This document shows positions 1 through 46,559 of a DNA stretch of 46,559 nucleotides, one piece after another. Position 1 is the first letter of the stretch. Each line of letters opens with the position of its first letter. The stretch comes from Chlamydiota bacterium (lineage in GTDB: Bacteria > Chlamydiota > Chlamydiia > Chlamydiales > Parachlamydiaceae): positions 1 through 46,559 of the forward strand of contig JABDAE010000008.1 in NCBI GenBank assembly GCA_013289325.1, written 5' to 3'. The notes beneath the pieces are model-generated. The model was not told the origin of the DNA and did no database searches. It saw only the letters and a program-made list of their open reading frames with translations. Both the position numbers and the translations under genes were made by a program.

Positions 1-11
1 GAATAACTCAT
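1..11 (-). CDS. start of a further minus-strand gene (edge fragment)
   Basis: Only the first 11 bases of this gene are inside the window: an ATG (11 to 9) followed by AGT TAT. A strong ribosome binding site, AAAGGAG on the minus strand (25 to 19), sits 7 bases before the ATG, which is why a start is called. It lies 71 bases downstream of the nadC stop and probably belongs to the same transcription unit. The product cannot be named. Confidence 0.45.
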
Positions 12-82
12 TCGTTAACTCCTTTACATTCTGATGCCATTGTTTGCCAATCAGACAATTTAAATGCGATGACGTATGAGTG

Positions 83-955
83 TTAAAGGATATCTAGCCC
101 AATGTCAGCGGCGTGAACGGAATGGGTAAGGGCGCCCACAGAGATGATATCAACGCCGGCTCTTGCAAGTGATGGGATCGTTTGCAGCGTCACACCGCCT
201 GAAGCTTCAAGGATCACTTTGCCACCCGCGAGCTTTACGGCTTCTTCAATAGTGGAAATGTCCATATTGTCTAAAAGAACGACTTCAGCGCCGGCAGCTA
301 TTGCCTCTTTTAGTTGATCAATTGAGTCCACTTCACATTCGATGCGGCTGGTATGAGGAGCAAATGCCTTTGCTCTCTCTATTGCCTTTGTAATGCCTCC
401 ACAGGCGGCGATGTGGTTGTCTTTGATGAGGATGGCACTTGATAAGCTGTCTCGATGGTTATGGCCGCCGCCAACTCTTACGGCATAGCGATCGAGCAGC
501 CGAAGGCCAGGCATTGTTTTTCTCGTGTCTGCAATGTGTGTCTTTAAACCTTTTGGAATGGCACTGACATACTCATGGGTCATCGTGGCAATGCCTGAGA
601 GGCGCTGAATAAAGTTTAAAGCGACCCTTTCTCCCATTAAAATCGAGCGCGCATTGCCAAAAACCCTCCATAAGGGTTGATTTCTTTCGACTAAGTCTCC
701 CTCGCTTGCAAGTGTTTCAAAGGTAAGAGCGGGATCTACCTTAGAAAAAACACATGCAGCCACAAAGCTGCCAGCTGCGATCATCTGATTTCTTGCGACA
801 GCCAAAGCGCTAAGCTGACATTTGTCATCGATGCAAGCTGAAGAGGTGAGATCACCTCCTAAGACATCTTCTTCAATGGCCCTTAAGACAATGGCCTCAA
901 CGGAGGCCATTGGCAAAAAGGGAAGATATGTGTTTGACTTTTTTAGGATTATCAT
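83..955 (-). CDS. nadC: nicotinate-nucleotide pyrophosphorylase (carboxylating), quinolinate phosphoribosyltransferase
   Basis: Makes nicotinate mononucleotide from quinolinate and phosphoribosyl pyrophosphate in de novo NAD synthesis, in the cytosol. Family motifs are easy to see: RKTMPGLRLLDRYAVRVGGG followed by HNHRD, then LIKDNH, a VVLLDNM strand and ASGGV ahead of ISVGALTHS. From the chosen start the protein has about 290 residues, normal for the family. The start at 955 is preferred because its ATG overlaps the stop of the upstream channel gene (ATGA), a typical coupled junction; an inner ATG at 907 (MASVEAIV) is also possible, and the longer frame to 982 runs into the neighbour. It is the last complete gene of the atpI-atpK-channel-nadC run. 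Chlamydia itself scavenges NAD precursors, so this gene suggests a lineage with more biosynthesis. No nadA or nadB is in the window. Confidence 0.93.
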   Translation of the reverse strand: MIILKKSNTYLPFLPMASVEAIVLRAIEEDVLGGDLTSSACIDDKCQLSALAVARNQMIAAGSFVAACVFSKVDPALTFETLASEGDLVERNQPLWRVFGNARSILMGERVALNFIQRLSGIATMTHEYVSAIPKGLKTHIADTRKTMPGLRLLDRYAVRVGGGHNHRDSLSSAILIKDNHIAACGGITKAIERAKAFAPHTSRIECEVDSIDQLKEAIAAGAEVVLLDNMDISTIEEAVKLAGGKVILEASGGVTLQTIPSLARAGVDIISVGALTHSVHAADIGLDIL

Positions 956-2088
956 TGATCTGTAGGTTTTGCGCCAAACCATTTATTATTAAGATCTTTA
1001 TACACGCCGCTTTCGATGAGATTAAGCAGCTGTTCATTGATCTTCTTGCGAAGTTCATCGCCTTGTTTAACGACAATGCCGTAATTTTCACTGCGGAAGG
1101 TCTCTCCCACAACTTGAACTTTGTCTTTTCCATCGTTTAATGCATAGTACTGAAGAACGGGCGCGTCATATACAACCGCATCCACTTTTCCAGCTTCAAG
1201 GGCATTGATGGCGTTGTCAACTCCATCGAATGTCGAGACCTTTGCGTTTGCCTTGCGAAGAAATTTATCGGCTGTGCTATATGCAACTGTTGCCACTTTT
1301 TTACCTTTAAGATCGCTTGGGCCCTTAATATCTCCTTGCATAGATTCTAATGTAAAGCTTGCAGTGATATAGGCAATGAAGGAAGAGGTGACAAAGATGC
1401 TGACGTATACCCATATCCATGAAATAATTTTACTTGTATAAGAGGGCGGGTAGCCGGCAGCTTGCCCTGCTAGCATTGTCGCCATGCCGAAGGTGGCGTC
1501 AAAGACTCCTTTGAAGTAGGATTTACTAATGCCCGATTCTTCATTATTGTGCTCTACAAACCAGATGATGTGGGCTGGGATTAAGATGAGCACAAAGTAG
1601 ATGATAACCGCCGGGATTAGCACTGACCATTCAATTTTTAAAAGCGAATTAAAGATGCTTGCCTGTTTATTAAGTGGAACTAGGATTGAGAGCCCCCCCA
1701 TAAACATCGGGTAGCTAAAGTCAAATTTTTGTTCCCTAGATGCCGTAATGGAAATCGCAGCTATTCCCACCTGATCTTTTTCAGTGCCAACAGCTTCTAA
1801 AAGGTCCTTTAAAGTTGGTTTCACATCGTATTCAGCCTTAATATTAAGGCCTTTCGCGATTTTGTTCCAAAGGTCTATGCTAAACCCTGTGAGCTTGCCA
1901 TCTTGTTCAAATACAAAAGGGGGAAGGATACGCGTTGCAACTTTAATGACTTTTGAGTTAGTGGAGGGGGTTTCTTTCGCAATTGCTGTTTTAGCATTGG
2001 CATCTTTTGGCGCGGGTTCTCCTTCAGCTCCATATAAAGAAAAAAAACAAAAAGAAGATAGCAGAAGGGCTACAAAATAGTTTTTCAT
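952..2088 (-). CDS. ionotropic-glutamate-receptor-like channel (periplasmic binding domain with inserted pore)
   Basis: A 378-residue exported protein, predicted to be a ligand-gated ion channel of the inner membrane. Residues 1-20 are a signal peptide. Residues about 45-145 form lobe 1 of a family 3 solute-binding domain (GFSIDLWNKIAKG, then AAISITASREQKFDFSYP). A membrane helix (154-176), a re-entrant pore segment (194-212) and a second helix (222-245) follow, and lobe 2 (about 252-375) completes the binding fold. This split layout is that of prokaryotic glutamate receptors such as GluR0. The second helix ends SSFIAYITASFTLESM, close to the SYTANLAAF region of animal receptors. The potassium-filter motif TVGYGD of GluR0 is absent; the pore reads ATMLAGQAAGYPP. 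The start at 2088 is chosen because it begins the signal peptide and lies 10 bases after atpK; the open frame to 2313 overlaps atpK. The ligand is unknown. Confidence 0.85.
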   Translation of the reverse strand: MKNYFVALLLSSFCFFSLYGAEGEPAPKDANAKTAIAKETPSTNSKVIKVATRILPPFVFEQDGKLTGFSIDLWNKIAKGLNIKAEYDVKPTLKDLLEAVGTEKDQVGIAAISITASREQKFDFSYPMFMGGLSILVPLNKQASIFNSLLKIEWSVLIPAVIIYFVLILIPAHIIWFVEHNNEESGISKSYFKGVFDATFGMATMLAGQAAGYPPSYTSKIISWIWVYVSIFVTSSFIAYITASFTLESMQGDIKGPSDLKGKKVATVAYSTADKFLRKANAKVSTFDGVDNAINALEAGKVDAVVYDAPVLQYYALNDGKDKVQVVGETFRSENYGIVVKQGDELRKKINEQLLNLIESGVYKDLNNKWFGAKPTDQ

Positions 2089-2098
2089 GTCAAGGTTC

Positions 2099-2521
2099 CT
2101 AAAATAATAAGATTGAAAAAACGAAAGTGAATAAGGCAAATGACTCGATGATCCCAATCGATGCAAAGCATTTCCCAAAGACTGCAGGCTGCTTAGCTGC
2201 CGCTTGAATGCCAGTTGCACAAACTTTGCCTTGAAATATCGCCGATAACATGATCGCAAGGCCTGAAAAAGTGCCGATGGCGATGCCAGAAATGGGGGAA
2301 AGGGTACCGGCAAGTATGGCCTTACTCATTAAAAGCATCAAAATAAAGCCATAAATTGATTGAGAGGCAGGCGCTGCCGACATGCCGATAAATTTACCGT
2401 GGCCATCTTCAACGCGGCTCATGATGGCGTGAGAGGCGGCGCCGGCAGTGTAGCAGCCAATCGTGCTGCCAATAGAGCTTAAGCTTAAAACTATTGCCGG
2501 TCCAATCATATTGATATCCAT
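2099..2521 (-). CDS. atpK: V-type ATP synthase subunit K (membrane rotor proteolipid)
   Basis: A 140-residue, very hydrophobic protein that forms the ion-carrying rotor ring of the V-type ATPase. It has two helical hairpins, as expected for a duplicated proteolipid. The carboxylate is visible in the last hairpin (IGIIESFALF), while the equivalent spot in the first hairpin is a Gln (ASQSIYGF), so there is one ion-binding site per subunit. The length matches chlamydial AtpK. The ATG directly abuts the atpI stop. The ion carried, proton or sodium, cannot be settled by eye. Confidence 0.93.
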   Translation of the reverse strand: MDINMIGPAIVLSLSSIGSTIGCYTAGAASHAIMSRVEDGHGKFIGMSAAPASQSIYGFILMLLMSKAILAGTLSPISGIAIGTFSGLAIMLSAIFQGKVCATGIQAAAKQPAVFGKCFASIGIIESFALFTFVFSILLF

Positions 2522-4342
2522 TTAGCGCAACTCCTGTAAGTGTAGAGGTTTGAATTCTTTGCCTCCGCCTTCAAAAGAATAGTGATACCATTCTAGGAAA
2601 TTAAGACGCAAGCCATGAATGACGCCGCCCATAATTCCAAGCACTAAATTAATGAGATGGCCCACGATGAGCAGTAAAATCCCTAAGACAAATGGCAAAG
2701 AATTGGAAAGCTCATTCATCGTCGCGGCAAGCATCGCCCCTGAAAGGCCAAGCGCGTAGAGGCGAAGGTACGAGAGGACGTCTCCAAAAATTTGGATGAG
2801 GTTCATTAATTCAAGTAAGCCAAAAAATTTAAATCGCCATATCGCAATGATCATAGCAATTGAGAGTCCGCAATACATCAGATATAGGCCATTTTGGGCA
2901 GCGCTGCTTGAGTCGATTCCAAAGGCAAACTCTAGCATTGATGACGCTTCTAAAAAGCTTGGTAAATAGAGATAGGCGCCGATCATGAAAAGAATCCAGC
3001 CAATATTAGAAGGATTTCTGCCTATATAGCGCAGCATCGAAAGAATAAGGTGTATGACGCCAATCAGAAGGGCCATCTCCATCATGATCTGATCGGAAAA
3101 TTTACTGTAAATCTCATCGGTAATAGGAGATAGGTGGTTAAATGCAGCCTTTTTTTCCACAAGCCATGAAATCAAAGAAACTTTTCTTAAAGGATTGTCT
3201 AAAGAAAGGCTCATCCCAAAAAAAGATGTGGTCAAAACGCCCCACACAATGCAAGAAAAGCTTAAGAGGGTGGCAAGGTCTAAAAGGCGCCTTTTCATCC
3301 CGATTAAATGAGCATGTTTATATCTGATAAATAAAGCCGCAAATAAGAGAATAAGGCCATAGCCCCCATCTCCGATGATGATAGAGAAAAAAAGAGCAAA
3401 GGAGATAAGCACAAAAAGGGAAGGGTCTTTATCGGTAGAAGAGGGGGTGTCGTAAATGTTGACGAGGTCTTCCCCTATTTTATGAGCCCCCTTATTTTGT
3501 AAAGAGGTGGGAACAGTATCATAAGGTGAAATGGCTATTTCTTCAATATAGACACCAAATTCATCGCTGAGTGTTTTAAGAAGATTTTTTTTATTATCCG
3601 CCACCCATCCTTCGGTTGCAAAAAGAGAAGTCCCATCGAGGGGGCATTGCACAAGCTTTTTCGCAGCTTTTAGACTTGTGTGATTGAGCTCTTCAATCAA
3701 GGCCTTATGCAATAATACATTGTATCGACTTAGGGCTTTAAGGCGGGCATTGATTCCGTGTAATTCCCCTTGAACTTGGCTATAGCGGCTTTGCAGTTCT
3801 GTAAAGGAACGATCCACATCCATTTCAATCATTTTTGAAGGGGTTTTTAAGTCTTTACCGATGGCGATAAAGTAATCAAGATCGCAATGAGAGCCAACAA
3901 AGATTATATGAGAGGGAAGTACATGTGTTTTAGCATAGTGCAACTTAGCGCAATAAAATTTAATTTGAGTGCGCAACTCCTTTTCAAGGGCTTTAAGCTC
4001 ATCCATTGAGAAGTCCCCAAAGGCCTGCACCCTTATCATCTCTTGGCGCACCTTCTTTTCCTCTTCGCAAAGGGCGGTAAGTTTTGCCTTAAGTGCGATG
4101 ATGTCACTTGCAAGGACAATTGGGTCGATATCTTGGGTAGTCTCTTCTTGTTCACTTGGAGGAAGAGAGCGTAAAATTTTAATGGCGGAGGTTAGCTTGT
4201 CTTGAGCCTCTGATGTCAACGGAATTTGGGCAATCTTTTTATCGATGAATTGGATGATGCCAAGTTCTTGCGCACTTTTAAAAAAGGGAGCTTTGATCTC
4301 CTCTTGGCCTAAAAATAGGAATTTATTGACATCGTAGCGCAT
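2522..4342 (-). CDS. atpI: V-type ATP synthase subunit I (stator membrane subunit a)
   Basis: A 606-residue protein forming the stator half-channel of the V-type ATPase. The first ~300 residues are soluble and coiled-coil rich (peripheral stalk attachment), and the second half has about seven membrane segments beginning near residue 310. The essential arginine lies in LSYLRLYALGLSG, equivalent to the LRLWALSL segment of eukaryotic subunit a. The MGGVIHGLRLNFLEWYHYSF segment near the C-terminus is also typical. In Chlamydia atpI directly follows atpD; here 4.8 kb of other genes lie between them, so atpI now heads its own transcript. The 156-base gap upstream, shared with a divergent small gene, must contain its promoter. 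Confidence 0.94.
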   Translation of the reverse strand: MRYDVNKFLFLGQEEIKAPFFKSAQELGIIQFIDKKIAQIPLTSEAQDKLTSAIKILRSLPPSEQEETTQDIDPIVLASDIIALKAKLTALCEEEKKVRQEMIRVQAFGDFSMDELKALEKELRTQIKFYCAKLHYAKTHVLPSHIIFVGSHCDLDYFIAIGKDLKTPSKMIEMDVDRSFTELQSRYSQVQGELHGINARLKALSRYNVLLHKALIEELNHTSLKAAKKLVQCPLDGTSLFATEGWVADNKKNLLKTLSDEFGVYIEEIAISPYDTVPTSLQNKGAHKIGEDLVNIYDTPSSTDKDPSLFVLISFALFFSIIIGDGGYGLILLFAALFIRYKHAHLIGMKRRLLDLATLLSFSCIVWGVLTTSFFGMSLSLDNPLRKVSLISWLVEKKAAFNHLSPITDEIYSKFSDQIMMEMALLIGVIHLILSMLRYIGRNPSNIGWILFMIGAYLYLPSFLEASSMLEFAFGIDSSSAAQNGLYLMYCGLSIAMIIAIWRFKFFGLLELMNLIQIFGDVLSYLRLYALGLSGAMLAATMNELSNSLPFVLGILLLIVGHLINLVLGIMGGVIHGLRLNFLEWYHYSFEGGGKEFKPLHLQELR

Positions 4343-4474
4343 ACTGACAATAGCAAAGCCTAAAACAGCATTCTAATCAAGCAAAAAGGGTAAGTATCTA
4401 TAAGCTAGTCGAAAATTCGAGGTCATTGTATATTCTGGAATATGGATAAAAACTTAAAGTTTTAAGTGTAAGAA

Positions 4475-4480
4475 TATAAT
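4475..4480 (+). promoter_or_regulatory. candidate -10 box for the small basic peptide
   Basis: A perfect TATAAT lies 18 bases before the ATG at 4499. No good -35 is seen (ACTTAA at 17 bases spacing), and the predicted transcript would start almost at the ribosome binding site, so this is tentative. Confidence 0.3.
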
Positions 4481-4498
4481 CAAAACAAGGAGAATATT

Positions 4499-4603
4499 AT
4501 GACTAAAGAAGTTGTCAAGCACCGTAAAGATGAAAAAAAGAAGCCTACAATGACTGCAAAAGAAAAGAAAGCAAAAAAGCAAGAAAAAAAGCAAGCTAAG
4601 TAG
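4499..4603 (+). CDS. 34-residue lysine-rich basic peptide
   Basis: A short gene encoding a 34-residue peptide with about 15 lysines and almost no hydrophobic residues (MTKEVVKHRKDEKKK, then KEKKAKKQEKK). It is supported by a good ribosome binding site (AAGGAG at 4487-4492, 6 bases before the ATG), a TATAAT at 4475-4480 and a strong terminator-like hairpin directly after the stop. It is divergent from atpI. The composition suggests nucleic acid or ribosome binding, but that is a guess from charge alone and no family is recognised. Confidence 0.6.
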   Translation: MTKEVVKHRKDEKKKPTMTAKEKKAKKQEKKQAK

Positions 4604-4613
4604 TCTTAAAGGC

Positions 4614-4655
4614 GCTTAAAGGTTGAAGCTTTGGCATCAACCTTTAAGCCATTTT
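4614..4655 (+). terminator. hairpin terminator after the basic peptide gene
   Basis: A perfect 13-bp stem (GCTTAAAGGTTGA at 4614-4626 pairing with 4637-4649) with a 10-base loop, followed by CATTTTCC. It starts 10 bases after the small gene's stop. The T run is short. The stem is also correctly placed to end the minus-strand cold-shock gene. Confidence 0.6.
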
Positions 4656-4718
4656 CCTAAATCTGGCAGCAGGAGGTAAAAAACCTTCAGTTGCCGGATA
4701 CTTTAACTTAAAGAGCGT

Positions 4719-4991
4719 TTAGCTCACAGGCCTCACATTGGCTGCTTGAGGGCCTTTGGCACCTTGTGTCACCTCAAATTCGACCTGTTGCCCTTCAGTA
4801 AGTGTTTGAAGGCCGTATGAGTTTATGGCAGTATGATGGCAAAAAACATCCGGACCACCATTTTGTGCGATAAATCCAAAGCCTTTTTGGTCGTTAAACC
4901 ATTTAACGGCTCCTGTTGCCGCTTCTAAATTAAAGCTTGGATAGGCGATTGCCATTGCAAGGGCTATAAATGTCATGATAAATGTTTTCAT
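4719..4991 (-). CDS. cold-shock domain protein with an N-terminal signal peptide
   Basis: A 90-residue protein. Residues 26-89 are a complete cold-shock domain: [16 protein letters not shown] holds the first RNA-binding motif (KGFGFI), DVFCHHTAI is a slightly altered second motif (usually DVFVHFSAI), and the domain closes with GPQAANV. Cytosolic CspA proteins start directly at this domain with M-A-T-G. Here residues 1-24 form what looks like a Sec signal: a Lys, a hydrophobic stretch ([13 protein letters not shown]) and LEA as an AxA-like cleavage site exactly before ATG. There is no internal start codon near the domain boundary, so the extension must be translated. The ribosome binding site is AAGGAA. 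A nucleic-acid-binding domain sent to the periplasm or beyond is unusual. Confidence 0.85.
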
Positions 4992-5016
4992 TTTTTATTC
5001 CTTTTTATTTTTATGA

Positions 5017-6690
5017 TTAAAGCGTTATTGGCGGTACGAAAGCGCTTTCACTGCCATCGGCATACACGGATACGATAGTATAAAGGTACTTTTGATGCGG
5101 GTTTCTAGCGTGAAGGCTAGTTGTTGTGGCAGTAGCCGGCAAGACTGATCCCAATGCTATATTGTTTTGGTAGATCCTAAAGCCAACTCTTAAGGAGTCG
5201 GTTACTGGAGTCCAACTCAGCACGTGGATCAGATCCGTTTGTGTCGCAAATTTGTTTTTCTTAACCTTTCCCTGAAAGTTTGTGACCGGGAGGGGGCCAA
5301 AAAGGTGCAATCTTTGCGAAGCTAGCGTTTTATCTGAGGTGTCTGTATATGCCTTCCAAAGAGCTACGGCATTGGTGTTGCCATCTAATGCCACAAGTGG
5401 GAAGTAGGCATCCGAATCCGCGTTTGACGAGATTTGAGGTGTACGCAGCCATGCACTAGTCCCTGCCCTTAAGATGGCGCTTTGGATTGTGAAGAGGGTC
5501 CCTGTTTGCGAGGCAGCTCTGCATCCTTTACTTGGTTTTAGCTCTTCAACCCAGACCACGATGGCATTGTTGCTTGGGTCGATGTCGATCACAGGTAAAG
5601 AGCTGTCGTGATCGGCCGTTGTAAGATAAGGGTATTGCACCCATGCGCTCGCGTTGCTATTGAGGTAAGCTGCTTCAATCACACCAGTATCGAGGTTTGG
5701 ACCGCCACACCATACGGCAATGGCCTTTAAGTCTGTCCCTATTTTTACTTTAGGCGTAAAGGAATCTTCATTATCGAGAGAGACTTGAGTGACGGCGCCC
5801 CAAGATGTTGAGGCTTTGGTATAGCTAGCCGATTCAATGATGAAAAATCCGTTGCGATCATTTCCTTTATAATCTGTCCATACAGCAACGCCATTGCCAT
5901 TGATGTCTAAAGCAAGGTCTGGACCAAATGCCGTTCCATCAGATGCAGAGATAGCGGTTGTGTTAAGCCAAGTCGTGGTGAGTTTTGGTAAGGAAGCCGA
6001 CTTGATCACAGATGTGCTTGTTGTAGTAAATTCCACCCATATGGCCAATGTAGCGCCTACAGCATCCGTTTTGAGGACAACGGAGTCGGCATTAGATGAT
6101 GGTGAAGTAAGTGGCGTTGTGGGTGTCCATGCCAATAGTGGAAAGGGAAGTAAGGCGCCTTCAATGAACGTTTCTTCTTCCGATGTGAAGGTAATCCATG
6201 CGGCGACGGCATTGCCGCTGCTATCGATTGTGACTTGCGGTAAAACGGAGGTGTTGGACGGGTTGCTAAGATTTGCAGTCTGAGCCCAAGGACCTGCTGG
6301 ATTTGTCACAGTATTTAGGACAGCTGCTTTTACAGCAGCAGTAGCTGGCAATGTAAAGGTGTTCCACACGACTACGGCATAACCGTTGGCATTCACTGCA
6401 AGGCTCGGGTTAAAGGCATCTTCTCCAAGAGGAGATACGCGCACCGGAGCGCTCCAAGTGGAGCTGTTGTTAGGGAGTATTCCTGAGAAGATGAGCTGAT
6501 TTGTGCCATCATTTAAAGTCCAAATGGCAATTGCATCACCATGGCCGTTATAGGCAAGGTCAATGGGGTAGAAAAAGTTAAGCGATTCCCCTTGATCGGT
6601 TGCCAACTGATGAGGCGCCGTCCAGTTGGCTGGCAGGGTGCTAGTGGAAAGACAAAAACAAGAAAGGAGCAATAAAATGCGTAAATACAT
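5017..6690 (-). CDS. secreted eight-repeat (propeller-like) protein with C-terminal fibronectin type III-like domain
   Basis: A 557-residue exported protein. Residues 1-20 are a signal peptide. Eight repeats of about 50 residues follow, each ending in a variant of (D/A)xNGNAVAVW, for example LAVNANGYAVVVW, VTIDSSGNAVAAW, LALDINGNGVAVW and VALDGNTNAVALW, often preceded by SxWxxP. Eight such units fit a beta-propeller of the sialidase or BNR kind, though catalytic residues were not identified. The last ~85 residues (after PLPVTNFQG) look like a fibronectin type III domain: VLSWTPVTD, FRIYQNN and YTIVSVYADGSES. The ribosome binding site is AAAGGTGA. The protein probably works at the cell surface or in the host compartment. 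The exact function is unknown. Confidence 0.8.
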   Translation of the reverse strand: MYLRILLLLSCFCLSTSTLPANWTAPHQLATDQGESLNFFYPIDLAYNGHGDAIAIWTLNDGTNQLIFSGILPNNSSTWSAPVRVSPLGEDAFNPSLAVNANGYAVVVWNTFTLPATAAVKAAVLNTVTNPAGPWAQTANLSNPSNTSVLPQVTIDSSGNAVAAWITFTSEEETFIEGALLPFPLLAWTPTTPLTSPSSNADSVVLKTDAVGATLAIWVEFTTTSTSVIKSASLPKLTTTWLNTTAISASDGTAFGPDLALDINGNGVAVWTDYKGNDRNGFFIIESASYTKASTSWGAVTQVSLDNEDSFTPKVKIGTDLKAIAVWCGGPNLDTGVIEAAYLNSNASAWVQYPYLTTADHDSSLPVIDIDPSNNAIVVWVEELKPSKGCRAASQTGTLFTIQSAILRAGTSAWLRTPQISSNADSDAYFPLVALDGNTNAVALWKAYTDTSDKTLASQRLHLFGPLPVTNFQGKVKKNKFATQTDLIHVLSWTPVTDSLRVGFRIYQNNIALGSVLPATATTTSLHARNPHQKYLYTIVSVYADGSESAFVPPITL

Positions 6691-6832
6691 AATGCTTTGT
6701 TCACCTTTAAAAAAAATTTAGGATCAAGAATCAAAAAAAAGAATAAAACCATAAAATATATTTTGTGTAAATTAAATTTTTGTGTTAAACCTATTCTTAG
6801 ATGATCTTTAAAAAACCAGTAGGAAATAGTTT

Positions 6833-7507
6833 ATGAAAAAAACGATAGCGTTATTTTTTGCCTCTCTTGTACTTGCCACATCTGCCTTTGCAGACTCTCT
6901 CCCATTCCCAATGACTGTAGCGATTAAGGGAGGGGGGCTTGTGCCTTTAAGCGATAATGTCACTGATATCTATAGCGATGTTTTTCCTCTTGTTGAACTG
7001 GAAGTCTCGACTGTGTGGAATTGCCATTGGAAGCCTTGGATGAATGTCGGCTACACATGGGATAGCGGCCACTCAGTATGTGAAGGGGATGAAGATCATA
7101 GCGATGGACTTCATCTATGCCACAACAAAACTGACATTCGCGTGATCCCGTTGTCATTTGGCGTTGATTACATGGTGTATTCCATTTGCGATATCGACTT
7201 TCATGTAGGTGCCGGCGCCTCTTATAGCTGGTTAAAGATTCACGACAAATCCCCTTATGTGCATCAACATATTGATAAAGGCGCCTGGGGCGCTATTGCG
7301 CGCGCATCAGCTGTTTATAACTGGTGCAACTGCTTGTTTGTAGAAGGCTTTTTAAATTACTCCTACACAAACTTTGAATTCCGTAATCATCATAGGCACT
7401 CAAATAGTGATGTGGTAACCGATGGCGATATTTGCCCTTATACCGAAAGGCATGACTTAAATTTCAGCAATCTACAGTTTGGCATAGGCCTTGGATATAC
7501 CTTCTAG
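6833..7507 (+). CDS. predicted outer-membrane beta-barrel protein
   Basis: A 224-residue protein with a clear signal peptide (MKKTIALFFASLVLATSAFA) and alternating aromatic strands typical of a small barrel: VAIKGGGLVPL, WMNVGYTWDSG, DFHVGAGASYSWLKI, LFVEGFLNYSYTNFEF and the final FGIGLGYTF, which ends in Phe as outer-membrane proteins usually do. About eight strands can be counted. It is unusually rich in Cys and His for a barrel, and disulfide cross-linked envelope proteins are a chlamydial trait. The ribosome binding site is AGGAAA. It is divergent from the propeller-like gene and is followed by a strong terminator. The superfamily resembles OmpW or OmpA-type barrels; a precise family cannot be given. 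Confidence 0.75.
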   Translation: MKKTIALFFASLVLATSAFADSLPFPMTVAIKGGGLVPLSDNVTDIYSDVFPLVELEVSTVWNCHWKPWMNVGYTWDSGHSVCEGDEDHSDGLHLCHNKTDIRVIPLSFGVDYMVYSICDIDFHVGAGASYSWLKIHDKSPYVHQHIDKGAWGAIARASAVYNWCNCLFVEGFLNYSYTNFEFRNHHRHSNSDVVTDGDICPYTERHDLNFSNLQFGIGLGYTF

Positions 7508-7523
7508 TTAATTTGGAAGTAGT

Positions 7524-7555
7524 AGACACGCGACTTTGATGTCGCGTGTCTTTAT
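7524..7555 (+). terminator. rho-independent terminator after the barrel protein gene
   Basis: A perfect 11-bp stem (AGACACGCGAC, 7524-7534, pairing with 7541-7551) around a TTTGAT loop, then TTAT. It ends 3 bases before the next ATG, so the following gene has almost no leader of its own. Confidence 0.75.
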
Positions 7556-7557
7556 CA

Positions 7558-8202
7558 ATGAATGACCACACATCAAAACCTCCCCGCTCCACTTGTTGGG
7601 TGTGCAGAAGGCCAAAAGCTTTATGCCTTTGCCACCTATGCGAGCCGTTTCATACGCCAAAGGTGCATTTTTGCATCCTTATGCACCCCAAAGAAGCAAA
7701 GATGCGCACGGGGACCGGGAGAATGGCCCACCAATTGCTGGCCGGCTCAGATCTTCTCATCGGCATCGACTTTACACAAAACGAAAAAGTATTAGCTCTT
7801 TGTGCAGATAAGCGTTATTTGCCGATGCTCTTATTCCCAAGCCCTTCTGCTATACCTCTTTCTACAATCGTCCAAAAAGGGCTTACTCCTTTAATTTTTA
7901 TATTAGATGGGACATGGAGTACGGCCAAGAGCATGCTTAAAGCAAGTCCCAACCTTAAAGCTTTGCCACGCGTTACGTTTAATTCGACCATGAAGGGAGA
8001 AAGAAGATCGCGCTTTGCGATCAAAAGGCAGCCGGAGGCGCTTTGCCTTTCCACTATAGAAGCCATCGATGAGTGTTTGAAAATTTTAGATCCCAACCTT
8101 AGTGAGTCGGCAAGCCTTATGAAAGTCTTTGATACTTTTGTGCAAACGCAGCTTAAGTTTATTTCTCATAAAGGCAAAAAAGCGGACCGTGGCGAGCGAT
8201 AG
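7558..8202 (+). CDS. tapT: DTW-domain tRNA-uridine aminocarboxypropyltransferase (TapT/YfiP family)
   Basis: A 214-residue enzyme predicted to transfer the aminocarboxypropyl group of S-adenosylmethionine to a uridine in tRNA (acp3U, position 47 in E. coli). The N-terminal zinc-binding cysteines (CWVCRRPKALCLC) and the name-giving D-x-T-W motif (ILDGTWSTAKSML, about residue 116) are present, as is the HPKEAKMRTGTGR segment that contributes to cofactor binding. The ATG at 7558 is preferred over the GTG at 7546, which lies inside the terminator stem of the previous gene. No convincing ribosome binding site is seen, so translation may be weak or read-through dependent. The end of the frame runs to 68 bases before the next gene. 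Confidence 0.85.
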   Translation: MNDHTSKPPRSTCWVCRRPKALCLCHLCEPFHTPKVHFCILMHPKEAKMRTGTGRMAHQLLAGSDLLIGIDFTQNEKVLALCADKRYLPMLLFPSPSAIPLSTIVQKGLTPLIFILDGTWSTAKSMLKASPNLKALPRVTFNSTMKGERRSRFAIKRQPEALCLSTIEAIDECLKILDPNLSESASLMKVFDTFVQTQLKFISHKGKKADRGER

Positions 8203-8269
8203 TTTGTTATTTAGTTGTGATAATTTCGGTAATATTTTAAAATTAGCTTTTTATAAAAAAGGAGTAGCA

Positions 8270-8905
8270 ATGAAACCTTTCAAATTTTTATTGGCCATAG
8301 TTGTAATGTCTATGGCGTGTAAGTCTTATGCTGAATCTAATTCTAATTTAATGTTGGAGATCGCCGGTCTTTCCCGCTCTCTTGAGCAAAGAGTATATAC
8401 ATGCGGGCCATCGCAAAATCAATTACTGCAAGTGCGTGCCAAGCTCTTTGAAGCTTTAGACATTCTTAAAAATGACAATCCTTCGGAATTAAGTGATCCT
8501 CAGCGTTGTTTTGAGTATCTTTACGATAAGTATTATTTAACTTATAACTCTTCTCAATCGACTGAAAAAGCAGGCGCTGCCTTAAAATTGGTTGGAGATT
8601 TTGAAGTTTTGCAATTTTTGTATGATTGTCACTATAAAACGCTCTCTTCATCTGCCGCAATAGATTTGGCCGTTTCCCAAGCATCTTTTCGAGTTCAAGG
8701 AAAGTTACCGATCATTACCTACGCTTATGAGCGCTATTATACCGCTTTAAATGCATCGCAAGCGGCAACAAAAGCTGTAACAAATAGTGCTAACGTGTCA
8801 CTAAACGCATTGCCTTTCTTAAAGTCTACATACGAAAAATTTTACAAGTCCTATTCTGCTTCTCAATCGATGGATAAAGCGTTTGAACTAGTACTTAAAC
8901 AATAG
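8270..8905 (+). CDS. secreted helical-repeat protein of unknown function
   Basis: A 211-residue exported protein. The start at 8270 is chosen for its ribosome binding site (AAGGAG 6 bases ahead) and because it begins a signal peptide (MKPFKFLLAIVVMSMACKSYA). The mature part contains four imperfect repeats of about 45 residues, each with an aromatic helix followed by a serine-rich turn: LYDKYYLTYNSSQSTEKA, LYDCHYKTLSSSAAIDLA, AYERYYTALNASQAATKA and TYEKFYKSYSASQSMDKA. The pattern Y-x-x-(Y/F)-Y/K-x-x-x-x-(A/S)-S-(Q/A)-(S/A) is regular enough to indicate internal duplication. No known family is recognised. Its neighbours are also exported proteins. Confidence 0.75.
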   Translation: MKPFKFLLAIVVMSMACKSYAESNSNLMLEIAGLSRSLEQRVYTCGPSQNQLLQVRAKLFEALDILKNDNPSELSDPQRCFEYLYDKYYLTYNSSQSTEKAGAALKLVGDFEVLQFLYDCHYKTLSSSAAIDLAVSQASFRVQGKLPIITYAYERYYTALNASQAATKAVTNSANVSLNALPFLKSTYEKFYKSYSASQSMDKAFELVLKQ

Positions 8906-9161
8906 ACTGTGCGGGTATATAGTCCTTTCAGTTGAAAGCTGGAAAATTTTAGCGACCAAATGGAGTTTCGAAAGAAGTCTATTTTAAAAAAAATTGCCAT
9001 CTTACACAAAATTGGATCTCTCAAATGCATTCTGTCCCCACAACTTTTGTGTCGCTGCTACCGCAGCTTGATTATCCTAGTTTAGATAATCTAAAGTTGT
9101 ACTTTAGATTTTACAGGAAATAATGTTTAAACGAATTTTAACCGCTCCCATTCTCAAGGAC
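8906..9161. other. intergenic region between convergent genes
   Basis: This 256-base stretch separates the secreted helical-repeat gene from the end of atpD. A 10-bp A/T-rich hairpin (9088-9097 pairing with 9101-9110), followed by TTTT on the plus side, may end transcription. Nothing else convincing is seen; a short frame from the ATG at 9123 runs antisense into atpD and is not credible. Confidence 0.4.
9088..9114 (+). terminator. possible weak terminator hairpin
   Basis: AATCTAAAGT and ACTTTAGATT pair perfectly around a TGT loop. The stem is AT-rich and the T run short, so this is tentative. It would serve the plus-strand gene ending at 8905. Confidence 0.35.
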
Positions 9162-9806
9162 TTAAAGGTTTTCAGCTTTATACCCCTGAAAATTGCAGCG
9201 AGATTGTGCGTTAACTTGGATTTTTTTATACGCCTCTTTGGCTTGTGAGACAGCGGCAAGCTGCTGATCGCCTAAGAATATTTTAATGTTTTTGATGTTT
9301 TTTAAAGATCTGGGAATTAAGATTTTTTCAAATAAATTCACCCGTATCGCCACTTCCCGAAGAGCTTTTTGCAAGATGACCACTTTTTCTTGTGCGATAT
9401 CAAAGCGGTATATCGCTTCCCTTTGCTTGCGAAGGTGAATGGCAGCAAGATCCACCCAAGGGGGCGTGTCAAAGAGGTCGTAGTGAAAGGGGGCAAACGT
9501 CATCGATTGAAGACGCGGGATAATCACGCCTGCAATATGGACCCAGTCTTTTTGCACGTTTAAGACAATAGCTGCCGTCTCGATATTAATAGAAAGTTGT
9601 TCTTTAAGAAGAGGAGAAAACTTTTGAACGGCTGCATCATGGGCCTCTTTTTGTAACTTAAATTCCTGTAATTCAACGCGCGCCTTGGCAACTTCAGCTT
9701 GCAACATGGCTTTTTTAAGTTGGAGCGTTGGCAAATACTTTTCCAGCTGCTCTTTTTTTTGCTGTTGCTGGCGCAGCTCAGTTTTTGTTTTTTTAACTTC
9801 TGCCAT
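9162..9806 (-). CDS. atpD: V-type ATP synthase subunit D (central stalk)
   Basis: A 214-residue subunit that forms the rotating central axle inside the A/B hexamer, linking it to the membrane ring. Two long coiled-coil helices at the two ends are typical (LQLKKAMLQAEVAKARVELQ near the start, and RVNLFEKILIPRSLKNIKNI followed by IFLGDQQLAAVSQAKEAYKK near the end). It starts 12 bases after the atpB stop. In Chlamydia the next gene is atpI; here the operon ends. Confidence 0.94.
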   Translation of the reverse strand: MAEVKKTKTELRQQQQKKEQLEKYLPTLQLKKAMLQAEVAKARVELQEFKLQKEAHDAAVQKFSPLLKEQLSINIETAAIVLNVQKDWVHIAGVIIPRLQSMTFAPFHYDLFDTPPWVDLAAIHLRKQREAIYRFDIAQEKVVILQKALREVAIRVNLFEKILIPRSLKNIKNIKIFLGDQQLAAVSQAKEAYKKIQVNAQSRCNFQGYKAENL

Positions 9807-9818
9807 AAAATAATGTTA

Positions 9819-11117
9819 TTAACGCGGCCAGTATGTGTTTAAAATTGCTTCTTTGATGCCCACTTCATCATGCGCAAAGTGCAGCATTAAGCTTTTCCAC
9901 CCAAGATCTAGCGCCTCTTCCAGTGTATAGTTGACATCTAGATCCATCATCGTTTTTTCAAAATGGTGGGAGTAGTCTAATAGCTTTTTATCCCAAATGG
10001 ATAAAATAAATCCCATACTCTCCCTTTCCCTTGCCTTCTTTGATTCGGCATAAAGGCGAATCATGGCGTTGGACAGTTCCGCGTGATCCTCTCTTGTCAC
10101 TTTCCCAATGACAAGCTGTTTGAGGCGTGAGAGCGAGCCGAATGGATCGATTCTACCTTGGTGCAAGTAAAGTTGCCCTTCGGTGATATATCCCGTATTA
10201 TCGGGAATTGGATGGGTGACGTCATTGCCAGGCATTGTGGTGACAGCGACAATAGTGATCGAGCCGCTACCTTGAATTAAGACAGCCTTTTCATAGCGGC
10301 TGGCAAGATCGGAATAAAGCGAGCCTGGATATCCTCTATTTGAAGGGATTTGATCCATCGTAATCGAAATCTCTTTAATCGCATCGGCAAAGGAGGTCAT
10401 GTCGGTTAAAAGGACTAAGACATCTTTTCCTTCAATTGCAAATTTTTCGGCGGTGGCAAGGCTTAAATCCGGCACGAGTAGACATTCCACAGCCGGGTCT
10501 GTCGCTTGGTGAATGAACATGATCGTCTTATTGAGAGAGCCAAACTCCTCGGCATTATCGATAAAGGCTTGATAGTCTTTAAAGGTGAGCCCCATGCCAC
10601 CGATGATCACGACATCTGCATCGGTCTGATTGGCAATTCTCATTAAAAGGGGATTATAAGGCTCTCCTGCGATAGAAAAGATGGGAATTTTTTGCGATTT
10701 GACAAGGCAATTGAACATATCGATCATAGGGATGTTGGTGCGCACCATCTCCCTTGGTACGACCCTTTTTACAGGATTAAAGGATGTGCCTTGGATATTT
10801 GTGGGCTCTCCGATAATTTCAGGTCCCCCATCAATCGGCAAAAACGAGCCATTAAAGCGTCTGCCAAGAAGCGATGGACTAAAATTGATCTGCATCTGCC
10901 GCTTTAAAAACGTAACCTTATCGTTTGTGGAGATGCCGCGTGTATTTTGAAAGACTTGAAGCGTTGCTAAATGGCCATCTATTCTAATGACGGAGGCGAG
11001 CACCTTACGCCCATCGGCAAGAGTAATGCTGGCAAGTTCACCAAGGGAAATATCGCTTGCCGTCACTGTGATCAGGTTGCCGCGCATAGAATGGATCTTA
11101 TCATAGACAATTTTCAT
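9819..11117 (-). CDS. atpB: V-type ATP synthase subunit B
   Basis: A 432-residue regulatory (non-catalytic) nucleotide-binding subunit that alternates with subunit A in the soluble head. It has the beta-barrel N-terminal domain, [14 protein letters not shown], a degenerate P-loop region ([12 protein letters not shown] instead of GxxxxGKT), DVVIIGGMG, and the conserved [17 protein letters not shown] and [19 protein letters not shown] blocks. The length is usual for the family. Only 3 bases separate it from atpA. Confidence 0.95.
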
Positions 11118-11120
11118 GTC

Positions 11121-12887
11121 TTACCTCACTAATTCATCAATAGTATTTAATGCTATATGGAAGGCATCAGTTTTAATAGACATAAAACAAATATTTTTAA
11201 TCTGATTTTGCAGATGTAAAAAGTACTTTCTCGCCTCGTCGTGAGTGGAAAAATCAAAAGTCTTATCGAAAATTTTGTTGATCAAAAGAAATAAGGGAAT
11301 TTGCTTTTCTACCGGGCAGTAGGTGTCTTCTTTATCAAAAGAATTTTGCTGCAGATAGCTAAAGTCGTATAGTTCTGCCTTAAGGTAGAGGATCATGTCA
11401 GAAAGTGAGATGCCCTCTTCTCCGACGACTTCCATCCGTTTGCCTATTTCATTGCCTTTGATAAGGAGAAGATGCGCCCGTTTGACATAATCTCCCCACC
11501 TTTCAACTTTTATGCCGATCTCTTTTGATGTGTCTTGCACATACTTAGACCACGAGATAAGAGGATCGATTGCAGGATAGCGGCGCGAATCAGACCTTTC
11601 GCGGGAAAGGCCTAAAAATGCCCCTACCACACTTAAAGTGCTTTGGGTGACAGGCTCTTCGAAGTTGCCGCCGGCAGGTGAAACTGCGCCGCCAATTGTC
11701 AAAGAGCCCTCTTTCCCGTTTTTAAGTCTAAGGACTCCTGATCTTTCATAGAAATTGGCAATTCTTGACGATAGATAAGCCGGAAAGGCCTCTTCTCCAG
11801 GAATCTCTTCAAGTCGAGAGGACATCTCGCGCATCGCCTGCGCCCAGCGCGACGTTGAGTCGGCAAGGACTAAGACATCAAGGCCCATCTGGCGGTAATA
11901 TTCTGCAATAGTGACACCGAGATAAACGGAAGCTTCTCTTGCTGCAACAGGCATTGAGGAGGTGTTGCAGATGATGACTGTGCGCTCCATCAAAGTGTTT
12001 CCCGTATGGGGATCGATTAAATGGGGAAATTCTTGCAATATTTCCACCACTTCTCCAGCTCTTTCGCCACATGCTGTGACGATGACAATGTCGACTGCAG
12101 AAAATTTTGAAAGGTGGTGCTGAAGCACAGTTTTTCCAGCTCCAAACGGCCCCGGAGTGCAAAAGCTCCCCCCTTTAACCAGAGGAAATTGGGTGTCTAT
12201 AATCCGATTGCCCGTGTCCATCATTTTGTAAGGCTTTATTTTGTCTCCGCAGCAAAGCGTTGACTTGATGGGCCACTTTTGCACCATCGTAAAGGAGTGT
12301 TCGTGGCCAAAGGTATCTAGTGCCTTTGCCACTACTGTATCGATTGTATAAGCGCCAGCAGTAATCACCCAAGTGATGGTGTAGGTTCCATAATGGGAAA
12401 ATGGGAGCATGATTTGGTGATGGAATTTTCCCTCTAATGTTTCTCCGAGGCTATCGCCGCGAGATACTTTTTTGCCAAGCTCTGCTTTTGGGATGTAATT
12501 CCACTTTTTTTCCCGATCTAAAGGGGCCAGGTAGAGCCCTCTTGGTAAAAAGTACCCTTCACTTTTTGCAATTTCAGTTAAGGGATTTTGCAGGCCATCG
12601 ATGATTGTGCTAAGAAGACCAGGTCCTAGTTCTGCTTCTAACAATTTACCTGTAAAATTAACTTTTGTGTCAAGGCCAACCCCACGAGTGTCTTCAAAGA
12701 CTTGAAGTTTGGCGATGTGATCTGAAATTTCTAACACTTCAGCTTTGAGTGTGACGCCTTGTACTTCTACAAAGGCGACTTCCCCTTGGCGTATGTCGCC
12801 TGTAAAGGCCACATGGAGTAAATTTCCAAAGGCTTTTACCACTTTTCCTTCTGCATGCTTAAAGGGAGTCTTTTGATTGTTTGTCAT
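11121..12887 (-). CDS. atpA: V-type ATP synthase subunit A (catalytic)
   Basis: A 588-residue catalytic subunit that hydrolyses or makes ATP in the soluble head. The P-loop GPFGAGKT is at residues 246-253; VTACGERAGEVVEIL and DSTSRWAQAMREMSSRLEEI are the usual family blocks, and the V/A-specific insertion (residues about 110-190) is present. The gene begins one base after the stop of the DUF2764 gene, which argues for translational coupling. Chlamydiae use this ATPase together with ADP/ATP exchange; whether it synthesises ATP or pumps ions is not decided by sequence. Confidence 0.96.
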   Translation of the reverse strand: MTNNQKTPFKHAEGKVVKAFGNLLHVAFTGDIRQGEVAFVEVQGVTLKAEVLEISDHIAKLQVFEDTRGVGLDTKVNFTGKLLEAELGPGLLSTIIDGLQNPLTEIAKSEGYFLPRGLYLAPLDREKKWNYIPKAELGKKVSRGDSLGETLEGKFHHQIMLPFSHYGTYTITWVITAGAYTIDTVVAKALDTFGHEHSFTMVQKWPIKSTLCCGDKIKPYKMMDTGNRIIDTQFPLVKGGSFCTPGPFGAGKTVLQHHLSKFSAVDIVIVTACGERAGEVVEILQEFPHLIDPHTGNTLMERTVIICNTSSMPVAAREASVYLGVTIAEYYRQMGLDVLVLADSTSRWAQAMREMSSRLEEIPGEEAFPAYLSSRIANFYERSGVLRLKNGKEGSLTIGGAVSPAGGNFEEPVTQSTLSVVGAFLGLSRERSDSRRYPAIDPLISWSKYVQDTSKEIGIKVERWGDYVKRAHLLLIKGNEIGKRMEVVGEEGISLSDMILYLKAELYDFSYLQQNSFDKEDTYCPVEKQIPLFLLINKIFDKTFDFSTHDEARKYFLHLQNQIKNICFMSIKTDAFHIALNTIDELVR

Positions 12888-12888
12888 A

Positions 12889-13644
12889 TTAGCTTGCCAT
12901 TTCTACATTTAAAGGGTGATTCATTTGATAAAAGCGCTCTGCCATGATAAGCTGTAACATATAGCCTGCGAAGCGATCGATTGAAAAAAACTTATCATCA
13001 AACATCTCTTCTATCCGATTAAAACGGTATTCTAAGAGGGCTTTATGAAGGATGATAGGATCTTGATTGAAGTCTTGGATAATATTTTTAAGATCCGCGT
13101 ATTGAGGTAAAGGCTGATAGCCATAAGCATCTTTTTGCTCCATGATGTGGACGATGATTTCATCCCCTTTGTCTTCATATTGCAGCTCGACTTCAAGATC
13201 CCTTTGCAGCGATTTTGCGCGAAAAGCAAGAAGGGTAAGCCTAACTTCTCTCTCAAATTTATAATAGCCTTGGATAATGCCGGAAGATTTTTTGATCTCT
13301 TCTTGAAAAAAAGTTCCTAGAAGTTGTGAGTAGTGCAAAAGGCGCATCTCGTTTGTGAGGTATTGGTCTAAAAAGGCAAAGACATAGCCTGGCAACATTG
13401 TGCGCGTAGCAAGGGCATCTTCAAGTTCTAATAGATTAAAAGTGCCATAAGGCCCAAGTGGCGCCTCCTTCCAATAAAATCTTAAATTGGCGATATCATA
13501 GAGGTGGCGAAGCCTTAGCAGCTTTTGATAATCGCCTGCGCGTAAATTATCTTTCATGAAAGTGTTAAACTCTTGAAAGGACATTTCAGGGGGTTTACCG
13601 ATTTCAATTTTAGGTAAAAGGATGCCAAGAAAATAATAGCTCAT
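12889..13644 (-). CDS. DUF2764 family protein of the V-ATPase operon (probable subunit C equivalent)
   Basis: A 251-residue protein at the position that Chlamydia fills with the CT309 family, between atpE and atpA. The opening (MSYYFLGILLPKIEIGKPPEMS) and the alternation of short helices with acidic loops fit DUF2764. It has no membrane segments. Because chlamydial clusters lack a recognisable subunit C, this protein is thought to replace it as the link between rotor stalk and membrane ring. The family placement is from recognition and the role is an inference from gene order. Confidence 0.8.
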   Translation of the reverse strand: MSYYFLGILLPKIEIGKPPEMSFQEFNTFMKDNLRAGDYQKLLRLRHLYDIANLRFYWKEAPLGPYGTFNLLELEDALATRTMLPGYVFAFLDQYLTNEMRLLHYSQLLGTFFQEEIKKSSGIIQGYYKFEREVRLTLLAFRAKSLQRDLEVELQYEDKGDEIIVHIMEQKDAYGYQPLPQYADLKNIIQDFNQDPIILHKALLEYRFNRIEEMFDDKFFSIDRFAGYMLQLIMAERFYQMNHPLNVEMAS

Positions 13645-13652
13645 CGTTTAGA

Positions 13653-14291
13653 CTACTCGCTATCTTGAGAAAATATCATTTTGCGAAACTCTTTCCTTAA
13701 GACGTAGCTTGATAAAAGCTCTTTTAAAGCATTTTCTGACATATCGATTGTGATATGTTGAGAAGAGGCAATCACTTTTACTCCTGCTGCAAAGTCCCCG
13801 ATTTCAATGGAATTGTTTTTAAGCTTTTTTAAAGTCTCTTGGGCAAGAAGCGCGACAACCTTTGCAGGATCGATGCTTTTTGGAATTTGGGTAGTCAGGT
13901 CACAAGAGAGACCCTCTTTCTCTAAAGCCTTTACAATTGCCTCAACAAGGTCTGCGATCAAATTTGGAAGGTTGATTCCGTCTGCAATGATAGAGGGAAG
14001 GCTACTATTAAAAAACTCTTTTTCTATGCGCAATTTAAGGGCTTCTAAGGTGTTTTTAGCTGCTTGCTGCAGAGTCGATTGAAAACTTATGCGCTCTTTT
14101 TCTACATTGGCTTTTGCCTCTTTTTCAATGGTATCGGCTTCCTTTTTGGCTTTGGAAATAATACTTGCAGCTTCTTGTTTTGCCGCCTCGATCAGCTCTT
14201 TTGCTTCTTGTTTGGCCGGCTCAAGAGATTCCTCTTTTAAGAGCTTGCAGATATGCTTGATCTTATCATCGCCCGTTTCAAGTGTTTTCAT
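13653..14291 (-). CDS. atpE: V-type ATP synthase subunit E (peripheral stalk)
   Basis: A 212-residue subunit of the outer stalk that holds the catalytic head still. The N-terminal half is a long charged coiled coil (KEESLEPAKQEAKELIEAAK, then repeated KKEAD and KEAKANVEKE), and the C-terminal half is the globular domain that caps the head. The ATG at 14291 is preferred to the one at 14300: AAGGA lies 9 bases before the former but directly abuts the latter. It heads the operon atpE-DUF2764-A-B-D, and its promoter must lie in the 134 bases shared with the divergent DUF3592 gene. Confidence 0.9.
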   Translation of the reverse strand: MKTLETGDDKIKHICKLLKEESLEPAKQEAKELIEAAKQEAASIISKAKKEADTIEKEAKANVEKERISFQSTLQQAAKNTLEALKLRIEKEFFNSSLPSIIADGINLPNLIADLVEAIVKALEKEGLSCDLTTQIPKSIDPAKVVALLAQETLKKLKNNSIEIGDFAAGVKVIASSQHITIDMSENALKELLSSYVLRKEFRKMIFSQDSE

Positions 14292-14382
14292 GGAGTGCAT
14301 TCCTTATCCAAAACTTTGCGTGTTTGAAAGCAGGATACTCCAATTTTATATTTATCACTAGCGCTTAATCCACAAAAACATT

Positions 14383-14407
14383 AAATTTTGAAACACTTTC
14401 GGTATAA
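14383..14407. repeat. half-copy of the TACCGAAAGTGTTTC repeat family
   Basis: A 25-bp stretch (AAATTTTGAAACACTTTCGG then TATAA) nearly identical to the right end of the palindrome at 14843-15004. It lies just before the DUF3592 gene and in the same orientation as the palindrome's right arm, so the gene is bracketed by direct repeats about 600 bp apart. Another partial copy is at 45170-45207. Confidence 0.75.
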
Positions 14408-14425
14408 AGTTTTGGAGATTCACCC

Positions 14426-14923
14426 TTGTATTTACGAGAATTATGGAAAGGCCTTTTGGCCATTGTGTTGTTATCAGCTATTGGCTATGGCGCGCTTGCC
14501 TGCTACCTGACGATCCACTATCATCAGTTGTCTGAAAAAACGACCCTTAGTGCTCCGATTTTCTGGGAAATAGTTGAAAAATCTGACGACGATTATATGC
14601 TAGCCTCTACGTATCAGTACAGCATAGAAGGGCGACCATTTAGCGGCAAAATGCTTTGGAACCAAACCCATTATCTCAATCGCTATGCAGCAGAGCAGGC
14701 AATTAAAGATCTAGATAAAGAGCGCTTTACTCTTTGGTATAATGGGCATAACCCGAAAGACTCTTCCTTAGAAAAGCATTATCCTTATAAAGAGTGGATC
14801 TACGCGGCGATCCTTTCTGCTATTTTCTTTTACCTATTACTTTTGTACCGAAAGTGTTTAAAATTTGGTTTTTGGCAAAGAAAAAATCCCCGGGATCGAA
14901 CGATCGGAACCAACCCAATATGA
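14426..14923 (+). CDS. DUF3592-like membrane protein with palindrome-encoded C-terminus
   Basis: A 165-residue protein with a membrane helix at each end (residues about 9-31 and 124-141) around a soluble domain. The central segment (YQYSIEGRPFSGKMLW, then RFTLWYNGHNPKDSSLEK) is like DUF3592, a family of small membrane-anchored domains of unknown role. It starts at a TTG with a GGAG 9 bases upstream. The last ~26 residues (from LYRKCLKFGFWQRKNP on) are encoded by the left half of a 162-bp palindrome that also supplies the stop codon, so the original C-terminus was probably replaced or extended when the element arrived. Confidence 0.65.
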   Translation: MYLRELWKGLLAIVLLSAIGYGALACYLTIHYHQLSEKTTLSAPIFWEIVEKSDDDYMLASTYQYSIEGRPFSGKMLWNQTHYLNRYAAEQAIKDLDKERFTLWYNGHNPKDSSLEKHYPYKEWIYAAILSAIFFYLLLLYRKCLKFGFWQRKNPRDRTIGTNPI

Positions 14924-15004
14924 TAATATGGGGCAGGTTCCGATCGTTCGATCGCGGGTTTTTCTCAAAGCCAAAAACCAAATTTTGAAACACTTTCGGT
15001 ACAA
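14843..15004. repeat. 162-bp near-perfect palindromic element
   Basis: The left arm starts TTGTACCGAAAGTGTTTAAA and the right arm ends TTTGAAACACTTTCGGTACAA. Pairing continues inward through GGTTTTTGGC, the run of A/T, a GATCGAACGATCGGAACC block and its complement, to a small loop near 14922-14925. Each arm is about 75 bp with few mismatches. It overlaps the end of the DUF3592 gene and stops 12 bases before rdgB. Transcribed, it would form a very stable hairpin able to act as terminator or processing site. Confidence 0.9.
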
Positions 15005-15016
15005 GTACCCGCAAAT

Positions 15017-15610
15017 ATGCAGACAATTGCAATCGCCACACGAAATAAAGGTAAGTACAAAGAGTTAGCTGAGGCTCTTTGCGGACTACCCTTCAAATTC
15101 ATTTCACTCGATGAGGCGGGAATTAAAGAGGACGTAGAAGAAACGGGCGATACCTATGAAGCAAATGCCATTTTGAAAGCCGAATATTTTGGTCAAAAGC
15201 TATTGCTACCCACCATTGCCGATGATTCGGGAATTGTGGTCGAAGCGCTACAAGGGGAGCTTGGCGTCAAAACGCGCCGCTTTGGAGCAGGTGAAAAGGC
15301 AAGTGATGAAAAGTGGCTTGAATTTTTCTTAACGAGAATGGCAAACGAAAAAAACCGAAGAGCCTGCTTTATTTCAGTGATTGCGCTGTATCGCCCAGAT
15401 CAAAAGATCATCATTTTTCAAGGTCAATGCCAAGGGATCATTTTGGAGCGAGCAGCCGTCGCACTTGAGATCGGTATCCCGCTTTCTTCCGTCTTTCTCC
15501 CCGATGGAAAAGACATGGTACTTTCCGCCATGCCCATTGCAGAAAAAAACGCCATCTCTCATCGAGGTCAAGCGATTGAAAAATGTATAAAATATTTGAG
15601 GATGCAATGA
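15017..15610 (+). CDS. rdgB: non-canonical purine NTP pyrophosphatase (RdgB/HAM1 family)
   Basis: A 197-residue cytosolic house-cleaning enzyme that hydrolyses dITP, dXTP and similar triphosphates to the monophosphates. Family features are the opening IAIATRNKGKYKE, the metal-binding ADDSGIVV, FQGQCQGII and the C-terminal EKNAISHRGQA that closes over the base. The usual FGYDPIF segment reads ALEIGIPLSSVF, a divergent form. The start lies 12 bases after the long palindrome and has no clear ribosome binding site. The stop overlaps the next ATG (ATGA). Confidence 0.88.
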   Translation: MQTIAIATRNKGKYKELAEALCGLPFKFISLDEAGIKEDVEETGDTYEANAILKAEYFGQKLLLPTIADDSGIVVEALQGELGVKTRRFGAGEKASDEKWLEFFLTRMANEKNRRACFISVIALYRPDQKIIIFQGQCQGIILERAAVALEIGIPLSSVFLPDGKDMVLSAMPIAEKNAISHRGQAIEKCIKYLRMQ

Positions 15611-16131
15611 CAAGGATTTTAGCATATATTTTAATTGGAACAATTCAGTGGATGCCGCTTTTGTCGGCAGATCAAGTTCAAACTCAAGCCATACGAGAAA
15701 AAACAGAAAAAGAGAGCGGCTCAATTACTTTTAACGCGCCTATTGGCTGGCGCTTTGCAGAAGCGAAAGATCTTCCCAAAAGCGTTAAAGTCATGGTGAT
15801 TGGAAAGGGAATCAATGAATTTCCCCCTTCGATTAATCTTGGAGTTGAAGAGTATAAAGGAACACTTGCGCAGTATTTAAAGAAAATTAAAGAAATCAAT
15901 GCCTCAAAAGGGTTCGTATGGAAAGATCTTGGCAATGTAAAAACTGAGGCAGGAGTTGCGAGTTTATCACAGGTAGATACGAAGACGAATTGGGGAGAGG
16001 TGCGGATGATGCACGTCATTTTACAAAAAGATCAGACGATCTACATCATGACAGCTGCAGCTCTTGCTTGCGAGTTTGCAACCTATTACAAGGATTTTTT
16101 CGCAGCCTTTCAGTCGTTAAAATTTACCTAA
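15607..16131 (+). CDS. secreted protein with a PsbP/Mog1-like domain (tentative)
   Basis: A 174-residue protein translationally coupled to rdgB (ATGA overlap); the ATG at 15607 follows a GAGG and begins a hydrophobic signal (MTRILAYILIGTIQW). The mature part begins SGSITFNAPIGWRFAEAKDL and ends in an aromatic helix (YYKDFFAAFQSLKF). This beta-alpha pattern resembles the DUF1795/PsbP/DcrB fold, where an opening FxxPxGW segment and a closing FxxSLKF helix are common. That placement is only by pattern. It probably sits in the periplasm, and no active site was seen. Confidence 0.6.
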   Translation: MTRILAYILIGTIQWMPLLSADQVQTQAIREKTEKESGSITFNAPIGWRFAEAKDLPKSVKVMVIGKGINEFPPSINLGVEEYKGTLAQYLKKIKEINASKGFVWKDLGNVKTEAGVASLSQVDTKTNWGEVRMMHVILQKDQTIYIMTAAALACEFATYYKDFFAAFQSLKFT

Positions 16132-16213
16132 TCCAGTATTTTTTAAAAAGTTGTTGCTTAAAAAGTCAGGGTTTAAGTTAAATGAAACTTAAATGTGATA
16201 GGAGGGTGGAAAG

Positions 16214-16483
16214 ATGAAATTTGGAAATTTAGGGATAACTTTGATGACGTCAGTGGCAATAATTGGATCGTCACTTGGACAGCTTACCGCAGGCACAAAG
16301 ACCTACGCAGCGCCATATGTTGGCAATGACAATTGTGATTGGGATAGTTGCTGCGCAGGATATAGCGATTGCTGTAATTCTACAAGGCTTGCTCCTGTCA
16401 TTGCTGTGGGTGTTGTGGCAGTTGTTGTGGCCGTTGTTTGCATTGCGAAAGATTCTGGTCGCCACGGTCATACGCACATTTAG
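16214..16483 (+). CDS. small secreted Cys/His-rich protein, CC-ST-LAP family (copy 1)
   Basis: An 89-residue protein with a signal-like N-terminus (up to about LTAG), a cysteine cluster (CDWDSCCAGYSDCCNSTRLAP), a glycine/valine-rich hydrophobic segment (VIAVGVVAVVVAVVCIA) and a histidine tail (GRHGHTHI). GGAGG lies 8 bases before the ATG. The core YSDCCNSTRLAPVIAVG is repeated in the next gene as YTECCRSTSLAPAIALG, so the two are tandem paralogs. No family is recognised. The Cys cluster and His tail could bind metal, and the hydrophobic segment could anchor it in a membrane. Confidence 0.65.
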   Translation: MKFGNLGITLMTSVAIIGSSLGQLTAGTKTYAAPYVGNDNCDWDSCCAGYSDCCNSTRLAPVIAVGVVAVVVAVVCIAKDSGRHGHTHI

Positions 16484-16524
16484 ACCTTTCACAAGTTTTG
16501 TAGCGAATTTTAAGATTATTGATA

Positions 16525-16779
16525 ATGGAACCGAATATGAAATTAGTGAATCGATGTTTTTTCATGGTAATATTGGCAGCTCTTTTTGCCGGCATCATAG
16601 ACTCTCCCTTACGCGCTGAGGAAGTCGTCGTCGACAATGGTGGGTGCGGTTATACAGAATGCTGCCGTTCGACAAGTTTAGCCCCAGCTATTGCTTTAGG
16701 CACTATTCTTGTTGTGGCAGTTGTGGCCGTTGCCGTTCAAAATACCTCGGGACATAGCCACTGCCACGGCCATCATTAG
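16525..16779 (+). CDS. small secreted Cys/His-rich protein, CC-ST-LAP family (copy 2)
   Basis: An 84-residue protein with the same order as its upstream paralog: signal-like segment (CFFMVILAALFAGIIDSPLRA), short cysteine motif (GGCGYTECCRSTSLAP), hydrophobic stretch (AIALGTILVVAVVAVAV) and a histidine-rich end (SGHSHCHGHH). The start is uncertain: ATG at 16525 or 16537, neither with a strong ribosome binding site; a TTG at 16519 is less likely. Only 5 bases separate its stop from the following lipoprotein gene, so they are probably co-transcribed. The function is unknown. Confidence 0.6.
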   Translation: MEPNMKLVNRCFFMVILAALFAGIIDSPLRAEEVVVDNGGCGYTECCRSTSLAPAIALGTILVVAVVAVAVQNTSGHSHCHGHH

Positions 16780-16784
16780 GGGTA

Positions 16785-17264
16785 ATGTCTTTAACCAATC
16801 GGTTTTTCCCTTTTTTGAGTTGCCTTGCACTGCTATTTTTTGCTGCATGTGGGAATCTTTGCAAAAGATCTGGCGATGAAAGAAGCCAGTGGGATCATTT
16901 GGCCATATGTGCAGATTGCCCTTCAGGTGGATGTCAAAAAATATATCTAAACACAAGCAATCACTTTAATGGGATGAATGCAGAGCTTATCATGACAGCT
17001 GCTGATGAAGTGTTTTGCTTATCGGTCTTAACGTTTGCTTTTACGGAGATTGCGCCTGGACGCGTCATGGTTGAAGTGGAAACGAGCGAAAAATATTGCG
17101 ATGCGTGTATCTCTTTTTTGGGGGGACAAAAGTTGATCCTTTCCGATATGCTAAAAGAAGTCGTTATTCAAGCGCTTTGTGAGGGTAGGCAAGTCACTAT
17201 AAGGGCAAATCGATTTTCAGAGACGTTATGTCCGGATGGTTTTTATACCAAAAATTTTTATTAG
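16785..17264 (+). CDS. predicted lipoprotein of unknown function
   Basis: A 159-residue protein with a lipoprotein signal: hydrophobic LSCLALLFFAAC, with Cys as the lipidation site in FAAC. The mature part has further cysteines in pairs (CADCPSGGC, CDACISFLGG), suggesting disulfides or metal binding, and a beta-rich core (GRVMVEVETSEKY). It follows the two CC-ST-LAP proteins with a 5-base gap, which suggests the three act together at the envelope. No family is recognised. Confidence 0.6.
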   Translation: MSLTNRFFPFLSCLALLFFAACGNLCKRSGDERSQWDHLAICADCPSGGCQKIYLNTSNHFNGMNAELIMTAADEVFCLSVLTFAFTEIAPGRVMVEVETSEKYCDACISFLGGQKLILSDMLKEVVIQALCEGRQVTIRANRFSETLCPDGFYTKNFY

Positions 17265-17352
17265 ACCTCTTGCGTAATTAAAGTTTTCAGCATACTCTCC
17301 TCTTTCAAGAACAAAAAAATGAGAACAATATCCAAAAAGATCGAGGTATTTT

Positions 17353-17547
17353 ATGACTAACGCAGAGGCGGTGAGCCGGAGAGACGCAGAGATAATCGAA
17401 GTAAAAGCTACAGAAACTGTGTTAGCTGTTCATAAAACCCAAGTTTTGACCTACTTACGATTAACCAATCTTAAACTAGGTTTGGTAATCAATTTTGGAC
17501 AACAACGTCTTATAGATGGATGGTGTAGGGTAGTCAATGGCTTATAG
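17353..17547 (+). pseudogene. truncated GxxExxY-family gene (PD-(D/E)XK-like fold relic)
   Basis: The 64-residue frame reads MTNAEAVSRRDAEIIEVKATETV, then QVLTYLRLTNLKLGLVINFG, and ends RVVNGL. The second half is the recognisable C-terminus of GxxExxY proteins, small predicted nucleases; the conserved (V/I)E-x-K strand remains as IEVKA. The N-terminal GxxExxY part is missing, so about half of the gene was lost. The first codons come from the repeat arm at 17359-17394. Confidence 0.7.
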
Positions 17548-17587
17548 CCTGTTTCTCCGCGTCTCTCCGACTCTCCGTCTCTGCGTT
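17359..17587. repeat. element with ~35-bp inverted terminal repeats of the ACGCAGAG type
   Basis: The left end (17359-17394, AACGCAGAGGCGGTGAGCCG and on through GAGAGACGCAGAGA) and the reverse complement of the right end (17552-17587, AACGCAGAGACGGAGAGTCG and on) agree at roughly four of five positions. Such CGCAGAG arms are commonly seen around GxxExxY genes in unrelated bacteria. Both arms read as NAE-x-x-SRRDAE when translated inward. No transposase is present, so movement would need help in trans. Confidence 0.7.
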
Positions 17588-17805
17588 GAGTTCAAAATTG
17601 TAGATCCCTGCAATAAGATTGAATCTCAAACCAAACCTTTTTCTTCGATTTCTGTATTTATCGCTTAGGATCTTGAATCTCTTTAAACTACCGATTACAT
17701 ATCCTCTATGTGCGTCAAATTTATGTGTATTCAAAGAAAGTAATAGCTTGGATTTATAGTCCAAATCGTGTTACAATCCACATTTTAATACAGGTGTTTT
17801 GAGAA

Positions 17806-18177
17806 ATGCAAAAAGGTCGCACTTTACATTTTAAATGTCTTTCATGTAGCACTCCTATTTATTTTTCGATCTTTGATCTGGATAGCCACCACAATTTGCG
17901 TTGTGAGGAGTGCGCTAGAGGGTATGCATTTTCCGACCCGATCTTAATTCGCGAATTGAAATTATTTGAAGCCCTCTGTCGTCAGATCCACGATTCGCAA
18001 GAAATTTTAAGTAAGGCCTCTATCGGGGTAGACGTTAAAGAGCACCACGTCAAAATCCCATATAAGCTTCTTTTAACGCGCCTTAACTCAAGCCTTGATC
18101 TCGTGATGGATGGACAAAAGGTGGCAATTAATTTTAGGATAGAGCCTACAAAAGAACAAATTACCATAAAAGAGTAG
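17806..18177 (+). CDS. small zinc-ribbon protein of unknown function
   Basis: A 123-residue soluble protein. Two CxxC pairs ([12 protein letters not shown] at residues 10-13 and [12 protein letters not shown] at about 33-36) form a zinc ribbon. The rest is helical and beta-rich, with [20 protein letters not shown] in the middle and an NFRIEPTKE strand. It is followed after 7 bases by tal and then dedA, so the three are likely co-transcribed. No family name is offered; chlamydial genomes carry several proteins like this. Confidence 0.7.
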
Positions 18178-18184
18178 GGCAAGA

Positions 18185-19153
18185 ATGTCAAATAATATGC
18201 TTGAACAAATTCGCAAGATGACGACCATCGTCAGTGATACAGGGGATATCGATGCTATAAAGGCTTACTCGCCAATTGATGCGACGACAAACCCTTCCTT
18301 AATTTTAGCAGCCTCCAAAAAGCCCCAATACACCCATTTGATTGACGAAGCTGTTGAATATTGCAAACAAAAGTCTGCTTCATCCGTTCATCAGAGCGCT
18401 TTGCTTATGGACAGATTGGTGGTGAATTTCGGTATCGAAATTTTAAAAATTATCCCAGGCCGCGTCTCTACAGAGGTCGATGCTCGCCTTTCTTTTGATG
18501 TCGAAGGAAGCATACAAAAGGCGCGCGGGCTTATCAACATGTATAAAGAAAGAGGGATTCCCAAAGAGAGAATCTTAATAAAACTCGCCTCTACCTGGGA
18601 AGGGATACAAGCTGCATCGTGCTTGGAAAAGGAGGGGATCCATTGCAACATGACGCTTATGTTCAGTTTAGCCCAAGCGATTTGCTCAGCTGATGTCGGC
18701 GCTACTTTAGTCTCTCCTTTTGTTGGCCGCATTTTAGATTGGTACAAGAAAAATCAAGGAAAAGAGAACTACCCTCCCAATGAAGATCCTGGGGTGCTCT
18801 CTGTGACTGAAATTTATAATTATTATAAAAAATTTGACTATAAAACTTTAGTGATGGGGGCAAGTTTTCGCAATATAGGTGAAATTATCGAACTAGCGGG
18901 GTGTGATCTGCTCACGATCTCGCCAGCTCTTTTACAAGAGCTTTCTGAAAAAGAGGGGACAGCTGTTTGTAAACTAAACGTGGACAATGCAAAGCGCCTG
19001 CCGCTTAAAAAGTTAACAATGGATGAAAAGCTGTTTCGCCTTATGCTAAATGACAATGCGATGGCGACGGAAAAGCTAGCTGAAGGGATCCGCAAATTTG
19101 CAGAAGATGCAGCGCATCTTGAATCGACGATTTTTCAAACCTATCATCTTTAG
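18185..19153 (+). CDS. tal: transaldolase
   Basis: A 322-residue class I transaldolase, moving a three-carbon unit between sugar phosphates in the non-oxidative pentose phosphate pathway. The signature [13 protein letters not shown] is at residues 28-41, and the Schiff-base lysine is Lys133 in [26 protein letters not shown] and [11 protein letters not shown] are further conserved blocks. Length and motifs match the TalB subtype of E. coli. It lies between a zinc-ribbon gene and dedA with gaps of 7 and 6 bases. Confidence 0.95.
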
Positions 19154-19159
19154 GCCTCC

Positions 19160-19771
19160 ATGGAATGTGTAATACAAAATGAAGCCTTTGTCGCATGGCT
19201 TGTGAACTATGGTCCCATCGTTTTATTTTTTGTGCTGGCAATAGGAATCGTTGCAGTCCCAATTCCTGAAGAAACTCTTATGGTTCTCACAGGAATGATG
19301 ATGCAGGCTGAAACCATGCCGGTGATTTCCACAGTCATTGCCGCTTATGCCGGTAGTATTTGTGGGATTACAACAAGCTATTATATCGGTAGAACAGTAG
19401 GCATTTTTTTCGTTCACAAATACGGTAAATGGGTTGGATTAAACGATATCAAGCTTGCAAAAGTTCATGACTGGTTTGAAAAATGGGGGAAATGGACGCT
19501 GCCTATTGGGTACTTTGTTCCCGGCGTTCGCCATTTTACAGGACTTATCGCTGGCACAAGCTACCTTCATTATCGCGTGTTTGCCCTTTTTGCCTATACT
19601 GGAGCCCTGCTTTGGGTTTCTACATTTCTTTCTATTGGATATTTCTTTGGAACTTATTGTATGTCGGTGATAAATGGCTTTGAAAAGCCAGGTGTGAAAC
19701 TGGTCGTAGGAGGTATTCTTCTTTTTCTTGCGATCGCCTTTTTTATCTATCGCAAATGGAAAAAAAGCTAG
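19160..19771 (+). CDS. DedA family inner-membrane protein
   Basis: A 203-residue membrane protein with about five hydrophobic segments. It has the PIPEE motif after the first helix ([15 protein letters not shown]), the [20 protein letters not shown] block holding the conserved basic residues, and [11 protein letters not shown]. DedA (VTT-domain) proteins act in lipid carrier or phospholipid transport across the membrane, for example in undecaprenyl phosphate recycling. Its end overlaps the end of the convergent dnaA by 4 bases, so no separate terminator is present. Confidence 0.88.
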
Positions 19772-21156
19772 TGTCTAATATTTCGCTCAACCATTTGGAT
19801 CTGCTTGCGCAGCGTCTCATCGCCTTCAATTTTCTTTTCTATGTTTTTGCAGGCATGCAAAATAGTGGAGTGGGTCTTGCCGAATGAGGCACCAAGCATC
19901 TGAAGCGATTCATTGATCCACTTCCACGCAAGATACATGGCCACATGGCGCGGAAGCGCTATATCTTTAGTGCGCGCAGATCCCTTGATGTCGCTAACGC
20001 GCACCTGAAAGACTGTGGCCACACATTTTAAGATGTTGTCTAAAGAAATTTTTTCATGAGGCGCTTTTTGAAGCATTTCGCTAAGCGTTCTTTGGACGAG
20101 TTCTTCGGTAATTTTAAGGTTAAGTAAACGCGATTGTGCTGATAAACGATTGACAGCGCCTTCTAATTGTCTTACATTGTTATAAATATGCTCTGCGATG
20201 AAAAAGGCGACATTGCTTGGAATATCTAGTCCTTTTTGCTGAGCTTTATGCTGTAAGATTGCAACGCGCGTCTCAAGTTCTGGGACCCCAACGTGTGCGA
20301 CAAGTCCCCATTCCATCCGTGCGACAATCCGTTCCGATAGCTTCAGTTGGGAAGGGGGTTTATCGCTTGTGATGACAATTTGTTTATTTTGATTGATGAG
20401 CGTTTCAAACGTATTGGAAAATTCTTCTTCAAAGTTTAAGCGGTTTTGTAAGAATTGGATATCATCGACAAGCAAAATATCGACATCGGAGCGGTAAAAC
20501 CGCTTCATCTTATCGACCGATTTACTCCTTAAGTTATCGACAAGTTCATTGATAAAGGCCTCTGTCGTGATGCATTGGACCTTTAACTTTTTGTGGTGTT
20601 CCCCGACATAATGGCCAATGCTATGCAGCATATGGGTTTTACCAAGACCTACTGGACCGTGGATGAAAAGGGGGTTATAAGACATTCCGGGGCGCGACGC
20701 AACGCCCATTGCTGCTGATTTGACAAATTGATTTGTGGCTCCCTCGATAAAGGTCTCAAAACGGTAGTTTGGGTTCAACTTTAACGCATAAGCATTAGAA
20801 GAGGGGTGGGATATAATGGGTAAACTTAACGCGCTTTCAGTTTTGCTAAATGTTTGCTTTCCCTTAGACTGCGCGATCACAAACTTAATAGCTGGCAGGC
20901 CATCTGCATTGACGGGGAGGAAAGCACAAAGGTCTTGTTTATAGTTGGATAGCAGATATTCTTGTACGAAAATATTAGGCACTTCAAGGGTGATCTCGCC
21001 TTCTGTATCATCGATGACGACAATTGGGGAAAGCCAGTTGCTAAAGGCTGTGGCAGAAGTTTTCTCTTTAATAAAGGTAAGGAAGTTATTCCAAGCTTCT
21101 CGATTATTACAGGCAAGCATCTCATCACAGGCAATCATGTTATCATGGGCAATCAT
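19768..21156 (-). CDS. dnaA: chromosomal replication initiator protein DnaA
   Basis: A 462-residue AAA+ initiator. Domain I is residues about 18-90; the AAA+ part has Walker A GPVGLGKT (167-174) and Walker [10 protein letters not shown] (about 226-234); the C-terminal DNA-binding domain carries the DnaA signature ([20 protein letters not shown], then [11 protein letters not shown]). The N-terminus is odd: three tandem 18-base units encode [12 protein letters not shown] and MLACNN, giving three in-frame ATGs at 21156, 21138 and 21120. AAGGA lies 12 bases before the first. Chlamydiae often have two dnaA genes, so this may be one of a pair. Confidence 0.94.
21103..21156 (-). repeat. three 18-bp tandem units at the start of dnaA
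   Basis: Minus-strand units 21156-21139, 21138-21121 and 21120-21103 are variants of ATG(A/C)TTGCC(C/T)(A/G)TGATAAC. Each begins with an ATG in the dnaA frame, so copy number changes would add or remove 6 residues and one possible start. Confidence 0.8.
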
Positions 21157-21541
21157 GTGGGATTTAAGTCCTTTTAAAAGTTATAAACAACGTTTCCACA
21201 AAGGTCTCTGAAGCAATTACCCGCAAGAATCTACCACGATCCTATCATACCTCGCAAGGAAATTATCGAGAAAGGTGAGATCTTTTGATGTAAATCTTTG
21301 ATCATCAAAGGTGGAGTATGGCGTATTTTTTTAAGTGTCAATTTTCTCCTTGAAAAACGATGTGCAAGTGGTTGTAAATTAATTTTTTATAATTTAGATT
21401 TATACACAAGGGAACTCAAAAGAGAACTCAAAATTTGCCGCCCTTCGAGGCTGGCTTAATGAGAAAAGCTTTAGGGAAATTCAAGATGTTGTTTTCTCTT
21501 TATCAAAAAGAAATTTTGAAGTAGCTTAGGTAGTTATGCGT
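21157..21541. other. intergenic region upstream of dnaA
   Basis: This AT-rich stretch holds the dnaA promoter region. One perfect DnaA-box match (TTATACACA, 21400-21408) and one near match (TTATAAACA, 21181-21189) are present, and a short direct repeat (GGAACTCAAAA / GAGAACTCAAAA near 21411-21434). No gene was found. Too few boxes were seen to call an origin. Confidence 0.4.
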
Positions 21542-21707
21542 ATATACTCAAGCCACCTGAATCCTGGAATTTTGACGGCGTTGGCTTGGCTGCAATTTTT
21601 TGGTCTTCACTTAGCGCTTGCCTATGGCAATGGTCGCTCGTTCCAGACACAAAAAACTTGCGCCGCCTCCTTGTCAAAATTCCAGGATTCAGGTGGCTTG
21701 AGTATAT
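21542..21707. repeat. 166-bp palindromic element upstream of the efflux operon
   Basis: Two perfect 35-bp inverted arms: ATATACTCAAGCCACCTGAA and on to TTTTGAC (21542-21576), and the complement starting GTCAAAATTCC (21673-21707). The ~96-bp centre shows weaker self-complementarity. It lies just before the signal peptide of the outer-membrane efflux gene and is open in that gene's frame, which could add 60 residues from an ATG at 21536. Confidence 0.88.
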
Positions 21708-21715
21708 TCATCAGC

Positions 21716-22969
21716 ATGTTTTTCTTGCTTTCTTCATTTTTCAGTGTTCTTTTTGCAGAGCAGCCTTGCAAAAGTGCATATTCATTTAATGATGTTTGGA
21801 CACTTACATTATTGAATAATCCAGAACTTAAGACTTTTAGTTACGATTTAAGAGCGTCTGATGCTAAAATCCTACAGTCATCGCTTTATCCAAACCCGGG
21901 GTTGGATGTAGAATCAGAAGATATCCATCGCCCTATCATGCAAACCACATTTTTATTAAGCCAGCAGATAGAACTTGGAGGCAAGAGGCAAGCGCGCATG
22001 AATTTTGCTAAAATGGAGCAAGATAAAACCTTTGTCGATTATGAAGTGAAAAAAAGGGAACTTTTCGTTGAGACTAGTTTGTTGTTTATCGAAACGCTCA
22101 TTCAGCAACAGAAAATTTCGTTTTTAGAAGAGAGTCTTAAGGGATTGCAAGATTTTTCTCAAGCAGTGGATAAACGGGTAAAAGCTGGGAAAGCCTCTCC
22201 CATTGAAGAAGCGAATTTTATTGTTTTATTAAGTACAGCAGAGCTTGATCTTAAAGATGCGCAAAGGGAGCTTAAAAATGCTAAACTTAAATTAGCAGCT
22301 CAATGGAGTGCTGTGGGGAGTGCCATAGGGAGTGCTGTGGGGAGTATAACTGATGCGCAAGCTTGCGTTTGTAGCGATAGTTTTAGCGTAACCGGTAATC
22401 TAGATTGGCCAGCTAAGCTCATTTCGCTTGAAGAAATGGGCAAGCTCATTCAAGAGCATCCCCAAATTGCCAGATTTTCCTTGGAATACAGCGTGCGCAA
22501 AGCTCAAGTGGCACTTGAAAAAAGTATGGCGTACCCAGATGTCAATGTAAGAGGGGGACCTCGCTATTTAAAAGAAGATAATAAGTGGACCTACGTGGTG
22601 GGGGTCGCAATCCCTTTACCTATCAATGACCGCAATCAAGGAAAAATTTGGGAAGCAAGAGAGAATCTTGAAAAGTTAGAACATGAAAAAGACGCTGTAT
22701 GGGTGAAGCTTTTGACAGAATTAAACACTTCCTATTTAACGATTCAAAAGGCAGAAGATGAGCTCTACTTTTTTAAAAACAAGGTTCTTCCAGCGGCTCA
22801 AAAGGCTTACGACTTTAGTCATAAGGGGTATGAGTTAGCAAGGTATAATTATTTAGAAATGCTTGAAACCGAAAAAATGTATAGAGCGTCTCAAATGCGC
22901 TATATACAAGCTTTAGGAGAGTATCATAAGGCTTTGGCAATTCTTCAAGGACTCATTAGGACTAATTAA
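21716..22969 (+). CDS. czcC: outer-membrane efflux protein, CzcC/TolC type
   Basis: The outer-membrane channel of a three-part metal efflux pump, about 417 residues from the chosen start. That start (21716) begins a signal peptide (MFFLLSSFFSVLFA); the frame is open back to 21536 but that part is palindromic repeat DNA. Two OEP repeats are visible: FNDVWTLTLLNNPELKTFSY early, and LISLEEMGKLIQEHPQIARF later, with VVGVAIPLPINDRNQGK, as CzcC proteins have. A 12-base tandem repeat (22306-22350) encodes WSAVGSAIGSAVGSI, a local expansion in a loop. It is followed after 2 bases by czcB. Confidence 0.85.
   Translation: MFFLLSSFFSVLFAEQPCKSAYSFNDVWTLTLLNNPELKTFSYDLRASDAKILQSSLYPNPGLDVESEDIHRPIMQTTFLLSQQIELGGKRQARMNFAKMEQDKTFVDYEVKKRELFVETSLLFIETLIQQQKISFLEESLKGLQDFSQAVDKRVKAGKASPIEEANFIVLLSTAELDLKDAQRELKNAKLKLAAQWSAVGSAIGSAVGSITDAQACVCSDSFSVTGNLDWPAKLISLEEMGKLIQEHPQIARFSLEYSVRKAQVALEKSMAYPDVNVRGGPRYLKEDNKWTYVVGVAIPLPINDRNQGKIWEARENLEKLEHEKDAVWVKLLTELNTSYLTIQKAEDELYFFKNKVLPAAQKAYDFSHKGYELARYNYLEMLETEKMYRASQMRYIQALGEYHKALAILQGLIRTN
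22306..22350 (+). repeat. 12-bp tandem repeat inside czcC
   Basis: Units TGGAGTGCTGTG, GGGAGTGCCATA, GGGAGTGCTGTG and a partial GGGAGTATA encode (W/G)SA(V/I) repeats. Unit length is a multiple of three, so changes in number keep the frame. Confidence 0.7.
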
Positions 22970-22971
22970 AA

Positions 22972-24240
22972 ATGAATAATAAACAGCTACAGATCACTTT
23001 AATTGTCTTATTTCTCATTGCAACAGCAGTTGCAATAGGATTTATTTATTTTAAACCTAATGTTGCGAATGCACATCCATCTGAAGAAAGTGAGCATGCT
23101 CAGGAAGATTTTAAAAGAGGTCCTCACAATGGCAGACTCTTGCAAGAAGATGATTTTCAAATTGAAGTGACTATATTTGAGCCAGAAGGGACGCCGCCAA
23201 AGTTTAGGATCTACTTTTACGACAAGGGCGCCCCTATTCAACCATCAGATGTGACCATAAAGATGCAATTAGAGCGCATTAATCGCAAAGAAAACATTCC
23301 ATTTAAACAAGAGAGCACCTATTTAGAAAGTACAGTAGAAGCGAGTGAGCCCCACTCATTTAAAGTGAAGATTGCAGCTCAGTATAAAGGGAAATCTTAC
23401 AGTTGGGAGTATGCCACATATGAGGGAAGAGTGGAACTGACGCAAGAAGCCATTTCAGCCAATGGGATTGCAGTTGCGAAAGCGAGTTCAAAAAATCTGG
23501 CCATCACTTTAAACGCCATGGGCAAGATCGTCCCCGATGCAGAATCAACTGTTTCTATCGCTCCAAGGTTTGCAGGAGTGGTCAAAGCTGTCCATAAAAA
23601 GCTTGGCGATAAGGTTGAAAAGGGTGAGACAATTGCCATCATCGAGAGCAATGATAGCTTACAAAATTATGAGATTAAAGCTGAAATGAGCGGCACCATC
23701 ATCAAAAAAGAGATCAATAAGGGGATGTATGTCTCAGGTCAAGAGAATGTGTTTGCCATTTCCGATTTAAGCAGCGTTTGGGTGGAACTTCATATCTACA
23801 CAAGCTACGTTTCGCAAATAAAAGTTGGCAACCAAGTCGAGGTGAAAAGCCTTGACGGCAAGTTAAAGCAGATAGGCGCTATTTCTTATCTTTCACCCAT
23901 TGGAAATGAGGTGACGCAAAGTGTTGTGGCAAGGGTTACGCTATCTAATTTGGATGGATTATGGAAACCAGGTCTTTTTGTTTCAGGGGAGATTGCAGTA
24001 GACGAGGGTTTTGCAAGGGTTGCGGTAAAAGAGAGCGCTTTGCAGACATTTAGAGACTGGGATGTGGTATTTATTGCAGTTGGTCATATATTTGAAGTAG
24101 CTCCTGTTAAAGTAGGAAGGAAAAGTCAGGGTTTTGTCGAAATCATCACCGGCTTAAATGATGGCGATCACTACGTAGCTGAAAATAGCTATATTTTGAA
24201 GGCCGATTTAGAAAAATCTGGGGCAAAACATGAACATTAA
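22972..24240 (+). CDS. czcB: periplasmic adaptor subunit of heavy-metal RND efflux pump
   Basis: A 422-residue membrane fusion protein that bridges the inner-membrane pump and the outer-membrane channel. An N-terminal membrane anchor (LIVLFLIATAVAIGFIYF) precedes an extra N-terminal domain with a PHNGRLLQEDDFQIEV segment, as in CzcB-type adaptors. The barrel-sandwich region is split by a short hairpin (VVKAVHKKLGDKVEKGE, then EIKAEMSGTIIKKEINKG), and beta-barrel and membrane-proximal domains follow (VWVELHIYT, VARVTLSN, GLNDGDHYV). Histidines near the N-terminus (HPSEESEHAQ) and at the end (KHEH) may help metal capture. It lies between czcC and czcA with 2-base gaps. Confidence 0.88.
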   Translation: MNNKQLQITLIVLFLIATAVAIGFIYFKPNVANAHPSEESEHAQEDFKRGPHNGRLLQEDDFQIEVTIFEPEGTPPKFRIYFYDKGAPIQPSDVTIKMQLERINRKENIPFKQESTYLESTVEASEPHSFKVKIAAQYKGKSYSWEYATYEGRVELTQEAISANGIAVAKASSKNLAITLNAMGKIVPDAESTVSIAPRFAGVVKAVHKKLGDKVEKGETIAIIESNDSLQNYEIKAEMSGTIIKKEINKGMYVSGQENVFAISDLSSVWVELHIYTSYVSQIKVGNQVEVKSLDGKLKQIGAISYLSPIGNEVTQSVVARVTLSNLDGLWKPGLFVSGEIAVDEGFARVAVKESALQTFRDWDVVFIAVGHIFEVAPVKVGRKSQGFVEIITGLNDGDHYVAENSYILKADLEKSGAKHEH

Positions 24241-24242
24241 GT

Positions 24243-27200
24243 GTGGCGATGCTGGATAAAATCATTAAATTTTCAATCGAGAAAAGTTGGATCGTATTCC
24301 TTGGAGTCCTTGTATTGGTTTTTTTTGGGATCTATAATTATCAGCGCCTCTCCATTGACGCCGTTCCCGATATCACAAATGTCCAAGTGCAAATTAATAC
24401 CGAAGCGCCTGGGTTTTCTCCCTTAGAGGCCGAGCAAAGGATCACATTCCCAATTGAAACTGCAATGCTCGGTCTTCCCCACTTAGATTATACCAGATCG
24501 CTCTCAAAATATGGTCTATCCCAAGTGACTGTGGCCTTTAAAGATGGCACCGACATCTATTTTGCAAGGCCTTTAATCAGTGAGAAATTACAAGAAGTCA
24601 AAGTCAAGCTGCCAGATGGGATTACACCTGTCATGGGCCCTATTGCCACAGGTCTTGGCGAGATCTTTATGTATGTGGTAAAAGAAGATCCATCTAAAGA
24701 AAAAGGCAAATATACCCCGACAGATTTACGAACGATTCAAGATTGGATCATTAAGCCTCAGCTTCGCAATACGAAAGGAGTTGTGGATGTAAGTGCGATA
24801 GGCGGGTATGTAAAGCAATTTCACGTCACCCCTTATCCCGATAAATTGATCGCCTATCAGATAGGCCTTCACGATATTATCAAAGCATTGAAAGAAAATA
24901 ATTCCAATGTCGGAGCCGGGTATGTCGAAAAAAGTGGAAAACAATATCTGATAAGATCTTCAGGACAAGTGAAGAATATAGAGGAAATTCGCAAAATTGT
25001 CGTTAAAGTGGCAGATGGACATCCTATCTATATTGAAGATGTAGCTGATGTGGATTTGGGAAAAGAGCTAAGAACTGGCGCTGCGACGGCAAATGGAGAG
25101 GAAGTTATTTTGGGCACTGTGTTCATGCTCATGGGGCAAAATAGCAGGGAGGTTTCTCATGCTGTCGGAGAAAAAATCAAAGAGATCAATCAAACTCTCC
25201 CTAAAGGGGTGATTGCGGATCCAGTGTACGATAGAACAATTTTAGTCGATGCGACGATAGAGACAATAAGAAACAACTTACTTGAAGGGGCATTACTTGT
25301 CGTCATTGTCTTATTTGTGCTTTTAAAAAACTTTCGCGCCGCCATTTTAACAGCTCTTGTCATCCCTCTTTCGATGCTCTTTGCTATTACCGGGATGGTG
25401 GAAAGTAAAATCAGCGGCAATTTGATGAGCCTTGGCGCTATTGACTTTGGTATTATCATCGATGGCGCGGTTATTATAGTCGAAAACTGCTTAAGGAGGC
25501 TATCTGAAGAGCAACATAAATTAAATCGACTCCTTAGCAAAGATGAAAGGCGCCAAGTGACGTTAGAAGCTACTCAAGAAGTGATCCGTCCAAGTGTTTT
25601 TGGCGTTTTAATTATCATGGTCGTGTATTTGCCTATCTTGACCCTGACAGGTATCGAAGGGAAAATGTTTCATCCGATGGCATATACGGTGCTGTTGGCA
25701 TTGACAGGGGCTCTTTTACTTTCTTTAACCTTTATTCCGGCAGCTGTTGCGGCATTTTTAGGCAATAAGATGGCCAAGAAGGAAAATGGACTTTTGCATT
25801 TAGCCAAAACGGTATATGAGCCACTATTAAAGATTGCTCTATCCTCTCGCTATTTGGTTGTGTTAACGGCCACCGTATTTGTCATTTTTTGCCTATTACT
25901 TGCAAGTCGAATGGGAGGGGAGTTTTTGCCCAATCTCGATGAAGGCGATATGGCCATTCACTCCTTAAGAATCCCTGGCACTGGTTTATCTCAAGCTCTG
26001 GCAATGCAGGATGTCGTAGAAGAGAAGTTAAAAGAGATACCAGAAGTGAAGGGAACTTTTTCTAAGATCGGAACAGCAGACATAGCCACAGATCCGATGC
26101 CGCCAAGTGTTGCCGATGGCTTTGTCATCATGAAACCAAGATCAGAGTGGCCAAATCCAAGATTGCCACGCGCTGAGCTTGTCGCGCGCATTGAAAAGGC
26201 ATTAAGAGAGCTTCCTGGAAATAATTATGAATTCACACAGCCGATCCAAATGCGATTTAATGAATTGATTTCAGGAGTGAGAAGCGATGTCGCAGTCAAA
26301 GTGTTTGGCGATGATATGCAAGTGCTTTTAGATACCGGTAAAAAGATTGAAGAGGCATTAAAATTGATTGTAGGATCTGCAGACGTAGAGATCGAGCAGA
26401 CATCAGGACTGCCGATATTGACCATCGCCATCAATAGAGAGAAACTAGCGCGCTATGGATTAAATATAGCCGACGTGCAAGAAGTTGTCTCGGTCTTTAT
26501 GGGTGGAAAACAAGCGGGAGAAGTCTTTGAAGGAGATAAACGCTTTGACATTGTGGTAAGGCTTCCAGAAAGCTTAAGAGAAGACTTAGACACTTTAAAA
26601 CGCATCCCGATTCCATTAGAGTCTCATTCTGCAGACAAAGCAAATATGCCCCATGTGATCCTTTTAGGGGATGTTGCCGATTTTGAAATTAAAGAAGGCC
26701 CCAATCAAATCAGCCGAGAAAATGGGAAAAGAGTATTAAATGTCACGGCAAACGTAAGAGAAAGGGATTTGAGCGGATTTGTCGCTGAAGCGCAGCATAA
26801 AATTAAAGAGAGTGTATCGATCCCTGCTGGCTATTGGCTAGGGTGGGGTGGGCAATTTGAGCAGCTCATCTCTGCTGCAGAAAGGTTAAAAATTGTAGTT
26901 CCGATTGCGCTTGGCCTTATCTTTATTTTATTGATTTCCACTTTTGGCTCTTTTAAAGACGCCATGATTATTTTTACAGGTGTTCCTCTGGCGTTAACTG
27001 GCGGCGTCATTTTCTTGGCGTTAAGAGATATTCCGCTATCGATCTCGGCAGGCGTTGGATTTATTGCCCTATCAGGTGTTGCCGTGTTGAATGGGATTGT
27101 CATGCTCTCATTTATCAAGCGCTTGCATGAAGAAAGGCATTACACCTTAGAAAATGCCATCATAAAGGGATCGCTCATGCGCCTTCGCCCGATTTTGATG

Positions 27201-27401
27201 ACAGCGCTTGTGGCATCCCTTGGCTTTATTCCCATGGCGCTTGCCACTGGGCGCGGCGCCGAGGTGCAAAGGCCACTTGCAACTGTTGTCATTGGGGGAA
27301 TTATTTCCTCGACGATCTTAACATTATTCGTCCTTCCCTCTTTATACTTGATCTTAAACCGGGAAAATGAAGAAACATCTTTTACTCAATGCATTGAGTA
27401 A
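24243..27401 (+). CDS. czcA: heavy-metal RND efflux transporter, CzcA/CusA family
   Basis: A 1052-residue proton-driven pump with 12 membrane helices and two large periplasmic loops. Membrane helix 4 reads AIDFGIIIDGAVIIVEN, the pattern with two Asp and a Glu that marks heavy-metal (HME) RND pumps exporting divalent cations such as Zn, Co, Ni or Cd. RPSVFGVLIIMVVYLPIL and GRGAEVQRPLATVVIGG are other family blocks. The CusA methionine pair for copper was not verified. The gene ends inside a 22-bp palindrome where its stop overlaps that of the opposite gene; both proteins end FTQCIE. Confidence 0.93.
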   Translation: MAMLDKIIKFSIEKSWIVFLGVLVLVFFGIYNYQRLSIDAVPDITNVQVQINTEAPGFSPLEAEQRITFPIETAMLGLPHLDYTRSLSKYGLSQVTVAFKDGTDIYFARPLISEKLQEVKVKLPDGITPVMGPIATGLGEIFMYVVKEDPSKEKGKYTPTDLRTIQDWIIKPQLRNTKGVVDVSAIGGYVKQFHVTPYPDKLIAYQIGLHDIIKALKENNSNVGAGYVEKSGKQYLIRSSGQVKNIEEIRKIVVKVADGHPIYIEDVADVDLGKELRTGAATANGEEVILGTVFMLMGQNSREVSHAVGEKIKEINQTLPKGVIADPVYDRTILVDATIETIRNNLLEGALLVVIVLFVLLKNFRAAILTALVIPLSMLFAITGMVESKISGNLMSLGAIDFGIIIDGAVIIVENCLRRLSEEQHKLNRLLSKDERRQVTLEATQEVIRPSVFGVLIIMVVYLPILTLTGIEGKMFHPMAYTVLLALTGALLLSLTFIPAAVAAFLGNKMAKKENGLLHLAKTVYEPLLKIALSSRYLVVLTATVFVIFCLLLASRMGGEFLPNLDEGDMAIHSLRIPGTGLSQALAMQDVVEEKLKEIPEVKGTFSKIGTADIATDPMPPSVADGFVIMKPRSEWPNPRLPRAELVARIEKALRELPGNNYEFTQPIQMRFNELISGVRSDVAVKVFGDDMQVLLDTGKKIEEALKLIVGSADVEIEQTSGLPILTIAINREKLARYGLNIADVQEVVSVFMGGKQAGEVFEGDKRFDIVVRLPESLREDLDTLKRIPIPLESHSADKANMPHVILLGDVADFEIKEGPNQISRENGKRVLNVTANVRERDLSGFVAEAQHKIKESVSIPAGYWLGWGGQFEQLISAAERLKIVVPIALGLIFILLISTFGSFKDAMIIFTGVPLALTGGVIFLALRDIPLSISAGVGFIALSGVAVLNGIVMLSFIKRLHEERHYTLENAIIKGSLMRLRPILMTALVASLGFIPMALATGRGAEVQRPLATVVIGGIISSTILTLFVLPSLYLILNRENEETSFTQCIE

Positions 27402-27402
27402 A
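27381..27402. repeat. 22-bp perfect palindrome containing two opposed stop codons
   Basis: TTTACTCAATGCATTGAGTAAA is fully self-complementary. It contains the TAA of czcA (27399-27401) and, on the other strand, the TAA of the giant gene (27384-27382), and encodes FTQCIE at both C-termini. Confidence 0.9.
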
Positions 27403-30400
27403 GTCAATATCCTTCTTGCACAATTCATTTCCTTGTACTGTAAGCTCCAAAATAACACTAAGTCTACTTAAGAACTCTTGACGGAAGGGAAGATTTTCTT
27501 CTCTTTGTGCAAATTGATATAAGCCATGTAACTCTGCAACGACCTCGGCATCACTTTCCTTAATCCCTTGTAAAAACTTCAAAAGCCGCGAAGAGAAGCT
27601 ACTACTTGATGGATCTTCTTCGGACGGCGAGCTATGAAGAGCTATTTGGGTCGCTATTTTAAGTATTACCTTGCATTGCTCAATAAGAGGCTTAAACCTA
27701 AATCCGGCAGTTGGAGACGGCAACTTAACGCAATCTCTTGAACCAGAATCATTTGCGCTGTGGCGGTCCAACACCCTTTGAGAATGTCCCACCCCATTGC
27801 AAAGTGATTCTAATTCAAGATCTTGCATTAATTTGCCATCTCGAACTGCCGGATCTAGGTTAAACCTAGAAACGGGATTTGTCACCACTTCATTTTTTCC
27901 CTCTTTTTGCAGGTCATATACAGCCTCTACAAAGACCTCTACAAAGGCAAGTCCATAATGGATGATCGTCCAAACTGCTTCTGCGATCTCTTTGGGGTCA
28001 AGGAATATTTTGAACGCCATCACAGGTGCTCCATTAGTGGCTTGAGACACCAAATGGTTTAAGACTGTCTCCAGTTGTGTATCGATCTCTGAAGATGAGG
28101 AATGAGGTTGCCGTTGAAAACTTGCCCACATATTCAGCATCAGGACTGAAAGAGTTTCTGTGATAATTCCAATTTGTGTCTTACTTAAGATCGCGATATA
28201 TTTAATTATCAACGTCTCCTTAGTAAGTGCAACTGGAGCTCCTATAGAAGTTTTTGAAAAGACAAAAAGATCGATCAGCTCATTTAAAGTCTCTTGTCTT
28301 TCCCGTAAAATAAATAAGCGTTGATTGACTATAGATTCAGTGGAACTCATCGCCATAAATCCATTCATGACAAGGTCAAAAATAGGAAGGTAGGCATCAT
28401 ATTCAGCTGACGGGTGCTTAGCCTTGCGGACCGTAGCGCTTAAATTAAAAATAAGCGTTTTATAAAAAGAGACTCTTCCATGCACATCGCTTAGGAAGAT
28501 CTTTGCAACCAATGTAGGTTCAAAACTTTGTGTTAAATTTAGATGTAAAGGCATAAGCTTATCGATCAAAATTTTATACACATTTTTTAACCACAAATCT
28601 TCAGCTTTTTTCGGAAAAATTGTCTGGCATTTATCGCATGCGAATTGGATTTCCTTTGTATAAGAAGTTTTAGGATTTAAACTTTTTAACTTCTCAAAGA
28701 GATTCTCTTTAGGAGAAGATAAGCCCATTAAAGGATAGGCGTTTGCCGGACGAAAATACTCGTTTAATGTGTGAAGCCACTTGCGCGTCTTTTTTCCACC
28801 TGCTTTATTTATATAGGGGTCTATGTTCGAAAAAGTGCTCTTCCATCCTTCAACTAATTCGTTTTGCGTTTTCATGGAGTCAAAATGTTGCATGACTACA
28901 ACATCGCGCTCTAAAAGGCGGACGCATTTTTTAAAGTTAGTTTTTCCAAATTCGGTGTGATTTGATTTCTTTAGATTTTCTGAAAAAACTTCACAAAATT
29001 GGCTATATGGAGGGCCATATGTTAAGCAAGTGAGTACATGCGATTTGATTTCTGATTCAGTGAACGCTCTCTTATGAAATTCAGATAGGCGATCATTGAC
29101 AAATTGGGTTTCCCAAACGATAGTTTCCTCTATTTTGGGGAGAAGATTTTGTACTAATTTATCTAATCTCTCTTGCGATGTACAGGCAAAGCTAATGGCG
29201 ACGACAAACGCGTGATAAGAGGGGGATTGAAAACAAGCGGCAATGGCCCCCTCGCCTCTTTCCCATAATAAAGAGATCAGCATCTCATTGATCTGTAAAA
29301 CCTTGTGATAGCCATCAAATGAGGTCCCACGTGAGAGTAAAACAACAATGGCTTCAGTTGCTTTGCTAATTCCATTAATAAATAGATAATCTTGCTCTAA
29401 TCCCCCTGGCATTTGCTTTAAATAAGTTAACGCTTTTTTAAAATCGTTACATCTTACGGCCACTTTAATGCGCTCGATAAGTAAATAATCGTAATAGCTT
29501 TTTTGCTCTTTGGATAACTTTGAGCGCGATAATGTGGAAATGTAGTGATCGGCCTTATCGCTTAAAAATTCACAGTGCATAAAGATTAAGGCAAGGTTTA
29601 ATTGAGAGACACTTTTGTTCCCATCGATTAACTGTATCTTAAGATGTGTGAAAACCAATACAATGGATTGACTAAGAGAAGATCTGCTCTTTTCTTCTGT
29701 ATCCACTTCAGCTGAATGACATTCAATCCAGTTTAGAAAGTTTGGATAAATATGCGTTGTAAATGCGATGAGTTCTTCATGAAGTTCGGCAGGAGCCTCT
29801 TTTATATATGAATGGAAAAGGATTAACACATCGCCATAATTCAATAAAGATGGATCTCTTTCGATTTGCTTCATCCACGTATATAGCTGAATTTGGATTT
29901 GGCGCGTTTTTAATAATAATGCGATTTGTTCATCATGTTGAAACAATTGGCGGTATTGATAAAATTGCAATTGCTGTTCACCGTTGCAAGGGAAAAGAAA
30001 CAACTTTTTCAGCAAATGGACCTGTAGTTTGTCTTGAGAAAAGCTATTTTGCCATAATTCAAGAAGCAAGGTCACTTGATCGACATTGCCCTTTTGCATA
30101 TGGGAGATAGCTGCTGTAATCAATTTTTCGCAAAGTTCCTTATCGACCTGCTTAAGCGATTGTAATTCAATAGTTAAAGTCTCTATAAGTTTTTTATAGA
30201 TGGAGCGATCCAGCTCATTATCTTGTGGCCACTTTTTGATAAGTGATAGTAAATAATTGCAATACTCTTTTTTCTTTATTTTTTGTTTACATTTTTCAAG
30301 GGTTAAAAAACATGCCTTAAACGCTTGAACCTCTATCGCTTTTTCTAACGCCTCATCAAGACCTTCTAAAATAGTTTGGGACTCAGTCTTTAGCGAAGTT

Positions 30401-32223
30401 TTAACAAAGGTCGATTCAATGCGTTTAAAGTTGACTGTCTTGATTGCCTTTTGAAAGATCGCGATATCTGCAAGCACTTGATGTTGACTCATCATTTCCA
30501 AAGCTTTTGAAAACAGTTGCTGAAAAAAAGACTCATTACAGCTTAAGAATCGCTCTGGGTGGTCTATAATGCCTTTATACCCCATTAAAAATAGCGTTTG
30601 TGGGATGTTTTCTTCAGCGAGCAATCCCAAATAAATTGCTTGGTACTCCGATGGATCAAGACGCAACTGTTGCTCTCCCATCTCAAGAAGTGTTTGCAGC
30701 GCCCATTCCTTATTGGGATGGTTTTTTATGTTTTCAAAAATTAAGGTGAGCAAGGACTTGTTTAACGAGGGATTGCCAAGACACGTCCTTAAACATTTGT
30801 CTTTTTCCTCCTCATTCCAGGAGGAAATAGCTGTAATAATGTCTTCAGGGTTGTAAAGGCCAATTTTTTTGCATGTGCGGAGATGGTGGCCAAGCTCATC
30901 AGGGGTAAAAGCGAGAAACTGCTCCAAATGTGTTTTTGGTTTTTGCAAAAGAGGAGGGACTTCCCCTTCTTGTAGAGCGAGTAGTTTTTTTTTGCGAATC
31001 TTAAAAACTTCAACAAAACACAGAATAAATGCCTCGCGCAAAAGCGGATCTTGCTTAAACCAATTAGCAAGTGCAAAAGCCCTTGTTCCTTCCAAAAAAC
31101 AACCATAAGTCATTTGTTTAAGGTAAATCAATGTATATTGATCGCAAGATTCTGTCGCAAGGGCATGCATGAAAGCAGAGATTGCGCAAACTAATTGCTG
31201 ATTGTTACATTCGGCAATTGCCAGCTGCCAAGAGCTGTCTTGAGAAATTTCACTTATCCCTGAGGATATCCCAGATGATGTGATGGAGGATGCCGTTTCA
31301 TTTTCGCTTGCATCAAAGACTTGCGTGGCTCTATTTAACCTAAAAACGGCAGTTGGAGACGCTAACTTGCCACAATCTCTTGAACCAGAATCATTTGCAG
31401 TGGGGCGGTCCTTCACCACTTGGGAATGTCCCGCCCCACTGCAAAGTGATTCTAATTCAAGATCTTGTGCCAATTTAGCATCTCGAACTGCCGTTTTTAG
31501 GTTTAACATAGCTTTTGGGCAAAGCAGTTCTTTAATTTTTTTTAGACATTCATCAAGAAATTTGGATGGTTTAGGTAATCGTGTTGTTTCTAAAACGTAG
31601 TAATTCCAAATATATGCGATCATCCCAATTGGATTACTTGTTGAGTTATGTGTTTTCAAATATTCTAAAATTTGAAAAACGCCTTGCTCTTTATGATGGT
31701 TTGAAAATATTAAGAACAAATCTTCCATCTCATCTTTTTTCAAAAAGCGGCAAAAGGCAAGACGCAGCAATGTTTTAGTAAACACGTCATGACTTGTCTT
31801 GATAAGGGTCGAATTTCGCGATGCATGGTCTAAGAGGGCGAGATTGATCGAATGCAGAGAACTTACATCACTTAAGGGATTTATGTGGATAAAGGATAGC
31901 TCAGCTTGTTGTAAGGGAACTCTTCTTTTTAGCGCATCTGAAAGGGGAATGACAACCTCTTCTGCCCGTGTAATATGTGAAAGATCAGATAAAGGGTGAA
32001 AGACGATTTTGATTTCGGTGTCTGCGCTTGCATTGCATTCACAAAGGGGATCTACACGGGCTTTGCAACCAAGTGTAAATAACCCCCCATGTAATTCCCC
32101 ATGCCCCCCCCCTCCCAGGTAACTCCATTTTATCTTCCAAAAAAAGGCGCTTTTGAAAAAACAATCCATGTAATACGGCCTTATCTTTCTTGAATAAAGC
32201 TTCCAAAACACTTGCAGCGTCAT
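27382..32223 (-). CDS. giant helical-repeat protein, C-terminal frame (downstream of poly-G frameshift)
   Basis: A very long open frame of which about 1574 residues lie after the G tract at 32104-32112. It is almost wholly alpha-helical, with many LxxxL/F-rich helices that suggest solenoid (TPR-like) repeats; no enzyme motif was found in this part. Directly after the G run it reads HGELHGGLFTLGCKARVDPL, which continues naturally from the upstream frame (32039-32896). With eight or eleven G in place of nine, the two would form one protein of about 1840 residues. The first ~40 residues of this frame (upstream of the tract) are out-of-frame coding of the upstream gene and probably not real. Two in-frame 174-bp palindromic elements add about 58 residues each. 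It has no signal peptide. It may be cytosolic or a secreted effector; the role is unknown. Confidence 0.65.
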   Translation of the reverse strand: MTLQVFWKLYSRKIRPYYMDCFFKSAFFWKIKWSYLGGGGHGELHGGLFTLGCKARVDPLCECNASADTEIKIVFHPLSDLSHITRAEEVVIPLSDALKRRVPLQQAELSFIHINPLSDVSSLHSINLALLDHASRNSTLIKTSHDVFTKTLLRLAFCRFLKKDEMEDLFLIFSNHHKEQGVFQILEYLKTHNSTSNPIGMIAYIWNYYVLETTRLPKPSKFLDECLKKIKELLCPKAMLNLKTAVRDAKLAQDLELESLCSGAGHSQVVKDRPTANDSGSRDCGKLASPTAVFRLNRATQVFDASENETASSITSSGISSGISEISQDSSWQLAIAECNNQQLVCAISAFMHALATESCDQYTLIYLKQMTYGCFLEGTRAFALANWFKQDPLLREAFILCFVEVFKIRKKKLLALQEGEVPPLLQKPKTHLEQFLAFTPDELGHHLRTCKKIGLYNPEDIITAISSWNEEEKDKCLRTCLGNPSLNKSLLTLIFENIKNHPNKEWALQTLLEMGEQQLRLDPSEYQAIYLGLLAEENIPQTLFLMGYKGIIDHPERFLSCNESFFQQLFSKALEMMSQHQVLADIAIFQKAIKTVNFKRIESTFVKTSLKTESQTILEGLDEALEKAIEVQAFKACFLTLEKCKQKIKKKEYCNYLLSLIKKWPQDNELDRSIYKKLIETLTIELQSLKQVDKELCEKLITAAISHMQKGNVDQVTLLLELWQNSFSQDKLQVHLLKKLFLFPCNGEQQLQFYQYRQLFQHDEQIALLLKTRQIQIQLYTWMKQIERDPSLLNYGDVLILFHSYIKEAPAELHEELIAFTTHIYPNFLNWIECHSAEVDTEEKSRSSLSQSIVLVFTHLKIQLIDGNKSVSQLNLALIFMHCEFLSDKADHYISTLSRSKLSKEQKSYYDYLLIERIKVAVRCNDFKKALTYLKQMPGGLEQDYLFINGISKATEAIVVLLSRGTSFDGYHKVLQINEMLISLLWERGEGAIAACFQSPSYHAFVVAISFACTSQERLDKLVQNLLPKIEETIVWETQFVNDRLSEFHKRAFTESEIKSHVLTCLTYGPPYSQFCEVFSENLKKSNHTEFGKTNFKKCVRLLERDVVVMQHFDSMKTQNELVEGWKSTFSNIDPYINKAGGKKTRKWLHTLNEYFRPANAYPLMGLSSPKENLFEKLKSLNPKTSYTKEIQFACDKCQTIFPKKAEDLWLKNVYKILIDKLMPLHLNLTQSFEPTLVAKIFLSDVHGRVSFYKTLIFNLSATVRKAKHPSAEYDAYLPIFDLVMNGFMAMSSTESIVNQRLFILRERQETLNELIDLFVFSKTSIGAPVALTKETLIIKYIAILSKTQIGIITETLSVLMLNMWASFQRQPHSSSSEIDTQLETVLNHLVSQATNGAPVMAFKIFLDPKEIAEAVWTIIHYGLAFVEVFVEAVYDLQKEGKNEVVTNPVSRFNLDPAVRDGKLMQDLELESLCNGVGHSQRVLDRHSANDSGSRDCVKLPSPTAGFRFKPLIEQCKVILKIATQIALHSSPSEEDPSSSSFSSRLLKFLQGIKESDAEVVAELHGLYQFAQREENLPFRQEFLSRLSVILELTVQGNELCKKDIDFTQCIE
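27692..27865. repeat. 174-bp palindromic element, copy near the 3' end of the giant gene
   Basis: Ends TTAAACCTAAATCCGGCAGT and the near complement at 27838-27865, with inner complementary blocks (GAATCATTTGC / GCAAAGTGATTC). It is translated in the giant gene as FNLDPAVRDGKLMQDLELES and on to SGSRDCVKLPSPTAGFRF. Same length, orientation and reading frame as the copy at 31334-31507, at about 85% identity by eye. Confidence 0.9.
31334..31507. repeat. 174-bp palindromic element, copy near the 5' end of the giant gene
   Basis: The whole element is close to its own reverse complement: outer arms AACCTAAAAACGGCAGTT, middle arms around GAATCA-TTTGC, inner arms CAGTGGGGCGG and CCGCCCCACTG. Minus-strand translation is LNLKTAVRDAKLAQDLELES ... 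SGSRDCGKLASPTAVFRLN; the plus strand reads FNLKTAVGDANLPQSLEPES ... SNSRSCANLASRTAVFRFN, so both strands encode nearly the same peptide. Confidence 0.92.
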
Positions 32224-32896
32224 AAGTTACATTCATCTGCGTTAAAAGTTTTGCTAATGACTCTTTAATTGCAAAAAAACAGTGGTCTGAAAAGAATTCA
32301 CTTAAAACTATTGAAAAGTCCTGAAGAAAATCACGCCCATTTTGCCGGGTTTTTTCATCGAGTTGAACGACTACTAAAATATCGACGTCATTGTGTTGAA
32401 AAGGCATTTTAGGATGCAGGATTGAAAATAGTACGCTGCCATAGGAAATCACATCGAGCTTGTATTTAGCTATCATTGGGTGAGAAACAAAAAATTGTAA
32501 TAACTCAATCCGAGAAAATGAAAATGGAGGGGGTACAAAGCTATTTAAAAGGTGAGAGGGAAACTGCGTGTGATAGTTAGATTCTAAAAACCCCTTGACC
32601 ATTGTTTGATATTTCATGTACGCAAAAGGGGTTATGGCAACAGTTGTCTTATCTTCCATGATACTGCAAAAAGCCTGTAAAATGGTTCCTTGTAGCTTTT
32701 TCTCTTCCGCCGTTTTTGCCTCGATGAGGCGAACAAAATCTGGATTAGACTTACATAGCTTAAAAGGGGCTTTTAAAAACTCTCTTAGCTGCTTGCAATA
32801 GTCATCGATGGTGGATGTTTCAACCGGGAGCGCTATTTGCGCCTGCAGTTTTCCGCCCTGGCATAAGGGATGTAAAGAAGTAATTGAACTCGTCAT
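32039..32896 (-). CDS. giant protein, N-terminal frame with nucleotidyltransferase-like domain (upstream of poly-G frameshift)
   Basis: A 285-residue frame whose last ~23 residues, after the G tract at 32112-32104, are probably a frameshift tail. Residues about 125-215 resemble the head of a nucleotidyltransferase: a helix, then SYGSVLF (G153-S154), then HNDVDILVVV with Asp170 and Asp172 as the D-x-D metal ligands. A third carboxylate was not assigned, so activity is unproven. It starts at ATG 32896 after a short AT-rich leader. With a one-base contraction of the G tract the protein would run on into the long helical frame. Confidence 0.65.
   Translation of the reverse strand: MTSSITSLHPLCQGGKLQAQIALPVETSTIDDYCKQLREFLKAPFKLCKSNPDFVRLIEAKTAEEKKLQGTILQAFCSIMEDKTTVAITPFAYMKYQTMVKGFLESNYHTQFPSHLLNSFVPPPFSFSRIELLQFFVSHPMIAKYKLDVISYGSVLFSILHPKMPFQHNDVDILVVVQLDEKTRQNGRDFLQDFSIVLSEFFSDHCFFAIKESLAKLLTQMNVTYDAASVLEALFKKDKAVLHGLFFQKRLFLEDKMELPGRGGAWGITWGVIYTWLQSPCRSPL
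32104..32112 (-). repeat. run of nine G (coding strand), candidate phase-variable tract
   Basis: On the coding (minus) strand the tract reads GGGA then nine G then CAT. Nine G put the upstream 285-residue frame out of phase with the long downstream frame; eight would join them. Homopolymer runs of this length slip easily during replication and are also prone to sequencing error. Confidence 0.75.
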
Positions 32897-33005
32897 GTTT
32901 GATGATTACGTATAAAAAATGAAAATAACATAACACACAGCGTAATTTACAATCAACTAGCACGTGGGATTATTTTAAACTAAATTATTTATACATCTCT
33001 CGTGA

Positions 33006-33037
33006 TTGAAAATTTTGCTTGTTGAAAATTTTACTTG
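33006..33037 (+). promoter_or_regulatory. two tandem 16-bp repeats before the PAP2 gene
   Basis: TTGAAAATTTTGCTTG (33006-33021) is directly followed by TTGAAAATTTTACTTG (33022-33037), 15 of 16 bases identical. A TTGACT -35-like box overlaps the second unit (33035-33040), and TAATAC (33060-33065), preceded by TG one base away, could be an extended -10, though the 19-base spacing is long. The arrangement suits an operator. Confidence 0.45.
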
Positions 33038-33081
33038 ACTATATAGAACTTGCACATGTTAATACGTAAAAGGTCCAATAA

Positions 33082-33747
33082 ATGAAGTTATGCAAGAAAT
33101 CTAGTGTGTGGTGCATGAATGAGTATGCGCGTTTTTGTTTGATCAGCTTAGCCATCCTTGCAGTCACTGTTATTTTAGTTGTGCTCAGCACCCATTTTTT
33201 GGACCGAGAAATAGCGCTGTATGTCTATCAGAACAAAATCAACGCCTATAAGGTTTGGCCCTATTTTAGCGGTATTGCCGATCTTTTGGGATGGACGTTG
33301 CCTCTTTTTTTTTTAGTCTATATTGCAATGAAAGGGTTCAATATCGATTCCTACTGCGTCAAAACCTTATGGTTGATGGGGATCTCACTCATGATCACGG
33401 CATTTTTCATTGTCAAATTGAAATTCATCTTCAGCAGATATTGGCCTCTTGTCTGGAAAGGCAACCTTGCTTTTATCCCAGACAACGCCTATGGTTTCAA
33501 TTTCTTTCAGGGAAGCAGTCTCAATCAATCCTTTCCCTCTGGACATACGGGGGTTGTCTTTGCCGCCATGTCAGTGGCATGGATGATGTTGCCCAAATTA
33601 AGGTGGCTATGGACCATACTCTCTTTGCTTGTCGTCTTTGGACTACTCGGTCAAAACCACCATTTTTTTAGCGACATCATCGCAGGAGCCTCTCTTGGCT
33701 CCCTCATTGGCATGTTGACTTCTCTTTGTTTCAATAGACTCTCTTGA
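33082..33747 (+). CDS. PAP2-family membrane phosphatase
   Basis: A 221-residue inner-membrane protein with about six helices and the three-part PAP2 active site: KFIFSRYWP (K-x6-R-P variant), QSFPSGHTGV (P-S-G-H) and GQNHHFFSDIIAG (the R-x5-H-x3-D motif, with the usual Arg not obvious). Such enzymes remove phosphate from phosphatidic acid, undecaprenyl pyrophosphate or lipid A on the periplasmic side; WPLVW-type aromatic surroundings do not settle which. Two starts are possible, ATG 33082 and 33115 (MNEYARF). A hairpin follows the gene. Confidence 0.82.
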   Translation: MKLCKKSSVWCMNEYARFCLISLAILAVTVILVVLSTHFLDREIALYVYQNKINAYKVWPYFSGIADLLGWTLPLFFLVYIAMKGFNIDSYCVKTLWLMGISLMITAFFIVKLKFIFSRYWPLVWKGNLAFIPDNAYGFNFFQGSSLNQSFPSGHTGVVFAAMSVAWMMLPKLRWLWTILSLLVVFGLLGQNHHFFSDIIAGASLGSLIGMLTSLCFNRLS

Positions 33748-33765
33748 TTTTTGTTTTTTTGTTAG

Positions 33766-33795
33766 TCATAAACCCTGTAAATACGGGTTTATGTC
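33766..33795. terminator. hairpin between the PAP2 gene and the aminotransferase gene
   Basis: ATAAACCC (33768-33775) pairs with GGGTTTAT (33785-33792) around a 9-base loop, and the stem can extend with one mismatch through AGTC / GTCT. There is a T run before it (33751-33760) but none after, so it may stop transcription from the minus side or be regulatory. Confidence 0.4.
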
Positions 33796-33856
33796 TATTG
33801 ACAAACAAGATGAAAAAGGTGCATGCTTTTAGAAATTTAAGGAGATTTCCAATCAA

Positions 33857-35032
33857 ATGTTGACATCTACACCTTTTATTCCCTATGCCAAGCAAGAGAT
33901 CACAGCTGAAGATGTGGAAGCTGTTGCGTCTGCTCTTTCAAGCCCTATCATCACAAGAGGCGAAAAAGTTTTAGAATTTGAAAGAGAACTTGCCGCCTAT
34001 ACGGGGGCAAAGTATGCCGTTGCCTTTAATAGCGGCACAGCTGCATTGATGGCGGCGTATCACGCTGCAGACATTGGGTCCAATACCCGTGTTTTAACAA
34101 CGCCCAATACTTTTGTCTCAACAGTTGGCTCCGCAATGTTGCGAAAAGCTACGCCTGTTTTTATCGATATAGAAAGAGCCACCGGCAATATCGACCTTGA
34201 AGCGCTACTTCTTAATTTAAGCCGTAAAACATCAAGAGGCAAGACTGTTATTGTACCGGTGCACTATGCAGGCATTGCTGTCGATGTGCAAGCCATTGAC
34301 GCCGCAATTGATGAGATGGACGCCATGATCATCGAAGATGCCGCTCACGCCATTGGTTCCAAATATAAAGATGGGACAATGGTTGGCAGCTGCGCCTATA
34401 GCCACATGGCCATTTTTAGCTTTCACCCGGCCAAGACCATTACGACTGGAGAGGGGGGGTGCGTCACGACAAATGATGAAGCCCTTGCCATTAAACTTAA
34501 GACTTTTAGAAATAATGGCATAGAAAATGCTTCAAGTGGAATGTCACCTCCAATGCCGTGGGAGAGCCACATTGACTTTTTGTCCGGAAACTATCATTTA
34601 ACAGAATTTCAAGCGGCCCTTGGCTTAAGTCAGCTTAAAAGGATCGATTCATTCATTGCCAAGAGAAAACACCTACTTGCCACTTATCATAAGCTTTTAG
34701 ATGGGGTAAAGCACGTTCAGCTTTTACAACCTCAGAATCCAGACTTTGTAGCCCCGCATCTTTGCGTTGCACATATTGATTTTACAAGCTTAAAGACAAC
34801 ACGTGAAAGAGTCATGAACGCACTTAAAGAAAAAGGGATCGGCACTCAGTACCACTATATCCCAATCTATCGCCAAAACTTCTTCACGAAGGAAGCGGGA
34901 GATATCAGCGAATATTTCCCTGAAATGGAGCGCCACTTTGCAGAGGGGCTTTCTTTACCTCTTCACGTAGCATTAAGTGAAAGCGACGTGGAAAGGGTTG
35001 TAAAGGCGCTTAAATCTTGTCTTAAGCTTTAG
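33857..35032 (+). CDS. pseC: DegT/DnrJ/EryC1-family sugar aminotransferase, PseC-like
   Basis: A 391-residue PLP enzyme. The opening (FIPYAKQEITAEDVEAVASA), GTAALMAAYHAADIG, the HYAGIAVDV segment and the PLP-lysine block FSFHPAKTITTGEGG (Lys193) are the PseC pattern, as are GNYHLTEFQAALGLSQLKRI and TQYHYIPIYRQ. PseC aminates UDP-4-keto-6-deoxy-N-acetyl-altrosamine on the way to pseudaminic acid. No other pse gene lies in the window, so a different amino sugar is also possible. A seven-G run (34453-34459) lies in the active-site region and is in frame. It is convergent with ileS, 2 bases apart. Confidence 0.82.
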   Translation: MLTSTPFIPYAKQEITAEDVEAVASALSSPIITRGEKVLEFERELAAYTGAKYAVAFNSGTAALMAAYHAADIGSNTRVLTTPNTFVSTVGSAMLRKATPVFIDIERATGNIDLEALLLNLSRKTSRGKTVIVPVHYAGIAVDVQAIDAAIDEMDAMIIEDAAHAIGSKYKDGTMVGSCAYSHMAIFSFHPAKTITTGEGGCVTTNDEALAIKLKTFRNNGIENASSGMSPPMPWESHIDFLSGNYHLTEFQAALGLSQLKRIDSFIAKRKHLLATYHKLLDGVKHVQLLQPQNPDFVAPHLCVAHIDFTSLKTTRERVMNALKEKGIGTQYHYIPIYRQNFFTKEAGDISEYFPEMERHFAEGLSLPLHVALSESDVERVVKALKSCLKL

Positions 35033-35034
35033 TC

Positions 35035-38000
35035 TTAGGCTTTAGTGAGGACAATGGCAGCTTCTTCCCCATTTAAGTCCCATATAGTGCCTTGGTCTTT
35101 AATGCCATTAAGGGGAATAAATGAGGCTTCTTTACAGAGCACTTCGCTATTAATGAGCTCTTTATGCTTTTGGTAGCTCTCTTTAATTCTTTCCCCACAG
35201 TGAACTACGATCCGAATACGATCTGATACGTCAAAGCCGTTTTCTCGCCTCATGGTGTTGATCTTATTGATCAGCTCCCTTGCAAAACCTTCCGTAATGA
35301 GCTCTTCAGTGAGCGCAGTATCTAGGGCAATCGTGACTTTACCTAGGTTTGCTGCTACAAGTCCATCTTTTACTTTGCGCTCGACAGCCACATCTTCCGT
35401 TGTCAGGGTAATCTCTTGTCCTTCAACACTTAAAAGGTGGCTTTCTCCATTGAGAAGGCGTTTTAAAGTCTCTTGGTCAAAATCTTCAATCGCCTTTTGC
35501 GCTGCGCGCATCTTATCTCCCACCTTTTTACCGAGAACGCGGAAATTGGGCTTGGCTTTTAAAGAGACATAAGCTGCTTCATCGCTGCTAAAGATCACTT
35601 GTTTGACATTGAGCTCTTCTGCGATGAGGTGCTGTTGCTCTTGTAAAAAGCGAAGATGACCCTCATCTTGTGAGACGATGTGGGCAGAAGGAAGCGGTTG
35701 TCTTACCTTTGTCTTATGCTCTTTGCGAAGAGCATGGCCAAGGCTTACAATCGATTGTACAGCTTCCATCGCCTTTTCAAGATTTTCAGAGCGATGATGA
35801 TCGTTATAGCTTGGAAAATCACAAAGGTGAACAGACTCTGGCATTAACGGATGGCGAAGGTGTTGGTAAATGGCTTCGCTGATAAAAGGGACAAAGGAGG
35901 CTGCAATTTTGGAAAGCTCTGTTAAGACATGATACAATGTGGCAAAAGCAAGTGAGCGGTCTAATGAGGGCTTATCGTCCCAAAACCTTCTTCTAGATCT
36001 TCTGATGTACCAATTTGTCAATTGGTCGACGAAGGCGACAAATGGCTCAACAGCGAGACTTAAGTCGTATTTTTCCATTCCATCTTCTACATTTTTGATG
36101 AGCTTATTTAAGAGCGATAAGATCCATTGGTCAAGAGCGTTTTGTGGCTTTTCTGTAAAGGATGCTGCCGGGTGCCAGCGATAAATTTTGGCATACGTTT
36201 GCAGAAAACTAAAGGCGTTCCAAAGAGGGATCATCACTTGCCTTAAAACAAGTTCAACGCCACTTTCCATGAAGCAAAGATCTTCTGCCTTAACAGCCGG
36301 GCTATGCATCATGTAAAGGCGCACGGCATCGGCGCCATAGCGGGCAATGACATGGCTTGGGTCCGGATAATTGCGCAGCCGTTTGGACATCTTAGTGCCA
36401 TCTGCTGCTAATACAATCCCATTGACAACCACATTTTTAAAGGCGGGTCTCCCAAATAGCGCTGTAGATAAGATGGTAAGTGTATAAAACCAACCCCTCG
36501 TTTGATCGAGTCCTTCTCCGATAAAGTCTGCTGGAAACCCCTTTTCAAATTGCTCTTTATTTTCAAAGGGGTAATGGTGTTGCGCATAAGGCATCGAGCC
36601 TGATTCAAACCAGCAGTCAAAAACTTCGCTTATACGCTTAAATGTCTTGCCATCCTTAACAATGCATAAGTCGTCGATATAGTGACGGTGCAAATCGGTA
36701 ATTTTAGCACCCGTTGCCTTTTCAAGCTCTTCAACACTTCCGATGACGATGATCTCTCCATCATCGCTTCTCCATAGGGGGATGGGGGTGCCCCAGTAGC
36801 GGTTTCGGCTGATGGCCCAATCTCTTGCTTGAGAGAGCCACTTGCCAAATCGCCCGTGTTTGATATTGGCGGGGGTCCAGTGGATCTCTTCGTTGGATTT
36901 AACAAGTGCATCCCTGCTGTTTTCAACGGAGACAAACCAAGAGCGGACAGCCTTATAGATTAAGGGAGTATCGGAGCGCCAGCAAAATGGGTAGCGGTGG
37001 TGGATCGTGCTCGCTTGGATTACAGCGCCTTGCTCTTTTAACCTTTTGATAATGTCCTTATCGGCATTTTTGACAAACTGCCCCGTATATTCTGGCACCT
37101 CTAACGTAAAGCACCCATTGCTATCGACAGGACAAACGAGGGGGATATTTGCCTTTTGGCAGGCGTAAAAGTCCGCTTCTCCAAAGGCCGGGGCTGAATG
37201 GACAAGCCCTGTGCCCTCTTCAACGGTGACTCCTTCGTCTAAAATGACTCTAAAAGCGCCCTTATCGGCATACGAAGCAAAGTGGGGAAAAAGGGGGTGG
37301 TAGCGCTTGTCGTTAAGATCTTTTCCTTTAAGGGTCTTTATAATGTCGTATTCCCTTTCCTCTCTTTCCTTGTCATATGTGGAAAGTCTATCTTTTGCTA
37401 TGTAATAGTATCTGCCACTTGCTTTGTTGCGCACCTTTAGGTAGTCAACTTCAGGATTTGCCATCACGGCCAAATTAGAGATTAACGTCCATGGAGTTGT
37501 CGTCCACACCATAAGAAATGTATTTGGCTCATCGATTAATGAGATGGCAATGGTCAATGAAGGGTCGTCGACCTCTTTGTAATTTTCACCCGCTTCAAAA
37601 TTGGAAAGGGGAGTACCGAGCTTTGCCGAAAATGGCATCACCTTAAATCCTTCGTAAACAAGACCCTTAGCGTATAGCTCCTTAAATACCCACCAAACGG
37701 ATTCCATAAAGGGTAGATCCATGGTGCGATATGTTTGGTCAAAGTCCACCCATCTTCCCATTCTCGCGACGAGCTCTTTCCACTCTTCAGTGTATCTCAA
37801 CACAATTTTGCGGCATTCTTCGTTAAAGTGTGCAAGGCCAAACTCTTCGATTGAGTGGGCACCTGAGAGGTGATGCGCCTTTTCGATCTCATTTTCAACG
37901 GGAAGTCCATGGCAGTCCCATCCAAAGCGCCTCGGAACGCAAAATCCCTTCATCGTCTTAAAGCGCAATACGACATCTTTAATTGTGCCGGCTAAAAAAT

Positions 38001-38169
38001 GACCATAATGGGGAAGCCCTGTTGCAAAAGGTGGTCCATCGTAAAATGAAAATAGAGGCTTTTCTTTTCTCTCTTCTACAGATCTTTTAAAGATATTTTT
38101 CTCGTTCCAAAAATTTAAAATCCGTTTTTCCCTTTCATCAAAGGACTCTTTTCGTATTTCGTCAAACAT
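35035..38169 (-). CDS. ileS: isoleucyl-tRNA synthetase
   Basis: A 1044-residue class I synthetase that charges tRNA-Ile. The HIGH motif is PHYGH (residues 53-57), the KMSKR motif lies near residue 595 (DGTKMSKRLRNYPDP), and WDCHGLPVE and the editing-domain segments (WTTTPWTLISN) are intact. The length is that of the longer IleRS type shared by chlamydiae, some other bacteria and eukaryotes, often linked to mupirocin resistance. It follows lepB on the same strand with a 10-base gap, the same pair as in Chlamydia. Confidence 0.96.
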   Translation of the reverse strand: MFDEIRKESFDEREKRILNFWNEKNIFKRSVEERKEKPLFSFYDGPPFATGLPHYGHFLAGTIKDVVLRFKTMKGFCVPRRFGWDCHGLPVENEIEKAHHLSGAHSIEEFGLAHFNEECRKIVLRYTEEWKELVARMGRWVDFDQTYRTMDLPFMESVWWVFKELYAKGLVYEGFKVMPFSAKLGTPLSNFEAGENYKEVDDPSLTIAISLIDEPNTFLMVWTTTPWTLISNLAVMANPEVDYLKVRNKASGRYYYIAKDRLSTYDKEREEREYDIIKTLKGKDLNDKRYHPLFPHFASYADKGAFRVILDEGVTVEEGTGLVHSAPAFGEADFYACQKANIPLVCPVDSNGCFTLEVPEYTGQFVKNADKDIIKRLKEQGAVIQASTIHHRYPFCWRSDTPLIYKAVRSWFVSVENSRDALVKSNEEIHWTPANIKHGRFGKWLSQARDWAISRNRYWGTPIPLWRSDDGEIIVIGSVEELEKATGAKITDLHRHYIDDLCIVKDGKTFKRISEVFDCWFESGSMPYAQHHYPFENKEQFEKGFPADFIGEGLDQTRGWFYTLTILSTALFGRPAFKNVVVNGIVLAADGTKMSKRLRNYPDPSHVIARYGADAVRLYMMHSPAVKAEDLCFMESGVELVLRQVMIPLWNAFSFLQTYAKIYRWHPAASFTEKPQNALDQWILSLLNKLIKNVEDGMEKYDLSLAVEPFVAFVDQLTNWYIRRSRRRFWDDKPSLDRSLAFATLYHVLTELSKIAASFVPFISEAIYQHLRHPLMPESVHLCDFPSYNDHHRSENLEKAMEAVQSIVSLGHALRKEHKTKVRQPLPSAHIVSQDEGHLRFLQEQQHLIAEELNVKQVIFSSDEAAYVSLKAKPNFRVLGKKVGDKMRAAQKAIEDFDQETLKRLLNGESHLLSVEGQEITLTTEDVAVERKVKDGLVAANLGKVTIALDTALTEELITEGFARELINKINTMRRENGFDVSDRIRIVVHCGERIKESYQKHKELINSEVLCKEASFIPLNGIKDQGTIWDLNGEEAAIVLTKA

Positions 38170-38179
38170 ATGATTTTCG

Positions 38180-40066
38180 CTACTTTATCCGTTTTATAAG
38201 AATGGGTTTTTTTTTGCTTTGGTATTCATAGACATACCATATAGTGAATATGATAGCTGCAATTGCCCAAATAATGGCTCTTGGTAAGTTCATGAAAGGA
38301 TATGGCATTTGTGGGGGAGATCCAAAGCGATCGCCAAAGGGCCAAAGGATATAACAAGGAGCCCCTTGTAAATTATCTTCATTGACAAAGCCAAACACTC
38401 GGCTATCTGCGCTTACAGCGTGGTTATCTCCTAATACGAGATATTCTTTATCTTTTAAAGTAATGCCAAAGGTTTTCACGAACTCTTTATCTTTTGGAGG
38501 CCCATAGTCCTTGAAGGCGACATAAGGGGCTTTTGTAGTTGCAGCTGCCTCTTTTGCCTCTTCTCTCTTCTGAAAAGAGAGAAGAATACTATCTTCTTTT
38601 GGCACTATCTTAGCGCCTAATAGGTAAAGATCGCCATCTCTAAAGTAAGCATAGCGATGAGGAAAGAAAGTGCGATTGTTGAGTGAGGGTGCAAATTGCG
38701 TGCTCATCTCAATGCCGAGATTGAAAAGCTTTTGGATATTTTCTTTAGAGTGGCTATATAAGGGGTTATCACTTGCAACATCACTTTCAGTTCCTCCCCA
38801 GCCTATTTTTTTAACTTTTCCATAGTAAAATTCGTAAGTGCCATCTTCCACACCAGCGAATTCTGGGCTATCTTGGCGAGCGTCTTCTTTGCCGATCCGA
38901 TACAAAATCCCCTTTTCATTTTTGACTACAAAACGCGAAGTGTACATGTGATTCATGATGGCATCTAAGTGGGACTGCTTAAGGGGAATAATCGCCGTAT
39001 ATCCAGGGATAGCGATACCTCCCATCCCATTTTGAATTAAGGTGGATGGATAGTTAAGACTTGGTGTATGGCGCATCTCAAGGTAAAGAATTCCATCTTC
39101 TAGATCTTTAATGTCACTTTTTTTGCCGTGGAGGGCGATGAGTTCATCTTTAGTTAAAAGGCGCGCTTCTGCAAAGCCGCGCATACCTAAAAAATCGCTG
39201 TATGTTTCAATTGAATTATGATCTTTTGCTTGAGCGAGTGGATTGTCTTTGACCCACTCTTTTCCGTTAAACACTTCGCCAATCGGGGATCCCACGATAT
39301 CCCATGTCACTCTTCCCACTGAGGTGTGCATTTGTTGAAAGAAAATGCCGCGGTTTCCCCCTTTGATCTCCCCTTCAAATGATAAGAAAGGAATATGCTC
39401 TAAGGGTTTCATCCAAGGACTCTCTCTTAGTTCTTTAATTTCATTGCCCTCTTTGTCGTAGCCATAGACTTGACCTCCGTAAAAATAAAGGGAGTCGCCA
39501 GGCTTTCCGATTAAGCGTTTGATATAGCGTTTTTTGTAAGGAAAAATCCCAAAGTAGGTCGTGTCGACATCGGAAAGAGGCAATCCATCGCCTGAAAAGA
39601 TCACAACACTTGTGCGCTGCACAAGTGCTCTGTCAAAATAAAGATGCTCTGTTTTCAAGGGAAAGTTGATTCCGAATGCAGTCTTTGTGACGGTGAGGTG
39701 GTCTTGCTCTTTGAATGTGGGGCGCATCGATCCTGTCGGAATTTCGTAAGGTTCAAACCACATCTGGCGAACGAATGTGGCAATGATAAGGGCAAAGATT
39801 AAAGCAAAAACAAGCTCAACTGCGTAAGTAAAGACTGACCTTTTGCAGTGAAGATCGCTAAATGCATCTAAGCGGGTGGCAATGTCACTTGCCTCTTGTC
39901 TGTTTTTACTGTCAAGCGATCGGCTTAGTGCTTCCATGTCATCTTCTAGGCGCAACTTCATCTCTTTTGAAAGGGTGTTTCCCTTTTTTTTGTACCAACT
40001 ATACACATTTTTTAAGATGGTATGTGATTGATGGAGTTTATAAGTTTTAGGGGAGCGATTTAACAT
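38180..40066 (-). CDS. lepB: signal peptidase I (long chlamydial form)
   Basis: A 628-residue inner-membrane serine protease that cuts signal peptides. The catalytic serine is Ser113 (EIPTGSMRPTF) and the general base Lys183 (YIKRLIGKPGDS); box E is GDNHAVSADSRVFG. One membrane helix (residues about 78-100) precedes the catalytic domain and another is near the C-terminus (AIIWAIAAIIFTIWYVYEY). Most bacterial LepB have 200-320 residues; the large insert between the lysine and box E is a chlamydial trait. ATG 40066 is preferred (AAGAGA upstream) to the TTG at 40123. The many exported proteins in this window are its likely substrates. Confidence 0.94.
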   Translation of the reverse strand: MLNRSPKTYKLHQSHTILKNVYSWYKKKGNTLSKEMKLRLEDDMEALSRSLDSKNRQEASDIATRLDAFSDLHCKRSVFTYAVELVFALIFALIIATFVRQMWFEPYEIPTGSMRPTFKEQDHLTVTKTAFGINFPLKTEHLYFDRALVQRTSVVIFSGDGLPLSDVDTTYFGIFPYKKRYIKRLIGKPGDSLYFYGGQVYGYDKEGNEIKELRESPWMKPLEHIPFLSFEGEIKGGNRGIFFQQMHTSVGRVTWDIVGSPIGEVFNGKEWVKDNPLAQAKDHNSIETYSDFLGMRGFAEARLLTKDELIALHGKKSDIKDLEDGILYLEMRHTPSLNYPSTLIQNGMGGIAIPGYTAIIPLKQSHLDAIMNHMYTSRFVVKNEKGILYRIGKEDARQDSPEFAGVEDGTYEFYYGKVKKIGWGGTESDVASDNPLYSHSKENIQKLFNLGIEMSTQFAPSLNNRTFFPHRYAYFRDGDLYLLGAKIVPKEDSILLSFQKREEAKEAAATTKAPYVAFKDYGPPKDKEFVKTFGITLKDKEYLVLGDNHAVSADSRVFGFVNEDNLQGAPCYILWPFGDRFGSPPQMPYPFMNLPRAIIWAIAAIIFTIWYVYEYQSKKKPILIKRIK

Positions 40067-40123
40067 GTAGTTCTCTTTATTTTTTTGCAATGGCGGCCTT
40101 GATAATAGCAAAATTTTTGTCAA

Positions 40124-40481
40124 GATTCAATCGAAATAATCAGCGAATAAGTATGTGTATACTTTTTGTTTGCCAGTTTTACATAAGATGATTACAATGA
40201 GTGGCTTTTTCTGTGGAGAGTTTGTTCATAAGCGGCACTTCTTTACAGCCAATAGCTGATTTATTTTTTAAAAATCCTTGACATCGCTTTTGAGTGTCTG
40301 TGCAACGATATTGTTTGTAGGTATATAATACTTAGCTGTTTGCAATAATATTATGCGCTAAAAAAAAGCAGTTCGGCTAAACGATTGATTTTAAGAGTGT
40401 TTCAAAAATCTTGTTGTTGATAAACTTTGGCTAAAGCCTACAAATAGGCATGGCATGGAATAAAACGTTGGAGAAAAATTC
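40124..40481. other. intergenic region between lepB and the coiled-coil secreted protein
   Basis: 358 AT-rich bases between divergent genes. A TTGACA (40278-40283) and a TATAAT (40324-40329) are both present but 40 bases apart, so they do not form one promoter. AGTGTTTCAAAA near 40397-40408 matches the core of the TACCGAAAGTGTTTC repeat family and may be a worn copy. No gene was found. Confidence 0.35.
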
Positions 40482-40835
40482 ATGAAAATGGAAAAATATA
40501 AATTTAGGGTATATTTAAGAGCCATAAGTGCGTTTTTTTGTGTTTACTTTTTTTCCATTTTACCGTTTTCTCTTAACGCTTTTAGCGATGGAGAAAAAGA
40601 AAATGCAAGCGCTACCCCTTTTTCCGAGGACCAAAGCGTTCAACATCAGTTGCAAGAACTTCAAAAGGAGCAAAAAGAAAGTCGCAAGAGGGCCTTAAAC
40701 GAGGAGTTACAAGCGCAAACCTATTTCCGAAATAATCCAAAGGCCTACCTTGAAAAAGTGCAGCAAGAGGAAAATGATGAAAAGCACTTGATTGAACTTC
40801 AAGAAAAAATAGACAATCTTCAAAAACCTTCTTAA
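40482..40835 (+). CDS. small secreted coiled-coil protein
   Basis: A 117-residue protein. Residues 1-33 form a signal peptide with a long basic start (MKMEKYKFRVYLRAI, then FFCVYFFSILPFSLNAF). The rest is highly charged and helical with heptads (QHQLQELQKEQKESRKRALN, then EKVQQEENDEKHLIELQEKI), a likely coiled coil. GGAG lies 7 to 8 bases before the ATG. It is followed after 8 bases by the RecD-like gene, but a functional link is unlikely. The family is unknown. Confidence 0.65.
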   Translation: MKMEKYKFRVYLRAISAFFCVYFFSILPFSLNAFSDGEKENASATPFSEDQSVQHQLQELQKEQKESRKRALNEELQAQTYFRNNPKAYLEKVQQEENDEKHLIELQEKIDNLQKPS

Positions 40836-40843
40836 ATAAAAGC

Positions 40844-42646
40844 ATGAATCTTCTTGTACCTCTTTGCCCATTTCCTTTTATTCTTAAAATGGTGCATAGC
40901 GGTATTTTAGCGTATATCGACATTGCCATTGCGGAAAGGGTCCTTTCATCAGAACCTATTCACGCAAAACCTATTCAAGAGGGCACGTTTGCATTTGTTT
41001 GCTATTTGTCATTAGCAGCAAGATGTGGGCATTTGTGCGTCCATGTTCCGCAAGAGGGAAATGGATCCCTTTCACCATCACTTCAAAATCTTTGTAAACA
41101 AATTGATGATCCTAAGGCCATTGCAACATTTGTTGAATTGGAGCAGATGATAATAAATGGATGTTCTTTATTGCAGGATAGATGTTCGACGCGCCTGCAA
41201 ACCGAGGCACTCTTACCTATTTTTAAGGAAGAGAGCCGCTATTATTTAAAGCGTTTTTGGAAACTTGAATCGACATTTATCGATTGCTTTTTACCCATCT
41301 TGCAAAATGAATCAGTAGACATTCCCATCGATTTAGATAGAATTAAGGCCTCTTTAGAAGCTCTTCTTGCCGAAAAAAAACTTCTTCCCAAACAAAGAGA
41401 TGCAATTATTTGCGGGTGTAAATATCCTTTTTCTGTCATTACAGGAGGTCCCGGTACGGGTAAGACATATACGGCAGGGCTTTTGCTAAAAGCTCTTTGG
41501 GAAGGGATGGATGCCTTGCAAAGGCTAAAATGTCGATTTGTCCTGGCAGCTCCGACTGGCAAGGCGGCTATGCAGCTGCAAGCGAGTATTGCAAGAGCTA
41601 TGGACGGAGTAAAGGACTTTCCCTCATTACAGGGAAAAACGCTTCATAGCCTGCTCGGTGTCGGCAAAAGGAGGCAAGATCCATATGAAAGTGATTTAGC
41701 TATTGCAGATCTCATTTTAATAGATGAGTGTTCGATGATCGATGCAGTTTTAATGACGCGCCTTATGCAGGCAGTTAAACCAAATGCTCGCCTTGTTATG
41801 CTTGGAGATAGATTTCAACTTCCTCCTGTCGAATCAGGGTCTTTTTTCTCAGACCTTGTGCTTGCTACCCAAGATTTAGCAAGGACTATAGAGTTGCAAG
41901 ATTGCATGCGACTTGAGCTTCATTCGATTGTAGCAGTTGCTGAAAGTATAAAGTCGAAAAATACGCGCACTCTTTTTTCTCTTTTAGAAAAAGCCACTCC
42001 ACAATGTGGTCTTAGCTTTATGCAGCTAAAGGAAGGGGAGAGCCCTTCGTCTATACAAGAGAAGCTTTTGCGCTTTGCGATGCCATATTTTCAATTTCTT
42101 TTTGAAAAATCTTACAGTCCCAAGCAGTGGATCGATTGCCTTTTAACGTTTCGCATTTTAAGCCCATTGAGGCAAGGTCCACTTGGGGTGGATGCTTTAA
42201 ATGCGATGTTTTACAGGGCACATCAGGCAAAAGCCCCGGATCATGCGTTCGTTGTTCCCATCATGATTGCGGTCAATGATCCAAAACTTCAGCTTTTTAA
42301 CGGGGAAGTTGGGCTTTTAATCAATCGCGAAATGGCGATTTTTTTAAGCAATGATGAAGAGGGAAAAGTGAGGGAAATCCCGCACGTCTTTTTACCCAAA
42401 TATGAATATGCCTATTGTGTGTCGGTGCACAAAAGCCAAGGAAGTGAATTTGATCATGTCGCTTTGCTTGTTCCTAAAGGAGCCGACCATTTTGGAGCAG
42501 AAGTGCTCTATACTGGGGTCACGAGGGCGCGAAAAAAACTCACACTTTGGATGGAACAAGAAACAGTCACGCGTATCTTAGGGCAAGAAACAGTGCGTTA
42601 TTCAGGACTTTCTAGAATAAATAATTTACGAAAAGAGATGATATGA
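40844..42646 (+). CDS. recD: RecD-like exodeoxyribonuclease V alpha subunit / helicase
   Basis: A 600-residue superfamily 1B DNA helicase. The N-terminal domain (1-165) matches the RecD layout; Walker A is GGPGTGKTYTAG at 201-212 after the Q-rich LLPKQRDAI, Walker B is LILIDECSMID, and MLGDRFQLPPVESG and the C-terminal VSVHKSQGSEFDHVALLV and TGVTRARKKL are helicase motifs III, V and VI. RecD is the fast 5'-3' motor of RecBCD, which repairs double-strand breaks. Chlamydiae carry two recD genes; recB and recC are not in the window, so it may be the free-standing one. It overlaps the next gene by 4 bases. Confidence 0.85.
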   Translation: MNLLVPLCPFPFILKMVHSGILAYIDIAIAERVLSSEPIHAKPIQEGTFAFVCYLSLAARCGHLCVHVPQEGNGSLSPSLQNLCKQIDDPKAIATFVELEQMIINGCSLLQDRCSTRLQTEALLPIFKEESRYYLKRFWKLESTFIDCFLPILQNESVDIPIDLDRIKASLEALLAEKKLLPKQRDAIICGCKYPFSVITGGPGTGKTYTAGLLLKALWEGMDALQRLKCRFVLAAPTGKAAMQLQASIARAMDGVKDFPSLQGKTLHSLLGVGKRRQDPYESDLAIADLILIDECSMIDAVLMTRLMQAVKPNARLVMLGDRFQLPPVESGSFFSDLVLATQDLARTIELQDCMRLELHSIVAVAESIKSKNTRTLFSLLEKATPQCGLSFMQLKEGESPSSIQEKLLRFAMPYFQFLFEKSYSPKQWIDCLLTFRILSPLRQGPLGVDALNAMFYRAHQAKAPDHAFVVPIMIAVNDPKLQLFNGEVGLLINREMAIFLSNDEEGKVREIPHVFLPKYEYAYCVSVHKSQGSEFDHVALLVPKGADHFGAEVLYTGVTRARKKLTLWMEQETVTRILGQETVRYSGLSRINNLRKEMI

Positions 42647-44220
42647 AAATAACAAAATTCATTATTTTGACTATGGCGCTACTAACAGCGCTTCATGTCC
42701 ATACACAAGAGGTTAAAGCGCAAGAAGCTAACGCGATCGAAAAATATGACCTTTGTGTGATCGGGGCAGGTCCTGCCGGCTATGCAGCAACCATGCGAGC
42801 GATTGATTTTGGAAAAAAAGTTCTGCTTGTTGAAAAGGGTAAGGTAGGTGGCGCTGGCATTCACAACGGTGCGTTAACAAGCAAGACGTGGAGAGAGCTT
42901 AGCAAACAAGCGGACGAAATTTTTAAACAAGCAAAAATATTAAATATTGCAATCCCCACGTTTAATTTTAAAGCTCTTAAAGCTGAGGTTGATCTGGCCG
43001 TGAAGGAGCGAGAAGAGCTTCTTTACCACAATATGGACAATATTAACCTGAGATTAAAAGGCGATCTTTTTTTCTTTAAAAGAGGAGTTGCGAGGTTAAT
43101 TGAAGTTACCCCTACAAGGCGCGTGGAAATTACAACTCAAAAAGGCAAAGAGGTCATCGAGGCTAGCCACGTCATTTTAGCTACAGGAAGTCGCCCAAGA
43201 AATGTCTCTAATATAGAAGTCGATGATAAAGTCATATTGACTAGTGATTCTATCGAGTCGTTAACAGCCTTTCCAAAAAGTATCGTGATTGTTGGTGCCG
43301 GAGTCATTGGGTGTGAATATGCGACGATCTTTGCTAATTTTAAAGAGACAAAAGTCTTTTTAATTGATAAAGGAGAGCGCATCTTGCCTTTTGAAGATGA
43401 GGATGTGGTAAAAGTCATTGAAAGCGATTTAGAAACAAGGGGTGTTGTCATCCATCGCAATGCAACGCTTAAGGAACTAAAAAAAGAAGGGGATGAAGTC
43501 GTTTATACTTTGGAGTATAAAGGGGGAAAAAAGGAAACCTTTAGGGTGGAAAAAGCGCTATTGTCGATCGGGCGCGTTCCCAATGTAGAAGGGATTGTAA
43601 GTCAAGAGCTAGGACTTAAACTCAAATCGGGGGCAGTCGACGCTCCTACGACTGAAACTAATCTTGAAGGGGTTTATGCGATCGGAGACTTAACAGCTGA
43701 TACGGCGCTTGTCAATGTCGGGGAGCTAGAGGGGCGCTTTGCTGTGGAATCGATCTTTTCTACTCCTAAACGACCACTTGTTTATGAGAACATATCGATG
43801 GTTATGTTTTTTCCAACTGAAGTTGCAGGGATTGGATTAAATGAGACTGATGCAAAGGCAAAAGGATTAAACTATAAAGTGGCCACAGTCGATTATAAAT
43901 GTTTGGCAAGAGCCACGTCAATGAGAAACACGATAGGGTTCATCAAAATCATTGTCACAGACGATGATGAAATGAAGGTGCTAGGGGCCCGCATCATTGG
44001 GCGTGAAGCCTCAAGTGCAATAGAGGGGCTCGCCCTTTTAATTTACATGAATCATGGAATTGCTGCACTTGCTGAGATGATTCATCCCCACCCAGCTATC
44101 ACAGAAGGGGTGCAAGAGTGTGCAAGGATCTTTCAGGGCACATCTATTTTAAAACCACAAGTTTTACCTGAACATATGTCAGCTAAGCGATATAAGAATG
44201 GCCGTTATGAGAATTTATAA
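42643..44220 (+). CDS. exported-looking flavoprotein of the lipoamide dehydrogenase fold lacking the redox cysteines
   Basis: A 525-residue class I pyridine-nucleotide-disulfide oxidoreductase homolog. After a signal-like N-terminus (FIILTMALLTALHVHT, cleavage possible near VKA), the FAD site is LCVIGAGPAGYAAT (37-50) and the NAD site is SIVIVGAGVIGCEYAT. The disulfide motif of the family, GGTCLNVGCIPSK, reads GGAGIHNGALTSK (69-81): both cysteines are gone (Gly72 and Ala77). The C-terminal dimer domain keeps HPHPAITE, the His-Glu pair of lipoamide dehydrogenase. It may therefore be a transhydrogenase-like or electron-bifurcating enzyme, or have lost activity. The ATGA overlap with recD suggests translational coupling. 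Confidence 0.85.
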   Translation: MKITKFIILTMALLTALHVHTQEVKAQEANAIEKYDLCVIGAGPAGYAATMRAIDFGKKVLLVEKGKVGGAGIHNGALTSKTWRELSKQADEIFKQAKILNIAIPTFNFKALKAEVDLAVKEREELLYHNMDNINLRLKGDLFFFKRGVARLIEVTPTRRVEITTQKGKEVIEASHVILATGSRPRNVSNIEVDDKVILTSDSIESLTAFPKSIVIVGAGVIGCEYATIFANFKETKVFLIDKGERILPFEDEDVVKVIESDLETRGVVIHRNATLKELKKEGDEVVYTLEYKGGKKETFRVEKALLSIGRVPNVEGIVSQELGLKLKSGAVDAPTTETNLEGVYAIGDLTADTALVNVGELEGRFAVESIFSTPKRPLVYENISMVMFFPTEVAGIGLNETDAKAKGLNYKVATVDYKCLARATSMRNTIGFIKIIVTDDDEMKVLGARIIGREASSAIEGLALLIYMNHGIAALAEMIHPHPAITEGVQECARIFQGTSILKPQVLPEHMSAKRYKNGRYENL

Positions 44221-44230
44221 TAGAAGTCAA

Positions 44231-44548
44231 ATGCCAACTAGTCAATGTTTTAAATGCCATAAAAGCCTTACGCTGAGTGAGGGAAAACTATCCTTTAGAG
44301 CCATTTGCGATCATTGCAACACCTATCTTCATTGTTGCAAAAACTGTGAACATTATAAACTTGGCCTTGCAAACGATTGCAAAATTCCGGGAACGGAACC
44401 CATAGCCGATCGCTTCGGCTGCAATTATTGCGAAGAGTTTGATATGCGTAAAGACGCGCTAAATGGTGCAATCAAAGACTTTCAGCAATCCCTCAATAAA
44501 TACCCCAAAGAATCCAGAGATGCATTTGATGATTTATTTAAGAGCTGA
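44231..44548 (+). CDS. multi-cysteine zinc-binding protein of unknown function
   Basis: A small soluble protein, 105 residues from ATG 44231 (MPTSQCFKC); in-frame ATGs at 44198 and 44207 overlap the previous gene and would add 11 or 8 residues. It has at least nine cysteines in pairs: CFKC, CDHC, CCKNC, then CKIPG and CNYC, enough for two zinc sites. The segment HCCKNCEHYKLGLANDCKIP is strongly conserved-looking and resembles small proteins seen across chlamydiae. The C-terminus is helical (GAIKDFQQSLNKYPKESRDA). It ends tail to tail with aroK, overlapping by 11 bases. The function is unknown. Confidence 0.7.
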   Translation: MPTSQCFKCHKSLTLSEGKLSFRAICDHCNTYLHCCKNCEHYKLGLANDCKIPGTEPIADRFGCNYCEEFDMRKDALNGAIKDFQQSLNKYPKESRDAFDDLFKS

Positions 44549-45113
44549 TTTTTTCTAAAATCCATCTGTTATCAGTGTGGTTTTTTAAAGATTTTAACCC
44601 ATCCAAAATTTGTTGATCAGTTTTTCCATGAATCTTAATCTTGAATGCGCTAACCTTTTCATATACTGGCTTACGCTCTTCATACATTTTCTCAAAAGAT
44701 TTTTCAGGATCTATTGGATCTAAAAAGGTTGGAATTCCATCGCTAAAAATCCTTTGCTTGATCGTCTCTTTATCAGCTTCTAAATAGACAAGTCTTCCTA
44801 GTTTTTCAAGTTTTAAGCAATTTTCAGAATTTAATACAGCCCCGCCCCCTAGTGCAATGATCGCATTAGTGACCTCTTTAAGGCCATCAATCACTCTGTT
44901 TTCAAGTATGCGAAAGCCTATTTCTCCCATTTTAATGGAAATTTGCCTGCAATTACATTCCTCCTGAAATTCATTTTTGTATAACTTTTCGACTAGCTGA
45001 TCCGTATCGATAAAAAGCATTTCAAGTTCTTGAGCAAGAAGACTTCCAAAGAATGTTTTTCCAGAGGATTTATATCCAAAAAGAATCAAATTTTGATATT
45101 GTTCATTTGTCAT
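44538..45113 (-). CDS. aroK: shikimate kinase
   Basis: A 191-residue enzyme that phosphorylates shikimate, step five of the chorismate pathway. The P-loop is FGYKSSGKT (12-20), the FIDTDQLVEKLY strand carries the substrate-binding Asp, and ALGGGAVL is the usual Gly-rich binding loop. The lid Arg region is present (KQRIFSDGIPTFLDP and ERKPVYEKV). The ATG at 45113 is chosen because the kinase fold begins there; the open frame to 45164 is only a leader. The other aro genes are not in the window, so its pathway is not demonstrated here. Confidence 0.85.
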   Translation of the reverse strand: MTNEQYQNLILFGYKSSGKTFFGSLLAQELEMLFIDTDQLVEKLYKNEFQEECNCRQISIKMGEIGFRILENRVIDGLKEVTNAIIALGGGAVLNSENCLKLEKLGRLVYLEADKETIKQRIFSDGIPTFLDPIDPEKSFEKMYEERKPVYEKVSAFKIKIHGKTDQQILDGLKSLKNHTDNRWILEKISS

Positions 45114-45169
45114 ATGCGGCTTCTTTAATAAATCGTATTTTATATTATACACAAGAAAATTCAAAAATT

Positions 45170-45207
45170 ATACCGAAAGTATTTCAAAATTTGGATTTTT
45201 GGCTTAC
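45170..45207. repeat. partial copy of the TACCGAAAGTGTTTC repeat family
   Basis: ATACCGAAAGTATTTCAAAA then TTTGGATTTTTGGCTT matches the left arm of the palindrome at 14843-15004 with two substitutions. It lies upstream of aroK and ends exactly where the truncated aldolase homology begins. Confidence 0.75.
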
Positions 45208-45436
45208 AAAGGTTCTCACCCCTTATGCAAGCGCCATTTTGCTAGATCCAGAATATGGGCTACCAGCTGCAAAGCATAGGTCTAAGAATGCAGGGCTACT
45301 ACTTGCCTACGCAAAGATCAAGCTCGATGTCGTCATTTTAGGGATGGAGGAGTTTTCAAAGGATAAGTATGGAGTCGATGTTTTAAAAATTGAAATTCCA
45401 ATCGATGTAAAGTATTTAAACCTATTTAACCAGTAG
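45203..45436 (+). pseudogene. relic of a LacD-type aldolase (tagatose-bisphosphate aldolase family)
   Basis: The readable part is LTKVLTPYASAILLDPEYGL, PAAKHRSKNAGLLLAYAK, then jumps to MEEFSKDKYGVDVLKIEIPI. In LacD-family aldolases the first block (LLDPEYGLPAAK, NAGLLLAYEK) lies in the N-terminal half and the FSKPxYxVDVLKVEVP block near the middle to C-terminal half. The N-terminus, the ~80 residues between and the C-terminus are missing, so this is a worn fragment. Its 5' edge coincides with the dispersed repeat copy. The frame is open back to 45053 but that part is not homologous. Confidence 0.75.
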
Positions 45437-45440
45437 GTAA

Positions 45441-45461
45441 GGGACTGGATTCTCCAGTCCC
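45441..45461 (+). terminator. 9-bp stem hairpin after the aldolase relic
   Basis: GGGACTGGA (45441-45449) pairs perfectly with TCCAGTCCC (45453-45461), loop TTC. No T run follows directly, as intron-like sequence begins a few bases on. It was probably the terminator of the aldolase gene. Confidence 0.5.
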
Positions 45462-45464
45462 TCC

Positions 45465-45566
45465 CTGTTATCGCAATAGGGTTAATTCCCTATATTTTCC
45501 GTCGAGCGGCTTTCCCGCAACGGGCGGTCCCAACCTATTTACCCCTTGATTAGGGGAACAATAATA
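45465..45566 (-). ncRNA. probable 3' end (domains V-VI) of a group II intron
   Basis: Downstream of the maturase on the minus strand lie a GC-rich hairpin-forming block with a GAAA segment (CCGCCCGTTGCGGGAAAGCC, about 45530-45500) and a second small hairpin (ATAGGG / CCCTAT) ending GCGATAAC. Their order and position fit intron domains V and VI, but the stem is not the textbook domain V sequence, so the boundaries are uncertain. In the gap between maturase and relic nothing else is seen. Confidence 0.4.
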
Positions 45567-46559
45567 TTAGCATAGTCTTGCTTTATATAGGTCAAGACAG
45601 CTAAGGAGACCCATCTCCCTGATGTGTCTGATCTGTAGGAATCTATTGTCTATTTTGGATATTCGTTTGTAGTGCATACAGCGAATACGTTTCCTTATCC
45701 ATTCATCCATTTTAAAGAATGCGATTTTCATCGTCGTGAACTTGGATCCAAAATAATTAACAGTGCCTCGGATCACTCGATTTAGTTTATCGATAACTTC
45801 TTTGTCTAAGTTGTACGATCGTGTGGTTATTTCCCTGATCTTGTTCTCAAATTTCTCTCTGGATTTATCTCTCATTTGAACAGATCTGCTTTTGATAGAA
45901 AACCCCAGAAAATTGAATCCTTTTGAATAACGACATATTTTAGTCTTCTCAGGACTTTCTTCCAGTTCCATCTTAGCTAGAAAAATTCGAGCTAAATCTA
46001 GTGCTCTCTCTGCTTCAGGTTGCGATTTACACATGATTACAAAATCATCCGCATAGCGCACAAAACATAGTCCGTTGGCCTCTAAATACCAATCTAGATG
46101 GTCTAGAATAATGTTTGAAATTAATGGTGATATTTGACCGCCCTGCGGTACGCCTTTGAAGGTAGATGTTAACTTACCGTCTTCCATTACACCTGACTTA
46201 AGAAATCTTTCGATTAGATTTAGGATATTTCCATCAGCGATCCTGGCAGCTAATGACTTCATAATAAGTTCATGCGGAATGTTGTCAAAGAATCCTTTGA
46301 TATCCACGTCGACTATGAACTTATAACCTTGTTTAGCGTAATGCATTACACGCTCAACAGCTTGATGACAGTTGCGTCCTGGTCTAAAGCCAAAGGAGTT
46401 ATCGTGAAATCGACTCTCAAATATAGAGTTGATCAGACGGCGTACGACCTCCTGAGCAATTCTGCATTTGACTCGAGGAATGCCTAAAGGGCGAGTTTTT
46501 CCATCTCCTTTTGGGATATGGACTCTCCTTAATGGCACAGGGAGATAGGTTCCGTTTTT
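45567..46559 (-). CDS. ltrA: group II intron reverse transcriptase/maturase (5' end outside window)
   Basis: At least 330 residues are visible; the gene starts beyond the right edge, since the frame is open to the last base (KNGTYLPVPLRRVHIPKGDG). Reverse transcriptase motifs are GFRPGRNCHQAVERV, DVDIKGFFDNIPH, VPQGGQISPLISNI and RYADDFVIM, the catalytic YADD being intact. NFLGFSIKSRSVQMR and RGTVNYFG belong to the maturase X domain. The protein ends soon after it (LLSCLDLYKARLC), so there is no C-terminal HNH endonuclease, as in intron types that insert without their own nuclease. Maturases of this kind splice and move their host intron. Confidence 0.88.
   Translation of the reverse strand, partial: KNGTYLPVPLRRVHIPKGDGKTRPLGIPRVKCRIAQEVVRRLINSIFESRFHDNSFGFRPGRNCHQAVERVMHYAKQGYKFIVDVDIKGFFDNIPHELIMKSLAARIADGNILNLIERFLKSGVMEDGKLTSTFKGVPQGGQISPLISNIILDHLDWYLEANGLCFVRYADDFVIMCKSQPEAERALDLARIFLAKMELEESPEKTKICRYSKGFNFLGFSIKSRSVQMRDKSREKFENKIREITTRSYNLDKEVIDKLNRVIRGTVNYFGSKFTTMKIAFFKMDEWIRKRIRCMHYKRISKIDNRFLQIRHIREMGLLSCLDLYKARLC

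Follow-up and report, generated by a model that had tools for sequence, protein, structure and literature searches.

Here, we ask what kind of protein is encoded by a gene that lies directly behind the V-ATPase gene atpK in a member of the Parachlamydiaceae, where this gene came from, and what its product might do beside an ion pump. The gene is located in a 46,559-nucleotide stretch of a Chlamydiota bacterium (assembly GCA_013289325.1, contig JABDAE010000008.1; here referred to as the window). We consider it likely that the gene encodes a prokaryotic ionotropic glutamate receptor (iGluR) without a K+ filter, that it derives from a cyanobacterial-type donor, that it is positioned behind atpK, and that its product would be gated as proposed below. 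The genes and sites relevant to this question are the following:

83..955, minus strand: nadC, quinolinate phosphoribosyltransferase (TIGR00078, 9.7e-93; sequence)
952..2088, minus strand: glutamate-receptor-type channel gene, 378 aa (Pfam SBP_bac_3, Lig_chan and Lig_chan-Glu_bd; PDB sequence matches)
2099..2521, minus strand: atpK, V-ATPase membrane ring subunit K (Pfam ATP-synt_C; NF007200; alignment to 2bl2)
2522..4342, minus strand: atpI, V-ATPase subunit I (Pfam V_ATPase_I)
4491..4518, minus strand: promoter-like site TTGACA-16-TATTCT (10/12) upstream of atpI (consensus scan only)
9162..14300, minus strand: the rest of the V-ATPase cluster, atpE-C-A-B-D, apart from atpI-atpK in the window genome

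The channel gene is an open reading frame running from 2088 down to 952 without an internal stop, and its ATG is preceded by AGGA. On the minus strand, the order is atpI (4342-2522), atpK (2521-2099), a 10-nt spacer, the channel gene, and nadC; a scan based on consensus only found no site resembling a terminator in the interval from atpK to the channel gene. Both the 10-nt distance from the atpK stop (coordinates 2099 and 2088) and the overlap with nadC agree with the first-pass annotation of this DNA. The TGA stop of the channel gene sits within ATGA, the ATG of which is at position 955; judged from the sequence, nadC more probably starts here, giving a 4-nt overlap, while its longest reading frame (83-982) would give an overlap of 31 nt. 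The arrangement suggests that the channel gene is apparently cotranscribed with V-ATPase genes. The same annotation had placed the gene inside an ATPase operon. This description holds for atpI-atpK, which the channel gene directly follows, but not for atpE-C-A-B-D (14300-9162), which in the window genome is separated from atpI-atpK-channel-nadC (4342-83) by ∼4.8 kb with genes on both strands.

Within the channel protein, the following parts can be distinguished:

2026..2088, minus strand: signal peptide, about residues 1-21, MKNYFVALLLSSFCFFSLYGA (sequence; hydropathy peak at residues 5-23)
1669..1953, minus strand: S1 lobe of the ligand-binding domain, residues 46-140, with R118 at 1735-1737 (alignments)
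1552..1632, minus strand: M1 helix, residues 153-179 (hydropathy 2.63; alignment)
1444..1518, minus strand: pore helix and filter, residues 191-215, YFKGVFDATFGMATMLAGQAAGYPP (profile match to the GluA2 pore; clade conservation)
1339..1431, minus strand: M3 helix with the gate region, residues 220-250 (alignment, hydropathy, profile match)
967..1338, minus strand: S2 lobe, residues 251-374, with D308 at 1165-1167 (alignments)

Three Pfam models match above cut-off, i.e., SBP_bac_3, split over residues 48-372 (4.6e-26), Lig_chan at residues 164-264 (3.3e-11), and Lig_chan-Glu_bd at residues 47-138 (5.4e-7). The membrane insert, at about residues 141-250, interrupts the binding domain where iGluRs have theirs, and hydropathy peaks mark the signal peptide, M1, and M3. 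Pfam, hydropathy, and alignment thus bear out the layout read at first pass (a signal peptide, a split two-lobe binding domain, and an inserted M1-pore-M3), including the two membrane helices. Among PDB sequences, the best match to any solved structure is the ligand-binding core of NpGluR0 from Nostoc punctiforme (5e-56; PDB 2pyy), of which only this core is solved, crystallized with L-glutamate; the likeness is at the level of sequence. The matches that follow are to bacterial glutamine/arginine binding proteins and to AMPA and NMDA receptors, the receptor matches spanning the pore too (GluA4, 6e-19), and a 20-row profile of the family matches GluA2 at 1.7e-43. When the transmembrane part was searched alone against all PDB sequences to take out the contribution of the binding domain, AMPA receptors came first (GluA2, 2.8e-11), with a one-residue gap through P and M3. 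AlphaFold monomer models of residues 40-378 were poor (pLDDT 58.6 and 56.4, from alignments of three and four rows); Foldseek on the first of these poor models returned NpGluR0 and iGluRs with TM-scores near 0.34, too low for the matches to carry weight. R118 in S1 and D308 in S2 are invariant in 20 aligned homologues, and an S1 Arg and an S2 Asp are the glutamate contacts described by Ger et al. (2010, PMC2950845). The protein combines a split two-lobed type-3 binding domain, an M1-P-M3 insert, and the Arg (carboxylate) and Asp (amine) contacts. Based on full-length sequence homology, we conclude that it is an iGluR homologue, and its earlier description as an iGluR-type channel is upheld at this level.

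A further reading is that the channel has been over-interpreted and that the product is an ABC-type amino acid binding protein with a mere membrane anchor. In favor of this reading, GlnH-type proteins are among the matches of the binding domain, and annotation frequently calls genes of this sort transporter proteins. However, the insert has M1, P, and M3 at the iGluR position, Lig_chan is above cut-off, the P region is the most conserved of the family, and no ABC-importer permease or ATPase gene adjoins the channel gene, which is flanked by atpK and nadC. We regard this explanation as very improbable.

The P region reads FGMATMLAGQAAGYPPS, also given as GMATMLAGQAAGYPPS, and, as recognized in the first-pass annotation, the K+ filter motif TVGYGD is absent from it; the filter has two residues fewer than that of K+-type (GluR0-type) members. 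All 12 members of the nearest clade keep Q209 and P214, and the pore segment, for which a lack of conservation among homologues had been raised as an objection, varies less among the nearest homologues than any other stretch (mean conservation 0.82). In the profile alignment, the conserved pore Gln aligns at most one residue from the Q/R site of GluA2, in a register that depends on the one-residue gap. Could the protein nevertheless be a K+ channel gated by glutamate, as is GluR0 of Synechocystis (slr1257; PDB 1ii5)? The domain layout is common to both, and GluR0-type channels are the next relatives in the channel tree. GluR0, for which a topology the reverse of that of K+ channels has been demonstrated, has a GYG K+ filter and K+ transport activity, and volume control under KCl stress has been shown as a physiological role for it (PMC13099474). 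In contrast, the window protein lacks this filter and so falls outside the Group 1/GluR0-type K+-selective receptors, its filter is shortened, and AMPA receptors are the best PDB match of its pore module; a K+ channel is therefore, in our judgment, a highly unlikely identity.

Rather, its sequence identifies the protein as a new member of a known bacterial class without the K+ filter, Group 2, which has the same topology as other iGluRs (Ger et al. 2010, PMC2950845). With this group, it shares the signal peptide, the S1-M1-P-M3-S2 order, the lack of a recognizable K+ filter, the conserved Arg and Asp, and a closer relation to eukaryotic receptors than that of Group 1, and it groups with non-K+ bacterial channels. 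It differs from Group 2 in a filter that reads GQAAG, in a largely rewritten M3 gate region, and in the operon link to the V-ATPase; moreover, the text describing Group 2 names cyanobacteria and proteobacteria, not Chlamydiae. The binding domain and M1-P-M3 are also homologous to those of the AMPA receptors (GluA1-GluA4); however, the window protein has no N-terminal domain and no M4, and its gate is only loosely like SYTANLAAF.

Where did the gene come from? Of the 234 genomes searched in the phylum, only two gave channel matches, i.e., the window genome and G081; in a set of 244 genomes from the phylum to which the cyanobacterial match belongs, 43 did. In a 40-row tree, which left out the accessions of Ger et al., the window protein pairs with that of G081 as its sister (100/99.8), and both sit in a 12-row non-K+ clade (100/100), the other members of which all came from the cyanobacterial search and include Thermosynechococcaceae and Kovacikia. 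The tree thus indicates a lateral origin of the gene. The simplest reading is that the gene was apparently acquired once, from a cyanobacterial-type donor, with the direction inferred from the nesting in the cyanobacterial clade, and that the recipient was apparently the ancestor of both carriers, i.e., of at least two genera of one family. In the atpI-atpK tree, the window genome and G081 are apart; sister placement is not rejected (AU p 0.078). The open papers searched did not describe any glutamate-receptor channel from the chlamydial phylum.

The window genome is a draft of 198 contigs with 2.62% contamination, and few genomes of the phylum have the gene, as would be expected of contamination or misassembly. 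This explanation is exceedingly improbable: in an independent assembly from another genus, G081, the sister gene likewise follows atpI-atpK, and the GC (0.42) and GC3 (0.41) of the channel gene are near the values of its neighbors.

Several other candidates and related genes were encountered in these searches. Sub-threshold PF00060 matches in G044 and G102 were rejected; one locus has voltage-gated-type channels (one with TVGYGD) and the other a further channel of this broad type, neither with a binding domain. A PF00060 match in G210 was rejected as a 64-aa frame with stops. Viral sequence collections yielded one distant relative on a phage contig and one relative with a K+ filter. A 10-kb phage contig (IMGVR_UViG_3300020599_000097, 2896-4011) has an iGluR-type gene without a K+ filter, 28% identical and flanked by portal-like and other head-protein-like genes on the opposite strand; from its sequence context, it is possibly a phage-carried channel. 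On a second viral contig (IMGVR_UViG_3300040801_001692, 1914-2626), a GluR0-type gene with TVGYGD runs off the contig end and may belong to flanking host DNA. Finally, a conjugative IncFII plasmid of Salmonella (CP074271.1) encodes, at 1941-2996 and close to an ISNCY transposase, an iGluR-type channel without a K+ filter that is annotated as a transporter protein; similar genes are present on several Salmonella plasmids, and none of 5,426 E. coli genomes has a near match.

Two further features were noticed in the window itself. A gene for a group II intron reverse transcriptase/maturase (TIGR04416, 2.5e-101) is located at 45567-46538, near the window end. A palindromic repeat of ∼180 nt occurs at 27692-27869 and 31334-31511, both copies in frame in one 1613-aa ORF; its arms of 63-69 nt are 83% complementary and 47 nt apart, and its RNA fold has a z of −9.6. 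The 58-aa reading of the repeat has 150 or more matches in the 2.9-Mb window genome (150 scored of 442 first-look candidates), some within long open frames. Four further genera of the family have related copies (41 in G091, 10 in G078, 4 in G076, and 3 in G077), and G081 has none. The repeat is similar to the palindromic elements of Rickettsia, which insert into coding genes.

Is the pore still that of a channel? Departures were counted at columns that are conserved in 10 or more of the remaining 11 clade members. The window protein departs at 1 of 30 positions in S1, 9 of 45 in S2, 7 of 16 in P, and 11 of 16 in M3; the corresponding values for the sister protein are 7/35, 14/50, 2/14, and 1/11. 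Consequently, P and M3 of the window protein are changed at 18 of 32 positions versus 10 of 75 in S1 and S2 (Fisher p = 1.7e-5, which is descriptive because the contrast was noticed after inspection of the alignment), while the sister has 3/25 versus 21/85 in the binding domain (p = 0.27). With the topology fixed, the terminal branch of the window protein is 1.01 for the transmembrane part versus 0.44 for the binding part, and that of the sister is 0.19 versus 0.63. In terms of sequence, the binding half is well kept and the pore is strongly rewritten. A local frameshift can be rejected as the cause because the P and M3 alignment to the sister is gap-free and 11 invariant pore positions (Y191, G194, F196, A198, L206, Q209, P214, F237, A239, T242, and T246) are kept in frame.

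The gate of the window protein had earlier been likened to the animal type. An inherited SYTANLAAF motif is absent, and descent from an animal-type gate is contradicted by the relatives: the sister and the cyanobacterial relatives read VAYFTAxxTxxLTVQQL or near, and the SS residues of SSFIAYITASFTLESM are found only in the window protein, arguing that they changed in the window lineage only. The likeness of SSFIAYITASFT to the animal gate is, on this comparison, part of the pore rewriting and not inherited.

The rewriting could reflect new selectivity and gating, or decay of the pore, either of which could leave the same mark. Counted against a channel are the 18 of 32 changed P/M3 positions and the transmembrane branch of 1.01 versus 0.44, and the window pore may no longer conduct. 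To our knowledge, no Group 2 channel has a measured conductance. In the main rival explanation, amino acid binding was kept and the channel lost, leaving a membrane-anchored sensor or scavenger with its pore under relaxed constraint. The concentration of changes in P and M3 and its absence from the sister fit this idea; however, the 11 invariant pore positions are kept, the helices are hydrophobic, the frame is open, and altered selectivity would give the same pattern. Weighing these points, we find a sensor or scavenger unlikely, though worth serious attention, and continue to favor a non-K+ iGluR.

In both carrier genomes, the channel gene directly follows atpI-atpK. The pairing with atpK, proposed earlier as a search across the phylum, recurs in the second genome: in G081, the V-ATPase genes E-C-A-B-D-I-K are contiguous, and the channel gene is the next and last gene. 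Because the operon in G081 is intact with the channel gene next, the link to atpI-atpK probably predates the operon break in the window genome. The atpK locus is readable in 30 genomes of the family; the channel gene is adjacent in 2 of them, a low number that counts against the proposal made here, and varied other genes are adjacent in 28, none of which has channel remnants behind atpK. What follows atpK thus differs greatly from one family member to another; in G079, for instance, two consecutive ORFs that look F-box-type take the place that the channel gene has in the window. Ser, Gln, Gln, and Glu of AtpK align with what we take to be the Na+ ligand positions of Enterococcus hirae NtpK (alignment to 2bl2). 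A second, divergent atpK is present in the window genome (contig C16, 26434-26829; 44% identical to the window atpK) and in G092 (contig C82, 10903-11298; 41% identical), which suggests a second V-type ATPase in both genomes.

Taken together, the most likely function predicted from the sequence is that of an amino-acid-gated cation channel without K+ selectivity. We propose that four subunits would assemble in the inner membrane with periplasmic N and C termini, and that glutamate or a closely related L-amino acid would close the two-lobed domain via R118 and D308. Closure would pull M3 and open the pore, letting cations pass without K+ selectivity. Because the gene is apparently cotranscribed with genes of a V-ATPase whose ring keeps Na+-type ligands, we speculate that opening could dissipate part of the gradient built up by the pump or could provide a counter-ion path; the supply of periplasmic amino acids would thereby alter the membrane potential. 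A cation leak or counter-ion path gated by amino acids would form a coherent pair with a V-ATPase that moves Na+, the coupling being suggested by gene order in two genomes. We are more doubtful about a bolder version, and hold it to be improbable, in which the captured channel is a working V-ATPase accessory with a pore rebuilt for the ion of the pump (perhaps Na+), such that the host amino acid supply sets the bacterial membrane potential.

The window genome has four matches to TLC ATP/ADP translocases, three of them strong; these support the intracellular habitat assumed at first pass and indicate that the organism is probably an energy parasite. The chlamydial porin family PF01308 gave no match, but control matches were likewise absent, so this negative carries no information. 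Chlamydia is reported to use K+ gradients and membrane potential in development, with the sensors described as unknown and the sensing of host ion and nutrient changes as open (PMC7830353). If functional, the protein described here would provide a host-dependent bacterium with a ligand-gated channel. Gene exchange between the chlamydial phylum and cyanobacteria is under debate, and the channel gene is one more gene of cyanobacterial type in this phylum. Moreover, the sister pair, with one conserved and one rewritten pore, provides a natural test of the selectivity and gating residues in the non-K+ bacterial receptors, which are little studied and are the closest to the animal ones.

Follow-up and report, generated by a model that had tools for sequence, protein, structure and literature searches.

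A palindromic MITE, probably mobilised by an IS1380-like transposase, lies in frame within protein genes of a Parachlamydiaceae bacterium

How does one open reading frame come to hold two long palindromes, in the same orientation and the same frame, with no stop codon in either of them? The question is raised by a gene in the window, that is, the whole stretch of 46,559 nucleotides analysed here. A sequence-only reading of this stretch had described two stop-free units of 174 bp in a giant protein, had likened them to the Rickettsia palindromic elements (RPEs) and had known of no such description in chlamydiae. Here we argue, with a probability that we put at about 0.85, that the palindromes are miniature non-autonomous DNA transposons (MITEs) moved by an IS1380-like transposase, and that their length and stop-free frame would permit insertion into proteins as a translated segment. 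All of our conclusions are drawn from the sequences of draft assemblies.

Structure of the element and its two copies in P0001

The features of the locus are the following.

27382 to 32223, minus strand: host ORF of a protein of unknown function (P0001), 1613 amino acids, with two in-frame elements and no Pfam domain
31339 to 31501, minus strand: element copy A, 163-bp core, CCTAAAAACGGCAGTT..AACTGCCGTTTTTAGG, encoding LKTAVRDAKLAQDLELESLCSGAGHSQVVKDRPTANDSGSRDCGKLASPTAVFR
31334 to 31338, no strand: target duplication TTTAA of copy A, low-coordinate side
31502 to 31506, no strand: target duplication TTTAA of copy A, high-coordinate side
27697 to 27859, minus strand: element copy B, 163-bp core, encoding LDPAVRDGKLMQDLELESLCNGVGHSQRVLDRHSANDSGSRDCVKLPSPTAGFR
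27692 to 27696, no strand: target duplication TTAAA of copy B, low-coordinate side
27860 to 27864, no strand: target duplication TTAAA of copy B, high-coordinate side
27865 to 27877, plus strand: older element end (CCTAGAAACGGGA), present as a remnant immediately next to the duplication of copy B

Copies A and B are both present as first described, stop-free and sharing orientation and frame, and are 84% identical. Their core is an imperfect palindrome of 163 bp that starts with CCTA and ends with TAGG (ends CCTARAWMCGGCAGTTSRAG / CTYSAACTGCCGKWTYTAGG; terminal inverted repeats CCTARAAACGGCAGTT / AACTGCCGTTTYTAGG), and with both 5-bp direct repeats the unit measures 173 bp and not the 174 bp originally given. 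The net gain for the host at each insertion is 163 + 5 = 168 bp, which lowers the earlier figure of about 58 added residues to 56, and because the core plus one duplication amounts to exactly 56 codons the reading frame of the host is restored. The predicted folding energies of the two hairpins, -101.9 and -115.2 kcal/mol, lie far below the value of about -42 kcal/mol obtained for shuffled sequences (z about -17). The only RNA family matched, mir-60, scored below its threshold (27.2 against 67 bits), as is typical of hairpins, and was rejected. The idea that both strands encode nearly the same peptide holds in part, with 24 and 28 of the 54 residues in common for the two copies, but the middle of the peptides differs and the opposite strand of copy B carries a stop codon. 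For copy A with its flanks, structure prediction gave a mean pLDDT of 58.5, with a helical N-terminal half and low confidence for the rest. Tandems of element, duplication and element, such as the one formed by copy B and the remnant, are also seen elsewhere in the genome.

Copy number and target duplication

The sequence-only reading had named confinement of the unit to P0001 as one finding that would speak against a mobile element; in the 2.92-Mb genome a 20-nt motif from the interior of the element occurs 190 times and a 16-nt element end 444 times (0 for the reversed control), and we estimate the number of copies at about 200. A copy-by-copy survey covering 2.10 of the 2.92 Mb yielded 147 full-length copies, 112 of them being exactly 163 bp long. 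An exact 5-bp target duplication borders 133 of the 147, nearly always of the form WTNAW (TTTAA, ATTAT, TTAAA, ATAAT and ATGAT among others). In the first 120 copies the flanks match over 5 bp in 112 cases and over 3, 4 or 6 bp in none, the background being 14% exact 5-bp agreement in mismatched pairs of flanks, a value due to the strong bias of the target sequence. The element is hence short, present in high copy number, devoid of a transposase of its own, bounded by inverted ends and flanked by a duplication of fixed length, as MITEs are.

Other repeats came to light in the survey. Mini-elements of about 41 to 68 bp with both ends, most of them with duplications (C1:22529, C5:34352, C14:31575, C32:7674 and C9:39082 in this genome), are likely internal deletions of the hairpin. 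A second inverted-repeat family with perfect 35-nt arms (165 to 167 bp, ATATACTCARGCCACCTGAATCCTGG, 24 end matches in 2.10 Mb) has a copy in the window at 21542 to 21707, overlapping the start of the ORF at 21536 to 22969. A third repeat family, TTTTGAAACACTTTCGGTAYAA, is found in the window at 14376 to 14407, 14843 to 15004 and 45168 to 45199, with 43 matches in 2.10 Mb that lie partly in inverted pairs.

Copies inside open reading frames and homologs without the insert

Among the 147 full copies, 66 are intergenic, 49 lie over the ends of ORFs and 32 (about 22%) are inside ORFs, where 30 codons or more flank the element on either side. The search for the unit in other proteins, as had been proposed, found it in frame, at different positions and with target duplications, in 30 different ORFs. 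All 32 of these copies are 163 bp long and begin in the sole phase that keeps the frame, and a length of 1 mod 3 is found in 32/32 of them against 80/115 of the other copies (Fisher p = 8e-5), a uniformity that is partly driven by our criterion because each orientation has one open frame. The orientation is sense in 23 and antisense in 9 (p = 0.02), and we saw no frame-breaking insertion inside an ORF among the 147 full copies in 2.10 Mb. Random WTNAW sites fall within ORFs in the frame-keeping phase in 28% of cases and in intergenic DNA in 13.7%; comparing 32/0.28 with 66/0.137, the density of retained in-frame insertions is roughly one quarter of that between genes.

Among the hosts that Pfam identifies are PheT, SMC, RlmN, a Phage_integrase (Xer-like), AroDE (with two copies), MenC, an AMP-binding enzyme, a chorismate-binding enzyme, a GloB-like hydroxyacylglutathione hydrolase, an FtsX permease, an S41 peptidase, YaiI/DUF188 and a histidine kinase. 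Dozens of copies lie within genes, and many proteins of these bacteria would carry 56-residue segments derived from a mobile element; such segments affect annotation, orthology assignment and work on structure.

Comparing orthologs and paralogs with and without the insert, also suggested at the outset, uncovered homologs that lack the element. P0001 has two paralogs in its own genome (45% identity for C61 and 28% for C98), and C61, of 1702 amino acids, is without both segments of P0001 and carries its own antisense in-frame copy at another position. PheT has one full-length match in this genome; the homologous sequence of the PheT of a relative (G002) is continuous across the insertion site, and the other PheT proteins of the family are without the segment. 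In the case of AroDE, the alignment with the proteins of nine relatives reaches only the first insert, and the ORFs of the relatives have 459 to 529 amino acids versus 594 here. As a separate matter from the insertion of the element, the PheT of this genome (C73:1903-4332) and that of G002 are both without the N-terminal EMAP-type tRNA-binding segment that other members of the family have.

The open frame in related elements

An ordinary MITE could have an open frame by coincidence, the copies within ORFs being mere survivors with no shaping for translation. Among the genomes of the family that were searched, six others hold related elements. Most copies from G003, G006, G010 and G012 have a length of 163 bp, carry 5-bp duplications and are open in the sense frame, a pattern seen in several genera, and the peptides they encode are related to LETAVQDxKVMQDFxxESLxxGxEHSQKVKAxPIxSDYGSKDCVNLxxSTAVSR; in G003, 10 of 17 copies are within ORFs and 10/10 of these are in sense orientation. 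Between subfamilies the consensuses diverge by as much as 25%. All seven lineages have an open sense frame, and most have stops in the antisense frame. This speaks against coincidence, as neutral drift simulated along the tree left all seven open in 0.7% of the runs (mean 3.4 of 7). Since the simulation is a simple one, with ends fixed and stem pairing left out, we count this value as moderate evidence only. In favour of coincidence, that one frame is open by chance in about 10 to 20% of comparable random palindromes, and no excess of differences at third codon positions was seen between the subfamily consensuses. The consensuses thus show no trace of selection for a particular amino-acid sequence, and the moderate evidence at hand would point to selection that keeps the frame open rather than selection for the peptide itself.

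Elements in other phyla speak on both sides. Scanning about 85,000 species genomes for a 22-nt end gave at least 61 stretches, of which single matches may be due to chance and many carry the two ends together with exact duplications. Among the matches listed are chlamydiae and metagenome-assembled genomes (MAGs) labelled by their submitters as Verrucomicrobia, Puniceicoccales, Opitutaceae, Geobacteraceae, Hydrogenedentes, Acidobacteria, Desulfobulbaceae and others, and a search of ten genomes for the end pattern gave 4 to 255 ends per genome. As judged by its ends, then, the element type is not confined to chlamydiae. In Geobacteraceae, a Verrucomicrobia MAG, Hydrogenedentes and Thermoanaerobaculia, most elements with these ends are closed in the frame in question, and none was found inside an ORF among those examined, which favours coincidence. 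Against it stands a Puniceicoccales MAG with a 163-bp core whose two strands are both open in that frame, despite a very different interior (33 to 38% identical to the chlamydial ones, where shuffles give about 25% and a maximum of about 36%). The BOG12 MAG also argues against it, having open cores of 76, 91 and 163 bp of which the 76- and 91-bp derivatives are likewise 1 mod 3, with 6/7 records within ORFs, although some records represent one copy taken from two loci. On balance we regard a coincidentally open frame as possible but less likely than not. The broader proposal, that IS1380-mobilised MITEs spread across phyla have been selected into protein-compatible cassettes (core plus duplication a multiple of three, stop-free, with any interior) in chlamydiae and at least one or two further lineages, seems to us evenly poised between right and wrong. 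If it were true, selfish DNA would have arrived at coding palindromes convergently, and they would be no mere oddity of Rickettsia; the 5-bp staggered insertion would set the frame.

The candidate transposase

In four genomes, IS1380-like genes (NF033539 as best family; PF13701) carry a matching and correctly oriented element end nearby. Such an end lies about 40 to 60 bp from the ORF in G012 (ATAAA|CCTAAATTCGGCAGTTGAAAG) and in the Hydrogenedentes genome G058 (CCTAGAAACGGCATTTGG), and near the ORF in the Opitutaceae genome G063 (TTCAA|CCTAGAAACGACGGTTG). In the genome studied here, a fragment of an IS1380-like transposase at C28:20240-21424 is followed by AACTGCCGTTTTTAGG|ATGAT, where a solo end could be due to chance because about 444 ends are present. 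The next ORF reads through this downstream end in frame (QLTAVFRMI), and by eye the upstream genes are of IS66 type. The NF033539 scores of the end-linked transposases, 96 to 143 bits, are below the cut-off of 180; the sole IS1380 above it, in G065, has different ends of its own and a 5-bp ATAAA duplication. Short target duplications of 4 to 5 bp are a trait of the IS1380 family, and the 5-bp WTNAW duplication of the element fits them; its ends are also similar to the ends CCTAGATTC.. of ISEcp1, a member of that family.

No autonomous copy complete with its two ends and target duplication was recovered in the genomes examined, and pairs of ends 0.4 to 4.5 kb apart with equal duplications in this genome were only pairs of elements and one cassette of about 1 kb. 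The latter (C2:15478-16500) consists of a nucleotidyltransferase/HEPN-like gene pair with a full element on one side and a solo end on the other, the same TTTAA lying outside both, and is possibly a composite unit. A 1530-bp pair of ends in a Verrucomicrobia MAG was discarded as an autonomous element, having unequal duplications and no recognisable transposase, as were two other DDE genes of this genome as the source, whose candidate ends are different (C46, CCTAACTCCGCCGG; C68, CCTAGG).

Placing these results into a model, the MITE would insert at WTNAW and duplicate those 5 bp, most likely with an IS1380-like DDE transposase acting in trans. A target beginning at codon position 1 (WTN|AWN) would keep the frame, and the element, being free of stops in the restored frame, would lengthen the host protein by 56 residues (WTN AWC plus 54 codons). 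Insertions that break genes would be purged by selection and those in frame could persist, even in genes such as pheT, present here in one full-length copy, and the host proteins probably tolerate the segment.

Alternative explanations for the inserts

The insert could be removed or bypassed after transcription, by excision of the hairpin or by ribosome bypass, leaving the proteins unchanged. The great stability of the hairpin and the tolerance of the insert by conserved genes would suit such a process, but constraint for an open frame would then be needless, yet the sense frame is open throughout, and we know of no intron or intein signal for a hairpin of this kind; we consider it very improbable. 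About as improbable is that the elements are true RPEs, homologous by descent or transfer. The behaviour is alike, RPEs being palindromes of 100 to 200 bp in frame in conserved genes (PMC2229807, PMC3767692), but they are described as 105 to 150 bp long with the duplication entered as '?' (PMC2229807), while in the chlamydial element, compared here by description, the duplication is a clear 5 bp and the ends are IS1380-like.

Equally remote is the reading of the ORF-internal copies as chimaeras in the assembly of a metagenome-assembled genome. The assembly has 198 contigs, and contig ends fall inside elements in 10 of 33 partial copies; nevertheless, paired matching duplications argue against false joins, and exact two-sided duplications in 133/147 copies are mostly incompatible with them, the host ORFs are homologous on both sides of the insert, and the pattern is repeated in independent assemblies. 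A duplicated domain or module of the P0001 protein family, which two similar copies within one protein might suggest, is refuted by the presence of the segment in about 30 unrelated proteins and in intergenic DNA, in either orientation and nearly always bounded by 5 bp, and by its different position and inverted orientation in the paralog C61.

Comparison with known systems

The preferred reading, a MITE that an IS1380-like transposase would mobilise, retains part of the likeness to RPEs seen at first: RPE-like behaviour as a palindromic mobile element that is probably translated is supported, but the element is a MITE marked by its 5-bp target duplication, its ends are IS1380-like, and no kinship with RPEs was shown. 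RPEs are fused in frame in conserved genes, and the product of one such gene, gmk, is translated and active (PMC2229807; PMC3767692; PMC10969869). As in RPEs and the Wolbachia palindromic elements (WPEs), we find short palindromes in many copies, intergenic and in frame in conserved proteins that are unrelated to one another, in bacteria with an obligate intracellular life (PMC2229807; PMC3767692; PMC10969869). The mark of RPE-type elements, an in-frame palindrome in unrelated protein genes, is seen here in 32 copies in 30 ORFs. Unlike RPEs and WPEs as described, the chlamydial element combines a precise WTNAW duplication of 5 bp with a core of fixed length (163 bp) and with IS1380-like ends; RPEs and WPEs come from another bacterial phylum, the duplication of RPEs is entered as unknown, and the cited papers name no transposase. 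We would thus claim likeness of behaviour by description, not membership of the RPE family. As to novelty, we found no earlier report of such elements in chlamydiae in the literature searched, whose coverage excluded most subscription journals, but the occurrence of the same ends in several other phyla means that they are no peculiarity of chlamydiae.

How protein-coding palindromes such as RPEs spread is an open question, the target duplication of RPEs being listed as unknown in a review table (PMC2229807). With clean duplications, a candidate transposase, homologs without the insert and filled sites in core genes, mobilisation, translation and tolerance become directly testable in the chlamydial system.

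The element resembles the IS1380 family in having PF13701/NF033539 transposases beside matching ends and in the 5-bp duplication that the IS1380 of G065 also shows; unlike the insertion sequences of that family it is without a transposase, and the linked transposases are divergent. It is like Coxiella QMITE1/2, ERIC, Correia and YPAL in being non-autonomous, with inverted repeats, target duplications and occasional in-frame fusions (PMC5896051; PMC10969869; PMC2229807), but the direct repeats of QMITEs are of 2 to 3 or 7 to 11 nt and their in-frame cases are sporadic. What sets the chlamydial element apart from other ORF-bearing MITEs is a core that together with its duplication makes 56 codons, and the residence of about 22% of its full copies in ORFs.
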